A DNA stretch of 59,449 nt, taken from positions 1 through 59,449 of the forward strand of contig JAFUYM010000020.1 in assembly GCA_017470525.1 (NCBI GenBank), given 5' to 3'. Position 1 is the stretch's first letter. Each line of letters starts with the position of its first letter. A program made the position numbers and the translations under genes. The DNA is from Bacteroidaceae bacterium. GTDB lineage: Bacteria > Bacteroidota > Bacteroidia > Bacteroidales > Bacteroidaceae. Positions 1 through 59,449 of the stretch are shown piece after piece. Under the pieces are notes generated by a model that was not told where the DNA came from, did not search any database, and saw only the letters and a list, made by a program, of their open reading frames with translations.

Positions 1-44
1 GAAAAATAATCGCCTCATTGTTTGGTCGTCTGGGAAGAAATGCC

Positions 45-95
45 TAACTTTGCACCCGACAAGAGTCATAAAAAGGCTGATGGCTCTGTGTCGGG
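45..95 (+). ncRNA. Promoter plus 5' hairpin of a candidate structured RNA or leader
   Basis: A Bacteroidota -7 box, TAACTTTG, lies at 45-52, so transcription should start near 55-58. From 55 the sequence folds into a long hairpin: 55-69 (CCCGACAAGAGTCAT) pairs with 80-95 (ATGGCTCTGTGTCGGG), with one bulged base and a loop at 70-79. A 5' end that is itself the base of a strong hairpin suggests a stable small RNA or a structured leader. No terminator is obvious before the next gene, so the 3' end is unknown. The match to a known RNA family is not clear to me. Confidence 0.45.
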
Positions 96-388
96 AGTTC
101 TTTGAATGCAATTCATAGCAGAATGAAGAATTGAGAACGGTTGCCAATTCGTAACCCCGATTTTTCTCAATCCTACGCACTGCCTTTATATAAAGAAGAA
201 TTTCTTTTCTTTCCAAAATTACAAAGAAAGGTTCACATTATGAATACTATAATAGTGGGGCAGGTAAGGATACTTTCATATATTTATAAACTAAAATTTG
301 CTATGCTTCTTGTACTTTTTTTAGGTATGTGTTCATTTTGTGGGAGAATTGTTGTAATTTTGCAACCAAATTATAAAGATGTGCACAA
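96..388. other. Gene-poor leader region before the ATPase gene
   Basis: This is AT-rich sequence with no convincing coding content. A 12-bp palindrome CTTTATATAAAG lies at 184-195. A -7 box TAATTTTG at 355-362 would start transcription near 366, about 23 bases before the ATG at 389, and is the likely promoter of the ATPase-nuclease pair. The short open frame at 141-392 looks spurious because it runs through this promoter. Confidence 0.5.
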
Positions 389-1651
389 ATGAGAATTGTC
401 ATTCATAACTTTGGTCCCATCAAGGAGGCTGACATAGAGACCAAGCGATACACAGTCTTTATCGGACAGACATCAACAGGTAAGAGCGTTGCAGCAAAAC
501 TAATCAGCATTGCAAATGATTTAGATTTTTTGATGCTGAAAGAAGGAGATTTTAACGGTTTTGTCATGCTACTTGCTCGATATTGCATTGATTTCGCCTT
601 TCATGCTGATACAAAAATCCAGTTCTTTAATGAACACGCATCATGCATAATACAAAAGGGAATAGTCCATATTGATGTGAAAGCAAAGTCGCCTTTACAG
701 ACTTTCCGCTTGATGGAAATTGAAAATACAGAAGCATACAATAATAATTTCAGAGATATTTTCGATGATTTTCAATACAAAAGTGTTGATGATATTGTTG
801 CAAAGATCGGGGGACGTTCATTTGATACCGAACTTGCTCAGACATTAAAACGTAGGGAGACTATTGATTTCACCAAATTGTCAGACTACCAAAGAAAATT
901 GTTATATCTGACATATCGAGAGGCTTTTTTAGCAGTAAACAATCCTGTCTATATTCCTGCCGAACGTATTTTAATATCAATTTTCACCCACAGCATTTTC
1001 TCTTTGCTTCAGTCTGGTACAGCCATTCCAGAAAGCATTAAACGCTTCGGCAGTTTATACGAGAACGCTAAGTCAAAGATAAAACAGTTCGATATTGACT
1101 TTATGAATATCAGTGTCAATTTCTCAAAAGAGCAAGACACTATTCATATAGGTGAAGACAACGTAGACATTGTCTTCTCTCAGGCTTCCAGTGGTATGCA
1201 GTCGATTATTCCAATGTGGTCTGTTTTCTGCAATGCTTTAAATGAATTACGGTCACATATTGTAATTGAGGAACCTGAACTCAATCTTTTCCCGTCACTA
1301 CAAGTTGCACTAATCACTAGGATGGTTGAATTGTTGAATTCAACAAAATCGTCTCTTGTGGTTACGACTCATAGTCCTTATATACTTTCAGTCTTTGACA
1401 ATTTGATATACGCTAAAGATGTATATGACAGGGCAGATAATGCACATAAGGAAAAAGTTGCCGCACTTGTCAAGACCGATTCTATGATTGCCTATGAAGA
1501 CGTTGCTGCCTACAGCTTCAACGATAACGGCATTATCACTTACATCAACGATGAAGAGACGCGCAGCACAGGAGCCTATGCCCTTGATGCGGCATCTACA
1601 GAGACCGCCAACGTGTTCAACGAACTGCTTGCCATCGATAATGAGCTGTAA
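389..1651 (+). CDS. AAA_15/RecF-like ATPase, putative defence ATPase
   Basis: This 420-residue protein starts with a RecF/SMC-type N-terminus (VIHNFGPIKEADI) and has a Walker A motif GQTSTGKS at residues 26-33. Near the C-terminal third it has VIEEPELNLFP, a Walker B/signature type found in OLD, RecF and AAA_15 ATPases, followed by VVTTHSPYIL, the H-loop segment. Such stand-alone ATPases are usually partnered with a nuclease or other effector in anti-phage systems. Here the stop codon overlaps the start of a small PD-(D/E)xK protein, so the two are probably translationally coupled. A promoter-like TAATTTTG lies at 355-362. The specific system name is not assigned; a role in defence is inferred from domain type and neighbourhood. 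Confidence 0.8.
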   Translation: MRIVIHNFGPIKEADIETKRYTVFIGQTSTGKSVAAKLISIANDLDFLMLKEGDFNGFVMLLARYCIDFAFHADTKIQFFNEHASCIIQKGIVHIDVKAKSPLQTFRLMEIENTEAYNNNFRDIFDDFQYKSVDDIVAKIGGRSFDTELAQTLKRRETIDFTKLSDYQRKLLYLTYREAFLAVNNPVYIPAERILISIFTHSIFSLLQSGTAIPESIKRFGSLYENAKSKIKQFDIDFMNISVNFSKEQDTIHIGEDNVDIVFSQASSGMQSIIPMWSVFCNALNELRSHIVIEEPELNLFPSLQVALITRMVELLNSTKSSLVVTTHSPYILSVFDNLIYAKDVYDRADNAHKEKVAALVKTDSMIAYEDVAAYSFNDNGIITYINDEETRSTGAYALDAASTETANVFNELLAIDNEL

Positions 1652-2183
1652 ATGTTTCGACCATAAGCCATCATGCCGACCCACAGACGATTTTTTTATC
1701 CGTCTGGAGGCATCGAAGTGCTCTTGCGCCTCACGTTTTAAGGTACAAGAACGCAAGAGCAGTTTTGTGATGGTCAGTCGTGACGTGACAGCCATCAACA
1801 AATTCAAAATAGACGGTCATTTTGACACGGATACCACACATGATAAGTGTGACTATCTTTTCCACCATCATCCGTCAGGCACAAAGAAGGACACTTGTAT
1901 CTTCGTGGAATTGAAGGGTGTTGACATAGAACACGCTGTCAAGCAAATCGGTGATACCATAAATCGCTTCTCGCGTGACGGATATTTCCACAACAAGCCA
2001 AACCTTAACATCATCGGTGCCATCATCTCCACAGGCTATCCTGCTAACGATGCCACCTACCGTCGGCGTGTCATGGAAATAACTAAACGTTTCTCTCAGT
2101 ACCGTTTGCGCATAGAAAACAAGAAGTACGAAATGCGCTATATCCCAGAGACAGACAGATGCCTGGGAAAAGGCGAAAAGTAA
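1641..2183 (+). CDS. Putative PD-(D/E)xK nuclease partner of the ATPase
   Basis: The ATG at 1641 lies inside the end of the ATPase gene (11-base overlap) and gives 180 residues. A longer in-frame start at 1488 would overlap the ATPase by 164 bases and is less likely. The sequence shows a PD-(D/E)xK-like arrangement: Asp71 (KCDYLF), then Glu90 and Lys92 in FVELKG, then Gln102 in HAVKQI, as in restriction-endonuclease-fold enzymes. The N-terminus has paired cysteines (C3, C5, C12, C27, C29), which could bind zinc. I do not recognise a named family. The tight overlap with the ATPase argues for an ATPase-controlled nuclease module. Nuclease fold is inferred from the motif, not proven. Confidence 0.6.
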   Translation: MSCKCFDHKPSCRPTDDFFIRLEASKCSCASRFKVQERKSSFVMVSRDVTAINKFKIDGHFDTDTTHDKCDYLFHHHPSGTKKDTCIFVELKGVDIEHAVKQIGDTINRFSRDGYFHNKPNLNIIGAIISTGYPANDATYRRRVMEITKRFSQYRLRIENKKYEMRYIPETDRCLGKGEK

Positions 2184-2470
2184 ATATGATAGATAGTATT
2201 ACAACCAAGTTTAATCAAAAACAGACAAGCCAATGGACAGATAAAACAACATAAGGACATAAGACTGAACGTCCACTTTTGATTCTTGTTGTTCGATAAT
2301 TGGGGAATTAGAAGAAGCATTCAAGAACTGAAGTAGATAGTTCACGCCGTTTGGCGTGGGCATTTACTCGTTTAAGGCATAAAAGTTATCCCCAATACCT
2401 CGGAAAACGTAAGCGAAGTAGATTGCTCACGTTTTTTTATTTCCCAACTATAAACGAGAAACTTGTTCCA
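2184..2470. other. Intergenic region between convergent genes, two hairpins with the same loop
   Basis: No gene is seen. Two hairpins share the loop sequence GAAGTAGAT but have different stems: 2325-2343 (GAACT...AGTTC) and about 2407-2432 (AACGT-AGC...GCT-ACGTT). A third hairpin, CACGCC-GTTT-GGCGTG, lies at 2343-2358. The second is followed by a run of T and probably terminates the rightward ATPase-nuclease operon. Confidence 0.45.
2407..2438 (+). terminator. Rho-independent terminator of the ATPase-nuclease operon
   Basis: An imperfect AACGTaAGC...GCTcACGTT stem is followed directly by a run of seven T on the + strand. It lies about 230 bases downstream of the nuclease stop codon. Confidence 0.55.
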
Positions 2471-3097
2471 TTATTGTTTACGGGTTTCATTTGGGTCTAT
2501 TGTCAATGGCTCGGCATTGGAGTTGTAATAAAGTTCTGGATCATAAGAAACAATGAAGAGATGCTCCATATGTCCGGCAGACATATCCATTGACACACCA
2601 AGTTTTTGTTTGTATCTCGCTGCCAAATGGTCATATACCTTGCGGTACAACTTCTGCATCTTTGCAGCACTCATCTTTGTTCTCTGTGGAGGTGCTTCCA
2701 TGTCCTTCAATTGATAGCGTATCAAGATGTGCAGCCCATCGTCAGAAAGCGACCTTGAAGCCATCACCACATGCTTGTCACCCTGTAGCACGCTCATGGC
2801 TTCTCTAAGTTTCTTTATATCATCTATATGGTCAATATCCAAGAAACACAAGTCCGTCAATCCCATAACGTCCTGCCTGGCTTTTCCGCCATACAAGATG
2901 GCGCAGGGACAAAAAGCAGGGAAGCGAGTAATCTTCATCTTCTTTGCCTTATCCCTTTTATCCCATCCCAGATAATCTCTGTATATCCGGGTTCTTTGGG
3001 AAAGTTCTTGACTGAAACTCATCATATAGGCAATCTTGTCAAGTTCCGTTTCCTGAGGCTTGGTTGCTACAGCATTATAGAAAATACTCACTCTCAT
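2471..3097 (-). CDS. VirE N-terminal domain (BT4734/BF3469-like) protein, mobile-element remnant
   Basis: This 208-residue protein resembles the N-terminal domain (VirE_N type) of Bacteroides mobile-element proteins of the BT4734/BF3469 kind. It has a YRDYLGWDKRDKAKKMK region, a conserved LCFLDIDHID acidic motif and an SDDGLHILIRY segment. Members I know of are usually fused to a second, larger VirE/primase-helicase domain; here the protein ends shortly after the first domain, so it is either a short stand-alone version or a truncated remnant. It follows the 58-residue gene at 3104-3280 by 6 bases on the same strand. This arrangement is typical of integrated elements, but no integrase is visible nearby. 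Confidence 0.65.
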   Translation of the reverse strand: MRVSIFYNAVATKPQETELDKIAYMMSFSQELSQRTRIYRDYLGWDKRDKAKKMKITRFPAFCPCAILYGGKARQDVMGLTDLCFLDIDHIDDIKKLREAMSVLQGDKHVVMASRSLSDDGLHILIRYQLKDMEAPPQRTKMSAAKMQKLYRKVYDHLAARYKQKLGVSMDMSAGHMEHLFIVSYDPELYYNSNAEPLTIDPNETRKQ

Positions 3098-3103
3098 AGT
3101 CTG

Positions 3104-3280
3104 TCATTCTTGTTTAGTCAGATGCCATTTGTGGCAGAAAGGACAACGATATAACCGTCGCTCTTGACGTGCTCCTCTACGGGCACGCCGACAAGAAGCC
3201 ATTGCAAGCATGGCTGCAATCCTATCACGATATGGTATTTTGCCTGTTGCTTTACAAAGAGATGCGGTTGTTTGTTTCAT
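3104..3280 (-). CDS. Small zinc-ribbon-like protein of mobile-element type
   Basis: This 58-residue basic protein starts MKQTTASL and ends CPFCHKWHLTKQE. The CPxCxxxH tail looks like half of a zinc-binding knuckle, and the middle is arginine-rich. It sits just upstream of, and on the same strand as, the VirE_N-like gene, with 6 bases between them. Small proteins with this tail are common beside VirE_N-type genes in Bacteroidales mobile elements. Function unknown; nucleic-acid binding is a guess from charge and cysteines. Confidence 0.55.
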   Translation of the reverse strand: MKQTTASLCKATGKIPYRDRIAAMLAMASCRRARRGARQERRLYRCPFCHKWHLTKQE

Positions 3281-3366
3281 TTTATTCCTGTACTTAAAGG
3301 CTGTTGTCTAAATAATACTAATAAAATCAGACAATTATTGAGGTTACAATAGGTTAAAAAGAAGAT

Positions 3367-4428
3367 TTAGGTGTCTTGATTACTGTTATACAGTTGACAT
3401 GTAGGTCGGATTAAAACAGGATCCCACAATACATTTTGGAGATGGTAACTTCGAGCTTTATCCAAGACCTTTACAAAAGATAGCTCTGTCTTAACAACCT
3501 TCTGTGGTATATATGCAAAGACAGACTCTGTCTCTGACATCTTTACTGGTTCATACTTCTTTCTCTCAATATTCCTCAATTTGCTAACTCGTTCGATAAG
3601 ATTAGAAAAACAGAAATGCTGTTGATTTTGCGGATTAAACAATAGTTCATCATACGCATTTAGACATGCCAATAAGTTAAGGGAGTCGACATCTGATTTC
3701 TGACTTATTTTGGTAACATTGCTTTTCCTTGTTCCAATCTTATATATTTGACTATCATACAATAGAATTCCTTTTACAGGAGAAATTGGCATAAACACAA
3801 GAGAGCCAACTAAGGCTGGCCCCTGATTGTAAATTTTGTTTTTGTAAAGAAAAGGATTGAACTGGCTAACAGGATTATCTGAAGTCAAGAAAAAAGAATC
3901 GGGAATAGATATTTCTAAAACCTTATACCGTAAATCCAACAATGACAAGGTTATAGGTGCTGCGTATTTTAGACTCGCCACCTGCGGCTTTTCATATTCG
4001 CACACCAAATGAGAATCTATGTATTTACTCCCGCAATGTTGATATAAAAGCATCTTAAAAAACTTGTCCACATCCTCGTTTATCTTTTTGGCATATGCTT
4101 TCGTCCGCAACACTTGTAATCCTATGAACGTATATAAAAATTGGTGCTCTTTGGGAGATAATAGTATCTCACCATCTTGAACGAGCTTTTTTATTGCTAT
4201 CGCTGCACCTGATTCTATTACACCCATGGAACTTTCAACAGTCTGTCCTCCGGAGCGAATAGATTCCTTATCGTCGTAAAAGTAATTTTCGCTAGCAGTT
4301 TTCTTTATTGAGCAAGGAACATCAATTTCTTTTGTTCTAATAACGTACTTCCCTATTGTTTCACCATCATAAGAGAACTGCCTCTGATAAAATTGTGGTA
4401 CGATATGCTGATTTTTATTTTTAGGCAT
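3367..4428 (-). CDS. DUF4238 family protein
   Basis: This 353-residue protein begins with the hallmark of DUF4238, an HIVPQFYQRQF motif (QHxVPxFYLRxF in the family), followed by a region with repeated aromatic residues. Members of this family are frequently found in accessory islands and are of unknown biochemical function; some authors have suggested a nuclease role, which I cannot confirm from the residues seen. It stands downstream of mcrBC on the same strand (78-base gap to mcrC), so it could be cotranscribed as an accessory protein of the restriction locus. No signal peptide or membrane segment is seen. Confidence 0.7.
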   Translation of the reverse strand: MPKNKNQHIVPQFYQRQFSYDGETIGKYVIRTKEIDVPCSIKKTASENYFYDDKESIRSGGQTVESSMGVIESGAAIAIKKLVQDGEILLSPKEHQFLYTFIGLQVLRTKAYAKKINEDVDKFFKMLLYQHCGSKYIDSHLVCEYEKPQVASLKYAAPITLSLLDLRYKVLEISIPDSFFLTSDNPVSQFNPFLYKNKIYNQGPALVGSLVFMPISPVKGILLYDSQIYKIGTRKSNVTKISQKSDVDSLNLLACLNAYDELLFNPQNQQHFCFSNLIERVSKLRNIERKKYEPVKMSETESVFAYIPQKVVKTELSFVKVLDKARSYHLQNVLWDPVLIRPTCQLYNSNQDT

Positions 4429-4506
4429 AACAAAATATTTCGTATTGTTTTTTTGATTTCGTTCCTTTCCATCAACGGCAATTGCATACGTGTTGAGAAC
4501 AAATGC

Positions 4507-5553
4507 CTATATTTTAACACAGTTGTCTAATTGGGAACATATTCCTTGAAAGTCTTGGCACAAATCAAGTGTCCGCACAATTATTCTATTACCATCAGGG
4601 GTTTTCTTCGTTATGTTAGGCGATATGTCTTCTTCTGTTTTAGCATATAAGAGCATTCCATCTACTTTTCCTGTATGGGTGTAATCATAGTTACCTACAT
4701 ACGTAAAAAGTTGCATGAAATTCTGACTATGAAATATCTGTTTATTATAATGAGATTGCAGAATATGTGAATAGTACTTGGTATCAATTATTAGTGTCCG
4801 TTCGTCCAATGATAGCATGATATCCGTCTGCATATTGGGTAGCAAATCATCATAGTTGTTGTCATTATCTTCTTCAAAACTCCATGATATTTGTTCTGAA
4901 CGAGCATTTGTTTCAGGGTGATGTCTTTGGAAGTACGCAAGCACAAACCTCTGGAATAGAAGATTCACTTGTTTTTCAGATAACGGCTTCATTCTGTATG
5001 TGCCATCTTCTGTTGTCATTATCATGTCTTTCTGAAGAAACTCACAGATATATAGAAGCATTTGATAGTTCTTATTCCTTCTGTCAAAACTAAGAGTGTT
5101 CCATCTTATAGTTTGAAGGCTGACAGTGTCAATATCGTGGAGAAACATCAACTGACTTCTAATAGAATCTTTACGCGTGGAATTCACATTGGTACATTGT
5201 AACAAATTCTGAAAAGTAGTCTTCAATATCTGATTATAAATGTTGTTATCTGTAAGCTCATCATAAATACAATATGCTTGATATGGATTTTTCTGTTCTA
5301 TCTGATTAGTTTTATATATATGCATCTTCCCTCGAATGGTTGATGATGCACCTTCGTTTTTCTTATATGTTTTGAATAGTCCCTGCTTAAGAAGATAAAA
5401 CACTCCACGAATCAGAATCTCTGCGAATAATTCATGAGTTTCTTCAAATTGTTCACCAGCAATATCCTCATCCATGCTATACCTGAAATCTCTGAAGGCA
5501 TAGGCTAACATATAATAAATATTGCGAATAAGTATGTTCTTATCTTTTGTCAT
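4507..5553 (-). CDS. mcrC: McrC-like nuclease subunit of a McrBC-type restriction system
   Basis: This 348-residue protein matches the McrC family: an N-terminal NIYYMLAYAF segment, a central IRGKMHIYKT motif, and the C-terminal PD-(D/E)xK core with NMQTDIML followed by LIIDTKYY (Asp and Asp-x-Lys). McrC is the endonuclease that works with the McrB GTPase to cut DNA carrying modified cytosines. The start codon overlaps the stop of the upstream mcrB-like gene by four bases (ATGA), so the two are one translational unit. Confidence 0.88.
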   Translation of the reverse strand: MTKDKNILIRNIYYMLAYAFRDFRYSMDEDIAGEQFEETHELFAEILIRGVFYLLKQGLFKTYKKNEGASSTIRGKMHIYKTNQIEQKNPYQAYCIYDELTDNNIYNQILKTTFQNLLQCTNVNSTRKDSIRSQLMFLHDIDTVSLQTIRWNTLSFDRRNKNYQMLLYICEFLQKDMIMTTEDGTYRMKPLSEKQVNLLFQRFVLAYFQRHHPETNARSEQISWSFEEDNDNNYDDLLPNMQTDIMLSLDERTLIIDTKYYSHILQSHYNKQIFHSQNFMQLFTYVGNYDYTHTGKVDGMLLYAKTEEDISPNITKKTPDGNRIIVRTLDLCQDFQGICSQLDNCVKI

Positions 5554-7451
5554 TCTGATTCCAGTATATCTCTCAGTTTCTTTGCCTCTTCTTTATACTT
5601 TCCTTCATTATCAAACCAATATTCTTGAAGCATTGGGATGATTTCATACTCAACGATTCTTCTCAAACAATCATTGTTCTTGTTTTTTTCAATGTTACAG
5701 AAATAACTATGTCCAATGCAGAAGCCTTCACCGAGTGAATGGTCTTCTTTAATGACTTGATTGAGTTTCACGATAGCATCTATAATTTTGTCGAAAATTG
5801 CATTGTTGACTTTCTTCTTGATTCTTTTATCAAACGTTTCTGACTCAAAAGCAGGTTTTAGTGTAATAAACCTGAAACGACGCCGTAATGCAAAATCTAT
5901 CATTGCAAGACTCCTGTCAGCTGTGTTCATCAGACCAATGATATTAACATTTTTAGGAATGATAAACTTCTTTTGGGAATAAGCTAATGTGATTGCCTGA
6001 TCTCTATATTCTTTCTCTATTAGAGAAAATGCTTCGCCAAAAATCTTACTTATATTTCCCCTATTGATTTCGTCAATGATGAAATAATAATCGTTATCAG
6101 GATCAATGCTTGCCTTGTGACAAAATGCTTTAAAAATACCATCTTTTAGAATAAATCCTCCTTTGTCCTTCTTTTTCCCTTCACCTTCTCGTGGCTTATA
6201 TCCGATAATGAAGTCCTCGTATGTGTAATTCTGATGGAATTGAACAAACCCTATTCTATAGTCATTTTTCTCTTTCATTATTGCGTATGCAATCCGTTTT
6301 GCGAGGTAAGTCTTTCCAACTCCTGGTGCTCCTTGCAAAATCAAACATTTCTTTTCTACTAGTGTTTGCTTGATATCTTCTAACAGACTTGTATCAATAA
6401 AGCACTCCTCAAGTAAACGTTCTTCTGAATATTTTTTAGAGTAATTATTACGATACTTGGGATTATTTGAAATAATTTCCTTCCTGATATCTTTATAGTC
6501 TGATAATGATAGTTTAAAGGGTATAAAAATACCTTGCAGAAAAATTTTGTCTTTTATCCTCTCTATGAATATTGGATTATCATATACTTCCTCTATTTGT
6601 ACAGTAATCCTTTCTTTTTCTATTTTTACAATTTTTAAAAGTCCCGTAATTCGCTTAGTTGTGGCTTCATATACAACAATTTCATCCTCTATATGAAAAT
6701 CAGGAAATGGTGATATGTTTTTAATATCATATCCAATCTCTGGATCTTCTTGCAGAGCTGCCTTTACATAGCCTTCCTCGTATTCCTTGCCCTTGGTGTA
6801 GGGGCCTGTCGGGACGCAGCCAGGACGGTTGCGGTAGAAGTAATGAACGAAAGTGTGCTGGGCTGATAGTTCGCGGGGCAGACGCTCGCCGTTGCTGACC
6901 TCGTGGCGGTACTTGTTCTTCACCATCTTCTCCAAGGGACGACCGAGGCCGTCGAGTTGGGTCATCCATGCTCGCATCTGTCTGCCGCCATGACGACGGT
7001 AAGAGATGGTGTCGAGCACCACGTCGGGGTCCATGACGATGCCCATGCGATTGAGGCAGGGCTTCAGCACCTTGGAGATGCGTTTCTTGGCTTTCTCGAT
7101 GGTCTCGTTGTTGATGGTTTCGTTCTCGCTGTCAAGCAGGGAGATTGCCATTTCCTGCGGTGCGATGGGCTGGCCGAAGTGGGGATTGTGGGGAATGTCC
7201 TTGAAATAGCATATTAGCCAATTCAATACACTTTCGTCCTTTTTTTCATCTTTAGACAAGGATTGAAAATCCAAGAAAGGAATTGTTTGGGGTTCTCCAA
7301 TCTCTCCTTCTTCTATGTCCCATGTTTCTGTACTAATATTCATCCACCAGTATTGTGCCTGTTGGTTTTCTGGATTATCTTCTATTTCAGGAACCACAGG
7401 ATTGTTTTCAATTAAGTGTGTTGAACTTTCTTGATTAATTTGCTGCTGCAT
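5550..7451 (-). CDS. mcrB: McrB-like AAA+ GTPase with an interrupted EVE-like N-terminal domain
   Basis: The ATG at 7451 gives 633 residues; an in-frame extension to 7565 would run through the promoter (TACTTTG, minus strand, 7499-7505). The C-terminal half has Walker A GAPGVGKT at about residues 374-381, Walker B FIIDEINRGN and the NTADRSLAMIDFALRRRF sensor region, as in McrB. The N-terminus starts like an EVE domain (QYWWMNISTETWDI). After about 190 residues the rest of an EVE-like domain appears (EDEIVVYEATTKRITGLLKI and onward). The segment between, roughly residues 84-237 (bases about 6740-7200), is much richer in GC than the rest of the gene. The gene may therefore be a chimera with a swapped or inserted recognition domain. 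Confidence 0.85.
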   Translation of the reverse strand: MQQQINQESSTHLIENNPVVPEIEDNPENQQAQYWWMNISTETWDIEEGEIGEPQTIPFLDFQSLSKDEKKDESVLNWLICYFKDIPHNPHFGQPIAPQEMAISLLDSENETINNETIEKAKKRISKVLKPCLNRMGIVMDPDVVLDTISYRRHGGRQMRAWMTQLDGLGRPLEKMVKNKYRHEVSNGERLPRELSAQHTFVHYFYRNRPGCVPTGPYTKGKEYEEGYVKAALQEDPEIGYDIKNISPFPDFHIEDEIVVYEATTKRITGLLKIVKIEKERITVQIEEVYDNPIFIERIKDKIFLQGIFIPFKLSLSDYKDIRKEIISNNPKYRNNYSKKYSEERLLEECFIDTSLLEDIKQTLVEKKCLILQGAPGVGKTYLAKRIAYAIMKEKNDYRIGFVQFHQNYTYEDFIIGYKPREGEGKKKDKGGFILKDGIFKAFCHKASIDPDNDYYFIIDEINRGNISKIFGEAFSLIEKEYRDQAITLAYSQKKFIIPKNVNIIGLMNTADRSLAMIDFALRRRFRFITLKPAFESETFDKRIKKKVNNAIFDKIIDAIVKLNQVIKEDHSLGEGFCIGHSYFCNIEKNKNNDCLRRIVEYEIIPMLQEYWFDNEGKYKEEAKKLRDILESE

Positions 7452-7498
7452 AATATATTGATTAAACTTGTTTGTGTACAAAAATAGGCAAAAATCTT

Positions 7499-7505
7499 CA
7501 AAGTA
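7499..7505 (-). promoter_or_regulatory. -7 box of the mcrBC promoter
   Basis: TACTTTG on the minus strand fits the Bacteroidota TAnnTTTG element and lies about 48 bases upstream of the chosen mcrB start. It supports the start at 7451 over the longer open frame. Confidence 0.5.
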
Positions 7506-7602
7506 TCGCGGTCTAAAACCAACAATTATAGTAAAAAGAGGTTCTTTTCGGGCCTTTTTTCTCAAAAACGATTCTATTTGTATGGTTCTCTCTGTTTTTA
7601 TG

Positions 7603-7611
7603 TGTAATTTT
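7603..7611 (+). promoter_or_regulatory. -7 box upstream of the small gene and DUF3841 gene
   Basis: TAATTTTGC fits the Bacteroidota TAnnTTTG element. Transcription would begin near 7615, about 20 bases before the ATG at 7634. Confidence 0.55.
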
Positions 7612-7633
7612 GCCTCAGAAAACCGAGAACAAC

Positions 7634-7792
7634 ATGAAGGGTATTACATTCGGGCCAGCGGGAGGCCGTGCATTGTCTCGCGTACAGAGAACCAAGGTGA
7701 CGTTGGCTGGGCGGACGGCATTTCTGCCTAATGACGATGTACGACTACTTTATGAAATGAAAGGGCTACCCGAATATCTCGCAGAGGTGTGA
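7634..7792 (+). CDS. Small unknown protein upstream of DUF3841 gene
   Basis: The ATG at 7634 follows a promoter-like TAATTTTGC at 7603-7611 and gives 52 residues, beginning MKGITFGPAGGRALSRVQRT and ending GLPEYLAEV. The longer in-frame start at 7610 would overlap the promoter. I do not recognise the family. Its place 43 bases before the DUF3841 gene on the same strand suggests a two- or three-gene unit; a small regulator or antitoxin is possible but there is no direct evidence. Confidence 0.55.
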   Translation: MKGITFGPAGGRALSRVQRTKVTLAGRTAFLPNDDVRLLYEMKGLPEYLAEV

Positions 7793-7835
7793 GTTTTTCG
7801 GGTATTTGTAATCTTTAAGGATTCATTCTCATTTT

Positions 7836-8462
7836 ATGCAACTTTGGACAATACAGACAAAGGAACTATATGACACGCTGATGCGGCAGGGATATGTTTA
7901 TTGTGACCGCATCGGCTATTTCAATGAGGAACATCCCAGTGCCTATCAGTGGATGTGCGAACAGATGCGCCAGCGGATAGGCGAGCCGCCATTACCGGAA
8001 ATCAAGTATCCGCTGTGGGCGTACTACCAATTCAACTGCCGTAAGGACAGAAAACCGAAATATGAATTGGGGTCGGAAGATAATGAGGCCGTATATATGG
8101 AAATCAACTTGCCAGAAAGCGATGTGTTGCTCTCTGACCTTAGTTCATGGACTTTTGCAGCACTGAATGGGTGGTACTGGGGCACGAACAAGAAACTGGA
8201 GAGACGGATGGATGCCCTTCGGGAAGAGGCTGGCGGGTATATGGCTTTCGAAGATTATCCGGCAGACATTCAGGAAGAAATCAAAAGTTCGTGGACTGCA
8301 TTTTTCGACCCAATGCCTCGTGTCGAAGGGTATATGCAAACAGCACGGCGTAACCGTTCTATTCAAGCCACATTCTGGATGCTGCGGAAGGAGCAGGTGG
8401 TGAGTGCGGAACTTATGGTAAGGCATAAGGGAAATAATGTGAAGATAACAAGACTACTATAG
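7836..8462 (+). CDS. DUF3841 family protein
   Basis: This 208-residue protein opens with MQLWTIQTKELYDTLMRQG and contains YPLWAYYQF and SDVLLSDLSSWTFAALNGWYW, features of DUF3841 proteins. These are of unknown function and usually begin with this L/W-T-I-Q motif. The C-terminus has SIQATFWMLRKEQV. It is followed after 14 bases by an unknown gene on the same strand and preceded by a 52-residue gene, in an accessory island with restriction genes. Confidence 0.75.
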   Translation: MQLWTIQTKELYDTLMRQGYVYCDRIGYFNEEHPSAYQWMCEQMRQRIGEPPLPEIKYPLWAYYQFNCRKDRKPKYELGSEDNEAVYMEINLPESDVLLSDLSSWTFAALNGWYWGTNKKLERRMDALREEAGGYMAFEDYPADIQEEIKSSWTAFFDPMPRVEGYMQTARRNRSIQATFWMLRKEQVVSAELMVRHKGNNVKITRLL

Positions 8463-8476
8463 ATACTGCATCCGTT

Positions 8477-8908
8477 ATGTTAATGCTAAACATAGGAGAC
8501 GAGACAAGAGCCAAACATACTCGATACTTTTCAGAAAGAACGCTCCTTCGCCTGAAGCCACAACAGGGATTGTCAGAACGTTACCAACGTCGTTCGCTTG
8601 ATGCAACGCTGGCCTGTAAGTTGACGTTGACGTATGGCAAGTATCATTTGGCAATGCTTCACAGAGAGTTGGCCATGAGTGCAGAACAGACGACCTATCA
8701 ACAGGCAGAGCGGACGGCAAACATTATGAATCAGATAACCATCTTTCATTCCTCGCCATCAGACTTCTTGTATACCCATAATAAAAGCATAGACGAATGT
8801 ATTGATACCTACAAGGAGTTCAAGCAACTTGTGGAAAAATATGCTGATGATTATTTCGTGCCAAGCGTCGTGGAGATGAACAATTATTCTTGTGGGGAAA
8901 TGCGGTAA
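8477..8908 (+). CDS. Unknown 143-residue protein
   Basis: This open frame follows the DUF3841 gene by 14 bases on the same strand and gives 143 residues (or 141 from the second ATG at 8483). It is hydrophilic, with many Gln, Glu, Arg and Tyr and no signal peptide or membrane segment. The central part (LDATLACKLTLTYGKYHLAML) is probably helical. I do not recognise a family. Coding is supported by length and position behind a real gene; there is no clear ribosome binding site. Confidence 0.5.
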   Translation: MLMLNIGDETRAKHTRYFSERTLLRLKPQQGLSERYQRRSLDATLACKLTLTYGKYHLAMLHRELAMSAEQTTYQQAERTANIMNQITIFHSSPSDFLYTHNKSIDECIDTYKEFKQLVEKYADDYFVPSVVEMNNYSCGEMR

Positions 8909-8939
8909 GAGGGGAAAAAGTTGTGAGGTTGCAGATTTT

Positions 8940-9103
8940 CCGTAACGTTGGCTTCGCAGAAGTTACTTGCACTCGGAAAAGCCCAAATAAATTTGGTTCT
9001 TCACTCGTTTTTCCGTAACGTTGGATAAGTTACTCCATCTCAGCATAAAAAAAGAACGAGTTCTTTTTGTTCTGCGCTCGATTTTCCGTAACTTTGCAGC
9101 GAG
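8940..9103 (+). repeat. 73-bp tandem triplication forming the argC promoter region
   Basis: CCGTAACGTTGG occurs at 8940 and 9013, and CCGTAACTTTGC at 9086: exactly 73 bases apart each time. The bases before each copy also match (GTTCTTCACTCG before the second copy, GTTCTGCGCTCG before the third, then T-rich runs). Only the third copy keeps a perfect TAACTTTG -7 box (9089-9096), with a TTTTTG run about 20 bases upstream. The first two read TAACGTTG and look like decayed promoters. Confidence 0.7.
9089..9096 (+). promoter_or_regulatory. -7 box of the argCD promoter
   Basis: TAACTTTG is 24 bases upstream of the argC ATG at 9120. A TTTTTG run at about 9064-9069 is placed as a possible -33 element. 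It is the third unit of the 73-bp repeat. Confidence 0.65.
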
Positions 9104-9119
9104 AAAATTGAAAGAGTAT

Positions 9120-10136
9120 ATGGTAAAAGTAGGAATATTAGGTGCGGCAGGTTATACGGGCGGTGAGTTGATTCGCCTGTTGCTGAACCATCCCGAGGTG
9201 GAGATTGTGTTTGCCAACTCGGAGTCGAACGCAGGGAATCTTATCAGCGATGTGCATGAGGGTCTGCTTGGGGAGACCGAGCAACGCTTCACGGCTGAGA
9301 TGCCGTTCGACCAAGTGGATGTGGTGTTCTTCTGCTTCGGACACGGCAAGAGCGAGGCTTTCCTGAAGGAGCACACGATTCCTGAGAACGTGAAAATCAT
9401 CGACTTGGCACAGGACTTCCGCATCAAGGGTAACCACGATTATGTGTATGGTTTGCCTGAGATTCACAAGGAGGAGATTGCGAAGTGTCAGCACTTGGCT
9501 AATCCCGGGTGTTTCGCCACCTGCATTCAGTTGGGGCTGTTGCCATTGGCTAAGGCTGGACTGCTGACAAAGGACATCGCCGTGAACGCCATCACTGGTT
9601 CGACGGGTGCAGGTCAGAAGCCGGGTGCCACCACGCATTTCTCTTGGAGAAACAACAACTTCTCGGTGTATAAGTTGTTCACGCATCAGCACCTGCACGA
9701 GATTTGCCAGACGCTGAACGAGTTGAAGCCTGAAGGGGTTCCTCATGTGGTGGATACGCTGAATGAGGGCTTTGAGGCTGAGGGAATTACGGTTGACTTT
9801 ATCCCCTATCGTGGCGATTTTGCAAGAGGCATCTTCTGTACGACGGTGGTGACACTTGACCACTGCCCTGTGGAGAGCGACATCGTCGCTCTATACAAGA
9901 CCTTCTATGAAGGAGCCGCTTTCACCCATTACTCTGAGAAATCGCCTGACCTCAAGCAAGTGGTCAACACCAACAAGGGGATTGTCCATGTGGAGGTATT
10001 CGGCAAGAAGGTCGTTGTTATCAGCATGATTGACAACCTCTTGAAGGGCGCCGTCGGTCAGGCAGTACAAAATATGAACATCATGTTCGGCTTGGACGAG
10101 CGAGCCGGACTTAACCTTAAAGCATCCGCTTTTTAA
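9120..10136 (+). CDS. argC: N-acetyl-gamma-glutamyl-phosphate reductase
   Basis: ArgC reduces the acylated glutamyl phosphate to the semialdehyde with NADPH in arginine synthesis. The ATG at 9120 gives 338 residues; an in-frame ATG at 9021 would place the promoter inside the gene and is rejected. The N-terminus has the NADP-binding VGILGAAGYTGGEL motif. The catalytic cysteine is Cys131 in NPGCFATC. The C-terminus has the NLLKGAVGQAVQN segment typical of the family. argD follows after two bases, so the pair is one operon; in Bacteroidota the pathway is thought to use succinylated intermediates, so the acyl group may be succinyl. Confidence 0.93.
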   Translation: MVKVGILGAAGYTGGELIRLLLNHPEVEIVFANSESNAGNLISDVHEGLLGETEQRFTAEMPFDQVDVVFFCFGHGKSEAFLKEHTIPENVKIIDLAQDFRIKGNHDYVYGLPEIHKEEIAKCQHLANPGCFATCIQLGLLPLAKAGLLTKDIAVNAITGSTGAGQKPGATTHFSWRNNNFSVYKLFTHQHLHEICQTLNELKPEGVPHVVDTLNEGFEAEGITVDFIPYRGDFARGIFCTTVVTLDHCPVESDIVALYKTFYEGAAFTHYSEKSPDLKQVVNTNKGIVHVEVFGKKVVVISMIDNLLKGAVGQAVQNMNIMFGLDERAGLNLKASAF

Positions 10137-10138
10137 TT

Positions 10139-11284
10139 ATGAGACTATTCGACGTTTATCCACTTTTTGACATAGCCATCGACCACGGCAAGGGTTGCCA
10201 CGTGTGGGACGAGGAGGGGCAGGAATACCTTGACCTGTATGGTGGCCATGCTGTTATCAGCATCGGGCACTGCCACCCTCACTATGTTGAGACAATGGCC
10301 CAACAGTTGAACAAATTGGGCTTCTACAGCAACTCCGTGCAGAACCCTCTCCAGCAGGAACTTGCCGCACGACTGGGCAAGGCTTCGGGGTATGACGACT
10401 ATCAGTTGTTCCTCATCAACTCGGGTGCCGAGGCAAACGAGAACGCCCTGAAACTGGCATCGTTCTACAACGGAAGAACCCGTGTGCTGTCGGCAGAAAA
10501 GGCTTTCCACGGACGTACCTCGCTGGCTGTGGAAGTGACGAACAACCCCAAGATTATCGCTCCCATCAACGATAACGGACACGTTACTTACCTGCCTCTC
10601 AACGACTTGCAGGCATGGAAAGAGGAGATTGAGAAGGACGATGTGTGTGCCGTCATCATCGAATGCATCCAAGGAGTGGGTGGCATTCGCATGGTCACGA
10701 AGGAGCTTCTGCAAGGGCTGCGTACCCTCTGCGACCAGCACGACACGGTGCTGATTTGCGACGAAATTCAGTGTGGCTACGGCAGAAGCGGCAAGTTCTT
10801 CGCCCATCAGCACCTCGGCGTTCGTCCCGACATCATCACGGTTGCCAAAGGCATCTGCAACGGCTTCCCCATGGGTGGTGTGCTGATTTCGCCAAAGTTC
10901 AAACCTGTGTATGGTCAGTTGGGCACCACGTTTGGAGGCAACCACCTCGGCTGTGCCGGTGCCATTGCGGTGTTGGACGTGATTGAGAAGGAGAACCTGG
11001 TGGAGAATGCTGCCAAGGTGGGCACGTATCTGATAGATACGCTTACAGCAGAGATGAAGGCGGGCAACCTGCCGCATGTAGTGGATGTACGTGGCGAGGG
11101 CCTGATGATTGGCATCGAACTGGACATCCCTTATAAGGAGCCACGCACACGCCTCATCAAAGAGCAGCACTGCTTCACGGGCTGTTCGGGCACCAACGTG
11201 ATTCGTCTGCTGCCACCGCTCTGCCTATCGATGGACGAGGCGAAAACATTTATTGCGAAGTTCAAGAAAGTTCTCGGGGCATAG
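10139..11284 (+). CDS. argD: Acetyl/succinylornithine aminotransferase
   Basis: This 381-residue class III aminotransferase uses PLP to convert the semialdehyde made by ArgC into acyl-ornithine. Visible motifs are NSGAEANENALKLA for cofactor phosphate binding, the ICDEIQCGYGR motif with the pyridine-binding Asp208, and the Schiff-base Lys237 in TVAKGICNGFPMGG. It starts two bases after argC. The size and order match argCD operons of the phylum. A generic ornithine-type aminotransferase is an alternative, but the argC linkage makes ArgD most likely. Confidence 0.9.
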   Translation: MRLFDVYPLFDIAIDHGKGCHVWDEEGQEYLDLYGGHAVISIGHCHPHYVETMAQQLNKLGFYSNSVQNPLQQELAARLGKASGYDDYQLFLINSGAEANENALKLASFYNGRTRVLSAEKAFHGRTSLAVEVTNNPKIIAPINDNGHVTYLPLNDLQAWKEEIEKDDVCAVIIECIQGVGGIRMVTKELLQGLRTLCDQHDTVLICDEIQCGYGRSGKFFAHQHLGVRPDIITVAKGICNGFPMGGVLISPKFKPVYGQLGTTFGGNHLGCAGAIAVLDVIEKENLVENAAKVGTYLIDTLTAEMKAGNLPHVVDVRGEGLMIGIELDIPYKEPRTRLIKEQHCFTGCSGTNVIRLLPPLCLSMDEAKTFIAKFKKVLGA

Positions 11285-11329
11285 TTCCCGAGGGCTTTCT
11301 CTTTTATCACCCTAACCATCATCACCTAT

Positions 11330-12490
11330 ATGAAAAAATTCCTTTTCCTTGCTATGGCGATGACTGCATCGCTTGGCATCAACGCACAGAAAACCAACAA
11401 AGTGCCTACCGAGGCAGAGATGGGTGCCTACGTGATGGTGTATCACAAAGATGCCGACCACAGCCTTCACATGGCACTCAGTTATGACTCCTACACATGG
11501 ACATCGCTAAATGATGACAAGCCCGTCATTGCAGGTGACACGATTGCCATGCAATACGGCATCCGCGACCCACATATCTTCCGAGGACCCGATGGCGGTT
11601 TCTACCTCGCCATGACCGACCTCCACATTTTCGGTTCGAATGCAGCAGCAGCGAGCGAAGGGCACCAAAACACCAAGGTGTATCGCACCACCCAATGGGA
11701 GCGTGATGGTGCTGCTTACGGATGGGGCAACAATCGAGGACTGGTGATGATGAAGTCATTCGACCTCATCCACTGGACACGCACCAACCTCGATTTCTCC
11801 AAACTCACCTGTTCTACGGGTGTGACCGACATGCACGGCACCCCCATCCCTTGGAGCGAAGTCGGCTGTGTATGGGCACCAGAGACGGTGTATGACTACG
11901 AGGCTAGGCATCTGCTCGTCCACTTCACCACCCGCATGAAGAACGGTACGGAGATGATTTACTACATCTACATGAACGATGACTTCACGCAAATGCTCTC
12001 CGAGCCCAAACTGCTGTTCGAGGCACCTCTGGGCAAGAACGGTGTGCCTGCCTATACGGTCATTGACTCTGACATTATCAAGGTGGGCGACACCTACCAT
12101 CTCTTCTATGTTTCCCACGAGCACACCGCCACCGTAAAGCATGCCACATCCAAGAACATCACAGGCCCATACGTGATGGATGACAAGTATGACGATGGCG
12201 AGAAGCAAGGACATGAGGCTCCCAACTGTTGGAAACGTCTTTCCATCCACACCGATGGCAAGGACACCTATGTAGTCATGTTCGACAACTACAGCCGCCG
12301 TCCTCACAACTTCGGTTTCGTCGAGACCCAAGACTTCCAGACCTTCAAGATGATTGGTTACTTCGACCAGGAAGGCAGCCCCATGAAGCGCACCAACTTC
12401 TCAGAGCAGAAGCACGCCGCCGTTGCCCCTCTGACGGTGAAAGAGGCAAAGGCATTGGAGAAGTACTGGGCTAAAAAGAAAAAGAATTAA
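11330..12490 (+). CDS. Secreted GH43-like glycoside hydrolase
   Basis: This 386-residue protein has a clear signal peptide (MKKFLFLAMAMTASLGINAQ, cleaved near Gln20). The sequence looks like a five-bladed beta-propeller of GH43 type: YGIRDPHIF near the start of the catalytic domain, SFDLIHWTRT strand-turn repeats, and GCVWAPETVYD with the likely acid Glu. A C-terminal Lys-rich tail follows. GH43 enzymes are exo- or endo-acting on arabinan or xylan. The gene is 45 bases downstream of argD and may be read through from it; it ends at a strong hairpin at 12541-12566. The substrate cannot be told from the sequence. Confidence 0.72.
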   Translation: MKKFLFLAMAMTASLGINAQKTNKVPTEAEMGAYVMVYHKDADHSLHMALSYDSYTWTSLNDDKPVIAGDTIAMQYGIRDPHIFRGPDGGFYLAMTDLHIFGSNAAAASEGHQNTKVYRTTQWERDGAAYGWGNNRGLVMMKSFDLIHWTRTNLDFSKLTCSTGVTDMHGTPIPWSEVGCVWAPETVYDYEARHLLVHFTTRMKNGTEMIYYIYMNDDFTQMLSEPKLLFEAPLGKNGVPAYTVIDSDIIKVGDTYHLFYVSHEHTATVKHATSKNITGPYVMDDKYDDGEKQGHEAPNCWKRLSIHTDGKDTYVVMFDNYSRRPHNFGFVETQDFQTFKMIGYFDQEGSPMKRTNFSEQKHAAVAPLTVKEAKALEKYWAKKKKN

Positions 12491-12540
12491 GTATTATTGC
12501 TGTCGCTATACTTTTTATGACCGATTTGGGATAGAAGACT

Positions 12541-12566
12541 TTGGGGTGAGTTCGTACTCACCCCAA
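12541..12566. terminator. Perfect 10-bp hairpin between convergent genes
   Basis: TTGGGGTGAG at 12541-12550 pairs with CTCACCCCAA at 12557-12566 around a six-base loop. It lies 50 bases after the GH43-like stop and overlaps the stop codon of the leftward gene at 12558, so it probably serves both directions. Confidence 0.65.
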
Positions 12567-13022
12567 TTCTCTATATGTCACCTCAAGATTGGGAAAGGCT
12601 TGGCGCAAGGCATGGAGAAACGGTTCCGTTGTCTCTGCCTCCACGTGCAGCACAAGGCTGTTACGAGCCTCTTCTTCCATGCTTATCAGGTTGCCATGAT
12701 AGTGAGGTGAACCTACCAGCAACTGCATCAGCACCTCCAGTGGGATATACATACCCAACTCGTTATCGGGCGTACCATAACGGTGTGCCAAGTCATCCAC
12801 CATCGTCTTGATGCCATCGAGCGTGACGGGCGCCCCCTGCAGATAGTAGTCGGCTTTCATCACCTCCCATTTCGTCGAAGTGTCTTCTTCGCAGTCCATG
12901 TCGTCCCATCCCGCCTTGTCGAAGTACTCCTTCGCCTTCTTGCGGTCTATGAAGATGCCGTTCTCCTCGTCACCCTCCAGATATTGATAGGCCTTTTCTA
13001 TCAGTTCCTCTTTGCTTCCCAT
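12558..13022 (-). CDS. Small soluble protein, Sel1/TPR-like start
   Basis: The ATG at 13022 gives 154 residues; the longer in-frame start (13109) adds an improbable N-terminus. The first half has a Sel1/TPR-like pattern: EELIEKAYQYL, then RKKAKEYFDKAG. The C-terminal half is acidic. There is no signal peptide. It is the last gene of the leftward cluster (103 bases after the lipoprotein at 13126-13698) and its stop codon lies within the terminator hairpin. Function unknown. Confidence 0.5.
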   Translation of the reverse strand: MGSKEELIEKAYQYLEGDEENGIFIDRKKAKEYFDKAGWDDMDCEEDTSTKWEVMKADYYLQGAPVTLDGIKTMVDDLAHRYGTPDNELGMYIPLEVLMQLLVGSPHYHGNLISMEEEARNSLVLHVEAETTEPFLHALRQAFPNLEVTYRELG

Positions 13023-13125
13023 GATGATAATATAGTCATTGTTGCCAAAAAATTCAAGAAAGAACCACCGATTGTGGGGATTAGAAGGCTCGTTTTTGAT
13101 TTGATACAATTCTCATAAAAGATGT

Positions 13126-13698
13126 TCACTCCTTCTTATCGAAGGGGGAATCTTCCAGAAGATAATCATTCCCCATTCTCTTTACCAAAGAAACCCAAAA
13201 GGTCTTGTTTTCATCAACCTTTTCTTCCTTGGAAACTAGGTAATAACCTATTTTCATCAAATGATCGTTTTCAAAAGGAGTGTGCGTATATTGGTTGGCA
13301 AGTTGCTTGACAAAAGCCTCATCATCATCTTCTATAGCCAAATCAACAAGCATGGATACACACTCGTCACAATAACTCTCACTTTCCCTTTTTATTTCTT
13401 TCAACAAATATATGATTCGTTTCTTGGCAGTCTCATTTCCTTGGCTCATCAAGAAAAGTAGTTCATGCTCGTATACATATACCTCTGCTTTCCATTTCGC
13501 TCCCACGTCTTTAAACATATCGTTGTTTTGCATTTTGTCCAGAAAGTCGTGTGCTGCCTGAAAGTCTTCTGCTGTGCATGCCTCTTGATAACTTTCATAC
13601 ACGGTGCCATCCGCACCCTTCACCTTGATTTTTCCGTCATCACATGCTGTACACAGACATACTGCTGCACAGCAAATCAAAAAATAAATCTTTTTCAT
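13126..13698 (-). CDS. Lipoprotein, paralogue of the single-TM protein at 14632
   Basis: The ATG at 13698 gives 190 residues with a lipoprotein signal peptide and lipobox LCTAC (Cys19). The mature part shares blocks with the protein encoded at 14632-15618: YESYQEAC/YASYREAC, RIIYLLKE/RLIYLLKE and AIEDDDEAF/AIGDDDEAF in the same order. The two therefore descend from a common ancestor, one anchored by lipid and the other by a membrane helix. The family is unknown to me. It follows the nuclease gene by 14 bases on the same strand. Function unknown; it may act at the cell envelope. Confidence 0.7.
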   Translation of the reverse strand: MKKIYFLICCAAVCLCTACDDGKIKVKGADGTVYESYQEACTAEDFQAAHDFLDKMQNNDMFKDVGAKWKAEVYVYEHELLFLMSQGNETAKKRIIYLLKEIKRESESYCDECVSMLVDLAIEDDDEAFVKQLANQYTHTPFENDHLMKIGYYLVSKEEKVDENKTFWVSLVKRMGNDYLLEDSPFDKKE

Positions 13699-13712
13699 TG
13701 GTAGTTTTGTAA

Positions 13713-14612
13713 TCATTTTTGTTTTGCAAGACTGTATTCATCTGCAACTTTGACATAAGTAGTTACGTCTTTGTCGGTAGAACTCATCTGAAAGACCCCG
13801 ACAAAACGGTAGAGCGACACGCCAAAAGCATTCTCCTGCTTGAAGAACGTGATGCGTTTCCTTTGCTCCAGAAGTGGTTCTGGAGTAGAAACCGTTGGAG
13901 CAGTATTTTTGCGTTCTGTGATGGTTTCTCCATCTTCGCTTAGTTCGTTGCTCCATGTTTTGTGCCCGTATTTAGGCCACCATAGAAGGTACCCATTGTT
14001 GAGAGACTTTCCTCCTCTTCGGTTGGACTTCACATCCATGCCAAAAGTCTTGCAGATGTCGAGCGTTGTTCGGAACGAATCGTTGTCTTTAACTCGTAGC
14101 ACACCTTTCGCCCTGTGAAAGTCGGGTTTTAGTTTGTCCTCGTTTGTCCAAGGCTGGAAACGGCTCTGCTTTTCTTCCTCCTCAATCCGTTGCCGAATCT
14201 CCGAAACCACTTTGTCCACCTGTTGGTGGATGTCCTCCAGAGCACAATAGAACGTTTCATTTTCCGTGCTTTTGTTCTTGTCGTAGCAAATGATGCGTTC
14301 CAATTTGATTTCGGTGTTTCTGATGATTTCGTAAGTGCGCAGTTCGTCTCTTCTTTTTTGCTCAGGATTAGCATGGTAGGCTTCGTCTATCTCTACCCCA
14401 TAGTTGATTTGAGGGAAGAAAAGGTCAACAAGCGCATACGCCTCCCCTCGTCGTACATATTGTTGACATACCATCTCAACATTAGTTCTGTCAAGTCTGT
14501 GCCATATTCTTTGAGCAATGTACGATTCTATGGGCTTGAACTTCACCTTCTTGAACATCTGTGTCAGATAGTTCAAGTTGTAGTCGATGTGCTCTAACAT
14601 TCTCTCTTCCAT
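13713..14612 (-). CDS. Putative PvuRts1I/AbaSI-like modification-dependent endonuclease
   Basis: The ATG at 14612 gives 299 residues; a start at 14660 would overlap the upstream gene by 29 bases. The N-terminal domain has RRGEAYALVDLFFPQ and then GVEIDEAYH, placing Asp63, Glu74, Asp76, Glu77 and His80 in a Vsr-like or PD-(D/E)xK-like nuclease core, with Asp89 nearby. The C-terminal half, with DICKTFGMDVKSNRRGG and LLWWPKYGHKTWSNELS, looks like the SRA-like modified-base-binding domain of PvuRts1I/AbaSI enzymes, which cut DNA containing 5-hydroxymethylcytosine. This family assignment rests on memory of motifs. It lies inside a leftward cluster of envelope proteins, an unusual setting. Confidence 0.6.
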   Translation of the reverse strand: MEERMLEHIDYNLNYLTQMFKKVKFKPIESYIAQRIWHRLDRTNVEMVCQQYVRRGEAYALVDLFFPQINYGVEIDEAYHANPEQKRRDELRTYEIIRNTEIKLERIICYDKNKSTENETFYCALEDIHQQVDKVVSEIRQRIEEEEKQSRFQPWTNEDKLKPDFHRAKGVLRVKDNDSFRTTLDICKTFGMDVKSNRRGGKSLNNGYLLWWPKYGHKTWSNELSEDGETITERKNTAPTVSTPEPLLEQRKRITFFKQENAFGVSLYRFVGVFQMSSTDKDVTTYVKVADEYSLAKQK

Positions 14613-14631
14613 GATGTTTTTAGAGTATCTG

Positions 14632-15618
14632 TTATTGGAAAACGCCGTCGTTCTTTGCACGTTGATATTTTTGTTGAATCTTTTGATGGAGTGGGGTTCC
14701 CGAGAATAAACTAATTAACTTTTTGAGTAAGTCTTCATTCTTTGCAATGATACATAAATCACTAATTCGGTCCACATGCTCTGTGAAGGAATTTTTCTCG
14801 TCCAATCTATCACTATAACTCGACTTAGACTTGGCAAAATGTTGAAGTATGAGGTTTGTACATGCATCATCGTTGGCGGATATTAGATATTCAATATCAG
14901 AATCATAATTCCACCCATTTGTTTCAAGAATCTGTAGCAATAACGTTTTTGCTTCTTCGCTGTCTTTTTTCTTGAGGTAATTCTTTATTTTTTCCAATTC
15001 TCTGCCCCAAACATCATATTTTTCTGTAGGGATTTTATTTATAATGGAAGAGATAAATGCTTCGTCGTCGTCTCCGATTGCCGTATCAATCAAAATGTCC
15101 ACATTCTTGTAGTCATGTTCCTTCAGAAGATATATGAGACGCTCTTGTGCTTCTGAGGTTTTCATGCTTAGCAGGTATAGGCATTCTTTGTCATAAACGT
15201 AGTCACGAACCTTTGTCAATTCCTCTTCCGCAGCGATTCGTTTTGCTTTTGGTGTAATTGCGCTTTGGCGCATTTCTTCCACCTTTTTCTCTAATTTGTT
15301 TATTTCCTTGTAGGCATACTCAAAATCTCCTGCCTCGCATGCTTCACGGTAACTGGCATAATTGTTCCCTTTTTTGCCACCGCCGAAAAGTTCCGTAATG
15401 CCCTTTTCTGTTTTGTCGCCACTAAAAAGTCCTGTATCGGATTTTTCGGTTTTGTCACCATCTTCTTCGGATAGATATAGGGGGATTGCTACGGCCAATG
15501 CTAAAATGAACGCTCCTGCAATGGGAATAATGCTTTTGTTTTTCTCAAAAAAAGACTTGAGGGCACTGGATGTATCAGAGTCTCGGCTTTCTTTCTTGGG
15601 TACTGTTTTCTTTGCCAT
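14632..15618 (-). CDS. Single-TM protein related to the neighbouring lipoprotein
   Basis: This 328-residue protein has a lysine-rich start (MAKKTVPKKE) and one hydrophobic helix at about residues 31-50 (IIPIAGAFILALAVAIPLYL). A Gly/Lys-rich linker follows, then a helical repeat-like domain that begins YASYREACEAGDFEYA. The blocks shared with the lipoprotein at 13126-13698 are in the same order, showing duplication. The C-terminal third is extra compared with the lipoprotein. It precedes the nuclease gene by 19 bases and follows another lipoprotein gene by 30 bases, so cotranscription is likely. Family and function unknown. Confidence 0.7.
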   Translation of the reverse strand: MAKKTVPKKESRDSDTSSALKSFFEKNKSIIPIAGAFILALAVAIPLYLSEEDGDKTEKSDTGLFSGDKTEKGITELFGGGKKGNNYASYREACEAGDFEYAYKEINKLEKKVEEMRQSAITPKAKRIAAEEELTKVRDYVYDKECLYLLSMKTSEAQERLIYLLKEHDYKNVDILIDTAIGDDDEAFISSIINKIPTEKYDVWGRELEKIKNYLKKKDSEEAKTLLLQILETNGWNYDSDIEYLISANDDACTNLILQHFAKSKSSYSDRLDEKNSFTEHVDRISDLCIIAKNEDLLKKLISLFSGTPLHQKIQQKYQRAKNDGVFQ

Positions 15619-15648
15619 TTGTCTATATTTTTTGTTAGTTCTACACTT

Positions 15649-16881
15649 TTATTCCTCGTCTCCTATCCCCAGTTTCTCTGACAGGAAACTTCCTGCGGTA
15701 TCCGCCACCTTGAAGATGCGGTCGAAGGTGCCGCTGATGGCATAGCCGAGGGAGCCGAAGAGACCTGTAGGACGGCTGTTGGCTTTTGCCTGTGCTTCTG
15801 CGGCTTTGGCTGATGCCATACTGGTGTATTTCGTCTTGATTTTGTCGGCTTCGATGTTGGCGAGTTCTTCCTCGTGAGCGTAGAGCATCTTCAACTTCTC
15901 CAGTTCGCGGGCAGCCTGTTCGTCACGCTCGGCTTTGGCTTCGAGGGCAGCACGGCGGGCTTGGCACTTCTGCTCATATTCGGCATAGAGTTTCTGTGCT
16001 GTGGCGTGCTCGGGGCTGTCGGTTGGGATAAGGCTGAAGTAAGCACCAACGGCAGGGTTGAACTCATCGCCAGAGGAAGCGAGCAGGGCTTCCATCTCGC
16101 CCAGCATGTCAGCAGCCTGCTTGTGGAGCATCCCCTTGAGGAGGGCGTCTTGCTTCTCGCCGACATACTTGTATGCCGTGGTTGCCTGTTCGGGTATGCT
16201 GTTGAGGAGGGCAAGCGCCAAGGCATAGTTGCCTTCGCCTTCGGCTTTCTCCACCTGATTCTTGATGACTTGCACGTTCTCGTCATACCAACTGATGATA
16301 CGCTGGCTGGCGGTTTGCAGCATCTTCTGCATTGCTGGGGTGTTCTTGATTTCCTTCACGGCGTTTTGGTTCGCCTCCACAAACGAGTTGCCCACGCCCA
16401 TGACTTCCTGCACGGCGGTGGCATAGACATCGCCCGTCAGCGTGTTCAGCACCTTGAACGTCAGTTCGTACTTGACGGTCATCTTCTGTGGTGCGGTGCC
16501 CGTTGTGGCACGTCCTGTCTGTGCGACCTCGGTGCCGAGAACGAAGTTGTAACTGCCCACACCACTGATGCCGTTTTGCGAAGCGATTTGCAGCATCTTC
16601 ATGCTGATGCGGTCGGCGATGTCCTGTGTGATGTCGCCGTCAATCTTAGGTTCCACGATGGCGAAACGGATGCCATGACTGTACAAGAGCGTGTCGAGGT
16701 TGACCTCCAGTTCGGCACGTTTGGCAGCCAAAGCAGCGTCGCGAGCCTCACTACTCATCTCGTTGGTGGTGCGGTCTTTGGGTTGAAACTTCTTTTCGTT
16801 GCTGTCGTTGTTGTTGCCTCCACCTCCGCAGGCGGCGAGCAGCAGGGCTGCTCCTATTATATATAATAATGTGTGTTTCAT
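15649..16881 (-). CDS. Lipoprotein with coiled-coil tail
   Basis: The ATG at 16881 gives 410 residues with a short signal peptide and a lipobox LLAAC (Cys18) followed by glycines and asparagines. An alpha/beta part with MTVKYELTFKVLNTLTGDVYA follows, reminiscent of outer-membrane lipoproteins that assemble secretion or stress complexes. A long Ala/Glu/Lys-rich helix (about 310-370), probably a coiled coil, precedes a glycine-rich end. It lies 53 bases downstream of the other lipoprotein gene on the same strand. I do not recognise a named family. Confidence 0.65.
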   Translation of the reverse strand: MKHTLLYIIGAALLLAACGGGGNNNDSNEKKFQPKDRTTNEMSSEARDAALAAKRAELEVNLDTLLYSHGIRFAIVEPKIDGDITQDIADRISMKMLQIASQNGISGVGSYNFVLGTEVAQTGRATTGTAPQKMTVKYELTFKVLNTLTGDVYATAVQEVMGVGNSFVEANQNAVKEIKNTPAMQKMLQTASQRIISWYDENVQVIKNQVEKAEGEGNYALALALLNSIPEQATTAYKYVGEKQDALLKGMLHKQAADMLGEMEALLASSGDEFNPAVGAYFSLIPTDSPEHATAQKLYAEYEQKCQARRAALEAKAERDEQAARELEKLKMLYAHEEELANIEADKIKTKYTSMASAKAAEAQAKANSRPTGLFGSLGYAISGTFDRIFKVADTAGSFLSEKLGIGDEE

Positions 16882-16934
16882 AAAAGTGAAAAAGTAAAAG
16901 TGAAAAGTGAAAAATTTGCTGCCGCAACTGCCAA

Positions 16935-17981
16935 TTATTTGAGTCCTTGAATGGTGATGAGCACCTCGCCCAAGCCTTGTGCCTTGTTGCTTGCCTTGAC
17001 TCCGAGGTTCTGACGCATAGACTTGGTGAAGTCGCGTGCCCAATCATACACGCCGTATTGTGTGCCGTCCTCGTTCACGAGGGCGATACGGCAGTTGACG
17101 AAATAGAGTTCGTTGTCGGTGTTGCGCTGCATCTTGTAGGCACCCTTGATGGTGTGGGTCTTCACATAATCTACTGCCCAGTCGGCATAGGTGTCACCCG
17201 TGATGCTCTCGTCCTGCAAGTTCACATTGCAGCCTTGTTCCACCGCCACACGCACCGTGATTTCACGTCCGCGAGTGAGGATGTCGCTGAAGTACTTTTC
17301 GATGTCTGCCTGCAGTTTGGGCATGTTCTTGTGGATGTCTTCCTGAATGGTCTCAGTGGTCGATTCTCCTTTGATGTTACTTGCCGTGATGGTGGAGATG
17401 ACCTTATTGGTGTAGGCATCGATGGCACTGAGCGTGTAACTGATGTTCTTCTCGCCCGTTTGATTGTAGTTGTGGCTGGTCAGGCTGATTTTGTCGCGAC
17501 TGGTGTCGTAGTTCAGTTCCAGAATGATGTCGGGTTGTGCCACGGTGAGGAGCATCGTCTTGGCATCTTTCTCCATGCCGTCTGCCATGTCGGTCGCCTC
17601 CTGTGTGTCCAGTTGTTTGAGGGTCTGCTCGAAGTCGTTGAGCGGATAGTTTTGTGCGTTAAAGTCATCTTGAATGGCGGAGATGATGCGCTTGGCACGG
17701 TCATCCTTGAGCAGATACCCCTTGTAGTCGCGGATGGTGTAGTCGCGGCCGTTGGCTCTTTCAGTCCTCAGCATTCGGAAGTTCTGCAACGTCTGGTCGC
17801 CGGGAATGACCATGATTTGTGGACGAGCCTGCTCCACGGCATTCACGTCACTGTTCTCGTAAGCCGTCAGGTCGTCCGAGGCACCTTCGGCAAGACTTTT
17901 ACCGTTGTTGTTGCCACATGAAGAGAGGGCAACAGCCATACCGCACAAGGTGGCGGCACAAAGGATTTTGGTTAGTTTCAT
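16935..17981 (-). CDS. DUF6175-like lipoprotein
   Basis: The ATG at 17981 gives 348 residues with a lipoprotein signal and lipobox (LSSC, Cys22). The mature part begins with PQIMVIPGDQTL and continues with RDYKGYLLKDD and YPLNDFEQTLKQLD, patterns I associate with the DUF6175 family of Bacteroidota. A second part with CRIALVNEDGTQYGVYDWARDF resembles envelope-associated domains that read out a stress or structural state. It follows the channel-like gene by 47 bases. Function unknown; export to the periplasm or outer membrane is clear from the signal. Confidence 0.65.
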   Translation of the reverse strand: MKLTKILCAATLCGMAVALSSCGNNNGKSLAEGASDDLTAYENSDVNAVEQARPQIMVIPGDQTLQNFRMLRTERANGRDYTIRDYKGYLLKDDRAKRIISAIQDDFNAQNYPLNDFEQTLKQLDTQEATDMADGMEKDAKTMLLTVAQPDIILELNYDTSRDKISLTSHNYNQTGEKNISYTLSAIDAYTNKVISTITASNIKGESTTETIQEDIHKNMPKLQADIEKYFSDILTRGREITVRVAVEQGCNVNLQDESITGDTYADWAVDYVKTHTIKGAYKMQRNTDNELYFVNCRIALVNEDGTQYGVYDWARDFTKSMRQNLGVKASNKAQGLGEVLITIQGLK

Positions 17982-18028
17982 GATAAATATGGTTTTGTGA
18001 TTAGTTGTATGATTGATTCCTGTCTGGG

Positions 18029-19324
18029 TCAGAAGCCGTTGCCATTCTCCTTCCATTCCTTCTTCTCCTCGAAAGGCTTCTGGGGTTCGAGGTTCCGATG
18101 GATGATTTCAGCCATCTTGCGCTGGATGGCGGTGCAGCGGTCGTCCCATACGGTGACGCTGAAGGCGATGCGCAGGGCGAAGGCATCTGTCGTCTCGCCA
18201 GCACCGATGCGTACACCCACGTTTTTCTTGCCCACGGGCTTGTGGTACTGGTCTTGGTCGGCTTGCAGGGAGAAATCGTCCGAGAGCATGGTTCCCAGTT
18301 CTTGATAGAGTGTCTGGAACGTCTCCTCATGCAGGGTGGTGGTGGGCTGCTTGCCCAATTTCTCCTGCACCTTGTGAACGAAGTGGAACTGGGTGGGATA
18401 GACCGGTTCTTCGGCTCCGCTGGCAGAGAGGAGGAAGATGGTCCACTTGCCCTTGCCGCTCAAGCGTCGCAGGTCAGCCATGAAGTCGGCGAGTTGAGGC
18501 TCAGCCCCCTCGTCCTGCACCACATAGTAACTGGTGGGCGAGTCGGGGTTCTGCTCAAACTCCTTGCTGATGTAGTTGAAACCGCCAAACTGTGCCAGAT
18601 AGTAGGCAAAGTTGCCGATGCCCGCTTCTGATGGGCTGGAAGTGGATGCAATCGTCACGTTGGAGCCTCGGTCAATGCAGCAGCCGTAGGACGTGGGGCT
18701 TTCCAGCGAGAAGTGCTCCACCACCAAGCGGTCTTGTGGGTGTTCGACGATGTTTTGGCTAGTGGCGAGGTTGCGGAGACGGAAGTCCTTGGCGTATGCC
18801 ACCGTGTCGAGAATGTCTTTGGTGTCCATGCCTTGCTTGGCTTGAACATCGACGATGGACACAAAGCGTGGCACCACCTTGTAGAGCGTATGGCGGCATT
18901 GCTTGCGGCAGAACGCCTTGTGCATGCGATCGGTAAAGGTCTCCAACTGGATGCGCCGCTTCTCGTCATCCATCGCCTTCTTGAAACCGTTGGCAACCAA
19001 ACCGGCAGGAACGGCGAAGATGAGAATCTTGATGATGCCAATGAGGGTGTCGATGTAGCGACCTGTCAGTGTGACGGGGCCTGCCCCTGCAAATTTGCCA
19101 GGGTCGCCGATGTAGCGGGTAATCGCCCAGACGAACGCTTGCCACGGATTGGAATACTCCCCGGGCTGAGCCGTGTGCTCCACGATGTAGAACAGGATGG
19201 CGAGCACCACGGTGGCGACCAGCAACACCTGGACGGATACCCAAAAGTCTTTGCGTGCATTCTTCAGGGCACGACCAAACAGAACAAAAGAGTTACTTCG
19301 TTTAATCGAATTTGAAGTGTTCAT
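18029..19324 (-). CDS. Two-TM potassium-channel-like protein with an altered filter
   Basis: This 431-residue protein has TM1 at about 27-48, a pore-loop-like segment at 60-80 and TM2 at about 90-112 ending in IFAVPAGLVANGF, which matches the inner helix of two-TM potassium channels. The filter position reads AITRYIGDPGKFAGAG instead of the usual TVGYGD, so selectivity for potassium is doubtful. A long soluble domain follows with repeated alpha/beta segments and no clear RCK GxGxxG motif. It is the first gene of the leftward cluster, preceded by a TAACTTTG box at 19419-19426 that lies between two 10-bp inverted repeats. Confidence 0.65.
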   Translation of the reverse strand: MNTSNSIKRSNSFVLFGRALKNARKDFWVSVQVLLVATVVLAILFYIVEHTAQPGEYSNPWQAFVWAITRYIGDPGKFAGAGPVTLTGRYIDTLIGIIKILIFAVPAGLVANGFKKAMDDEKRRIQLETFTDRMHKAFCRKQCRHTLYKVVPRFVSIVDVQAKQGMDTKDILDTVAYAKDFRLRNLATSQNIVEHPQDRLVVEHFSLESPTSYGCCIDRGSNVTIASTSSPSEAGIGNFAYYLAQFGGFNYISKEFEQNPDSPTSYYVVQDEGAEPQLADFMADLRRLSGKGKWTIFLLSASGAEEPVYPTQFHFVHKVQEKLGKQPTTTLHEETFQTLYQELGTMLSDDFSLQADQDQYHKPVGKKNVGVRIGAGETTDAFALRIAFSVTVWDDRCTAIQRKMAEIIHRNLEPQKPFEEKKEWKENGNGF

Positions 19325-19402
19325 GACTCAAACACGTTTACGGTTAATAATTGGATGAAGCACGATGAGGCTCCATTGTTGGAGAAAGATTCCCTGTTGA
19401 GA

Positions 19403-19449
19403 GGGGTAAAATACAAGACAAAGTTACGAAAAAGAGCAGATTTTACCCC
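19403..19449 (-). promoter_or_regulatory. Promoter of the channel-lipoprotein cluster flanked by an inverted repeat
   Basis: The minus-strand -7 box TAACTTTG lies at 19419-19426, about 95 bases upstream of the channel-like start. It is bracketed by GGGGTAAAAT (19403-19412) and ATTTTACCCC (19440-19449), a perfect 10-bp inverted repeat with a 27-base spacer. This is a good candidate operator or regulator-binding pair. Confidence 0.6.
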
Positions 19450-19569
19450 CCAGAAACGTTAAAGAAGGTTAAACATGCGAAAAAAGTGTGTTTCTTATGG
19501 TGTACGCATTCCCTTTCTTTCACCGATGCAGAGAAATGGGAGAAGAATAGGACATTCGTAGGGTGTGGA

Positions 19570-19602
19570 AAGAGGACGCATCCTTGCCCGATGCGTCCTC
19601 TT
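19570..19602. terminator. 13-bp perfect hairpin downstream of the GH95 gene
   Basis: AAGAGGACGCATC at 19570-19582 pairs with GATGCGTCCTCTT at 19590-19602 around a 7-base loop. It lies about 90 bases past the stop of the leftward GH95 gene. The T run is short, so termination is likely but not certain. Confidence 0.55.
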
Positions 19603-19625
19603 TGTGTATGTTCGTAACCTCAAAA

Positions 19626-19690
19626 CCGACCACGTCGTGGTCGGCAAACCGATTACGTCGTGGTCGGTCAATCGACCACGACGTGGTCGA
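19626..19690. repeat. 23-bp-period palindromic array 1
   Basis: Three 19-base palindromes start at 19626, 19649 and 19672, exactly 23 bases apart with four-base spacers. Their centres are CACGTCGTG, TACGTCGTG and CACGACGTG. The last unit ends three bases before the stop codon of the GH95 gene. Confidence 0.8.
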
Positions 19691-19693
19691 TTT

Positions 19694-22129
19694 TCACCTC
19701 ACCACGTTCTTCCCTCTCTCCAACTTCACCACCTTCGTTGCCCCGTTCACCTTGAGGGCAACCTTGCAAGCCTGCTGAGCCGTGAGGGTGAGGGACGTAA
19801 CTTTGCCGTTCTCCCAAACCATATCCACGGTGATGCCACCACGGGCACGGATGCCTGAGACGGAGCCATCCTTCCAATTGTCGGGCAGGGCTGGCAACAG
19901 TTCGATTTCAACGGGAGTCTTGACATTGCCCACGAGATAGTTACTCTGCATGAGCATCTCAATCACACCTGCACAACCACCAAAATTGCCGTCAATCTGG
20001 AAAGGCGAATGGGCATCAAGCAGGTTGGGATAGGTGCCGCCGCCACGACGAGCATCGGCTCCTTTGTACTTGTCAGGACTAATGTAGTTGAGGAGTTTGC
20101 GATAGATGTGGTAGGCATTCTTCGCATCGTGCAGACGGGCGTAGAGGTTCACACGCCACCCTGTGCTCCAACCGGTCGTTTGGTCGCCTTTCAGTTCGAG
20201 GGTCTTGGAGGCGGCACGTTCGATTTCGGCTCTCTTATGCACCCCATCCTCCACATTGTGGCCAGGATAGATGCCGAACAGGTGGCTCTGGTGGCGATGG
20301 TGCGGGTCTTCATCCTCCCAGTCGTAGAACCATTCCTGCAGGTTGCCCTTCTTGCCAATCTTGTAGGGCTGAAGTTTGGCGAGGGTGGCTTCTGCCTCCG
20401 CAATGAAATCCTTGTCAACGCCCAGTTCCCAAGCCGCATTTCTGGCATCGGTCAGGCACTCGCGAATCATGGCGATGTCGGCAAAACCGCCATAGCAAGA
20501 ACGTCCGTGATAGCCTTCTGGCGTGACGTAGATGTTCTCTGGCGAGGTGGAAGGAGCCGTGATGAGATACTCCTTGCCGTCCACACCCATGCTGGTGGTA
20601 GTGACCATCCAGTTCATGCAGAACTCGGCAGCCCCTTTCAGCACGGGGTAATACTCGCGGAGGAAGTCCTTGTCGAGCGAGAAAGTGTAGTGTTCCCAGA
20701 TGTGGGTGCTCACCCACGCACCACCCATGTTCCAGTTTGCCCACGAAGGGTCACCCGTGTGGAGCCCCACAGGACAGGTCATCGCCCAGATGTCGGTGTT
20801 GTGAGCCAGACACCAGCCCTTGTTCACACCATAGTATGCCTTTGCCGTCTGCTCACCAGAGCCTTGCAATTCCTTCAGGAACGTCAACAAAGACAGGTGC
20901 ATCTCGGGCATTGCTGCTGTCTCGGCAGCCCAATAGTTCTCCTCCACATTGATGTTGCTCGTATAGTTGCACGACCACGGCGGCAACATCTTCTCGTTCC
21001 ACAAACCCTGCAAATTCGCGGGCACATTGGGAGTGCGAGAACAAGAGATGAGCAAGTAACGTCCATACTGGAAATAGAGGGCTTCGAGGTCGGGATTGAA
21101 AATGCTTTCATTCACATATTCCTTCAACACCTCATCGGTAGGTCGAACATCTTCCCTCCCCTTCCCCAATGAGAGTTTCACGCGGTTGTAGATGCTCTGG
21201 TAATCCTTGATGTGACGAGTCGTCAATATTGGATAAGGCTTCGCACTGAGGCGATTCATCCTATTGTTCGCTATCTGCTGATAAGGCTTTCCCTCCTTCA
21301 CGGGGTCTTTGTCGAAGCCGTTGAAGGAAGTGGCATTGACGATGTAGAGCGTCACTTCCTTGCTGCCATTGACGAGCACACTACCCTGCTCTGCCCTGAT
21401 GTGGTCGGCATCGACCTTCACCAACGTGCGGAAGTGGATGCCACGCCCGGGGTCGTAGGCAAACTTTTCCTTGGCATCGTAGTAACTCGGCAGGGAGCCA
21501 TAGCCGGCATAACCATCGTTGATGATGATGCCCTGCTCCACACGGATGTCGGCTCGCAGTTGACAAGAGAGGGAGATGCGGGCATGGATGCCTTTAGGAT
21601 TGTCGGTCGTGATACGCACCACCATGCCCGAGTCGGGATGAGTGGCAAAATACTCTGTCGCATACTGATACTTTCCTCGGTGGTACACCGTGTGAGCGGT
21701 GGCATTGCCGATGTCAAGCCATCGGCGATAATTGCTCACCTCACCCTCTGTGTCGAGATACTGAATCTGCAACTCGCCCAGCGGCTGATAGTTCTGCGAG
21801 AAGTGTCCCTGCACATCCCTTTGCAAACGGTCAGCCTCCTTGTAGTCACCCTTCCGCAACGCCTCCCTGATGGCAGGAATCGTCTTGTGCGCCTCTGGCG
21901 AATATATGTTCATGTTGCACGGTTCACCTGTCCACAGCGTGATGTCGTTGAGCGAAATCTTGTCCGTGTCCGTACCGCCATACACGATGCCGCCCATCGT
22001 GCCGTTGCCAATCACCAATGCCTCCTCAAAGAAGTCGGCAGGACGGTCGTAGTGTAAGGTCTGAGCCCACGACATCGTTACCGATGCCAAACACACCGCC
22101 CCAATCATAAAGAGAGTCTTTTTCATCAT
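19694..22129 (-). CDS. GH95 family glycoside hydrolase (alpha-L-fucosidase type)
   Basis: The ATG at 22129 gives 811 residues with a signal peptide (LFMIGAVCLASVTMSWAQ). The N-terminal part has the GH95 pattern: PADFFEEALVIGNGTMGG, SLNDITLWTGEP, and the central NLQGLWNEKMLPPWSCNYT, with the catalytic region around NINVEENYWAAE. The (alpha/alpha)6 part follows, including DPHHRHQSHLFGIYPG near the C-terminus. GH95 enzymes cleave alpha-1,2-linked L-fucose or, in some members, L-galactose. It lies 98 bases downstream of pdxT with its own -7 box (TACCTTTG, 22161-22168). Confidence 0.9.
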   Translation of the reverse strand: MMKKTLFMIGAVCLASVTMSWAQTLHYDRPADFFEEALVIGNGTMGGIVYGGTDTDKISLNDITLWTGEPCNMNIYSPEAHKTIPAIREALRKGDYKEADRLQRDVQGHFSQNYQPLGELQIQYLDTEGEVSNYRRWLDIGNATAHTVYHRGKYQYATEYFATHPDSGMVVRITTDNPKGIHARISLSCQLRADIRVEQGIIINDGYAGYGSLPSYYDAKEKFAYDPGRGIHFRTLVKVDADHIRAEQGSVLVNGSKEVTLYIVNATSFNGFDKDPVKEGKPYQQIANNRMNRLSAKPYPILTTRHIKDYQSIYNRVKLSLGKGREDVRPTDEVLKEYVNESIFNPDLEALYFQYGRYLLISCSRTPNVPANLQGLWNEKMLPPWSCNYTSNINVEENYWAAETAAMPEMHLSLLTFLKELQGSGEQTAKAYYGVNKGWCLAHNTDIWAMTCPVGLHTGDPSWANWNMGGAWVSTHIWEHYTFSLDKDFLREYYPVLKGAAEFCMNWMVTTTSMGVDGKEYLITAPSTSPENIYVTPEGYHGRSCYGGFADIAMIRECLTDARNAAWELGVDKDFIAEAEATLAKLQPYKIGKKGNLQEWFYDWEDEDPHHRHQSHLFGIYPGHNVEDGVHKRAEIERAASKTLELKGDQTTGWSTGWRVNLYARLHDAKNAYHIYRKLLNYISPDKYKGADARRGGGTYPNLLDAHSPFQIDGNFGGCAGVIEMLMQSNYLVGNVKTPVEIELLPALPDNWKDGSVSGIRARGGITVDMVWENGKVTSLTLTAQQACKVALKVNGATKVVKLERGKNVVR

Positions 22130-22160
22130 GCTGTTTTTATTAGTTAGTCTTTCGCGCCCC

Positions 22161-22168
22161 AAAGGTAA
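22161..22168 (-). promoter_or_regulatory. -7 box of the GH95 gene
   Basis: TACCTTTG on the minus strand matches TAnnTTTG, 32 bases upstream of the GH95 start. Confidence 0.5.
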
Positions 22169-22227
22169 GACAAAAAAACGACATAGACAACCTTTAGCGT
22201 GATGAAGTCAATCACATGCTGCACTTT

Positions 22228-22788
22228 TCAACTTCTTGCCTCTGCAATCAGTTGCAAGAAGTGCTGATGCAGACGAAGGTCGGGGTCGAGTTCGGGATGG
22301 AAAGCGGTGGCGAGTTGGTTGCCTTGCTGGGCAGCGACGATGTGTCCGTCCACTTCGGCAAGGGCACGGCAATCGGAGGAGAGGATTTCGTCGATGTAGG
22401 GTGCACGGATGAAGGTCATGGGAAGGCGGTCGCCAATGCCGGTGACAGCACCTTCGGTGTGGAAACTGCCGAGTTGACGACCGTAGGCATTGCGGCGCAC
22501 ACGGATATGCATGGTGCCGAGATAGCCGTCGGACAGGAGTATCATCCCTGCACAGGTGCCAAAGACGGGAAGCCCCTGAAGGATGGCTTCGCGGATGGGT
22601 TCGTAGAGCCCGAGCCCCCGCAGGAGGCGCATCTGCACGGTGCTTTCGCCGCCGGGCAGGATGAGTCCGTCCTTGGGCTGCTGCCAATCAGAGAGTTGGC
22701 GCACTTCAAAAGTGTCGGCACCAAGTTGCTGCAACCGCTGCTCGTGCTCGATGAATGCCCCTTGCAGGGCAAGAACTGCAATCTTCAT
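22228..22788 (-). CDS. pdxT: Pyridoxal 5'-phosphate synthase glutaminase subunit
   Basis: PdxT releases ammonia from glutamine for PdxS. The ATG at 22788 gives 186 residues. The class I amidotransferase triad is visible: Cys79 in VFGTCAGMIL, His164 and Glu166 in TAFHPEL. The start has VLALQGAFIEHEQRL and the glycine-rich ILPGGEST region, all typical. It follows pdxS by 34 bases on the same strand, so the two form a PdxST pair for de novo vitamin B6 synthesis. Confidence 0.95.
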   Translation of the reverse strand: MKIAVLALQGAFIEHEQRLQQLGADTFEVRQLSDWQQPKDGLILPGGESTVQMRLLRGLGLYEPIREAILQGLPVFGTCAGMILLSDGYLGTMHIRVRRNAYGRQLGSFHTEGAVTGIGDRLPMTFIRAPYIDEILSSDCRALAEVDGHIVAAQQGNQLATAFHPELDPDLRLHQHFLQLIAEARS

Positions 22789-22822
22789 GTTCTGTTCTTT
22801 TTGTCTCACAGAATTACAGAAA

Positions 22823-23698
22823 TCACTTCCCTCTTTCAGCCATCAGGAGTTCGATTTCCTGCTCGTTGATGCCCACCATCGCCTCGCCAAGGTCTTCGGA
22901 GAGTGCTGCCAAGAGTTTGGCATCCTGATAGTTGGTGACTGCCTGCACGATGGCTGCCGCACGTTTGCGGGGATTGCCGCTCTTGAAGATGCCGCTACCC
23001 ACGAAGACACCCTCGGCTCCCAGTTGCATCATCAGGGCGGCATCGGCTGGGGTGGCAACTCCACCTGCCGCGAAGTTGACCACGGGCAGTTTACCGTTCT
23101 CGTGCACAAAACGCACGAGTTCGTAGGGGGCTTGCAACTGCTTGGCTGCTTCGAAAAGTTCATCTTCGCTCATCGAAACAAGCCGCCGTATCTCGCTTTG
23201 CATCAGGCGCATGTGGCTCACCGCCTGCACCACGTCGCCCGTGCCAGGTTCGCCTTTGGTGCGAATCATCGTGGCTCCTTCAGCAATGCGACGCAAGGCT
23301 TCGCCCAGGTTCTTGGCACCACAGACGAAGGGCACGTCGAACTTCGTCTTGTCGATGTGGTAGATGTTGTCGGCAGGAGAGAGGACTTCGCTTTCGTCAA
23401 TGTAGTCAATCTCAATGGCTTGCAGGATTTGTGCCTCTGCAATGTGTCCGATGCGGCACTTTGCCATGACGGGAATGCTGACTGCCTCTTGGATGCCACG
23501 AATCATCTTCGGGTCGCTCATGCGGCTCACACCACCAGCAGCGCGGATGTCGGCTGGAATGCGTTCAAGTGCCATTACTGCACATGCGCCTGCCTCTTCG
23601 GCGATGCGAGCCTGTTCAGGAGTGGTGACGTCCATGATCACTCCGCCTTTCAGCATCTGAGCCAATTGGCGGTTTAAGTTTTGTCTTTCGTTGTTCAT
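22823..23698 (-). CDS. pdxS: Pyridoxal 5'-phosphate synthase lyase subunit
   Basis: PdxS builds PLP from ribose 5-phosphate, glyceraldehyde 3-phosphate and ammonia from PdxT. The protein is 291 residues long, the usual size. It has the start motif [12 protein letters not shown], then Lys80 in VMAKCRIGH and Lys148 in [11 protein letters not shown], the two active-site lysines of the family, and [20 protein letters not shown] late in the barrel. It lies between the ThiD-like/AraC regulator and pdxT on the same strand. Confidence 0.96.
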
Positions 23699-23771
23699 TG
23701 TCGTGTTTTATTTTATATGGAAATAATAGGAATATCAAGAATTATAAGAAAAGAGGGAAGCAAAGAGGAAA

Positions 23772-24659
23772 TCAAGGGAAGTCGCGGAACTGGGAGGGCG
23801 AGATGCCTTTCTGCTTCTTGAAGAAGCGTGAAAGATGGGCTTGCGAGGAGAAGCCCAAGCGAAGGGCGATTTCCTTGAGGGGATAGTTGGTCGTGGTGAG
23901 CAGCGAGGCAATCTCGGCGGTAATGCGCTCGTCGATGATGGTCTTCGGGGAACGCCCTGCGATACGGCGCGTGACCTGACCGAGGTATGGCGAACTGACG
24001 TTGAGTTGTTCGGCATAGAATGCCACATCGGCATAGCGATGGAAGAACCGCTCGACGGCATCGAGGAACTGATTGTACAACTCTCCGCTCCGCCCCATCG
24101 ACTCAACGTAACCTGCAGGCAAGTTGGCAAGCAACTCATGCGCATGGCGGATGGCTTCGTCGGGTTGCTCACCACGGTTGAGCAGTACTGCCACTGCGGA
24201 GGAGAGTTGATTCGCTGTGCCGTGCGGCGCCTCGTGGCTCGCCTCCAGCACCACGGTGCAGAGGGGCAGGATGAGCCGCTCTATCGCCTCATACACCTGA
24301 GGAGAAAGCAACCGTTCGCCATGTGCCGATTCCTGCACAGGGGCATAGATGACATGGCGAGGATGGTAACGTCTCAGCACATCAGCCACCGCCTCGACCA
24401 CATTGATGCGACGGAGCAGCCCGACCTTCACCACCTGCGGCTGCAGGTCGTTAATGATTGCCTCCACCTGCTGCCGCACAGCCGAAGCGGGCAAGTCGTA
24501 GAACTCCTGAATGCCGAGCGTGTTCTGCACCGTGATGGACGTGATGGCAGATGCAGCCACACCGCCCAACTGGTGGATGAGACGGATGTCCGCCTGCACT
24601 CCCGAACCGCCCGTGCCGTCGCTGCCGGTGATGGTCAATATCGCTCTCGTTGGATTCAT
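23772..24659 (-). CDS. ThiD-like domain fused to AraC-type regulator of the B6 genes
   Basis: The ATG at 24659 gives 295 residues. Residues 1-190 resemble hydroxymethylpyrimidine/pyridoxal kinases (ThiD/PdxK type): GSDGTGGSGVQADI and PQVVKVGLL. The catalytic GTGCT motif is replaced by GTANQ at 147-151, so kinase activity is probably lost and the domain may sense a B6 or thiamine compound. Residues about 200-295 form an AraC DNA-binding region with EIALRLGFSSQAHLSRFFKK. It sits 73 bases upstream of pdxS on the same strand and probably controls pdxST. Confidence 0.85.
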   Translation of the reverse strand: MNPTRAILTITGSDGTGGSGVQADIRLIHQLGGVAASAITSITVQNTLGIQEFYDLPASAVRQQVEAIINDLQPQVVKVGLLRRINVVEAVADVLRRYHPRHVIYAPVQESAHGERLLSPQVYEAIERLILPLCTVVLEASHEAPHGTANQLSSAVAVLLNRGEQPDEAIRHAHELLANLPAGYVESMGRSGELYNQFLDAVERFFHRYADVAFYAEQLNVSSPYLGQVTRRIAGRSPKTIIDERITAEIASLLTTTNYPLKEIALRLGFSSQAHLSRFFKKQKGISPSQFRDFP

Positions 24660-24838
24660 TTGTCGTGCCTCGTTATAAATTCTGTGCAAAGGAACACAAA
24701 ATTGCAGAACTGACAAAAAAAGACTCTATTTATGATAAAAGAAAATACAATTTGGGCAAAAAACGATACCGTTTTTTACGGAATCGCCTCATCCTCTGCA
24801 TTGACAAGGTTGAAACTTACTGCACACACCAACAAGCC

Positions 24839-24976
24839 CACGATGTACACACAAGAAAACTCATGGCGCACACACAAGAAAGTCCACGACGTGTGGGGTA
24901 ACAAGTCCACGACGTGCAGTCTTTCATATTCACGACGTGCAGTCATTGCAGTCCACGACGTGCAGTCTCTTCTGCG
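24839..24976. repeat. 23-bp-period palindromic array 2
   Basis: The core CACGACGTG starts at 24885, 24908, 24931 and 24954, exactly 23 bases apart. Two degenerate units in phase lie upstream: CACGATGTA at 24839 and CATGGCGCA at 24862. The last three cores are each followed by CAGTC. The core is the same as the third unit of array 1 (CACGACGTG), so the arrays are related. Confidence 0.75.
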
Positions 24977-25120
24977 TGTTTAGTTTTAAACACAATATGC
25001 ATAATGTTGTTTATTATAAACAGAAAAAGGCATTTCTGTTTACAGCATTCCATTGTTACCTTTTCACACAAAAACAAAAAAGATATTGCCCAAAGTGACA
25101 TGATTCTAAAATAAAATGCT

Positions 25121-25128
25121 TAACTTTG
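25121..25128 (+). promoter_or_regulatory. -7 box of the HEPN/MNT pair
   Basis: TAACTTTG lies 28 bases before the HEPN start at 25156. Confidence 0.6.
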
Positions 25129-25155
25129 CAGCCAAAGAATCATAAGGCATAAAAT

Positions 25156-25593
25156 ATGACAAGAGAAGAAAAAGTACAATACTGGCTCGACATCGCGGCT
25201 GAAGACCTTGACTTGGGCGAGTTTCTTTTCCATAGTGGACGTTGGCTTTACTCAGCCTTCATGTGCCATCAGGTCATAGAAAAAATGTTCAAGGCTTATT
25301 GGACGGCTACCCGCGATGACGTTCCACCCTACATCCACGAGCATAAACGATTGGCTGAACTATGCGGACTATACGGACAGATGAGCGACGAGCAGCGTGA
25401 CTTCCTGCAAGAGATTCGCCCCATGAACATCGAAGCACGATACCCCGACTACAAGCGTAGCATCGCCAACACACTCAATGAAGAAAAGACCCACCTGATT
25501 GTTGAACAAACAAAACAAATGCAGCAATGGATTCTCCAAAAGTGCTCACCCGAGACGAAGCCATCGACCTCGTCCGCCAATACAAACAAGTGA
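25156..25593 (+). CDS. HEPN domain protein of a HEPN/MNT pair
   Basis: This 145-residue protein has the four-helix HEPN pattern: WLDIAAEDLDLGEFLF, then YSAFMCHQVIEKMFKAYW, then the basic IRPMNIEARYPDYKRSI segment of the HEPN family (PF05168). The canonical R-x4-6-H motif of RNase-type HEPN toxins is not clear here, so it may act through its partner rather than as an RNase. It overlaps the MNT gene by 67 bases. Such pairs behave as toxin-antitoxin or regulatory modules. Confidence 0.8.
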   Translation: MTREEKVQYWLDIAAEDLDLGEFLFHSGRWLYSAFMCHQVIEKMFKAYWTATRDDVPPYIHEHKRLAELCGLYGQMSDEQRDFLQEIRPMNIEARYPDYKRSIANTLNEEKTHLIVEQTKQMQQWILQKCSPETKPSTSSANTNK

Positions 25594-25847
25594 TTTCGCC
25601 CCGTTTCAATGGACAGGCAAAAGTCATGATGTTCGGTTCCTACTCTAAGGGTTACCCAAACCCGTGGAGTGATATTGATGTGGCTGTCATCGTTCCCACT
25701 GTAGCCGAAGATAAATGGCTTGAGACCTCTATCGCCCTTGGCAAGGATAGTGACAAAGTGAGTCTGCTCATCGAGCCCGTCCTCTTGGCAGAAGATCATT
25801 GGTCCCCTCTCTACGACGACGTGATGCAAACAGGAGTGGCTGTATAA
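25527..25847 (+). CDS. MNT-type minimal nucleotidyltransferase
   Basis: This 106-residue protein has the nucleotidyltransferase signature: MMFGSYSKGYPNPWSDIDVAVIV, with GS at the start and DID holding the metal-binding Asp residues. In HEPN/MNT modules this protein AMPylates or otherwise modifies the HEPN partner. The start overlaps the end of the HEPN gene by 67 bases in another frame, an unusually long overlap; a later start is possible but the N-terminal helix TRDEAIDLVRQYK fits the family. Confidence 0.82.
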   Translation: MDSPKVLTRDEAIDLVRQYKQVISPRFNGQAKVMMFGSYSKGYPNPWSDIDVAVIVPTVAEDKWLETSIALGKDSDKVSLLIEPVLLAEDHWSPLYDDVMQTGVAV

Positions 25848-25858
25848 TATATATAAAA

Positions 25859-25886
25859 TCAAACCAGCCTATTCAAACCAGCCTAT
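25859..25886. repeat. 14-bp tandem duplication at the acyltransferase stop
   Basis: TCAAACCAGCCTAT is present twice in a row (25859-25872 and 25873-25886). Read on the minus strand, the junction creates the TAG stop of the acyltransferase gene. Confidence 0.75.
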
Positions 25887-26546
25887 CCCCTGTTTAATTA
25901 CTTCAACAGACTTTCCATGACCTCCAATAACACAATTCTCTTCCATAATACTTCTTGTGATAGTGGAATTTGCAGAAACCACATCGTTATCAGGAATTGT
26001 CACTCCTTTCAGAATAGTGTTACGGCATCCAATCCAAACATGATTGCCTACCTTTATGGGTTGGGGAGAATTTGTTGTCACTCCACTTTCATTGGTAATA
26101 TGATGAAAGTCTGTGTCCATCATTAAAATATCCCACGACAGTAAACAACCATCCCCAAATGCAATTTCTTTCTGACATATGATTTCAGTGTTTCCTGTTA
26201 TCTTAAAATCCCTCCCCAATGTCAATCTGGCATCTTTCCCAATACTAATCTTGGTTCCACGACCAATGTAGACTTTACCTTTAACAACTAAGGTTCCCGC
26301 CACTGCCCACATTGTTCTTGAAAACAAAAGGTCTTGTGTTCCTAATCCATGTGGACCAAATCTTACCATTCCCGTCCTAATAGGTGCATCAATAACTATT
26401 TGCCCTTTCATCTTATAAAGTTCCGATTGCCAATAGATAAATACTGGCACACGAATCGCTGTTTTAAACGGGAAATAGTGAAAATTGAAATATAAAGTCT
26501 TCCATAAATCCACTTTCCAAAATAATTTCATTGCGGACTTGATTGT
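25869..26546 (-). CDS. Hexapeptide (LbH) acyltransferase
   Basis: A start at 26546 gives 225 residues; a longer start at 26573 and a shorter one at 26531 are possible. The protein has hexapeptide turns of the left-handed beta-helix type (GKVYIGRGTKISIG, then NHVWIGCRNTILKGVTIP), His residues in DTDFHHITN for CoA-dependent acyl transfer, and a C-terminal EENCVIGG. Members acetylate sugars or amino acids. It reads leftward, convergent with HEPN/MNT. A 14-bp duplication at the 3' end sets the stop codon. It has no linked glycan genes, so the substrate is unclear. Confidence 0.8.
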   Translation of the reverse strand, partial: TIKSAMKLFWKVDLWKTLYFNFHYFPFKTAIRVPVFIYWQSELYKMKGQIVIDAPIRTGMVRFGPHGLGTQDLLFSRTMWAVAGTLVVKGKVYIGRGTKISIGKDARLTLGRDFKITGNTEIICQKEIAFGDGCLLSWDILMMDTDFHHITNESGVTTNSPQPIKVGNHVWIGCRNTILKGVTIPDNDVVSANSTITRSIMEENCVIGGHGKSVEVIKQGIGWFE

Positions 26547-26735
26547 CATAAATAAAACACAATTGTCCGCCAAACACCCTGAATCGGACAGGCTAAATAA
26601 TTACTCGAATGGCCACAAAAGAAAAGCGGGGTATCTGGCTTCTGCTTGTTCGCAATTCGAGGCTTTCCACGACCTATGACCAGAAAACAAGCAGATTGAT
26701 ACCCACGCCGTTGGTATATATAATGCGCCCGAAAA

Positions 26736-26767
26736 GCGTGCGTGAGGCTACACGAGCCTCTGCACGC
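26736..26767. other. Strong GC-rich hairpin in the structured block
   Basis: GCGTGC pairs with GCACGC and, inside it, GAGGCT with AGCCTC, around a five-base loop. Outside it, CCGTTGG and CCAACGG copies sit at both sides (26708 and 26767), suggesting a longer compound stem. Confidence 0.55.
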
Positions 26768-26859
26768 CAACGGGATGGTTATATACCTACCCGCAGCATC
26801 CACCTCTGCAATGTCTTTGACTGGTCAGTTGTTTTGTGGAAATTTCGAACTGCCAAAAA

Positions 26860-26947
26860 CAAAGCGTCAGCGACGCGTTCCAAATGTAGTGCTCCCTCCC
26901 TGTAGCCGCTCCGACATCTTACAAAGTCGGCTCGGCGTGAGTAAGCA
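26860..26947 (-). ncRNA. Candidate small RNA of about 90 bases
   Basis: On the minus strand a TACCTTTG box lies at 26951-26958. The predicted transcript begins with a hairpin at 26905-26936 (GCCG and CCGAC stems separated by a symmetrical AG/AG loop) and ends with GCGTC-GCT-GACGC (26864-26876) followed by TTTGTTTTT, a terminator shape. No coding frame is convincing across it. Confidence 0.45.
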
Positions 26948-27187
26948 GTGCAAAGGTACTCATTTTCTTCCTTTCTCTACATACAAAAAACTAAAAAAGT
27001 CAACTTTTCATTGATTTATTGCCCAAAACACTTTCATATACCTCATTTCTGAAGAACATGATGTCATCAAACCTGAAAAGCAATAGACAGAACTTTGAAA
27101 TCGAACGAATAGAAGCCTTAACGACTCCTGCAAGAAATCTCAAAAAGGTGCGAGAACCTAAAAGAGTAAATGCCACGGAACACGGGG

Positions 27188-29599
27188 TCAGTGCAGCAGA
27201 CACTTGTGCTTACCTGCTGTGAGACGTACGGTTTTCTCGCCGCCGTAGAGTGTGGCAGTCGTGCCTTTCGGCAAATTCACTTGGTAGAGGATTTTGCCAT
27301 TTTTTTGTTGGTGCCATTCCACGTCGATTCGTCCGTAGGGGGTCATCGTGCCACCTTTTGCCCATGTGAGTCCACCGCCGAACTCGGGCTTCAGGATGAA
27401 GTGACGGAAGCCCGGTTGTGTCTCGTCGGGACGGATGCCGAGGATGCCACTATAGAACCACTCCACCACCACACCATAAGCATAGTGATTGAACGAATTC
27501 ATGTTCCACGGATGCTTGTGGAAGCCCGTCTCTTCCGTGTAAGAGTCCCAACGCTCCCACACGGTGGTGGCTCCTTGGTCGATGCTGTAGAGCCACGAGG
27601 GGTTCTGGCGTTGCAGGAGCAAGCGATAGGCGAGGTCGGTCATGCCGCATTCGGTCAGCGTGGGCATCAGGATGCCTGTGCCGACAAAGCCCGTGGAGAG
27701 TCGGTAGTCATTATCGATGATGTTCTTTCGCAAGGCGGCAATGGCGGCAGGTCGTTGCTGAGGAGTGAGCAGGTCGAAGTGCAGTGCCAAGAGATAAGCC
27801 GTCTGTGTGTCCTTGCCTGTGTTGATTTCGCCATCGGTGATGTAGCGACGCTGGAACTCTGCCACGATGTCCCTGCGCAACGCTGCATATTGGGCTGCAT
27901 CTTGCTCTTTGCCCAACACACTTGCCACTTTCTGCATCAACTGAGCCACATGCGCATAATAAGCATACGACACGTAGCGTTTCTCCACCTCACGATAGGC
28001 AAGCCAATCGCCGAAGTCGGTCTCTGCCCCCACATGCGCCCACCCCTCCTCGTGCTGGTCGGCACAATGGCGCATCCATGCCTGCATGCTCTCGTAGTTC
28101 TCGTGCAGAATCTGGTCGTCGCCTGTCATCACATACACATTCCACGGCACAATCACACCTGCATCGCCCCATGCCGCACCGCCATAGCCCCACATGGTGC
28201 AGTAGGGAGCGGTGCAGGGATAGGCACCATCTTCACGCTGGCTGTTGCGCATGTCGCGCATCCACTTGCGGTAGAAGTCCTTCACGTCGGCATTGTAGAG
28301 TGCCGTGACCGAAAAAATCTGCGTATCGCCCGTCCAGCCCAAGCGTTCGTCGCGCTGAGGGCAGTCGGTGGGGATGGAAAGAAAGTTGCCACGTTGTCCC
28401 CACCACACGTTGCTGTAGAGTTGGTTCACATCGGGATTGGAACAGGCAAAGTGTCCCCATTCCTTCAAGTCGCTGCCCACGACTTGCCCTGTCACCTGAT
28501 TAAGAATGACATCCTCCGTCGCAGTCAGTTCCACATAACGGAAGCCAAAGAATGTGCTTGTGGGGTGGTAATGCTCGCCTTTCTCTTCGCCTTTCATCGT
28601 GTAGGTCAGCGTCGCCTTAGCCGAACGTAGGTTGTAGGTCCACACGCTGCCTGCTGGACCTTGGTCGAGTCTTGCCTCGTCGCCGTTGTAGTTCAACATC
28701 TCGCCAAAGCGCCATGTCAGCACCGTGCCAGCACTACCCTTTGCCACGAAATCAATCCAACCGACCATGTTCTGCCCGAAATCTATCACGACCGTCTGCC
28801 CCTTCTTCAGCAACAGCGGCTTCCGTAAATCGGGTTGCTGATGGACGATGTTGATGCGTCCATAGCGTGTATCGGTCGGCACGGTTCCTTCATAAACGGT
28901 CACGCTCTGGGGCACACGCCACAGTTTCGGGTCGCGAATCGTCACGAGTGGTCCTTCAAAGGGAATCAACATGCCCTTCTTATCGGTGTTTTGTACCGCA
29001 TATTGCCAAGCCGAATCATCAAAGCCGACTCCTCTCCATGCCACCGAACAACGGGCATCATACGTCTCGCCATCATAGATGTCCCCCATCCGCAAAGGTC
29101 CTTCGTCGCTCGCCTTCCACGTCGTGTCAGTGCACACCGTCTGCACCTCACCGTCTGCATAGGTAACCACGAGTTTTGCCGCAAGCGCATTCTTCACCGC
29201 CTTTCCATACACGCCACGTGCAATGCCACCCGACCACCAGCCGTTGCTCACCTCGGCAGCCACCACATGCGTCTCTCCTTTCTTCATCAATCGTGTCACG
29301 TCCATCTCCACGTATGGAATCTCCTTCCGATAGTCAGTCCATCCTGGTTTTAACTGATGCTCACCCATCCGTTCCCCATCCACAAACACATCATACACAC
29401 CCAATGCCGAACTATACAACACCGCTTTCACCACCCTCTTTGGGCTCAGCACCACCTCCTTACGGAACACAGGCACTCCACCCGTCTTGGCTTCCCCTAA
29501 GGATACCCATATTGCACCTTCCATTGCCGAATTATCAGCCATAGCCGCACACACGGACATCACGCATAGCAGCATGAACATTCCTAATCGCTTCAACAT
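27188..29599 (-). CDS. GH78 family alpha-L-rhamnosidase
   Basis: A start at 29599 gives 803 residues with a signal peptide (MLKRLGMFMLLCVMSVCAAMA). It shows the GH78 arrangement: an N-terminal beta-sandwich with GWTDYRKEIPY and NGWWSGGI, then the (alpha/alpha)6 domain with IPTDCPQRDERLGWTGD, containing the candidate acid Glu, and later TVWERWDSY and SFNHYAYG. It removes terminal alpha-L-rhamnose from plant or bacterial glycans. It lies downstream of an EamA transporter (30 bases) and a GH106 enzyme on the same strand. Confidence 0.92.
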   Translation of the reverse strand: MLKRLGMFMLLCVMSVCAAMADNSAMEGAIWVSLGEAKTGGVPVFRKEVVLSPKRVVKAVLYSSALGVYDVFVDGERMGEHQLKPGWTDYRKEIPYVEMDVTRLMKKGETHVVAAEVSNGWWSGGIARGVYGKAVKNALAAKLVVTYADGEVQTVCTDTTWKASDEGPLRMGDIYDGETYDARCSVAWRGVGFDDSAWQYAVQNTDKKGMLIPFEGPLVTIRDPKLWRVPQSVTVYEGTVPTDTRYGRINIVHQQPDLRKPLLLKKGQTVVIDFGQNMVGWIDFVAKGSAGTVLTWRFGEMLNYNGDEARLDQGPAGSVWTYNLRSAKATLTYTMKGEEKGEHYHPTSTFFGFRYVELTATEDVILNQVTGQVVGSDLKEWGHFACSNPDVNQLYSNVWWGQRGNFLSIPTDCPQRDERLGWTGDTQIFSVTALYNADVKDFYRKWMRDMRNSQREDGAYPCTAPYCTMWGYGGAAWGDAGVIVPWNVYVMTGDDQILHENYESMQAWMRHCADQHEEGWAHVGAETDFGDWLAYREVEKRYVSYAYYAHVAQLMQKVASVLGKEQDAAQYAALRRDIVAEFQRRYITDGEINTGKDTQTAYLLALHFDLLTPQQRPAAIAALRKNIIDNDYRLSTGFVGTGILMPTLTECGMTDLAYRLLLQRQNPSWLYSIDQGATTVWERWDSYTEETGFHKHPWNMNSFNHYAYGVVVEWFYSGILGIRPDETQPGFRHFILKPEFGGGLTWAKGGTMTPYGRIDVEWHQQKNGKILYQVNLPKGTTATLYGGEKTVRLTAGKHKCLLH

Positions 29600-29629
29600 A
29601 TTGTTTATCATATACATTCATAGAATTAA

Positions 29630-30556
29630 TCAGACAAAGAACAAAGTAACACCAGCCACACTGATGATGGCACCGAGAATCTCGAGCGGTGTGACCTTCT
29701 GATGGAAGAAATACCACGAAGGAAGGAGGATGAAGATGGGGGTCATTGCCATAATGGTTTGGGCGATGCCTGTGGTGGTGTAGAGGGTTGCCATGAGAGA
29801 GAGGCTGACACCAAGGAAGGGACCAAGCAACGTGGCAAGGAGGACAAAGAGCATGGCACGACTGTCACGTGTGGCACGTGCAATGGTGCGGGTCTTGCCC
29901 CTGAAAATCATGACAAAAGAGAAGCAGACAAGCCCTGTCACCGCACGCATAAAGGTGCTGGCAAAGGGCATGATGTCTAAGGCTTCGGGAGATTGGATGA
30001 GCGTCTCATAATGGGTCATGCCCACCTTGCTGAGCACAAGACCGACACCTTGACCAATGCCTGCACCAATGCCGAAAAGCACACCTTTGAGGGGAAGTTT
30101 GAGATTGAGTTTGTGGTGTTCACCACCTTTCGACAGCACACTCAATCCGATGCCGAACATGGTGATGAGCATGCCCATGATGGCAAGTCCCGACATCTTT
30201 TCGCCCAACAGAACGAAACCAAAAATGGCGGCTGCGGCAGGAGCCAACGTCATGAAAAGTTGACCAAAGCGACTGCCAATGAGCAGATAGGAATTGAACA
30301 GGCAGTAATCACCCAACACATAACCCACAAAGCCCGACAGGGATAACCACAGCCACGTTTCAGCATCAGCATCGACTGGCAGAGGATGTCCACACACCAC
30401 CCACATCAGGATGGCAAGAAAGACCAACGAAAGCAGCATCCGCAGGACATTCAACCCCAGCGGTGTAATGCGCCGGCTTGCCCCCTCGGCAGCAAGTGCA
30501 GTGACAGTCCAAGAGATAGCCACAACCAAGGAAATCAGTTCGCCTTTGTAGAGCAT
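29630..30556 (-). CDS. EamA/DMT family transporter
   Basis: This 308-residue protein has ten hydrophobic helices in two repeats, the DMT (EamA) fold, starting with KGELISLVVAISWTVTALAAEG and ending with LEILGAIISVAGVTLFFV. These proteins move small metabolites or sugars across the inner membrane. It is placed between two rhamnosidases on the same strand (24 bases from the GH106 gene, 30 bases from the GH78 gene). A role in rhamnose or rhamnosyl-product uptake is suggested only by context. Confidence 0.85.
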   Translation of the reverse strand: MLYKGELISLVVAISWTVTALAAEGASRRITPLGLNVLRMLLSLVFLAILMWVVCGHPLPVDADAETWLWLSLSGFVGYVLGDYCLFNSYLLIGSRFGQLFMTLAPAAAAIFGFVLLGEKMSGLAIMGMLITMFGIGLSVLSKGGEHHKLNLKLPLKGVLFGIGAGIGQGVGLVLSKVGMTHYETLIQSPEALDIMPFASTFMRAVTGLVCFSFVMIFRGKTRTIARATRDSRAMLFVLLATLLGPFLGVSLSLMATLYTTTGIAQTIMAMTPIFILLPSWYFFHQKVTPLEILGAIISVAGVTLFFV

Positions 30557-30580
30557 GGTGTTTGTGCTTTTCCTGAAAAG

Positions 30581-33178
30581 TTACTCAATGGTACAAGGAA
30601 TCAACTTCACTTCACTGTTCAAGCCTGATGGGACAGTTGTCCAATGGCTGTAGAGGTCACGCTTGTAGTTGAGGTCAACCACATTGATTTCCTTGAACTT
30701 GCGCCACTGCACACCATCGCGGTCCATCTGTGCGATGCGGTTGGCTGGCAGGTTGGCGACTTCTACTTCAAGGGTATTGGCACCCTCATGCAGATAAGGA
30801 GTCACATCCACACGGAACGGAACGGCAAACAACGTTCCGACTTCTTTTCCATTCACCAACACATGGGCGGTCTCTCGCACATCGCCAAGGTCGAGGAGAT
30901 AAGCGGTATTGGGCTGCATCTTGGGCAGAGTGAAAGAGGTCTTATAGACACCCGTTGCCATCGTGGTGTTGAGCAGCGAGTCGCCCAAAGTAGTCCATGC
31001 CTGAGGTGTACCTTCCATCGTGTATTTCTTCGTTATCTGAACAGGAGCGGACTCCTTGAAAGAAAGTGTCCAATTGGTCAGGTTTTTCGCACGATTGGCT
31101 TGCTCCTTATAATAAACATGGGACTTGAACGTGTCGGATGTCCCCTCCGTAAAGGTACGAAGGATGATGCTCTCTCCGCTCTTCAGTTGCACTCTGACAC
31201 GTCCCTGTGCATCCATCTTTGCGAGGTCAATCTTACCGTCCATCGGATTGTAGAAAACTGCCTTTTTCGCTTTGACGCCCAGTGTTATGAAGGTGTCAAC
31301 GTCCTTGCCCTGCAAGTTGGAGATGAAATAATGATAGCCCTCCGAATTAGAACGGCGAATGCAACTCAGTCCTTGCTGCAAACGCATGGGTTCCCTGCGG
31401 GCAGAACTGAACTGAAGCCCATCGCTGTAGGTAGGTGACGTGACGATGCTGCCTTTGCCCCAAACAATCCGCATCGCCTGCTCGGGATGGAAGGTGACGG
31501 TGTGCTGCAACTGTCCCATCAATGTAGCAAACTCCTGTTGTTCAGCAGTTTTTCCATAACCTGGGACAGAGGTCGGGAAGGAACGGACGAACATCACTTG
31601 CCCACCCTGTTCAGCAATCTGCATGAGCCGTTTCAGCGTAGAAGTCGGCATGAAACGCACATCGGGAATAATGATGGTGGCATAACGCTTGGTAATGTCA
31701 TCCCGCATCAGATAGCGGTCGGAGATGTAATCGACATCATAACCACTCTTGATGATGGTCTGAACGGTCTCGATGAACTTCGGAGCGCGCTTTTCCATCG
31801 AATGAATATCGAAAAGGGCCACCGTTCCTGACTGGTCGTAAAGCATGTCATAATAAGGCAGATAGACCAACACGTCATTGTCGGGTTCTCCCCACTGGAG
31901 GAAGGACTGGCAACGCTGGATGTATTGGGAAAATGCCGGCATCGCAGCCCACCAATTGTTGTTAGGGCTCATATCGACACTGGCATAGAAACGCCAACCA
32001 GGCCACTCGGCACCTTTGGGGGAGTAGCAGGAACCGTGGAAAAAGATGTGGTTGACACCCGACAGAAACATGAGGTCGAGGTCGGGCTTGCACTGAGAAA
32101 GCGAGGTGCGGAAATGCTCAGTCAGCCATGTGAACGTCTCGCTGGAAGTGTATTTCTTGCCTGAAATATGGGCTGCAGAAGATGCATATTTCAGCATGGA
32201 AATATCTGAATCGTTCTTCTTCGTGAAACCTTTATCGGTGCGCAAACCGATGATGCCAAAGTCACTCAAGCCAAAGCCTTCACATTCAGGAATATCGACT
32301 GCTGCATAGACATCGAGCAAGTTGGCTGGGCTGCCATGCGCCTGATTACGTGTGAGACTGCCATGACGATGTGCCCAATCAGTCCATTGGGTGGTGAAGT
32401 TTTCCAACAGGAGTTCACCTAAAGTTTCGCGGTAATCGCTGACGATGCGTTTGTCGGCATCGGTACGAAGAGAGTCTTTCTTGTTCAATATATAGGTGAA
32501 TGGCATGAGGTCATAGCCGCGACGCTTCTGAAATTCATCAAAAAGCATTGGCGTCCAGTCTGCTCCATACACTTCGTAGGAATCATTGAACATCACACGT
32601 GGGAAAGGCACATTCTGATGGGCAAAAGCGGTGTCGAAGCGTTCAAAATAGTGCGCCACGGCATCATGGTCGAAATGATCTATCACAAAGCCTTCGCCAC
32701 CAGGAGCAGCACGTTTCACCTTCTGCCCCGTGCGACCCAAAGTAGCATCTTGGTCAGCATCAAAAACAATTTTGTGGGCAGCATCTTCTTCTGTCACCAA
32801 CGGACCGCCAAACGGCCAACCCGTCCCCGTTGCCATGTTGGTCTCAATGCCCAACTCCGTCCCACGAATCTCCACATACTTCAACATTCGCATCCATCGG
32901 GGGGAGAGGTAACTGATGTCGTTGGCATCATTGCCCTGCACACCATAAATAGGCGTGATTTCCACACCACCGATGCCAGCCTTGGCGAGTTCAGAAAGAT
33001 TATAGTCAAGTCCAACTGAATCGACGGCACTGCCCAACCACCACCAACGGGTGTAGGGCTTTGCCTCCTGAGGGATGGGAAGCCACTGCTGGGCACGGAT
33101 GCCCATATTCAACACGATGAAAAAGCAAAGTGACAAAAAAGCCTTTGTCAGCACGGGATAGTTAGTTAATTTCTTCAT
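30581..33178 (-). CDS. GH106-like alpha-L-rhamnosidase
   Basis: This 865-residue protein has a signal peptide or N-terminal anchor (about residues 10-29) and the GH106 pattern: TRWWWLGSAVD and GIGGVEITPIYG at the start of the catalytic barrel, NMATGTGWPFGGP, and later SSETFTWLTEHF with a likely catalytic Glu. The C-terminal part is beta-rich, with LLDLGDVRETAHVLVNGKEV. GH106 enzymes remove alpha-L-rhamnose, for example in pectin. It is the first gene of the leftward trio with the EamA transporter and GH78 enzyme; a TATTTTCG box lies upstream at about 33208. Confidence 0.85.
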   Translation of the reverse strand: MKKLTNYPVLTKAFLSLCFFIVLNMGIRAQQWLPIPQEAKPYTRWWWLGSAVDSVGLDYNLSELAKAGIGGVEITPIYGVQGNDANDISYLSPRWMRMLKYVEIRGTELGIETNMATGTGWPFGGPLVTEEDAAHKIVFDADQDATLGRTGQKVKRAAPGGEGFVIDHFDHDAVAHYFERFDTAFAHQNVPFPRVMFNDSYEVYGADWTPMLFDEFQKRRGYDLMPFTYILNKKDSLRTDADKRIVSDYRETLGELLLENFTTQWTDWAHRHGSLTRNQAHGSPANLLDVYAAVDIPECEGFGLSDFGIIGLRTDKGFTKKNDSDISMLKYASSAAHISGKKYTSSETFTWLTEHFRTSLSQCKPDLDLMFLSGVNHIFFHGSCYSPKGAEWPGWRFYASVDMSPNNNWWAAMPAFSQYIQRCQSFLQWGEPDNDVLVYLPYYDMLYDQSGTVALFDIHSMEKRAPKFIETVQTIIKSGYDVDYISDRYLMRDDITKRYATIIIPDVRFMPTSTLKRLMQIAEQGGQVMFVRSFPTSVPGYGKTAEQQEFATLMGQLQHTVTFHPEQAMRIVWGKGSIVTSPTYSDGLQFSSARREPMRLQQGLSCIRRSNSEGYHYFISNLQGKDVDTFITLGVKAKKAVFYNPMDGKIDLAKMDAQGRVRVQLKSGESIILRTFTEGTSDTFKSHVYYKEQANRAKNLTNWTLSFKESAPVQITKKYTMEGTPQAWTTLGDSLLNTTMATGVYKTSFTLPKMQPNTAYLLDLGDVRETAHVLVNGKEVGTLFAVPFRVDVTPYLHEGANTLEVEVANLPANRIAQMDRDGVQWRKFKEINVVDLNYKRDLYSHWTTVPSGLNSEVKLIPCTIE

Positions 33179-33280
33179 CTTGACGCTCTATGTTTCTATT
33201 TACGATGCGAAAATACGACAATTTTGTGGGTTGAACAAATTTTTATGGCATCCTTTGGGTTGGCATATCCTTTTTTTACC

Positions 33281-33288
33281 TAACTTTG
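33281..33288 (+). promoter_or_regulatory. -7 box of the upxY-type gene
   Basis: TAACTTTG lies 39 bases before the ATG at 33327. Confidence 0.6.
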
Positions 33289-33326
33289 CAACGTTTTTAC
33301 ATCACAATCGGTTGTTAAACACCCGC

Positions 33327-33893
33327 ATGGAAGACTCAACTACAACAAAAATAGTTTCTAAAAAACAGAAAGACGAGCCACAATGGTTCGCCTTAAAAGT
33401 CAGCCGAAAGGAGGCACAAGCAACCTCTGTGTTGGAGAAGGCTGGTGTACGTGTCTATTGTCCGATGGCTGCGACCGACACCACTATTCAAGGAAAAAAG
33501 GCCATCGTGGAACGCCCCCTCATCCCCAACACCATTTTTGCCTTCGCCCCTTTCCGCGAAGTCAATTCGCTGAAGAATGCGCACCCTTTCATCACTTACT
33601 GTTACAAGAAAGAAGACGGCAAATACAAAATTCTGCAAGTGCCCACACGCGAGATGGAACGCTTCATCGACTCATCCACCAAGATGAAAAATGACATCAC
33701 CTATTTCCAACCCGAAGAGGTGGAACTGAAACAGGGAGACAAGGTGCGCATCGTCGGTGGGCTGTTCGACGGCTATGAAGGCACTCTGCTCAAAGCAAAA
33801 GGCCGTGCCAAACGTATGTTTCTCATCAACTTTGAGATGTTGGGCGCCATCGGTACACATATTGAACCACAATACATCAGAGTCATCAAATAA
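33327..33893 (+). CDS. UpxY/RfaH-type NusG-like transcription antiterminator
   Basis: The ATG at 33327 gives 188 residues; the longer frame begins inside the promoter. The N-terminal NGN domain is seen in PQWFALKVSRKEAQATSVLE and the C-terminal KOW motif in GDKVRIVGGLFDGYEGTLLK. UpxY proteins bind RNA polymerase to allow full reading of long capsule operons, and the gene is normally first in the operon. Here it is rightward, while the glycan locus is leftward and ends nearby, so it does not head that operon. It may act in trans or belong to another locus. Confidence 0.82.
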   Translation: MEDSTTTKIVSKKQKDEPQWFALKVSRKEAQATSVLEKAGVRVYCPMAATDTTIQGKKAIVERPLIPNTIFAFAPFREVNSLKNAHPFITYCYKKEDGKYKILQVPTREMERFIDSSTKMKNDITYFQPEEVELKQGDKVRIVGGLFDGYEGTLLKAKGRAKRMFLINFEMLGAIGTHIEPQYIRVIK

Positions 33894-33952
33894 CACCCAC
33901 ACAAAGGGGAAGGAATCCCTCACACAAAGAGGGAAAGAACGCCCCTAAAAAC

Positions 33953-34044
33953 GGTGCACTCAGCACCTCTGTTTCGGACTGCTCCACTCCGATGAAGCGG
34001 ACTGCTCCAGTCTGACGTACCGCACTGCTCCAGTCCGATTTGAA
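33953..34044. repeat. 23-bp-period palindromic array 3
   Basis: Units start at 33953 (GGTGC-ACTCA-GCACC), 33976 (GGACT-GCTCC-ACTCC), 33999 (GGACT-GCTCC-AGTCT) and 34022 (GCACT-GCTCC-AGTCC), each exactly 23 bases apart. Each unit is a 15-base quasi-palindrome followed by an 8-base spacer. The cores differ from arrays 1 and 2 but the period is the same. Confidence 0.8.
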
Positions 34045-34057
34045 CGGTCAAAAAGAA

Positions 34058-34092
34058 AGCGGGGACGTTCCTACAAAAGGAACATCCCCGCT
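34058..34092. terminator. Strong bidirectional hairpin between convergent upxY and LRR genes
   Basis: AGCGGGGA-C-GTTCCT (34058-34072) pairs with AGGAAC-A-TCCCCGCT (34078-34092) around a short loop. It lies between the rightward upxY stop and the leftward LRR gene and can stop both. Confidence 0.75.
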
Positions 34093-34120
34093 TCCATTCT
34101 CTTTACAAAAATATTGTTGC

Positions 34121-34885
34121 TTACGGCAGTTTCACCGTCCAATAACTATGGGTTGGAGTGATACGCCCGAACTTACCCCACTTCGGGTGCTTCTTGAAGT
34201 TCTGCAATCCTGCAGCAGGAACATTCAGACGGGTGACATGAATCTCGCTGAAGACATCCTCTCCCAACTCAAAAGGTTGAGTCACACGCAGATTCACCTC
34301 AACGAGGCTTGTGTTGACAAATGCCTCATCATCAATAAATTCCATTGTGGTCGGCATATTCATTTTCTGGATGATCGTTCCATCAAATGCATGCTTACCA
34401 ATCCGCTTCAACCCTTGTGGAAGATTGATTTTCTCCAATCCCCAACACCCCATGAAGGCACCGTCAGGAATTTCCGTAATACCCTCAGGAAGCACAACCG
34501 ATGTCAGTTTCTTGCAGGAACGGAATGCGTAGGGGGCAAGAATCGTTGCCTGTGCTGGAACAACAAACTCACCAGTCTTTCCAGGAGGGCAAAGAATGAG
34601 CGTTTTGCCATCTTTTGAATAAACAACACCTCCAACAGACTTGAAATTGGGGTTGTCTGCATCCACCGCAATGTAAACAAGTTTGAAGCAATGGTCAACG
34701 ACATTCTTACCGATAGTCTCCACTGATGCGGGGATGGTAAGAGAGGTCATCTCCAAGTTCTTGTAGTACGCCGAATCAGGAATGGATGTCTGACCTGCAG
34801 GAATCACTACATCTCCTTCATTCTGTGCTTTCATGCATGAAAACGCGATAAAAGCAAATGCTAAAAAAATGTATCTCATCGTCAT
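34121..34885 (-). CDS. BspA-like leucine-rich repeat surface protein
   Basis: The ATG at 34885 gives 254 residues; the frame also has a GTG at 34891. A signal peptide ends near Ala-Gln. The mature protein has repeats of the LRR_5 (BspA) type: SLTIPASVETIGKNVV, SVVLPEGITEIPDGAF and KINLPQGLKRIGKHAF. Such proteins sit on the surface and mediate binding. It closely follows the OmpA-family gene at 34892 (gap of 6 bases) and may be translated with it. Confidence 0.85.
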   Translation of the reverse strand: MTMRYIFLAFAFIAFSCMKAQNEGDVVIPAGQTSIPDSAYYKNLEMTSLTIPASVETIGKNVVDHCFKLVYIAVDADNPNFKSVGGVVYSKDGKTLILCPPGKTGEFVVPAQATILAPYAFRSCKKLTSVVLPEGITEIPDGAFMGCWGLEKINLPQGLKRIGKHAFDGTIIQKMNMPTTMEFIDDEAFVNTSLVEVNLRVTQPFELGEDVFSEIHVTRLNVPAAGLQNFKKHPKWGKFGRITPTHSYWTVKLP

Positions 34886-34891
34886 ATTCAC

Positions 34892-36196
34892 TTATTCTTC
34901 ATTAGATTCAGATTCAAGAATTTGGCTATTTCCACCATTCTTATCAAGGAAGAAGATAACCGCACGGTTCCATTCGTTCACCGATGCGTATGGCTGCACG
35001 GTATCACCCTTATAATCAATGCGGAGACGATTTGCCGGAACATGAAAATCATTCACCAGCATATCATACACAGCCTGAGCACGCTTTTGGGACAGACGGA
35101 GGTTATAGGCTGGATATGCCGTCTCAATGTCAGCATAACCCGTGACAATCAGATTGATATCGGGATGGGTCGCCAAGAAGGTTGCCACACTCTTCAAGTT
35201 CTTTTTCTGAGCATCCGTAATGTAATAGCGGTCCACATAGAACGAAATAGTGGTCTGCAAAGCCTCGCTGAACTTAATCTTTTCAAAGATTTCAGGGATA
35301 GCCATGTTCGCCTCGTTAAGTTTTTCATTCTCATCATCCTTCATCTTGGCAAGACGCTCCAACACTGCTGAGTTCAAATACTTGACATAATGGAAACGCC
35401 GACGACCGTGACAATCCTTGAAATGGAACTGAGCACCTACAAGAACATCAAAATAGGTATCATACACACGGTCATACTCATGTCCATTATATTTATCGTC
35501 CGTACCATTGAATGTGATTTCACCAATAATATCCCATGCCGGACTCACTTTCCAGCGACCTTGGAAACCTACGTGAGCAGCAAAATAGTTGCCAGGATTG
35601 GTGTCCACATCATAGTGCATGAGTCCTCCATCCTCAGATGTTATTCCTTGACGCATTTGTTCACATTTAGCCTTATCAAAACCAAATGTGTGGTTATAAC
35701 CAAAACCAATGATACCTACAAGATTGAAAACACGGTCCTCACGGTATTTAAGTATGATGTTGGTAAGATTGACCAAACCATCCAGATAACCAGAAAACAT
35801 ATTGTAGGTGTAATTACCAAAAACGTCTGGATACCATTGACTAAGTTCCCATTCCGCACGTCCAACCTGTGGATGCAGACCTGCTGTAAAACGCACACCA
35901 AATGAAGGATAAATCCACTTTCCCACGCCCACATTGAAACTCAGTTTCTCATTCGCAAAGAAATTTCCGAAACGGGTGTTCTCTGACATAGAGTGGCTGA
36001 TACCCAACTGGCCAAGGACAAATATATTATCTAAAAAATGATAGTCATCCAAATATGCCATTTCATCATAATACAGGCTGTCTTTGTCCATCTTTGAGCG
36101 ACTATAAGTGGAATCAACAAGTTGATACCCTTGCCCAAAGCCCGCTATGCTAAACAGCAGTGAGACAACAATTATATAGATTCTTTCCTTCATCAT
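34892..36196 (-). CDS. OmpA-family outer-membrane protein 1
   Basis: This 434-residue protein has a signal peptide, an N-terminal barrel-like domain rich in aromatic strands (TRFGNFFANEKLSFNVGVGK) and a C-terminal OmpA-like peptidoglycan-binding domain: NLIVTGYADIETAYPAYNL, then RLSQKRAQAVYDML and ANRLRIDYKGDTV. The binding-domain motif is close to canonical here. It shares a plan with the proteins at 36269-37528 and 39300-40544, showing a small family at the end of the glycan locus. The role is probably structural. Confidence 0.8.
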   Translation of the reverse strand: MMKERIYIIVVSLLFSIAGFGQGYQLVDSTYSRSKMDKDSLYYDEMAYLDDYHFLDNIFVLGQLGISHSMSENTRFGNFFANEKLSFNVGVGKWIYPSFGVRFTAGLHPQVGRAEWELSQWYPDVFGNYTYNMFSGYLDGLVNLTNIILKYREDRVFNLVGIIGFGYNHTFGFDKAKCEQMRQGITSEDGGLMHYDVDTNPGNYFAAHVGFQGRWKVSPAWDIIGEITFNGTDDKYNGHEYDRVYDTYFDVLVGAQFHFKDCHGRRRFHYVKYLNSAVLERLAKMKDDENEKLNEANMAIPEIFEKIKFSEALQTTISFYVDRYYITDAQKKNLKSVATFLATHPDINLIVTGYADIETAYPAYNLRLSQKRAQAVYDMLVNDFHVPANRLRIDYKGDTVQPYASVNEWNRAVIFFLDKNGGNSQILESESNEE

Positions 36197-36268
36197 ATCC
36201 TATTAAACATTTTACATTACCCTGTTATTACTTTTTGTATAAATTGCTATTTTGTGTATGTATTTTTA

Positions 36269-37528
36269 TCAATCATTTACAATCAGTTCAATATAATCTC
36301 CTATTGGTTTTATATCTTTTTCGCTGGCTATTATCCAAATCTTTGATGCTGGTATCTCATAGCGTTCAAGCAGGACATCGCGAATGGCCTCTGCACGTTT
36401 ACGGAACAACTTATCATCCACGGCTGTGCTGTTCGTTATGTATATGAGACTATTGGGATTCTTAGCCCAAGCATAGGCTGTTGTATAGATATTCGTTTGT
36501 TGCAGACGGTCTATGGCAGTGTCATTCTCATCAAATGCAATCAACGTGTACATCACCTGAGCATCCACATCAATCGTATCCGTCATCTCTTCAAGTTCCT
36601 GCCTTCTTCTCCTCGTTTTATCACGCAAATCATTAATAGCACTCATCCTCTTAATATATTCTGACATATCGTGACGTGGGTAATAGAAACCAGGAGCCTG
36701 ACCGCCCTTGTTGTTGAAACGATAACTGATACCTACCAGATAATCAACGTGACCATCCCATGTATTGTTTGTTGTCGGGTTACTATCGTATGAGTTGTCA
36801 AGGAGGCTACCTATTGCCTCAATATGCACATTCCAATTTCTTGCCACCATAAAGGTACCCGCAACTCCTGCACGAAGGTTAATCAATGAATGCTGACGGT
36901 TGTCATATTTGTCACGGTTATGCAACTGATTAGAATGACTATTATAATCAGGGTCGCCACTGATATCTCCTATTGCATTCACAAACTTATCTGTCGTATA
37001 TCCCCTTGAAACAGTACCACCAATACCGACAATTCCTTGAAGATGAAACTTACGATTCTCACGAAAACCACAAATCAAGTTCGTAAAATTAAGAAGGTAG
37101 TCAATGTGAATGCCCGCCGAATTCCATTTATAGCGATTGTGTATCAAATCACTATAACTATTACCAGAGATTTGCCCGTCCACGAACTGGTCATCCGTCA
37201 CACCCGTATTGCGTACATAATTTATCTGCATACGCACCGCACTCATCGGCGTGATTTCTTTTCCTCCAGCAAGTGCAAAGGCTGGTCCCATTGTTCGCCA
37301 GAAACTGGCATGAGAGACATCGCTACCCCAGTTTGCTGCGACACCACCATATAAAGTAATGAACCAGTTATCTTGAAAGTTGGTGTTTGCGACAAACTTC
37401 CTTTCCACCAATGGAATTTTCATGTCATCGAACATGGCAGAAATAGAGTCTTGAGCACCCTCATTCTGTGCAAACGTTATCATACAAACGAATGCCAACA
37501 CACTTGTTGTTGCTATCCTCTTAAGCAT
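36269..37528 (-). CDS. OmpA-family outer-membrane protein 2, divergent binding domain
   Basis: This 419-residue protein has a signal peptide (MLKRIATTSVLAFVCMITFAQ) and barrel-like strands such as WFITLYGGVAANWGSD. The C-terminal domain is OmpA-like but degenerate: NSLIYITNSTAVDDKLFRKR, then AEAIRDVLLERYEIP and SKIWIIASEKD. The Asn normally found in the binding loop is not clear, so peptidoglycan binding is doubtful. It lies 33 bases downstream of the dehydratase gene and 72 bases upstream of the first OmpA-like gene. Confidence 0.7.
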   Translation of the reverse strand: MLKRIATTSVLAFVCMITFAQNEGAQDSISAMFDDMKIPLVERKFVANTNFQDNWFITLYGGVAANWGSDVSHASFWRTMGPAFALAGGKEITPMSAVRMQINYVRNTGVTDDQFVDGQISGNSYSDLIHNRYKWNSAGIHIDYLLNFTNLICGFRENRKFHLQGIVGIGGTVSRGYTTDKFVNAIGDISGDPDYNSHSNQLHNRDKYDNRQHSLINLRAGVAGTFMVARNWNVHIEAIGSLLDNSYDSNPTTNNTWDGHVDYLVGISYRFNNKGGQAPGFYYPRHDMSEYIKRMSAINDLRDKTRRRRQELEEMTDTIDVDAQVMYTLIAFDENDTAIDRLQQTNIYTTAYAWAKNPNSLIYITNSTAVDDKLFRKRAEAIRDVLLERYEIPASKIWIIASEKDIKPIGDYIELIVND

Positions 37529-37561
37529 ACCCTAATAATCTTCAAATCAATGAATGAATCA

Positions 37562-39157
37562 TTATTTCGACCTCAAGCCTTCCAACTCACGGTCGATTAC
37601 TTCATATTTTGAATTATTGCTCTTAAATTCTGGAACAATCATTTTCATCTTACGGACAACATCTGCGTCATCACTCGTCTTTGCCAGTGCCTCCAATTCA
37701 TCAAATTGCTTGCACACATCCTCATACTCATATTTCTTCACCTTTGCCACACGAATCTTCGGATGGACGGTTGGCATCTCCTCCTCTCCCTTGATAAGCA
37801 CCTCCTCATACAATTTCTCTCCGTCACGAAGTCCTGTATATTTAATCTTCACATCTCTCCGACCACTATTTTGTATCATCTTTTTTGCCAAATCAGCAAT
37901 TTTGACTGGCTTGCCCATATCAAACACAAACACTTCTCCACCATTTCCCATCGTTCCTGCTTCAAGCACTAATGCACAGGCTTCTGGTATCAACATAAAA
38001 TACCGAATTATGTCTGGGTGAGTCACCGTGACGGGACCTCCAGCCTCGATCTGCTTCTTGAACAAAGGTATAACAGAGCCATTTGATCCCAACACATTGC
38101 CAAATCGTGTGGTCACAAATTGAGTGGAACGTACACCTGAATTCTTTCGTACCAAATAAGCATTAAGGCTTTGTACATAGATTTCACAAAGTCTTTTTGA
38201 ACATCCCATCACATTTGTCGGATTAACAGCCTTATCTGTGGAAATCATCACAAACTTCTTCACCTGATTCTTCACCGCCAAATCAGCCAATATACGAGTA
38301 CCGACCACATTGTTCTGTATGCTTACACCTGGAATGTCCTCCATCATTGGCACATGTTTATATGCTGCTGCATGAAACACATAATCAGGTTTATAAGTGC
38401 TGAAGATAGAAGCCATACGCTCCTTATTGGTAATGGTGGACACAATAAAAAGAGCATCCAAATAGGGCCATGTCTTTCCGAACTCAAGCATCAAATCATG
38501 CATAGGCGTTTCAGCCTGGTCAATCAAGATGAGTTTTGCAGGATTATAGGTCGCTATCTGACGAGCCATCTCACCACCGATACTACCCGCTGCTCCCGTA
38601 ACAACCACGATTCTATCACGAAGAAGATTACCAATCCTTTCCATATTGATTTCAATCTCCTGACGTGGCAAAAGTTCCACTTCTTCACGTATATTGCCAC
38701 GAACCACGTCTGCAAAATTTTTTGCCACGATTCGCCACAACCAAAGTGCAGCGGTAGAGCCGAAGAATGTCAATACAAAAACTCGGTAAGGTATCTGAGT
38801 TGTGAACGGAAGCAAGTCAATTGCCCAGCGCAAAGTCATACATAATACAGAGCCCAACAATGTGGCCAACGCCGTACGAATCAAATCTCTAAATCCAAGA
38901 ATTTTTGAAACGTCGGCATAAGTATGAAAAATACGCATGCTGATGCCATAGAACACCATGTCTATCATCAGCGTATAGAGCACAAGAGAACCGTTGCTCA
39001 CCAACTTGGCAGGACCATACACCAATGAATACATCAGTAGAATGGACATAAATATAAGCATCATATCAATGACGCTAATAGCCCAAAATGGCAAAGCCTC
39101 TCTTGAGAAGTACCAACTCGAAAACCTCTGTATTATACCTTTTTTACGTCGACTCAT
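37562..39157 (-). CDS. Membrane-bound UDP-sugar 4,6-dehydratase (PglF/WbpM type) lacking the cofactor-binding domain
   Basis: This 531-residue protein has four TM helices (about 25-50, 55-80, 95-120, 125-145) followed almost directly by the catalytic Rossmann domain: VVVTGAAGSIGGEM (GxxGxxG at 188-194), ISTDKAVNPTNVMGCSKRL with Met in the usual Tyr position of the inverting group, and TRFGNVLGSNGSV. Full-length PglF/WbpM proteins have an additional CoA-binding-type domain of about 110 residues before the catalytic part; it is missing here. The enzyme probably starts bacillosamine-type sugar synthesis for the glycan locus. Confidence 0.87.
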   Translation of the reverse strand: MSRRKKGIIQRFSSWYFSREALPFWAISVIDMMLIFMSILLMYSLVYGPAKLVSNGSLVLYTLMIDMVFYGISMRIFHTYADVSKILGFRDLIRTALATLLGSVLCMTLRWAIDLLPFTTQIPYRVFVLTFFGSTAALWLWRIVAKNFADVVRGNIREEVELLPRQEIEINMERIGNLLRDRIVVVTGAAGSIGGEMARQIATYNPAKLILIDQAETPMHDLMLEFGKTWPYLDALFIVSTITNKERMASIFSTYKPDYVFHAAAYKHVPMMEDIPGVSIQNNVVGTRILADLAVKNQVKKFVMISTDKAVNPTNVMGCSKRLCEIYVQSLNAYLVRKNSGVRSTQFVTTRFGNVLGSNGSVIPLFKKQIEAGGPVTVTHPDIIRYFMLIPEACALVLEAGTMGNGGEVFVFDMGKPVKIADLAKKMIQNSGRRDVKIKYTGLRDGEKLYEEVLIKGEEEMPTVHPKIRVAKVKKYEYEDVCKQFDELEALAKTSDDADVVRKMKMIVPEFKSNNSKYEVIDRELEGLRSK

Positions 39158-39299
39158 CCTTTTCCTCTAAAAAACGGTTGCAAAGTTACAAAAAAACATC
39201 TGATGGTAAAAAAAAAAGAAGAATTTCTTCTATTTTTACACAAAATTCATCCAAAAGTCATTTATCAAGAGTAACTTTAGCCCTAAAAACAATACAAAC
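39158..39299. other. Promoter region of the dehydratase-OmpA-LRR group
   Basis: On the minus strand a TAACTTTG box lies at 39181-39188, about 24 bases upstream of the dehydratase ATG. No gene is seen. The box suggests that the group from the dehydratase to the LRR gene can be transcribed apart from the rest of the glycan locus. Confidence 0.6.
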
Positions 39300-40544
39300 T
39301 CACTTTTCCACCATCTGGAAAACAACACCATCAATCCACTCTCCTTTCATCGGGAAAGGAGGCTCTGCATCCTCATCAAACCATGTCTCAAACCTGGCAG
39401 GATCCACATTGTAATATTTGAGAAGTGCTTTCTTCACAGATGCGACTCTCTTTTCCGCTAAATGCATGCTTCGCGATTCACTTTTTGCCGAAGCACCACT
39501 GTATCCCTTCACAATCAGATTCACATCAGGGTGCTTTTTCAGAAAATCTGCAACAATACGCAGATTCTCCATCTGGTTGTCATTCACGAATGTGCGGTCC
39601 ACATAAAAGGACACATGAGTTTTCATCAGTTCACCGAATGCCACGACTTCGCTCGATTCCCGCTCTTGATATTCCTTTAGTTTCTCATTGTCCAATAAAT
39701 TAGCCACCTTACCCTCCGTTCCTCTCAGCGATGTTGCTTCCCATCTGCGAACCTTATAAAAACGGCTATTGCCATAGTGGTCCATCAAATGAACTCTGAC
39801 ACCCAAGGAAATATCCAGATAAGATTCAGGCACAAAACTTTCAGAATGCTGAACGCCATTATAATTATCACCGACCAAATTATACGCTCCTTGAAGAGAC
39901 AAATCAGCCGTTTCACCCAACTTAAACAAACATGAGAGACCTGCCCGAACCGCAAAATTGATGTGGTCAGTTCCATCTACAGGATAACCATAACGCGTCC
40001 ATCTATCCACCTTATCATCAAAACCAAATGAATAATTCATTCCCATACCAGCAAAAACCTGAATGTCAAGCCTTCGAAGTTCATTGTATGGACAAAATAT
40101 ATTGGTCAGACTCATCATCTCATCAACATACAAGGATGCCATCTGAAAAGTGTAATCTCCGTCGCCCAACAACGAACTGGCGGCTATCGCCTCCTTACTT
40201 GCCCAGCCTTTCTGCTTCTTATATCCAAAAGTGAGTCTTGTTGTCCACACGTTCGAGAACTGCTTTCCGAAGCCAAAGTCAAACATGGGTTGCCAAATCT
40301 CTCCGAAATTATGCCCCTTCATGTTTTCGGCCATTGACAAACTGACACCTGCGCCAAAATCCAGGAACCAGTTGTCCGAAATATTATAGGGCCTCCAAAC
40401 ATCTATCACTTCTGGTGCCCTTTGCTTCGGAGCCTCCCACTTTGGACGTTTAGGGCGTTTCGGAGCCTTCCATTTCTGCTGCTGTTGGGCATTTCCTACA
40501 ACAGCAAACGCCAACAACATCAACATGAGAAAAACACGTTTCAT
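39300..40544 (-). CDS. OmpA-family outer-membrane protein 3
   Basis: This 414-residue protein has a signal peptide (MLMLLAFAVVGNAQ) and a Pro/Lys-rich linker (KWKAPKRPKRPKWEAPKQ), then barrel-like strands and a C-terminal OmpA-like domain: DVNLIVKGYSGASAKSESRS, then MHLAEKRVASVKKALLKYY. The binding motif is partly kept. It is separated from the two other OmpA-like genes by the dehydratase gene, and from the aminotransferase gene by 16 bases. The role is unknown; surface or periplasmic anchoring is likely. Confidence 0.75.
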   Translation of the reverse strand: MKRVFLMLMLLAFAVVGNAQQQQKWKAPKRPKRPKWEAPKQRAPEVIDVWRPYNISDNWFLDFGAGVSLSMAENMKGHNFGEIWQPMFDFGFGKQFSNVWTTRLTFGYKKQKGWASKEAIAASSLLGDGDYTFQMASLYVDEMMSLTNIFCPYNELRRLDIQVFAGMGMNYSFGFDDKVDRWTRYGYPVDGTDHINFAVRAGLSCLFKLGETADLSLQGAYNLVGDNYNGVQHSESFVPESYLDISLGVRVHLMDHYGNSRFYKVRRWEATSLRGTEGKVANLLDNEKLKEYQERESSEVVAFGELMKTHVSFYVDRTFVNDNQMENLRIVADFLKKHPDVNLIVKGYSGASAKSESRSMHLAEKRVASVKKALLKYYNVDPARFETWFDEDAEPPFPMKGEWIDGVVFQMVEK

Positions 40545-40560
40545 ATCAACAATCTCTCAC

Positions 40561-41718
40561 TTAAATATTTTCGATGATTTTCTTGACAATATACTCAATC
40601 TCTGGATCTCCCACATAAGGACCACTCGGCAAGCACAAGCCGCATGTGAAAAGGCGTTCGCTCACACCGCTCGTATATGCTGGTGCATCTTTATAAACAG
40701 GTTGCAGATGCATCGGTTTCCACAGAGGACGAGTTTCAATGTTTGCCTCACTCAATTTTTCAATTAATGGCAGTAACTCGCCATCAATTGTGTGTTTGCC
40801 ATCTTCAAACCTGATAGTGGAAAGCCAATAGTTAGGTTTCATGCAACCCTCAGGAGCACCATGAACCGTAACACCTTCTATTTCGGCAAATCGCCTTTCA
40901 TATTGCTCATGTACCCACTGATGGTGTCTAACATGCTCATCCACCACAGTCATTTGTCCCCGACCAATGCCAGCACAGATATTGGACATCCTATAATTAT
41001 AGCCTATCTTCTCATGCTGATAATACGGGAAAGCCTCACGCGCTTGAGTGGCATAAAACATCACACGCTTCTTCGTTTCGACATCAGGACAAATCAATGC
41101 ACCTCCTCCACTTGTAGTAATCATCTTGTTCCCGTTGAAAGACATGACGCCATAATCACCAAATGTTCCACATACTTGACCTTTATATTTTGAGCCAAAA
41201 CCTTCAGCCGCATCTTCCAGCACGGGAATCTCATAGCGACGTGCCACCTCCATGATGTCATCAATCCGTGCCGGCATGCCATACAGATACACCGGGATGA
41301 TGGCTTTCGGCTTCTTGCCCGTCTTGGCAATGCGGTCTTTAATCGCCTCTTCCAGCAATTGGGGGTCCATGTTGTAAGTGTCTTGTTCGCTATCCACAAA
41401 CACAGGGGTGGCTCCCTGATACACCACAGGATTGGCACTCGCCGCAAACGTGAACGACTGGCAAATCACCTCATCACCTTTCTCCACGCCCAACATAATC
41501 AAACCCAAATGGATGGCAGCAGTACCTGCACTCAACGCCACCACCTCTTTCTGCAGGGGTTCCGCATCCTCACGCTGATTGGCAAACGCTGCCAAATCCG
41601 CTTCAAAAGCATTCACATTCGGTCCGAGAGGCACCACCCAATTGGTGTCGAAAGCCTCCTGAATGTACTGCTGTTCCTTGCCGCTCATGTGGGCAAGACA
41701 CAAATAGATTCTATCCAT
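40561..41718 (-). CDS. DegT/DnrJ-type sugar aminotransferase (PglE-like)
   Basis: This 385-residue PLP enzyme has SAGTAAIHLGL near the start, the DAAEGFGSKYKG motif (with the pyridine-contacting Asp) and MSFNGNKMITTSGGG, where the Lys forms the Schiff base. Such enzymes put an amino group on the keto-sugar made by the 4,6-dehydratase. Its place between the dehydratase and a PglA/PglC-like pair makes UDP-4-amino-sugar synthesis likely (PglE role). Other DegT sugars, such as perosamine, are alternatives. Confidence 0.88.
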   Translation of the reverse strand: MDRIYLCLAHMSGKEQQYIQEAFDTNWVVPLGPNVNAFEADLAAFANQREDAEPLQKEVVALSAGTAAIHLGLIMLGVEKGDEVICQSFTFAASANPVVYQGATPVFVDSEQDTYNMDPQLLEEAIKDRIAKTGKKPKAIIPVYLYGMPARIDDIMEVARRYEIPVLEDAAEGFGSKYKGQVCGTFGDYGVMSFNGNKMITTSGGGALICPDVETKKRVMFYATQAREAFPYYQHEKIGYNYRMSNICAGIGRGQMTVVDEHVRHHQWVHEQYERRFAEIEGVTVHGAPEGCMKPNYWLSTIRFEDGKHTIDGELLPLIEKLSEANIETRPLWKPMHLQPVYKDAPAYTSGVSERLFTCGLCLPSGPYVGDPEIEYIVKKIIENI

Positions 41719-41916
41719 AAAGTTGAATAATTTTATTGAAATTCCGCACGCTGTCTTGTTTTCAACAACGAATTTGACGAATATGACGAATTATTTATTG
41801 CAATGCCGAAGCGGCGACAAATAAAAACGAATAGAAGCCTCGGCGGCTCTTTGCCATGCGGCTTGCAAGGCGATAACCACGCCATCCAACGGCGACATCA
41901 GTTCCCATTCGTTCCA
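41719..41916. other. Gap between aminotransferase and GT4 genes
   Basis: No gene is seen. Three 9-base near-repeats of GACGAATWT lie at about 41767-41793, and several short GC-rich inverted repeats follow. A short stretch, CGAATAGAAGCC, also occurs in the structured block at about 27106. Confidence 0.4.
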
Positions 41917-43146
41917 TCAATCGAGTGACGTAACCACATCGGTACCTCTTCGGAGGTACTCATCAGGGGCTTCCATTGCCCCGAAGGACGCATCGGTGTC
42001 ATTTCTCTTACGATTGCAACGCATCATTTCCCCCTCCTTCAAGAGTTCTTTGTAATAGTCCTTGAGGCATTGTCTCACGAAGCCCTGTTCGTAGCGGTCC
42101 GCCACCATCTTTCGTGCCTTTTGCCCCATGCGTAGGCGTTCTTCGGGATGGGTGAGCATCCGTTCCATGGCTTCATACAAAGCAGCCTCATTGCGAGGTG
42201 GCACAATCACCCCATTCTCTTGATGGACAATGATTTCCCGAGAGCCATTGATGTCCGTCACGATGCTGGGCAGATCCATGGCACCTGCCTCGATGACCAC
42301 ATTGGGGAAGCCCTCTCGATAACTGGGAAACACCAGCACATGGCTCTCCTCATAGAACGGTCGCACGTCTTTCTGACTGCCCACAGCCTCAATCGCCTCA
42401 CACTCGTCTATCAGCCGCTTTGTCTCAGGCAGCACAGGGTCAAGCCGTTCTTCGTAAGGACCGACCAGCAACAATCTCGTGTTGACATATTGTCCGTTCA
42501 GCCGCACGAATGCCGACACCAATTCATTGATGCCTTTTTCACGCACCAGCCTCCCCACAAACACGAACGTGAGTTGTCCCGATTCGTCCATCGCACGGCT
42601 CCGTTTCCAATATTCCAAGTCCACCCCTTTCACATTGCCGTAACCCAGCACTTTCAGGGGCTTTCGTGTGATGCAACGCTCCAAATCCTGCTTCACGCCT
42701 TCTCCTTCGGGCACCACATGCGTGGCACATGCACAAGTCATCTTGTCGGTCATCATCAGAACGGTTCGCATGAGCCCTGTTGCCGTGGGCCACACAAGCC
42801 CTGTGAACGTGTGCACACGGATGGGCACATTTGTCATCTTGGCAGCCATCATGCAGAGCAAGCCAGCCTTGGGGGTCATCGAATGCACCATGTCGGGCTT
42901 CTCTCTCCTGAACACACGTATCAATCGGATGAGGGAAACCAAGTCTTTCAGCGGACTCATACGACGTTCCATCGCCACACCGACGGTTTTCACGCCTTCC
43001 CGTTCGCCGAGTTCCTTCAGGTCGCTGTCAGGGCTTGACACAGCCACCACATCATAACCCTCATCGGTCAGTTCCCGAAGCAGCCCCTTGCAAAAAATAT
43101 TCAATGACATGCCGATGGTGGCGGCACGAATGATTTTCTTACCCAC
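41917..43146 (-). CDS. GT4 family glycosyltransferase (PglA-like position)
   Basis: This 409-residue protein has a GT-B fold of GT4 type: VHTFTGLVWPTATG, the VFVGRLVREKGINELVSAF donor-side start, and FPSYREGFPNVVIEAGAM with the Glu pair of the EX7E motif. It adds the second sugar to the lipid-linked glycan. The start overlaps the end of the PGT gene by eight bases. The C-terminus has an unusual 35-residue hydrophilic extension; a hairpin in the DNA (GTACCTC-CGAA-GAGGTAC) codes for part of it. Confidence 0.85.
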   Translation of the reverse strand: MGKKIIRAATIGMSLNIFCKGLLRELTDEGYDVVAVSSPDSDLKELGEREGVKTVGVAMERRMSPLKDLVSLIRLIRVFRREKPDMVHSMTPKAGLLCMMAAKMTNVPIRVHTFTGLVWPTATGLMRTVLMMTDKMTCACATHVVPEGEGVKQDLERCITRKPLKVLGYGNVKGVDLEYWKRSRAMDESGQLTFVFVGRLVREKGINELVSAFVRLNGQYVNTRLLLVGPYEERLDPVLPETKRLIDECEAIEAVGSQKDVRPFYEESHVLVFPSYREGFPNVVIEAGAMDLPSIVTDINGSREIIVHQENGVIVPPRNEAALYEAMERMLTHPEERLRMGQKARKMVADRYEQGFVRQCLKDYYKELLKEGEMMRCNRKRNDTDASFGAMEAPDEYLRRGTDVVTSLD

Positions 43147-43717
43147 AAACAGTTTCGATAATGAGTTTAATATCGCCGAGCAGCGAATGATGATAGTAAT
43201 AATCCAGATTGATTTTCACTTTGTCGGGATAGATGACCTCGTCGTTATACTTCTGAGGGTCATCTACTTGCGCCAAGATTTCTTCCTCATTGCGATACTT
43301 CAACGAGGCAGGTCCTGTGATGCCCGGTCGCAACTTCAGAATCAGTCGGTCTTCACCTTCCAGCAGGTCGGCATACCCTGGCACATCGGGACGAGGTCCC
43401 ACAAAACTCATGTCGCCAATCAGCACATTCCACAACTCAGGCAACTCGTCCAGTTTATATTTCCTTAATTTAGCACCAAGAGGCGTTATTCGACTCTCGC
43501 CAGCCACTGACACGGAACTGCCACCATGCCCCACCGTCATGCTACGGAACTTGTACATCGTAAATAACTTTCCATTTTTTCCCACACGTTTCTGAGAGAA
43601 AATGGCAGGTCCTCCTGGCATTTGTACCCGAATCAGCACCCACACCACCAACAATACAGGCCACAAAAAGCACAAGCCCACGAAAGCCACCGCTTTGTCA
43701 AATAACCACTTTGCCAT
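43139..43717 (-). CDS. Monotopic phosphoglycosyl transferase (PglC-like)
   Basis: This 192-residue protein has the N-terminal hydrophobic re-entrant helix (AVAFVGLCFLWPVLLVVWVLI) and the PGT motifs: FSQKRVGKNGKLFTMYKFRSM, the catalytic DELPELWNVLIGDMSFVGPRP (Asp-Glu dyad) and RPGITGPASLKYRNEE. It transfers a phospho-sugar from the UDP-sugar to undecaprenyl phosphate, starting the glycan. It stands next to the GT4, aminotransferase and dehydratase genes, as in bacillosamine-type systems. Confidence 0.92.
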   Translation of the reverse strand: MAKWLFDKAVAFVGLCFLWPVLLVVWVLIRVQMPGGPAIFSQKRVGKNGKLFTMYKFRSMTVGHGGSSVSVAGESRITPLGAKLRKYKLDELPELWNVLIGDMSFVGPRPDVPGYADLLEGEDRLILKLRPGITGPASLKYRNEEEILAQVDDPQKYNDEVIYPDKVKINLDYYYHHSLLGDIKLIIETVCG

Positions 43718-43753
43718 AGAGAGTTCAGAGATTAAAAATGGTCAGGATTATGG

Positions 43754-44338
43754 TTAGGGTCTTGAACTTCCTTTTGGTCTATCCTCTATCAACACGTCCC
43801 CATTTTCCAGTTCTTCCACCACAATCACATCACACGCTTTTTGGCTCGCCTTCATCGACCCGATGTTTGCCTTGTTGATGCTCTCAAACATCCGAAGCCC
43901 TAATGCTGTCGCCATGTCCATCCCCACCTTGCAGAGTTTCGTGCACACACCCTTCCCTTGGTGGTTCATGTCCACCATTTTGCCAAGGAAGCACTTGCCA
44001 TTGACAAAACAACGCAAGAAGGCGTAGCCAATGATTTCGCCCTGTTCTTCCATCACATAGATGACATACGAACCACGTTTCAGCAAACGCCTCAAGGTCG
44101 CCTCGTCGAAGCCATGGGGACGGAACCACCGATAAGCATCTTCTGGCTGACGTGTAAAGAATGCCGCCAAGGCAACAGCATCCTCAACTGTCGCCAGACG
44201 GATGCCATTCTCCCACGACTGCTGCAAACGGCGTTTCCCACCATAACGCAGGACGAAAGTCCCTGCATTCAGCAGTTCCACGCCTTCCCACATCCATGGG
44301 CAATGCTTCTGCACCCAATGTGCTACTTCATACAACAT
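43754..44338 (-). CDS. GNAT family acetyltransferase
   Basis: This 194-residue protein has a GNAT core: IRLATVEDAVALAAFF, then VIYVMEEQGEIIGYAFLRC, and the acetyl-CoA-binding GKMVDMNHQGKGVCTKLC. In this position it may acetylate the amino-sugar made by the aminotransferase, taking the place of the hexapeptide PglD enzyme. It lies 36 bases upstream of the PGT gene on the same strand. Confidence 0.75.
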   Translation of the reverse strand: MLYEVAHWVQKHCPWMWEGVELLNAGTFVLRYGGKRRLQQSWENGIRLATVEDAVALAAFFTRQPEDAYRWFRPHGFDEATLRRLLKRGSYVIYVMEEQGEIIGYAFLRCFVNGKCFLGKMVDMNHQGKGVCTKLCKVGMDMATALGLRMFESINKANIGSMKASQKACDVIVVEELENGDVLIEDRPKGSSRP

Positions 44339-44357
44339 CTGTTCACATCCCTTTTCT

Positions 44358-45302
44358 TTATCTTACATTGAGTACAGAATTAAACATTTCCATCAGCCCA
44401 TACTGCGGTTTCCACCCTAATTGTTCGATTTTTTCTGTCGATAACGGGAGATACATTTCTGGCAAATAGTAGTGAGTTTCCGTTTTCTGTACAACAACGT
44501 TGATAGAAGGACAAAAATGCTCTCTAACAAATTCTGCCATTTCTCTGATGGAACAATACGTGTCCTTATTCGCCACATTATATGCTTCACCAGCCACTCC
44601 ATGAGTCAACAATAGAAGAATGGCTCTGACGGCATCCAACGTGTGAAGGTACATGCGTTTCGTCCTGCCTTCAGTATGGAGCACAATGTCCTGATGGTCA
44701 CGGGCACATCTTGCAAATTGAGCATACACACGCATATCATGAGCAATATCAACCCCAGGACCAAAGGTCTGCGTCAATCTAGCGATAGAGACTGGGACAG
44801 AATACTCTTTTGCATAACTGTGGCACAATGTCTCTGCCATACGCTTTGCCATCGGGTAAGAACTCCTTGTATTCAAAGGGTTCACATAGCCCTGTACAGA
44901 TTCATCAACATGAACACTCTCATCGTGGATGGCTCCATAGACCTCGATGGAAGACAAAAAGACCATGCCTTTGACCTGATATTGTTTAGCCATCTGCAAC
45001 ATCGTGCGTGTCCCGTTAACAATAATGTCAATCGTTTCAACTGGGCACTCATCCATGTATTTAGATGCAGTCGGGCATGCCGCATGAACTATATAATCCG
45101 CATTCCCAGTGACATTCAATTGCTGATTTGACGAGAAATCGTGCTTCACATAAGTGATTTGGGCACACTGCCCAAATCTTTTCTCGGCTTTGGATACATC
45201 ACGCACAGGAAGTATCAACTTATTTTCACCATCTCTCAGTAGATAGTCAACTAACGCCCCACCTATCAAACCCGTGGAACCCGTTACAAGAAATGTACTC
45301 AT
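44358..45302 (-). CDS. NAD-dependent sugar epimerase/dehydratase (SDR)
   Basis: This 314-residue extended SDR protein has the GxxGxxG motif in VTGSTGLIGGALVDYL and the catalytic Tyr-x3-Lys in SSYPMAKRM, with MVFLSSIEVYG in the core. It follows the TarI-like cytidylyltransferase gene by 12 bases on the same strand. Such linkage is common for CDP-ribitol or related alditol modules, although a nucleotide-sugar epimerase is equally possible. Confidence 0.82.
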   Translation of the reverse strand: MSTFLVTGSTGLIGGALVDYLLRDGENKLILPVRDVSKAEKRFGQCAQITYVKHDFSSNQQLNVTGNADYIVHAACPTASKYMDECPVETIDIIVNGTRTMLQMAKQYQVKGMVFLSSIEVYGAIHDESVHVDESVQGYVNPLNTRSSYPMAKRMAETLCHSYAKEYSVPVSIARLTQTFGPGVDIAHDMRVYAQFARCARDHQDIVLHTEGRTKRMYLHTLDAVRAILLLLTHGVAGEAYNVANKDTYCSIREMAEFVREHFCPSINVVVQKTETHYYLPEMYLPLSTEKIEQLGWKPQYGLMEMFNSVLNVR

Positions 45303-45314
45303 ATCGTATTGATG

Positions 45315-46046
45315 TCAAATTCCAAATATTTGTTGATTTTCACGCACTTCCACCATTGCCCGGAACAAAAAGAAGTCGGTTGGGGTCGTGATTTTAATGT
45401 TCTCCATCGGCCCCATGATGGTGTGGATGGTGTGTCCATAATGACTCATAAGCGAGCAGGAGTCGATAAAATCAGGCAAGCCTTCTTCTTTTGAACGCCG
45501 ATGAGCAGCGAGAATGTCTTTCAGCATGAAGCATTGGGGTGCACGTGCAATCAGCGAGTTGTCGCGCGTCGGGATTTCAAATTTGCCATCCGACTGTCTC
45601 ACAATAAAGGTCTCTGTGGCAGGGATGCACGTGATGCAATTTCCCTTCTCCAGAGTCGTATGGATACAATCCGTGATGGTCTCTTCCTTAATCAGCGGAC
45701 GGACACCATCATGAATCAGCACAATGGGATTTTCACCTTCCCCGTTTTCATGAGCATATACCTCAGCAGCACACAAGCCTCGATAGATGGACGACTGTCC
45801 TGACTCACCGCCTGGCACGATGCGCACCACCTTGTTGATTTCAAATTTGCGGAGCATCTTTTCCAAGAACGGAATCCACGAACTGAGGCATGCCACCACA
45901 ATGGCATCAATCTCAGGATGGACATCGAAAAGTTCCAAGGTATAGATGATAATCGGCTTCCCCGCCAATTCGAGGAACTGCTTGGGACGGGAGACGGTGT
46001 GCATTCTTGCACCGACTCCTCCTGCGAAAATAACAGCAATATTCAT
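45315..46046 (-). CDS. TarI/IspD-like cytidylyltransferase
   Basis: This 243-residue protein has the IspD/TarI start IAVIFAGGVGARMHTVSRPK and the HDGVRPLI motif. It transfers CMP to an alditol or erythritol phosphate. Since it lies between an SDR gene and a LicD gene in a glycan locus, a ribitol-5-phosphate cytidylyltransferase (TarI) role is more likely than isoprenoid IspD. It is adjacent to the LicD gene, whose stop is one base from its start. Confidence 0.85.
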   Translation of the reverse strand: MNIAVIFAGGVGARMHTVSRPKQFLELAGKPIIIYTLELFDVHPEIDAIVVACLSSWIPFLEKMLRKFEINKVVRIVPGGESGQSSIYRGLCAAEVYAHENGEGENPIVLIHDGVRPLIKEETITDCIHTTLEKGNCITCIPATETFIVRQSDGKFEIPTRDNSLIARAPQCFMLKDILAAHRRSKEEGLPDFIDSCSLMSHYGHTIHTIMGPMENIKITTPTDFFLFRAMVEVRENQQIFGI

Positions 46047-46973
46047 TTAATCAAACCCTTTCCAATGCTTGATTTCATCCCAAATGACAGGTAACGACAT
46101 GGGCTTCTTCTCCAACACCTCATGTTTTTCTCTCAGAATCTCATCAACACTCACTTTCCGTTCAAGATTCATGTAATAAGCCGTATGGTGACCAGAGCGG
46201 AAATGTGTAGGTGGTGGAGTCATATAGTCCTTGTAAAGATATGTCAAAATTTCATGAGACCCATTGGGTACAAATATTTCCGTATCTTCAAAAGGAACGG
46301 TGACAGCCTTGGCAAACCATTCTTTGGGGTATTGTATGTGCTTCACATCCCAATAAGGCTTATAGTAAGCCCCTCTCACGGAGCAGATTTTCTGATAGAG
46401 TTTGTCCACCTGACGATAGAACCTCCCCCTTTGTGGTGCATAAAACAGTTTCTTCACCAATTTGACAGGTCCCTCGAAGCCGTTGAAGGAAATGAAATCT
46501 TTGAAAATCTCACCCCATGTCTGCTGCGATATGGATTTCCGATACACCCAGAAGGCAGCATGAATGTCATCGTTCAACTTTTCATGCTCCGCATTATGGT
46601 CATCGGACTCATCCAAAGGGAACAAGTCGATGAAGGGTCCCATGATGAAAGGAAACTGCTTGTACTCCCAAAAGGTTTTTGTGCAGTCGTAGAATTTGGC
46701 AAAGGGGTATGGATAGCCTGTATCGTGATAATCAGCCACCATGTAGTTGGTTCCCTTCAGGCTTTCACGCAACGAAAGCAGTTTCTCATAATCCTTGCGC
46801 AACAAGAACACGTCAATGTCATCATCCCAAGGAATGAATCCTTTGTGTCGAATGGCACCCAACAAGGTGCCAGATGCGGCAAAATATTGAATATCATGCT
46901 CTTGGCAAATAGCCGAGAAGGCTTTGAATGTATCCAACAAGACTTTCTGGATTGGACTTAGTTCTGTATTCAT
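46047..46973 (-). CDS. LicD family phosphotransferase
   Basis: This 308-residue protein has the LicD signature: YFAASGTLLGAIRHKGFIPW, then WDDDIDVFLLRKDYEKLL with metal-binding Asp residues. LicD proteins transfer phosphocholine or other alditol phosphates from CDP-carriers to glycans. Together with the TarI-like protein next to it, it probably decorates the glycan with a phosphodiester-linked alditol. It is followed by the cytidylyltransferase gene with no gap. Confidence 0.9.
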   Translation of the reverse strand: MNTELSPIQKVLLDTFKAFSAICQEHDIQYFAASGTLLGAIRHKGFIPWDDDIDVFLLRKDYEKLLSLRESLKGTNYMVADYHDTGYPYPFAKFYDCTKTFWEYKQFPFIMGPFIDLFPLDESDDHNAEHEKLNDDIHAAFWVYRKSISQQTWGEIFKDFISFNGFEGPVKLVKKLFYAPQRGRFYRQVDKLYQKICSVRGAYYKPYWDVKHIQYPKEWFAKAVTVPFEDTEIFVPNGSHEILTYLYKDYMTPPPTHFRSGHHTAYYMNLERKVSVDEILREKHEVLEKKPMSLPVIWDEIKHWKGFD

Positions 46974-47007
46974 GGCGTGTTAGAAGTAGATAGAAATATC
47001 TATAAAT

Positions 47008-48066
47008 TTAGAGAATATACAAATTGTAATATTTCGATGCCATCACTTGGATGTCGAATAACTTGACACGTTCACGACACTTGGCTGTCACGCTGTCAGA
47101 ATAAGCCTGGTCTTCGCAAACATGCTCAATTTCATGTGCCAAAGCCTTGTCATCACCCTGGGAGAACAGGATGCCATAGCCTCCCACAATGTCATGAAGC
47201 CCCTCTACATCGCTGGCAATGAAAGGTTTGCCGCTTGCCATGCCTTCGAGCGAGGAAAGGGAGAGTCCTTCATAATGAGACGAAAGCACCACCACGTCTG
47301 CCTCTTGCAAGAGTGTTGGCACATCAGTTCTGACACCTAAAAACTCAACACGGCTCTCCACGCCGTGCTCTATTGCCAACTGCTTGCAAGCACTGATGAG
47401 CCGCTCATCGCCACCACCCGCCAGTTTCAGCACATACGTCTGTGGTAAATGCTGCATCGCCCGTATGAGCGTCGGCTGGTCCTTCTGTTCACGAAAGGCT
47501 GAGACCATCAGAACAATTTTTTTTGTGTTGTCTTTCGGTGAGATGGTGGCGTGTGCTGAAAAACGTTCCAAATCGATTCCGTTGTAAATGACTTCACACT
47601 TGGAGGCGATGCCCTCGCCCACATGGGCAATCAGATTTTTCTGTGTCAGTTCACTGATACACACGACTTTGTCGTATCGCCCATACATCCATCTATCCAA
47701 CCAACGCCATGCCGCATTGCGTCGTCGATTGGTCGTGTTATGTTCTGTCGTGAAGGTCTTACATGATGCAAACATACTCGCCATCGCCACCGCATATTGA
47801 CATGCCGTATTGTGCGTGTGCACCACATCGTAGTGCTTCATCAAACGCATCAGTTTGAAGACATGAATTGGGGAATAAACGGAGTGTCCCAGGGCTATCA
47901 CCTTGATGCCTCGGCTTTCCAATTCATCGTAGAAAGGTGTCCGCACGCCATCAAACACACATAGGTCAACTTCGTGCCCAGCCTGTTTCATGCGAGGCAG
48001 CAAATCCACCATCAGTTTCTCTGCCCCACCTGTTCGGAGGGATGTGATGACGTGCAGTATTTTCAT
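47008..48066 (-). CDS. GT4 family glycosyltransferase
   Basis: The ATG at 48066 gives 352 residues and overlaps the upstream GT2 stop by four bases. It has the GT4 start ILHVITSLRTGGAEKLMVDL and the donor-side motif VVLSSHYEGLSLSSLEGMASG with the EX7E-type glutamates. It is one of the linear chain of glycosyltransferases in the leftward locus; the sugar is unknown. Confidence 0.86.
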   Translation of the reverse strand: MKILHVITSLRTGGAEKLMVDLLPRMKQAGHEVDLCVFDGVRTPFYDELESRGIKVIALGHSVYSPIHVFKLMRLMKHYDVVHTHNTACQYAVAMASMFASCKTFTTEHNTTNRRRNAAWRWLDRWMYGRYDKVVCISELTQKNLIAHVGEGIASKCEVIYNGIDLERFSAHATISPKDNTKKIVLMVSAFREQKDQPTLIRAMQHLPQTYVLKLAGGGDERLISACKQLAIEHGVESRVEFLGVRTDVPTLLQEADVVVLSSHYEGLSLSSLEGMASGKPFIASDVEGLHDIVGGYGILFSQGDDKALAHEIEHVCEDQAYSDSVTAKCRERVKLFDIQVMASKYYNLYIL

Positions 48067-48959
48067 TGGCGATTCTTCCACAAAACCATCAAATAGAGGG
48101 CAAAACCTACAGGGAACAGCATGAGGGTCATTCCCTTCAACGGGCTCTTATTCAGCCAATCCTTGTCTTTGCTCAACAAACACGAGGAAATGTAGTGCAC
48201 ACAGACACGCATCTTGTTTTTCAGCGTGTTATGCTGCAGTGTCATCTCCAACAGACGCAGTTTGGCAAAACTTCTGGCACTATTGACATATTGCCGCCAA
48301 ATGCCCTGACTCATGCTGTCGGCACCAATCTGATACTCCACATTGCACAGGTTCTCATTCAACAGCAAGATGGGGTATTTGTCACACACTTGCAGCATCA
48401 TGTAGACAGGATTAAAGTTTTTCTCCCCTGGAAAACCAATCTGCGGTGCCACTTCTCTCATCAACTCCGTCCGCATGACAGGCTTTGTGTCGCCACCATG
48501 CAGCCCCTTGAGGTGCAAATCATAGAAATAAACCTCTTCCAATCCCTCTGGGAATCTGCCACCAATCAGTTCTTTCGTGGCAATATTGTAGTCGAGTCCT
48601 AAGAATCCAGCATATTTAGATGAGCCTTTTTGCTGCCAAAAGGTGACAATCTTTTCCACCGCATCGTCGGGCATGTAGTCGTCGCTGTCGATGCACACAC
48701 ACAACTCTGTTTGAATGTTGGCATACGCCGTGTTATACCCAGTGTACAAGCCTCCGTTTTCTTTATAAATATAATGTATCGGGAAGCCTGTCTCCTGATA
48801 ACTCTCCACCAATGCCCGTGTGCCATCAGTGGAACCGTCATCAATGACCATCCACTCAAAATCCTTACACGACTGGCGGCAAAGTGAGTCGTACACACGT
48901 CCCAACGTGTGTGCCCGATTATAAGTAGGGGTAAAAACCGTTAGCGTTTTCATGTCCAT
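48063..48959 (-). CDS. GT2 family glycosyltransferase
   Basis: This 298-residue GT-A protein has the N-terminal LTVFTPTYNRAHTLGRVYDS and DDGSTDGT motifs and the metal-binding VCIDSDDYMPDDA. The C-terminal part has a hydrophobic segment (MTLMLFPVGFALYLMVLWK) that could anchor it to the membrane. It follows the upstream GT2 gene directly and is coupled to the GT4 gene by an ATGA overlap. Confidence 0.87.
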   Translation of the reverse strand: MDMKTLTVFTPTYNRAHTLGRVYDSLCRQSCKDFEWMVIDDGSTDGTRALVESYQETGFPIHYIYKENGGLYTGYNTAYANIQTELCVCIDSDDYMPDDAVEKIVTFWQQKGSSKYAGFLGLDYNIATKELIGGRFPEGLEEVYFYDLHLKGLHGGDTKPVMRTELMREVAPQIGFPGEKNFNPVYMMLQVCDKYPILLLNENLCNVEYQIGADSMSQGIWRQYVNSARSFAKLRLLEMTLQHNTLKNKMRVCVHYISSCLLSKDKDWLNKSPLKGMTLMLFPVGFALYLMVLWKNRQ

Positions 48960-49937
48960 CTATTTTCTAATGATATAGGGAGGAAGTGCACGAAACTCTT
49001 CCGAATGCACATATTTCCATCCATCGGAAAACCCTTTTACATAATTATAAGGAATCTTCAAATTCAGTTTCACAAGCCCTAAACACAGATGCACAAACAG
49101 TTGCCACATAGATTTGTTGACATATAGCCAAGCAGACAGCCATCGCTTGTCACGACTCTGGTAAATCATGCGCCACCAGGTGGCAAACATGCCAAAAGAC
49201 CTTGTATAAAACATCCTATCGCTCTTGTGATAGGTTCCACTACTTGTTTTTGCATCCAAGTTCTTCACACCGCTGTCGTAAAGAACCCCACAGCGATAGC
49301 CATTCAGGAAAAATTTGTAGGATTCAACAGCATCTTCCCCATACGGGAAGCCCATTCTGTCCAACCACAATTCATCGTCCAACCGCACTGTTTTCAGCAC
49401 AGATTTTTTTGTCATCCAACATGGTCCTGAAAAAGTTTCCGTCCAACAAAAAGGTTTCTTTGGGGTTCCATTGTATGAAAAAGAGCCATTTCTGTCCAGT
49501 TTGAAAGCCCAGCCATCATCCTTTCGGGCATAAACGGCATTTGTCAGGAAAGCCATCATCTTCTGCCTGGGCGACATGTCCTGATTTTTGAACGTGTCTG
49601 CGGCTACTACATCTGCCTGATACTCAACCATGGCACCAAGCAGTTTCTCTGCACTATTATCAGCCAGTTCCACATCATCATCCAACATCAGAATCACATC
49701 TGAGTCAATCTCATGATACTCCAACACACGCTGCGCCACCATTCCTTTCTTCACCCAGACATACTGCTCCGTCCCCACACAGAAATCGGGTCTATCATAT
49801 CCCTCTGCAATATAAACAATTACCTTCTGAGGCTGAACAGTCTGGCGCATGATGCTTTCCAATTCCTGTTTCAGCACATCTGGATTTTTTCCTAAAGTCC
49901 TGATAGCAATCGAGTAAGTCAATTCACCTTCCGTCAT
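48960..49937 (-). CDS. GT2-type glycosyltransferase
   Basis: The ATG at 49937 gives 325 residues; the longer open frame adds a spurious N-terminus. The core has YSIAIRTLGKNPDVLKQELES and the ILMLDDDVELADNS metal motif, followed by CWTETFSGPCWM and GFPYGEDAVESYKFF in the acceptor half. It lies six bases after the EpsG-like gene on the same strand. The sugar is not known. Confidence 0.82.
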   Translation of the reverse strand: MTEGELTYSIAIRTLGKNPDVLKQELESIMRQTVQPQKVIVYIAEGYDRPDFCVGTEQYVWVKKGMVAQRVLEYHEIDSDVILMLDDDVELADNSAEKLLGAMVEYQADVVAADTFKNQDMSPRQKMMAFLTNAVYARKDDGWAFKLDRNGSFSYNGTPKKPFCWTETFSGPCWMTKKSVLKTVRLDDELWLDRMGFPYGEDAVESYKFFLNGYRCGVLYDSGVKNLDAKTSSGTYHKSDRMFYTRSFGMFATWWRMIYQSRDKRWLSAWLYVNKSMWQLFVHLCLGLVKLNLKIPYNYVKGFSDGWKYVHSEEFRALPPYIIRK

Positions 49938-49942
49938 TTTTA

Positions 49943-51148
49943 TTACGCTTTGCCTAAAACGTACATAATAATAGTAAACAACGCATGGAGTGCGAGAATC
50001 ATACCAGCCTTCCGGTCTTGGTCTTCCCAAATATGCAAGCGAATCACAGCGTATGCAAGCACTATTGGATAAAGGAACCAACTCAAATAAGCGAATCGGT
50101 TACTAAACGCCGCCTTAATCACCATCACCCAAAAAGAATTTGCCAAAATATATGTCGTTGCCAAGATATTGAATACACGCATGCTATGTGCATCGGCTAT
50201 ACGTCCTGCGCCAGTGATATTAGTTTCCGCCTCTTCTATCGTGTCACCAAATTCTGCGCGCTCCTTTTCAGCCTTTTTTGTCACATACCATGTTAACCAT
50301 ATTGGCATAGCACTGTACGCCAAGAAGTCCCAGCGGAATCCTGTTGATGAAAAAGAATCCGCATATTGGTCCATAGAGTTACCATAAGCCGCCATTCGGT
50401 CATCAAAACCTAATCCTGAAAAGAAATTAATCATAGTTCCACCTGCCACGAGGGATACACCGATGCTGAGCAACCAAAAATATATCGCCCACTTGGGAGA
50501 TTTTATCACATATGTCGCCGCCAAAAATGCAGCAATAGGAAGAGAGAGAGAGCGATGAACACCAAAAGCCAATAACAACACGACACCTGCAGTCAATAGC
50601 CCTTTAAATCCATTGTCTGCCGCTATAGCAAAAGCCCAAATTGCCATGGAACATGCCATGCCATTCCGCATACCATTTACACCAAACTGATAGGTAGAAA
50701 AAGCAGATAAAAAGAAAAGCATTGCCATCCAACAATTCTCTCCGACCAATTTTTGAGCACCTAAGAACGCACAGCCTATATATAGAATTGCTATGATAAA
50801 GAACCATATATGTATAGACAGTCCCGAAACTCTACACATATCACGTATTAGACGCCAGAGCCACTCTTTGTTCAAATCGATAGCAAAGGTCGTATTTATT
50901 GGATCGTATCGGTATCCATGTGCATAATTAATCATATCTCCAAAGGTATAATGCTCAGGTCGCAATCCTATGAAAACCATAAGGAGTAAAGACAAAAGAA
51001 GTGCTGGAGCCATCGAATTCTGTTGTAATAACTTATTGCAATTATCCGAACCCGAATAATTGAAGTACAATAATACACTCACAATGAACACACCCCAATA
51101 ATATATTTGGGGTACTATGCGTGGATCTATTGGCAATCCTTCCATCAT
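49943..51148 (-). CDS. EpsG/Wzy-like polysaccharide polymerase
   Basis: This 401-residue protein has about ten hydrophobic helices, with YYWGVFIVSVLLYFNYS at the start and LLSLLLMVFIGLRPEHYTFGD with the conserved Arg-Asp pattern of the EpsG family. A longer loop after the middle holds charged residues (KAEKERAEFGDTIEE). It probably joins repeat units in the periplasm. It is the only polymerase candidate; no Wzx flippase is visible, so one may lie beyond the right edge. Confidence 0.78.
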   Translation of the reverse strand: MMEGLPIDPRIVPQIYYWGVFIVSVLLYFNYSGSDNCNKLLQQNSMAPALLLSLLLMVFIGLRPEHYTFGDMINYAHGYRYDPINTTFAIDLNKEWLWRLIRDMCRVSGLSIHIWFFIIAILYIGCAFLGAQKLVGENCWMAMLFFLSAFSTYQFGVNGMRNGMACSMAIWAFAIAADNGFKGLLTAGVVLLLAFGVHRSLSLPIAAFLAATYVIKSPKWAIYFWLLSIGVSLVAGGTMINFFSGLGFDDRMAAYGNSMDQYADSFSSTGFRWDFLAYSAMPIWLTWYVTKKAEKERAEFGDTIEEAETNITGAGRIADAHSMRVFNILATTYILANSFWVMVIKAAFSNRFAYLSWFLYPIVLAYAVIRLHIWEDQDRKAGMILALHALFTIIMYVLGKA

Positions 51149-51150
51149 AT

Positions 51151-51861
51151 CTACGACCTCCTATTATGCGAAACCGCCCCCCAGATCCTATGCAGAGGGC
51201 GTGTAAACTTTATTTTCCATGCCGCCATCTTCCCATGAGGTGATTTGCTGAACCAATGGATAGAAACGGTTTGAGCCGTTTGAGTCAATACACCCGTTGC
51301 ATCGTTAAATGGACACAAGTACTCAATTGGCAATATCATGGCATCACACACATTTTGCTGAGTGCCATTACGTTGCAAGCCAAATGGCACAAGAGCCTGA
51401 GTATTCAGTTGCGGGCAACCCTGCATCTTCTCACACACATACTTGCCATCCACCACCAAACCATCATACATCGCCAACATCGCCACCACCGCAGGGTGAT
51501 GTGCCTCAGCAGCAAATCCCAAACCCGTGTTCAAATATTCAGGCGTTTCCCATCCAAAGTAGGCATGACATGCCTCCAACAACTCCTGCGGAAAACGCAC
51601 AACCTCCACATCCGTGTCGAAATACAATCCGCCTTCTCTCTCCACCACAGCCAAACGCACATAATCGCTCAGATACGCCCACATCTTTTGTTCATAACAA
51701 TATTTGGCATAGGCATTTTGTTCCACATCGAAGTTCTGCTCATTCCATTCCTTGATTTCATAATCAGGGAAGTATTTCTTCCAACTATCGAGACATTTCT
51801 GTGCCAGTTTCGGCAGAGGATTTCCACCAAACCAACAATAATGTATTATCTTAGGAATCAT
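51151..51861 (-). CDS. GT32-type glycosyltransferase with DXD motif
   Basis: This 236-residue protein has MIPKIIHYCWFGGNPLPKLA at the start and the DXD motif in GGLYFDTDVEVVRFPQ, as in the Gly_transf_sug (GT32) family. It overlaps the next acyltransferase gene by four bases and follows the polymerase gene by two bases, so the three are closely coupled. Confidence 0.9.
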   Translation of the reverse strand: MIPKIIHYCWFGGNPLPKLAQKCLDSWKKYFPDYEIKEWNEQNFDVEQNAYAKYCYEQKMWAYLSDYVRLAVVEREGGLYFDTDVEVVRFPQELLEACHAYFGWETPEYLNTGLGFAAEAHHPAVVAMLAMYDGLVVDGKYVCEKMQGCPQLNTQALVPFGLQRNGTQQNVCDAMILPIEYLCPFNDATGVLTQTAQTVSIHWFSKSPHGKMAAWKIKFTRPLHRIWGAVSHNRRS

Positions 51862-52391
51862 CTTATCATCAATTCTTGTTTATTCGTCACCACACTCCCA
51901 TCAGGCACCTCACCACGCACGATACATCCCGCTCCAATCACACAGTTTTTGCCGATTTGAGCACCTTTCAATATGATTGCATCGGAGCACACCCATGTGT
52001 GGTCTCCTATCGAAATCGGAGCCGTGTTTAGTTGTGAACTGACACCTGTTTCGGAAGTGTATCGGTGATTATTATCAAAAATCTTCACACTGGGACCAAA
52101 CATACAATGTTTTCCGACCGTGACGTGCTCATGTGCGCTAATCATACAATAGCGATTGAAATAAGTGCCCTCACCAATGTCCAACACCCCTTCGCCATGC
52201 GCTTCAAAGTCACAATAAGCAGCAAACTCACAATTTCTGCCCACCCGAATCGTGCCATTCCGAAAGACCTTCAAGGCGCATAACGGGCTTATTCGCTGCA
52301 TCCAATGCACATCAAAGCGTTGCCAATGAACCAGTTTGTTTAAAGCAATTCTCCACACATTATAGATAATCAGCAGAATCGACTTTATCAT
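51858..52391 (-). CDS. Hexapeptide (LbH) acyltransferase
   Basis: The ATG at 52391 gives 177 residues; the in-frame TTG upstream would overlap the GT4 stop. The hexapeptide repeats are seen in GVLDIGEGTYFNRYCMISAH and SIGDHTWVCSDAIILKGAQIG. The catalytic His is probably in DNNHRYTSE. It adds an acetyl group to the glycan or a precursor sugar. The start lies one base from the GT4 stop. Confidence 0.85.
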   Translation of the reverse strand: MIKSILLIIYNVWRIALNKLVHWQRFDVHWMQRISPLCALKVFRNGTIRVGRNCEFAAYCDFEAHGEGVLDIGEGTYFNRYCMISAHEHVTVGKHCMFGPSVKIFDNNHRYTSETGVSSQLNTAPISIGDHTWVCSDAIILKGAQIGKNCVIGAGCIVRGEVPDGSVVTNKQELMIR

Positions 52392-52392
52392 A

Positions 52393-53610
52393 TCACGCAC
52401 CAACCAATCGATAAATGTTCTCTATTTCAGCCTCGTTCCCGTAGTCATGCCCCTGCAAATACGCCACAACCGACCTTTGCTTCTCTCCATCAAGAACAAA
52501 CTCCGCCAAGCCTTTTGCACACCCGTCTATATCCATCGGTACAATCACACCGTCCACACCATCCACAATTTGCGATGCCGCCGTCGGATAGTTCGACACA
52601 ACCACAGGTTTGCACAAAATCTGCGCTTCCCGAACCGTAATGGATTTTCCCTCATAACGACTGGGCTGCACATACACGTCGCATGCCTTAATATAAGGAT
52701 AGGGATTGGACCGCTTGCCCAAAATCGTCACATAGTCCTGCATCCCTTCTTGCTCAATATTCTCCACAATCTCCGTTTCATGCCCAAATCCGATGATGTA
52801 CCAATGCACCTTCTTGACCGATTCTGAATCAGACAAAGCAGCCAATGTCTGACGGCAGATAGTTCCAACCTGGTCAAAACGCTTGGGGTAACTGAAACGT
52901 CCAATAGACAGAATGTTCACACATGCATCCTCCTTCGGCATGTCCGTTGGCACAAACTCATCCGCTCTTCTCCGAATGAAAGAAGAACAAAGAATATTTT
53001 CAATCGGGATAATTTTATCGCTCAACGTTGGAAATGTCCCCACGAATTTGTTTCCGACCTCCTCACTGATACTGGCGATATAATCCAGCCTTTCCCACAC
53101 AGGCAATTCACGTTTCACATCCACATGCACCGTCGAGTAGTCCGTATGAATCCACCCCACCTTCTTCTTGGCTCTCACCTTGCTGAGTATATAATTATGT
53201 GGCATCAAAAATGAAATCGCCAAATCATACTCCACATCTGGCTGAATTTTCGGCATGAAGGGTTCCACACAATCTGCAATCCTCGTAAAAATACGGATGT
53301 CCTCCTTTCCCTGTGGCACAGGACTTCTGTCCACCGTCTTCTTAGCCAACCAACGCCCAATCGCCACACCTAAAATTCCTGATTTCAAACACTCCTTCAC
53401 GGGTCGCTCAATCATCTTATAGGCAGCCACTTCTGGCAGCAAGTGGACCTTCTCCGTTGGAACGTACTGCATCAGTTCACCCCGATGGTCATAGATAAAC
53501 ACATCCACATCAACCCGAACAGGGTCTACACTCTGCAAAAGTCCAAGCAAAGCACTTTCCGCCCCACCCAACTCCATGTAGTGCATCGTGATAAGAATGC
53601 GTGGTTTCAT
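52393..53610 (-). CDS. GT4 family glycosyltransferase
   Basis: This 405-residue GT4 protein has the start ILITMHYMELGGAESALLGL, the donor half VNILSIGRFSYPKRFDQVG and YVQPSRYEGKSITVREAQIL with the EX7E-type glutamates. It follows the AAA/PD-(D/E)xK gene by 25 bases and precedes the acyltransferase gene by one base. Confidence 0.88.
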   Translation of the reverse strand: MKPRILITMHYMELGGAESALLGLLQSVDPVRVDVDVFIYDHRGELMQYVPTEKVHLLPEVAAYKMIERPVKECLKSGILGVAIGRWLAKKTVDRSPVPQGKEDIRIFTRIADCVEPFMPKIQPDVEYDLAISFLMPHNYILSKVRAKKKVGWIHTDYSTVHVDVKRELPVWERLDYIASISEEVGNKFVGTFPTLSDKIIPIENILCSSFIRRRADEFVPTDMPKEDACVNILSIGRFSYPKRFDQVGTICRQTLAALSDSESVKKVHWYIIGFGHETEIVENIEQEGMQDYVTILGKRSNPYPYIKACDVYVQPSRYEGKSITVREAQILCKPVVVSNYPTAASQIVDGVDGVIVPMDIDGCAKGLAEFVLDGEKQRSVVAYLQGHDYGNEAEIENIYRLVGA

Positions 53611-53635
53611 AACAATTCAGACATTTGCCGAAAAC

Positions 53636-55183
53636 CTATTGGCAAACAACCTGCCAGTCATCTATCTGCTTTGTCTTCGTTGAGAAGTTAAGACCAATCT
53701 TGAAGAGTTTACGAGAATCTCCTTCAAAAGGCTTGGCATAGCCTTTCTCCTCTATCTGTCGGAGGGCGACTTCTGCGTTCTGGTCAAGTTTCAGTTCCAA
53801 AATGTAAAGATATTGGGGAGTCTGCATCAAGATGTCCATGCGTCCATGAGTTGTGTGACGCTCCACTTCCACATATAAACCGAGCATGCGGAATATCACG
53901 TAGATGGTATTCTGGAAATAAATCTCCAAATCACCCATCACCTGATAGTCGCCATTAGCAAAAAAGCCCTGAAGACGGCGCACAAAGCCTTCTGCATCGC
54001 CTTTCTCAATGTCCTTCACGAAACTATTTACGGCATACGCCCTCTTGTCCTGCACCTTCGGGGTGTAGAAAGGAAGCAGGTAGCGAACGAACCCCTGCTC
54101 AACCTCACGGTTGGGAAACCCCAAAACATACGAATCAAAACGGCGTTCATAACTTTTCAATGTCAGATACCCACTCTGATAAAGCAATGGCAGCGGATTC
54201 TCGTCCATGATATCGATGCTGTTCAGCGTATCTGTCGTTAGTTCCTCTTCTGTCATCGCATCCAACGAGTAACCCGTCTTCTGCAATTGATAGACAAGGA
54301 AAGAGGGGGTGCCCGTTTCAAACCAGTAGTCACGGAAAGCCATGTTCTTGAGCGTGTTGAACAAACTGAAGGGATTATACATGCCAGGACTTCCCCAACA
54401 AAAGTGATAGCCGTCAAAATCACGCTTCAAACGTGCATAGCATTCCTCTTTCGAAAGATTGTTTGATTCCGCCAATCGCTGTACTCCACTGTCAAAATTA
54501 TAACGCAGTTCTTCTTCACTGATGCCACAGATTGTACTATACTGAGGTAACAGTGACATGTCTTCCAAATTGTTCAAGTCACTAAACACACTCACCTTGC
54601 CAAATTTTGTTACGCCAGTGAGGAATGCGAAGCGGATATAACGGTCACACGACTTCAAGGCACCATAGAAGGCTTTCAGCATGTTGCGATAGGTTGTTTG
54701 CAACTCATCATTGCCAATAGCCTGCAACATCGGCTTGTCATACTCATCGACAAGAATTACTACCTGACACCCCGTCTTTTCAAACACCCTGCGGATAATT
54801 CCCTCAAAACGAGTACCCAACGTGCGTTCATTAGGATTTCTCCCATACACATCTTCCAAATTTGCCAAGAAAAGATTCAGTTTCCCGTCCAATGCCTCCT
54901 TGCTATCATATAGTTCCGTATTCAAATCCAAGTGCAGAATGGGATATCGCTTCCATTCCTGCTCCAACTCGCTGACAGCCAACCCTTCAAACAGTTCCTT
55001 TTCACCGCTGAAATAACTTTCCAGCGTGGAGAGCAAAAGCGACTTGCCAAAACGCCGAGGACGAGAAAGGAAGTAATAATTTCCCTCCGACACCATCTTA
55101 TACATCAATGCCGTCTTGTCCACATAGACAAACCCATCACGCCTCAGTTTCTCAAAATTCTGTATTCCAATCGGATATTTCAT
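53636..55183 (-). CDS. AAA-ATPase-like / PD-(D/E)xK nuclease superfamily protein (DUF1703 type)
   Basis: The ATG at 55183 gives 515 residues. The N-terminal AAA_ATPase-like domain starts YPIGIQNFEKLRRDGFVYVD, has a Walker-A-like RPRRFGKSLLLSTLESYF and Walker B ILVDEYDKPM. The C-terminal part has GRMDILMQTPQYLYILELKL with Asp and Glu-x-Lys of the PD-(D/E)xK nuclease type. Such genes are very common in Bacteroidota, often as multi-copy families of unknown role. It lies within a row of glycan genes, coupled to the pyruvyltransferase gene with a two-base gap. Confidence 0.88.
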   Translation of the reverse strand: MKYPIGIQNFEKLRRDGFVYVDKTALMYKMVSEGNYYFLSRPRRFGKSLLLSTLESYFSGEKELFEGLAVSELEQEWKRYPILHLDLNTELYDSKEALDGKLNLFLANLEDVYGRNPNERTLGTRFEGIIRRVFEKTGCQVVILVDEYDKPMLQAIGNDELQTTYRNMLKAFYGALKSCDRYIRFAFLTGVTKFGKVSVFSDLNNLEDMSLLPQYSTICGISEEELRYNFDSGVQRLAESNNLSKEECYARLKRDFDGYHFCWGSPGMYNPFSLFNTLKNMAFRDYWFETGTPSFLVYQLQKTGYSLDAMTEEELTTDTLNSIDIMDENPLPLLYQSGYLTLKSYERRFDSYVLGFPNREVEQGFVRYLLPFYTPKVQDKRAYAVNSFVKDIEKGDAEGFVRRLQGFFANGDYQVMGDLEIYFQNTIYVIFRMLGLYVEVERHTTHGRMDILMQTPQYLYILELKLDQNAEVALRQIEEKGYAKPFEGDSRKLFKIGLNFSTKTKQIDDWQVVCQ

Positions 55184-55185
55184 GG

Positions 55186-56337
55186 TCAACAATCTTTCAA
55201 AATTTCACGAATCTGATACACTCGATTCACATACTCAGGCATCACCTCCGCATAATGCTCCTTGATGTCCGCTTCATGAGCCATCAGCCAACGAAAACCC
55301 TTCACCAATTCATCATCCGTCTTCAACGACTGCACGGGTATCACATAATTTTCTTCCGTTCCGAAAATGTCCTTCGCAATACCCCGAGCCTTCACCGAAT
55401 AGCCCACCACCAAGGTTGGCACCTGCGTGGAATATGCAGCGATGCTTGCATGAGTTCTCGCCACCACCATGAAACGGCATCTGGCAATATAACCCTTCAG
55501 TTCTTCCGCATTATGGTCTTCAATCATCACCACCCTACCTGTATCCTTAAACATTTCATACAGTTGTGCCAGAGGCTTTCGGTCGTCATTATGACTCCAC
55601 ACCACATGTGGAATCAATGCCACTTGCATATCCGTTGTATCAATAATACTTCTCACCAGATTCACATAATTCTGCAATGCCATCCCTTGGCTCTTCTCAT
55701 ACCCAATAATCATCGGACTGACATTGATGCCCACCGTATTTCCCTCTACAAATCCATTTGGCAACGGCAAATCTTTCCTGTCAAGCGTAAAAGCAGGGTC
55801 GGGCAACAAAAATGTTTGTGTCAAACCTTTTGCAATCAGTGCGTCGTAGGTCAAACTCTCCCTTGCCCAAATCTTGTCAAAGCCCTTTAAGTCAGACATC
55901 ATTCGTTCGTCTATAGATTCCGGCTCTATCGATGCACCCCACAAAATTCTTTTCACCCCAGCCTTATCAGCCATTTTATGAACAAAATAGACAAATTCTG
56001 GTGCGCCATAGCAATAATTGTCCCCCCCAATACTCAAAAGATAATCAGATTGTTTTGCAGCCTTCACTATGTGCCGAAAAACTAATTCATCATACGCACC
56101 TTTCTGACCCCAAAATTTGCTCTTCATCATGGCTTTCACATACAACAAACTTTTCGTCTGAACAGGCTTTTCCGCCACATCAAGGCGACATAATGCCTGA
56201 AGCCCCACAGCCATATCTTCCTCCACTCTACTTGAAAACAATGTCAAATCATTCCCCAATAATTTTGCCGTACTTCTGACAATCGCTTCACATCCATGGT
56301 TGCCCGAACCACCATGAGGATACAATGACCATTTCAT
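55186..56337 (-). CDS. Polysaccharide pyruvyl transferase (CsaB/WcaK type)
   Basis: This 383-residue protein has the start MKWSLYPHGGSGNHGCEAI and the DNYCYGAPEFVYFVHKMAD and GASIEPESIDERMM segments of the family. These enzymes add pyruvate to sugars from PEP, making them acidic. It overlaps the end of the GT-D gene by four bases and is separated from the AAA/nuclease gene by two. Confidence 0.9.
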   Translation of the reverse strand: MKWSLYPHGGSGNHGCEAIVRSTAKLLGNDLTLFSSRVEEDMAVGLQALCRLDVAEKPVQTKSLLYVKAMMKSKFWGQKGAYDELVFRHIVKAAKQSDYLLSIGGDNYCYGAPEFVYFVHKMADKAGVKRILWGASIEPESIDERMMSDLKGFDKIWARESLTYDALIAKGLTQTFLLPDPAFTLDRKDLPLPNGFVEGNTVGINVSPMIIGYEKSQGMALQNYVNLVRSIIDTTDMQVALIPHVVWSHNDDRKPLAQLYEMFKDTGRVVMIEDHNAEELKGYIARCRFMVVARTHASIAAYSTQVPTLVVGYSVKARGIAKDIFGTEENYVIPVQSLKTDDELVKGFRWLMAHEADIKEHYAEVMPEYVNRVYQIREILKDC

Positions 56338-57149
56338 AATACCTTGCCTATAATTTGGTTTTGATATTCATTCTCTGACAAGATTTTCTCCTCCTTGATT
56401 TTCAAATCCTCCAAATACTCTTTATATTCATTATTAAGATGCCCTATATCAATGGCCCGTTTTCCCATTTTATATATATCATACGCCAATACCGTCGCTG
56501 TCGGACCTAAAGAAATAAGCAACAATTCATCATGATATAGAATCTTTATCTTTTCTAGGATTTCTTCATACTTATCATACGCATTTTTACTGGGACAGAT
56601 GATGCGTTTAACAGATTTCGCATTCATAAACAACCCATTGTTGACCCCTAATTTTGAGGCTTCTCCTTCAACAATCAAGACATCTTTTCCATCCCATAAA
56701 GAAATTACTTTCAGGAAACTCTGCAAAGCCTTCTCTTTATCGTCATAGTCAACATAACACCAAGTGAAACTCGAATTGATATATATTTTTTTCCAATTAC
56801 AAAAACGCACCCAATGCATTTTGCCCGTTTTCAAGTTTTCCTGCCAAAAATCGGCAGCTTGCTTTTTCAATTCTTCTGTTGAATTGATAGCCATCGGAAT
56901 TCCAACTTTAAGCCCCTTGCACTCAGGCATTCCCAAAATCTCAGCAAGTCGCTCCTTCAATGACACATCAAACCTTTGGAAATGGATGTCATGCCCTAAC
57001 ATCAATGCCATCTCACCATCTCCGTAACGAACAATCGAATCATTTGTTGTCAATATGTGCGTTATCGTTTCATCTGTCCCCATAATATGAAAACGAAATG
57101 ATTGAAGCACTTTATTTACAGAATGAATGAAAAATGTTGTGATTTTCAT
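56334..57149 (-). CDS. GT-D fold glycosyltransferase (DUF1792/SP_1767 type)
   Basis: The ATG at 57149 gives 271 residues; the longer frame adds an AT-rich extension. The GT-D signature is seen in SIVRYGDGEMALMLG, with further conserved KVGIPMAI and LISLGPTATVLAYDIYKMG. GT-D enzymes add sugars to glycoproteins or polysaccharides in other bacteria. It overlaps the GT2 stop by four bases, so the genes are coupled. Confidence 0.86.
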   Translation of the reverse strand: MKITTFFIHSVNKVLQSFRFHIMGTDETITHILTTNDSIVRYGDGEMALMLGHDIHFQRFDVSLKERLAEILGMPECKGLKVGIPMAINSTEELKKQAADFWQENLKTGKMHWVRFCNWKKIYINSSFTWCYVDYDDKEKALQSFLKVISLWDGKDVLIVEGEASKLGVNNGLFMNAKSVKRIICPSKNAYDKYEEILEKIKILYHDELLLISLGPTATVLAYDIYKMGKRAIDIGHLNNEYKEYLEDLKIKEEKILSENEYQNQIIGKVL

Positions 57150-58117
57150 TTTTTTGCCATAAAATATAAATAGAAAATCCATGTACACCGATGAATAATT
57201 GCAAATTTTATCCATTTAGCACAATGATATTCATTGGGGTGTTCCTTCAAATAAGTAATTTCGGGAATCGACAAAATGTTTTCAAGATAATGATAAGAAT
57301 TTTCCTTTCGCTTGGGAAATTCAAAAATACCATCATAGACAAAAGCCCACAAAAGATGGCTCACATATCTTTTTGAAATGCCGTTCCACATATCACGAGT
57401 CACATAAAAATTCTTGATCGCCTGCCATTGTTCATACGACAAATCAAACAAGTTGTCCCTATATTTATTTGACAGAGAGGCCTCCCCCACTTCACGATAA
57501 AAATAATTTGCCTTAGGAACCGCCGTTATTTGATTCACATACTTCAAGTAATCATAATTAAAGTGTAAATCCTCTCCCAATGACAACTGCGGGTTGAATT
57601 TTAGTCCATTCTCATGAACAATTGATGTTCGGTACAGTTTTGCAACAGGACCATAGAGCAAAGACTGTTCATTCAACTGAATAAACTGCTGAATATGAAC
57701 GTTATCTACCACAAAAGTACATTGTTCTGTTGGAATCGAAGGACGATACCCTGGCTTTATCGGATAAAGGATAAAACCACTCACAAACAACTCTGAGTTT
57801 TCGTTTATCACACTCACCATATCAGATAGATAGGTGGGTGCAACAAGGTCATCGCTATCAATGAAAGTGAGGTAGTCGCCTGTCGCCCTTTCTATGCCAA
57901 CATTCCGAGCATTCGACACACCACCATTTTGTTTATGGATGACCTGTATTCGTGAATCTCGCTCCGCCCATTGGTCACATATTGCCCCACTTCTATCAAT
58001 GGAGCCATCATCAACCAAAATACATTCAAACTCTGTATAGCATTGTTGAACGATTGAGTCTATACACTCATCTAAAAAAGACTCTGCGTTATATACTGGT
58101 ACAATAATAGAAATCAT
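57146..58117 (-). CDS. GT2 family glycosyltransferase
   Basis: The ATG at 58117 gives 323 residues; the longer open frame overlaps the acyltransferase gene. It has the start ISIIVPVYNAESFLDECIDS, the nucleotide-binding DDGSIDRSG and the metal-binding LTFIDSDDLVAPTYL. The acceptor half has SLGEDLHFNYDYLKYV. It lies one base after the upstream acyltransferase gene on the same strand. Confidence 0.9.
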   Translation of the reverse strand: MISIIVPVYNAESFLDECIDSIVQQCYTEFECILVDDGSIDRSGAICDQWAERDSRIQVIHKQNGGVSNARNVGIERATGDYLTFIDSDDLVAPTYLSDMVSVINENSELFVSGFILYPIKPGYRPSIPTEQCTFVVDNVHIQQFIQLNEQSLLYGPVAKLYRTSIVHENGLKFNPQLSLGEDLHFNYDYLKYVNQITAVPKANYFYREVGEASLSNKYRDNLFDLSYEQWQAIKNFYVTRDMWNGISKRYVSHLLWAFVYDGIFEFPKRKENSYHYLENILSIPEITYLKEHPNEYHCAKWIKFAIIHRCTWIFYLYFMAKK

Positions 58118-58118
58118 C

Positions 58119-58685
58119 CTAATACACAAAAGTTTTTGGCGTTCTTTCCAATTCTTCAGACATTTTCTTTCGGTTTTCCTTTGTAACCTCAACAAATAAG
58201 GAATAGGACATGTCAAAAACAACAGATTGTTCCATCAACTTTCGTTGCTCTACAATAAAGTCATCATAATTTTTGATTTTCCGCATCGGATTCCCCACCA
58301 CAATAGAATTATCAGGAACAGAATGTGACACAACTGTGCCAGCCCCAACAATCACGTTACTCCCGATAGAAACTCCTGGAAGAATTGTAGTATTGGCACC
58401 AATAAAAACATCATCACCAATTTTCACTTTGCCTACTCTCGAATATCCCAAAGAATTTTTAGTACTTGCATCGTGCACTAACACACATACACGTGGAGCG
58501 AATGTCACTCGATTCCCTATCTCTATTAGCCATGGATACCCTAAATCAAAAAAGCATTCGCCCATAACATGTACATCATTACCAGCCTTTAATCCCTTTA
58601 ACAATGCTCTTTCATACATACTTCGGGTATCAATCCCTAATATACATCTTCTTATCCAACTAACGATTCCTAACATAAATTGCAT
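58119..58685 (-). CDS. Hexapeptide (LbH) acyltransferase A
   Basis: This 188-residue protein has the LbH pattern: [20 protein letters not shown], with His for catalysis, and [20 protein letters not shown]. It is closely related to the next acyltransferase at 58761: both have the NDxxVMGEC start, the HDASTK motif and the same order of blocks. The N-terminal hydrophobic helix ([16 protein letters not shown]) may associate it with the membrane. The two form a tandem duplication. Confidence 0.86.
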
Positions 58686-58760
58686 TCAATCGACTTTTGA
58701 CAAAATTCCCTATATATCTATATATTAGAAACGATAATGCCGTATACATACAACAAAGAA

Positions 58761-59279
58761 CTATTCCATAAAACCGATTCCGCTCTTCTTAATTCCATCA
58801 AGCATCTCTTCTTTCTGTTCCAACGTAATGCGCCCTATCACATAAGAGCCATCGTAATAGGGAGCATTCTCCTTCTGGTGCTTACGCTTTACCATATAAT
58901 CATCAAAAGAAGCAATGACTTTGGCTGGGTTGCCCACAGCCACTGATTTTGCTGGAATGCTTTTACTGACCACACTACCTGCACCTACAACCACCTTATC
59001 ACCGATTTCCACGCCCGGCAAAATAATTGTTCCGGCTCCAATAAAGACATCGCTTCCAATCTTCACTCTCCCCAACACTGTGTAACCAAGAAAGCGTTTT
59101 GTACTTGCATCATGCGCCAAAATATGGACACGAGGAGCAAGTGTAACTCTGTCACCTATCTCTATTAGCCAGCAAAGCCCTGGGTCAATAATACATTCTC
59201 CCATGACTGCACAATCATTTCCGATTTTCAGTCCATTCGCCACCGCTATTTCCAACTGGCTTCGGTCATCTATGCGCAA
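58761..59279 (-). CDS. Hexapeptide (LbH) acyltransferase B, start codon unclear
   Basis: The sequence from 59279 gives 172 residues starting at TTG. The open frame continues 22 codons further upstream with no ATG, GTG or TTG; those residues (AELRLAIRSFIRHQILRIDD) align with the N-terminus of its neighbour ([14 protein letters not shown]), so the true protein is longer than 172. It may start at a rare codon near 59345 or have lost its start. LbH blocks include GDRVTLAPRVHILAHDASTK and VKIGSDVFIGAGTIILPGVE. It is the most upstream gene of the leftward glycan locus within the window. Confidence 0.75.
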   Translation of the reverse strand: MRIDDRSQLEIAVANGLKIGNDCAVMGECIIDPGLCWLIEIGDRVTLAPRVHILAHDASTKRFLGYTVLGRVKIGSDVFIGAGTIILPGVEIGDKVVVGAGSVVSKSIPAKSVAVGNPAKVIASFDDYMVKRKHQKENAPYYDGSYVIGRITLEQKEEMLDGIKKSGIGFME

Positions 59280-59449
59280 AATCTGATGACGGATAAAAGA
59301 GCGTATCGCTAACCTTAATTCCGCAACACTATAATTTAACTTTATTTATAAGTTCCTGAGCAACAAAAAGTTGCCCAGGATTTTGCCATGTCAGAATTTT
59401 CACTTATCTTAGTGTTGCAAAAAGAAAACAAGCAAAACTCTAATATGAC
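59280..59449. other. Right-edge leader region with hairpin and possible leader peptide
   Basis: On the minus strand a 15-codon frame (59342-59389, starting MAKSWATFCC) contains the hairpin CCTGGGCAAC-TTTTT-GTTGCTCAGG (59355-59379). It stands in front of the first acyltransferase. It may be a leader attenuation site; the promoter is not certain and lies near the window edge. Confidence 0.4.

What the first reader, a model, noticed from the sequence alone, without database searches (positions are those of the whole stretch)
19626..34044. Three intergenic arrays share an exact 23-bp period
Arrays at 19626-19690, 24839-24976 and 33953-34044 have 3, 6 (two degenerate) and 4 units, each unit exactly 23 bases after the last. 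Arrays 1 and 2 share the core CACG(A/T)CGTG. Array 3 has an unrelated palindrome with the same spacing. Each unit is a hairpin-forming quasi-palindrome plus a short spacer. All three lie in gaps between transcription units. An exact, conserved period with changing sequence suggests that helical phase or unit length is under selection, or that a common mechanism makes the arrays. From memory, BrickBuilt MITEs of Porphyromonas gingivalis contain 23-bp tandem repeats, which may be related; this must be verified.
Basis: partly seen in the sequence, partly recalled or inferred. Interest (0 to 1): 0.82.

Follow-up and report, generated by a model that had tools for sequence, protein, structure and literature searches.

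The report
Triple-hairpin repeats with fixed 23-bp pitch
Two of the three arrays belong to a large family of short mobile-looking DNA elements in a gut-type bacterium, each usually made of three hairpins exactly 23 bases apart, whose hairpin sequence differs between species while the spacing and overall design stay the same.

Summary
In the window, 23 is the only period (10-60) with strong self-match. In 41 stretches (24.7% of this MAG) 41 arrays have period 23; no other period has more than 9. Arrays 1 and 3 share one architecture: CCTC - 4 nt - three [8-nt arm, 3-nt loop, 8-nt arm] with 4-nt spacers, so 19+4=23. CCTC lies exactly 8 nt outside the stems at 18 of 50 ends, at most 2 at any other offset. 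Families differ in stem and loop, not geometry. One family sits in a MITE whose copies form a 95/118/141-bp ladder. In one coding gene the triple lies at identical positions in six species, yet its closest match is an array elsewhere in its own genome in 4 of 4 testable species. This suggests one old insertion plus in-place homogenisation. Palindromic arrays favour convergent gaps (10 of 22). Array 2 belongs to another class without this hairpin. The mobilising enzyme is unknown; a RAYT link was not supported. BrickBuilt shares the 23-nt period, not its exact ends. Best reading: a fixed-geometry, variable-stem variant of MITE/REP-like repeats.

The parts
19618..19621 (.). CCTC end box of array 1, starting exactly 8 nt before the first stem; the right end has no such box
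   Evidence: sequence
19626..19690 (.). Array 1: three 19-nt hairpins (8-3-8) with 4-nt spacers; F3 family, stem type CCGACCACGTCGTGGTCGG, the main type of G020 and the only such array among the 20 F3 triples of this genome
   Evidence: 93.8% identity to L278 of G020
19569..19603 (.). separate terminator-like hairpin beyond array 1 (AAAGAGGACGCATC..GATGCGTCCTCTTT)
   Evidence: fold
19694..22162 (-). GH95 glycoside hydrolase gene; its stop codon is 3 nt from array 1
24839..24976 (.). Array 2: six 23-mers (two degenerate) around CACGACGTG; not an 8-3-8 hairpin array; divergent gap. An exact pattern search found one other such array in the genome, at G000:C1:8693
33974..34038 (.). Array 3: three 19-nt hairpins, F2 family (TCGGACTGCTCCAGTCCGA), 23-bp pitch
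   Evidence: 28 sites of the exact F2 core in the genome
34059..34091 (.). terminator-like hairpin of the convergent gap; a similar hairpin is seen by eye in most relatives' gaps, which lack array 3
33180..33893 (+). UpxY/NusG-type antiterminator gene upstream of array 3

Best explanation
Arrays 1 and 3 are copies of a superfamily of short, non-coding, MITE/REP-like elements. Each copy is a row of usually three hairpins (8-bp stem, 3-nt loop) separated by 4 nt, in most families bounded by a CCTC/GAGG box 8 nt outside the stems, and in part of one family set inside longer terminal inverted repeats (GAGGGTGTGTCAAA). The 23-bp period is the pitch of this shared design (19+4). It persists because copies spread as whole cassettes and gain or lose whole units. 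Shown: geometry, end box, dispersal, unit ladder, presence/absence between species, preference for convergent gaps, species-specific stem types. Inferred: (1) they are mobilised in trans by an unidentified enzyme that reads the ends and the hairpin layout rather than the stem letters; (2) stems stay palindromic through template-switch copying within hairpins, which would also flip the loops; (3) ectopic gene conversion between copies homogenises the stem type within a genome, and occasional horizontal transfer brings in foreign types. At 3' ends the hairpins are probably tolerated, and may stabilise mRNA ends as REPs are thought to do. I found no sign that an RNA strand is selected.
For: Geometry: 17 equally spaced hairpin triples at 23 against at most 3 at any other distance. 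CCTC at -8 at 18 of 50 ends of 25 own arrays, and at 71 of 102 ends of 51 F3 arrays. Dispersal: F2 core at 28 sites in G000, 1 in G020, 0 in the other 39 of 41 genomes; F1 tandem pairs 28, 16, 16, 5, 3, 1, 1, 1 in 8 of 41 genomes, none in the 16 genomes outside the genus; backward controls 0. Ladder: 16 MITE copies of 95 (2), 118 (1), 132 (1) and 140-142 (12) bp. Whole-unit change between sister species: 3 units in G011, 2 in G010; 3 in G018, 2 in G054 at the in-gene site. In-gene site: units at 96/73/50 nt in 6 of 6 species with an intact F3 triple; 102 nt fewer in G046. Homogenisation: mean identity 0.83 within and 0.71 between genomes, 0 of 2000 permutations as large; nearest array in own genome for 4 of 4 testable in-gene copies. 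Paired changes: 10 pairs changed on both sides in the 6 orthologues, shuffles 0 of 500. Context: 10 of 22 in convergent gaps against 16% of the space, p=0.001; 15 of the 20 with a neighbouring 3' end lie within 70 nt of it.
Against: No transposase was tied to the ends. Direct repeats at the MITE ends were at most 2 bp (4 of 16), so no target duplication is seen. Family F1 (7 of the 25 arrays) has the pitch, but only 1 of its 14 ends has the CCTC box. Tandem 23-mers without the hairpin, and species G004 with 5 intergenic arrays of period 22, show that a period of 22-23 is not confined to this design. Gene conversion was not observed directly. For G000 the in-gene array is on average slightly less like its own genome's arrays (0.825) than like the G010 and G011 orthologues (0.85); only its nearest neighbours (up to 0.908) are its own genome's. 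G010 and G011 do not test homogenisation. In the 51-array alignment two of five covariation measures did not exceed shuffles. The context test uses simple ORF calls and a sample partly taken from contigs known to hold arrays.
Confidence: 0.67

Rival explanations
1. The same sites are hit again and again: the in-gene array was inserted separately in each species by an element with strong target choice, so no in-place rewriting occurs.
For: F1-type arrays occupy nearly the same loop of the same gene in G018, G054 and G014, so the loop does accept more than one insertion. The elements are clearly dispersed.
Against: In 6 of 6 species with an intact F3 triple the units lie at exactly the same nucleotides with no indel on either side, and the flanks outside the box align.
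Confidence: 0.2
2. The arrays are functional hairpin terminators or 3' mRNA stabilisers kept by selection; the pitch reflects RNA structure or a protein that binds three hairpins.
For: Convergent gaps are over-represented (10 of 22), and 15 of the 20 palindromic arrays with a neighbouring gene 3' end lie within 70 nt of it. Stems keep pairing across species.
Against: Arrays 1 and 3 have separate terminator-like hairpins beside them. In 10 arrays with one transcription direction, G-U pairs on the sense strand (9) are not more frequent than on the antisense strand (15). No Rfam match in the window. Most orthologous gaps of array 3 lack any such array.
Confidence: 0.15
3. The 23-bp pitch is kept by selection on helical phase (about two turns), as in iteron-like protein-binding arrays.
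For: The period is close to two helical turns, and arrays that fail the hairpin score, 6 of 13 of them in divergent gaps, also use 23.
Against: 22 and 24 are used by related species and families. No binding protein is known, and the sequences differ so much between families that one binding protein is unlikely.
Confidence: 0.1
4. REP/REPIN elements mobilised by the genome's RAYT-like Y1 transposase.
For: Short dispersed extragenic palindromes; one RAYT-like gene in G000 (PF01797 over its cut-off; NF047646 below its cut-off). 22 of 25 genomes of the genus searched (G000 included) have a match to that protein.
Against: Arrays of period 21-25 near RAYT-like genes: 6 of 30 loci in 103 kb, about the density of the own-genome sample. 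None seen by eye in 341 and 221 bases beside the G000 gene. No GTAG in the 50 flanks of 14 nt listed. G024 (99% complete) has no match to the RAYT protein but has a 23-bp array (whether that one is of the hairpin kind was not checked).
Confidence: 0.1

Closest known systems
BrickBuilt MITE of Porphyromonas gingivalis (PMC4596501)
   Same: Tandem 23-nt repeats in an intergenic MITE (P. gingivalis is also of the Bacteroidales, recalled); unit number varies between copies and strains; predicted long stem-loops; flanked by predicted terminators and/or polyadenylation sites in 10 of 19 cases (paper).
   Different: One direct-repeat family (1 to 22.8 units) between a leader (up to 285 nt) and a tail (up to 318 nt); ends GAGACCTTTGCA (IS5-like), not found exactly near any of 41 arrays here. 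Here: usually three hairpin units, many stem families, ends CAnnCCTC or GAGGGTGTGTCAAA. Repeat sequences were not compared, because no BrickBuilt repeat sequence was at hand.
REP / REPIN / BIME elements (GTAG- and CGTC-tagged REPs, PMC3733652, passages read)
   Same: Short dispersed extragenic palindromes; some inside genes.
   Different: Fixed 23-bp pitch and usually three units, CCTC box instead of a GTAG tag, no enrichment near RAYT genes.
Rickettsia palindromic elements (RPEs; MITE review PMC10969869, passages read)
   Same: Palindromic elements inserted in frame in coding genes, several families in a genome.
   Different: RPEs are about 150 bp (review passage); that they lack internal 23-bp hairpin triples is recalled. 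Sequences were not compared.
MITEs with internal minisatellites
   Same: Part of one family here has inverted ends and internal tandem units (95/118/141-bp ladder).
   Different: The internal array also occurs without those outer ends, and stems differ between genomes at one orthologous site.

Membership tests
MITE | short, non-coding, terminal inverted repeats, multiple copies | tested here: met
   16 copies with GAGGGTGTGTCAAA inverted ends (up to 3 mismatches), 13 in G000 and 3 in G020, among the loci held; applies to part of family F3 only
MITE | target-site duplication | tested here: not met
   direct repeats of at most 2 bp, at 4 of 16 copies; flanks instead extend the inverted repeat in several
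MITE | parent transposon with the same ends | tested here: inconclusive
   8 of 12 matches to the end motif in G013 lie within about 140 bases of a contig end, suggesting a multi-copy element, but the three fetched ends did not show a transposase
BrickBuilt | 23-nt tandem repeats in intergenic DNA | tested here: met
   definition
BrickBuilt | ends GAGACCTTTGCA / TGCAAAGGTCTC | tested here: not met
   within 400 nt of 41 arrays: 0 exact, 1 with one mismatch, 9 with up to two mismatches (72 such sites in the sample, so roughly 3 expected by density); variant GAGACCTTCGCA 0, 1 and 3
BrickBuilt | leader and tail homologous to BrickBuilt | not tested
   no BrickBuilt sequence was available
REP/REPIN | dispersed extragenic palindromes | tested here: met
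REP/REPIN | GTAG (or CGTC) tag at the hairpin foot | tested here: not met
   none of the 50 flanks (14 nt, read towards the hairpin) listed holds GTAG, by eye; CGTC occurs within F3 stems, not as a tag shared by families
REP/REPIN | flanks a RAYT gene in the same genome | tested here: not met
RPE | in-frame insertion in protein genes | tested here: met
   one certain gene
RPE | sequence relation to Rickettsia RPE families | not tested
   no RPE sequence was compared
CRISPR | identical repeats separated by unique spacers of similar length to the repeat | tested here: not met
   units are 19-nt hairpins with 4-nt spacers

The most novel reading that the evidence does not exclude
The arrays are rewritten in place: a cellular or element-encoded process copies the current hairpin sequence of a genome into its arrays of fixed geometry, leaving flanks untouched. 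Geometry (three 8-3-8 hairpins, 23-bp pitch, CCTC box) is the inherited trait, and stem letters are a species-wide replaceable 'type'. The same process may also set the period of the 22-23-bp arrays that lack the hairpin.
Probability: 0.2. Interest if true: 0.9.

Novelty: new variant of a known kind. Interest (0 to 1): 0.7.

Why it matters
It describes a repeat superfamily defined by geometry rather than sequence, which homology searches by letters miss. It gives a natural test of how DNA palindromes stay palindromic and become species-specific in bacteria: one orthologous in-gene array in six species shows stem and loop replacement with no change in length. It may also bear on the 22-23-bp minisatellites reported in P. 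gingivalis.

Tried and rejected
RAYT as mobiliser: arrays are not enriched near RAYT-like genes, 6 of 30 loci. RNA-level selection: wobble pairs do not favour the sense strand. Known RNA family: 0 Rfam matches in the window at gathering thresholds. Viral carriage: an F1 pattern and a slightly stricter F3 pattern had 0 matches in viral contigs. Plasmid and phage records: no match for array 1 in plasmids or array 3 in phages; the other combinations were not run. Wider distribution: the F3 triple pattern was in 0 of 392 other genomes of the order (206 other genera), 5 of them from other genera of the same family. Within the genus it was in 6 of 6 tested, of which G007 also had 3 places on each strand with the backward control. 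Orthologous intergenic arrays: of 129 arrays, both flanks were found close together in another species' stretch in 16 comparisons. 14 were scored without array and 2 with (the same G010/G011 array seen from both sides). One of the 14, G010 against the 23-bp array of G011, in fact holds a 2-unit version below the threshold. Array 3's own locus and its G017 orthologue were left out of that count; array 3's locus is covered. Literature searches: no paper held all terms for '23-bp / tandem repeats / Bacteroidales / intergenic', 'palindromic / tandem / Prevotella / intergenic repeats', or 'concerted evolution / palindromic / miniature inverted-repeat / bacterial genomes'. The papers were seen as listings, except PMC3733652 and the ones named as read.

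Limits of the samples: of the 20 stretches, 18 came from contigs already known to hold arrays. The 20 (19 contig starts plus one stretch around the RAYT gene) were chosen without regard to arrays and hold 18 of the 41 arrays in 359 kb. Gene calls are simple longest-ORF calls, not an annotation. The end-box count used 25 arrays (50 ends) that passed a hairpin score; the other arrays were dropped. In that set the two-unit L018 array was read with its left end as a first unit. The 15 arrays called 'other' are those that failed the palindrome score and include some imperfect hairpin families. The MITE ladder counts only copies in loci that I held.
Full report
What was checked. The three arrays were read and tested. 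In the window only period 23 reaches 34 of 46 matches. The window is contig C16 of a 3.24-Mb, 83-contig MAG. Its 19 relatives found by an OmpA-like gene are MAGs labelled Bacteroidaceae, Prevotellaceae or Bacteroidales, many from rumen or gut, so the organism is an uncultured gut-type member of that group (inference).

Genome-wide. In 41 stretches (799,948 bases, 24.7% of the genome) arrays with at least 30 of 46 matches number 41 at period 23, 9 at 46, and at most 7 at any other period from 10 to 69; shuffled controls gave 0 at periods 20-25. The batch chosen without regard to arrays holds 18 in 359 kb, about one per 20 kb. Independent of repeat identity, hairpins with 8-nt arms and a 3-nt loop form equally spaced triples 17 times at distance 23 and at most 3 times at any other. 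In 40 stretches of same-genus species such triples peak at 23 and 24 (6 each), apart from 10 at distance 12. In 20 stretches from 10 genomes of other families there is none at 22-25 (largest 4, at 31).

Anatomy. Most palindromic arrays have three units. Families in this genome: F1 TCGTACCC-CTC-GGGTACGA; F2 TCGGACTG-CTC-CAGTCCGA (array 3); F3 YCGAnnnn-nnn-nnnnTCGR (array 1); F4 GGGGAGAG-AGT-CTTACCCT; F10, one array, with a 5-nt spacer and period 24. Loops occur in both orientations within a family. CCTC stands exactly 8 nt outside the first stem, or its complement outside the last, at 18 of 50 ends, in F2, F3, F4 and F10, but at only 1 of 14 F1 ends. So the period of 23 in arrays 1 and 3 is one shared design, not two coincidences.

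Mobility. F2: 28 sites in this genome, 1 in G020, 0 in the other 39 of 41. F1 tandem pairs: 8 of 41 genomes, all of the genus. F3 triples: 20, 39, 16, 11, 5 and 5 places in six genomes of the genus (G000, G013, G020, G011, G007, G010) and 0 of 392 other genomes of the order. The gap that holds array 3 could be read across in 17 named relatives: by eye most keep a terminator-like hairpin, none has this array, and 4 hold a different 22-bp array. Thirteen F3 copies in G000 and three in G020 lie in a MITE with GAGGGTGTGTCAAA ends. Their lengths are 95, 95, 118, 132 and 140-142 bp (12 copies), so all but the 132-bp copy fit steps of 23 to within a base. Sister species G010 and G011 (91.8% identical over the compared stretch) have 2 and 3 units at one site.

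Concerted change. An ATP-grasp-like gene of G000 (my reading of the motif, no family search made) carries a triple in frame. In G000, G020, G007, G013, G010 and G011 the units start 96, 73 and 50 nt before the same codon, with no indel from the MRW codons on; G045 has the same spacing with a decayed array; G046 lacks 102 nt there. F1-type arrays sit in the same loop in G018, G054 and G014. Stems and loops differ between the F3 species. Across 51 F3 arrays of five genomes (20, 15, 11, 4, 1) identity is 0.83 within and 0.71 between genomes (0 of 2000 label permutations as large), and 45 of 51 nearest neighbours are in the same genome. For the four genomes with a set to compare, the in-gene copy is nearest to an array of its own genome (0.91-0.985), not to an orthologue (at most 0.85). 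The case is strong for G020, G007 and G013; for G000 its mean identity to its own genome (0.825) is below that to the G010 and G011 orthologues (0.85). Loop types per genome: G000 54 of 60 GAC, G013 42 of 45 CCC, G007 12 of 12 CCC, G020 30 of 33 GAC with mostly CCAC stems. Stem changes are paired: in the six orthologues 10 pairs changed on both sides, with shuffles reaching this 0 of 500. In the 51-array set cells paired, cells with double changes and covariation score exceed all shuffles, but the numbers of pairs and of pair types do not. A single hairpin over the whole array is also partly supported (83.8% paired), as expected because units are alike. Array 1 itself is of the G020 type (93.8% to L278), the only such array among 20 in this genome, which suggests transfer between lineages.

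Place. Of 26 palindromic arrays in the own sample, 22 lie in classifiable gaps: 10 convergent (expected 16%, p=0.001), 2 divergent (expected 28%, p=0.056). Of the 20 in gaps with a gene 3' end, 15 lie within 70 nt of it. Of the 15 arrays that failed the palindrome score, 13 lie in classifiable gaps, 6 of them divergent. Array 2 belongs to these: tandem 23-mers without the hairpin design, with one other family member found in the genome by an exact pattern.

Mechanism. Best supported is copying of a fixed-geometry cassette, unit gain and loss by whole units, and homogenisation of stems. That template switching in inverted repeats evens out arms and inverts the part between them is stated at the start of the abstract of PMC8604942 (seen in the listing); I apply it here by inference. 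Gene conversion between copies is inference. The mobilising enzyme is unknown; the single RAYT-like gene is not supported as the partner. Helical phase is not needed to explain constancy, and 22- and 24-bp relatives argue against a strict phase rule. That arrays without the hairpin in this genome, and intergenic arrays of G004 (22 bp, three of the five look related to each other), also keep one period is not explained by the hairpin design and stays open.

Known relatives. BrickBuilt (PMC4596501: outline with abstract, sections 5, 7 (first part) and 8, and search passages read) shares the 23-nt period and MITE setting; its end motif was not found exactly near any of 41 arrays. REP families (PMC3733652, passages) share dispersal and palindromes, not the tag or RAYT link. 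RPEs (PMC10969869, passages) share in-frame insertion. I file the finding as a new variant of MITE/REP-like repeats.

Noticed in passing
G000 sample: L020:17066-17294, L095:231-481, L094:15802-15940, L108:3609-3715, L022:16764-16899, L110:3996-4087: Tandem 23-mers without the hairpin, several with 4 or more units, exactly the same period as the hairpin triples; cause unknown.
   Followed up: partly
G004 (L085, L128, L131, L132): 5 intergenic arrays of period 22 (three look related, two differ), one of 21, and no period-23 array listed in about 120 kb.
   Followed up: no
L306, L307, L280 flanks: Three MITE copies sit inside longer inverted repeats (9, 8 and 5 bp beyond the ends), as if inserted in terminator hairpins.
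   Followed up: partly
G013:C13:223383, C20:14723, C40:77147 (L309-L311): The MITE end motif occurs in a terminator-like hairpin GAGGGTGTGTCAAAATAGGCACATCCTCTTTTTT near contig ends, hinting at a multi-copy element that breaks the assembly.
   Followed up: partly
L226, L227 (G017, G055): The same in-gene loop that holds hairpin arrays elsewhere is filled with TCAACTC-type simple repeats in these two species.
   Followed up: no
window 23772-24716 (-) and 25156-25593 (+): Array 2 lies between a fusion of phosphomethylpyrimidine kinase with an AraC-type HTH domain and a HEPN-domain gene, in divergent orientation.
   Followed up: no
L021:17825-17927 (G000:C24): An F3 array at the 3' end of a thioredoxin-like gene lengthens its reading frame; in G013, G011 and G010 the match ends at or before the array.
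   Followed up: partly
L103:13623-13796, L029:1164-1310: AT-rich arrays built on TTCAAGCCAAATTG, period 23; the L029 arrays fold largely into one long hairpin.
   Followed up: no
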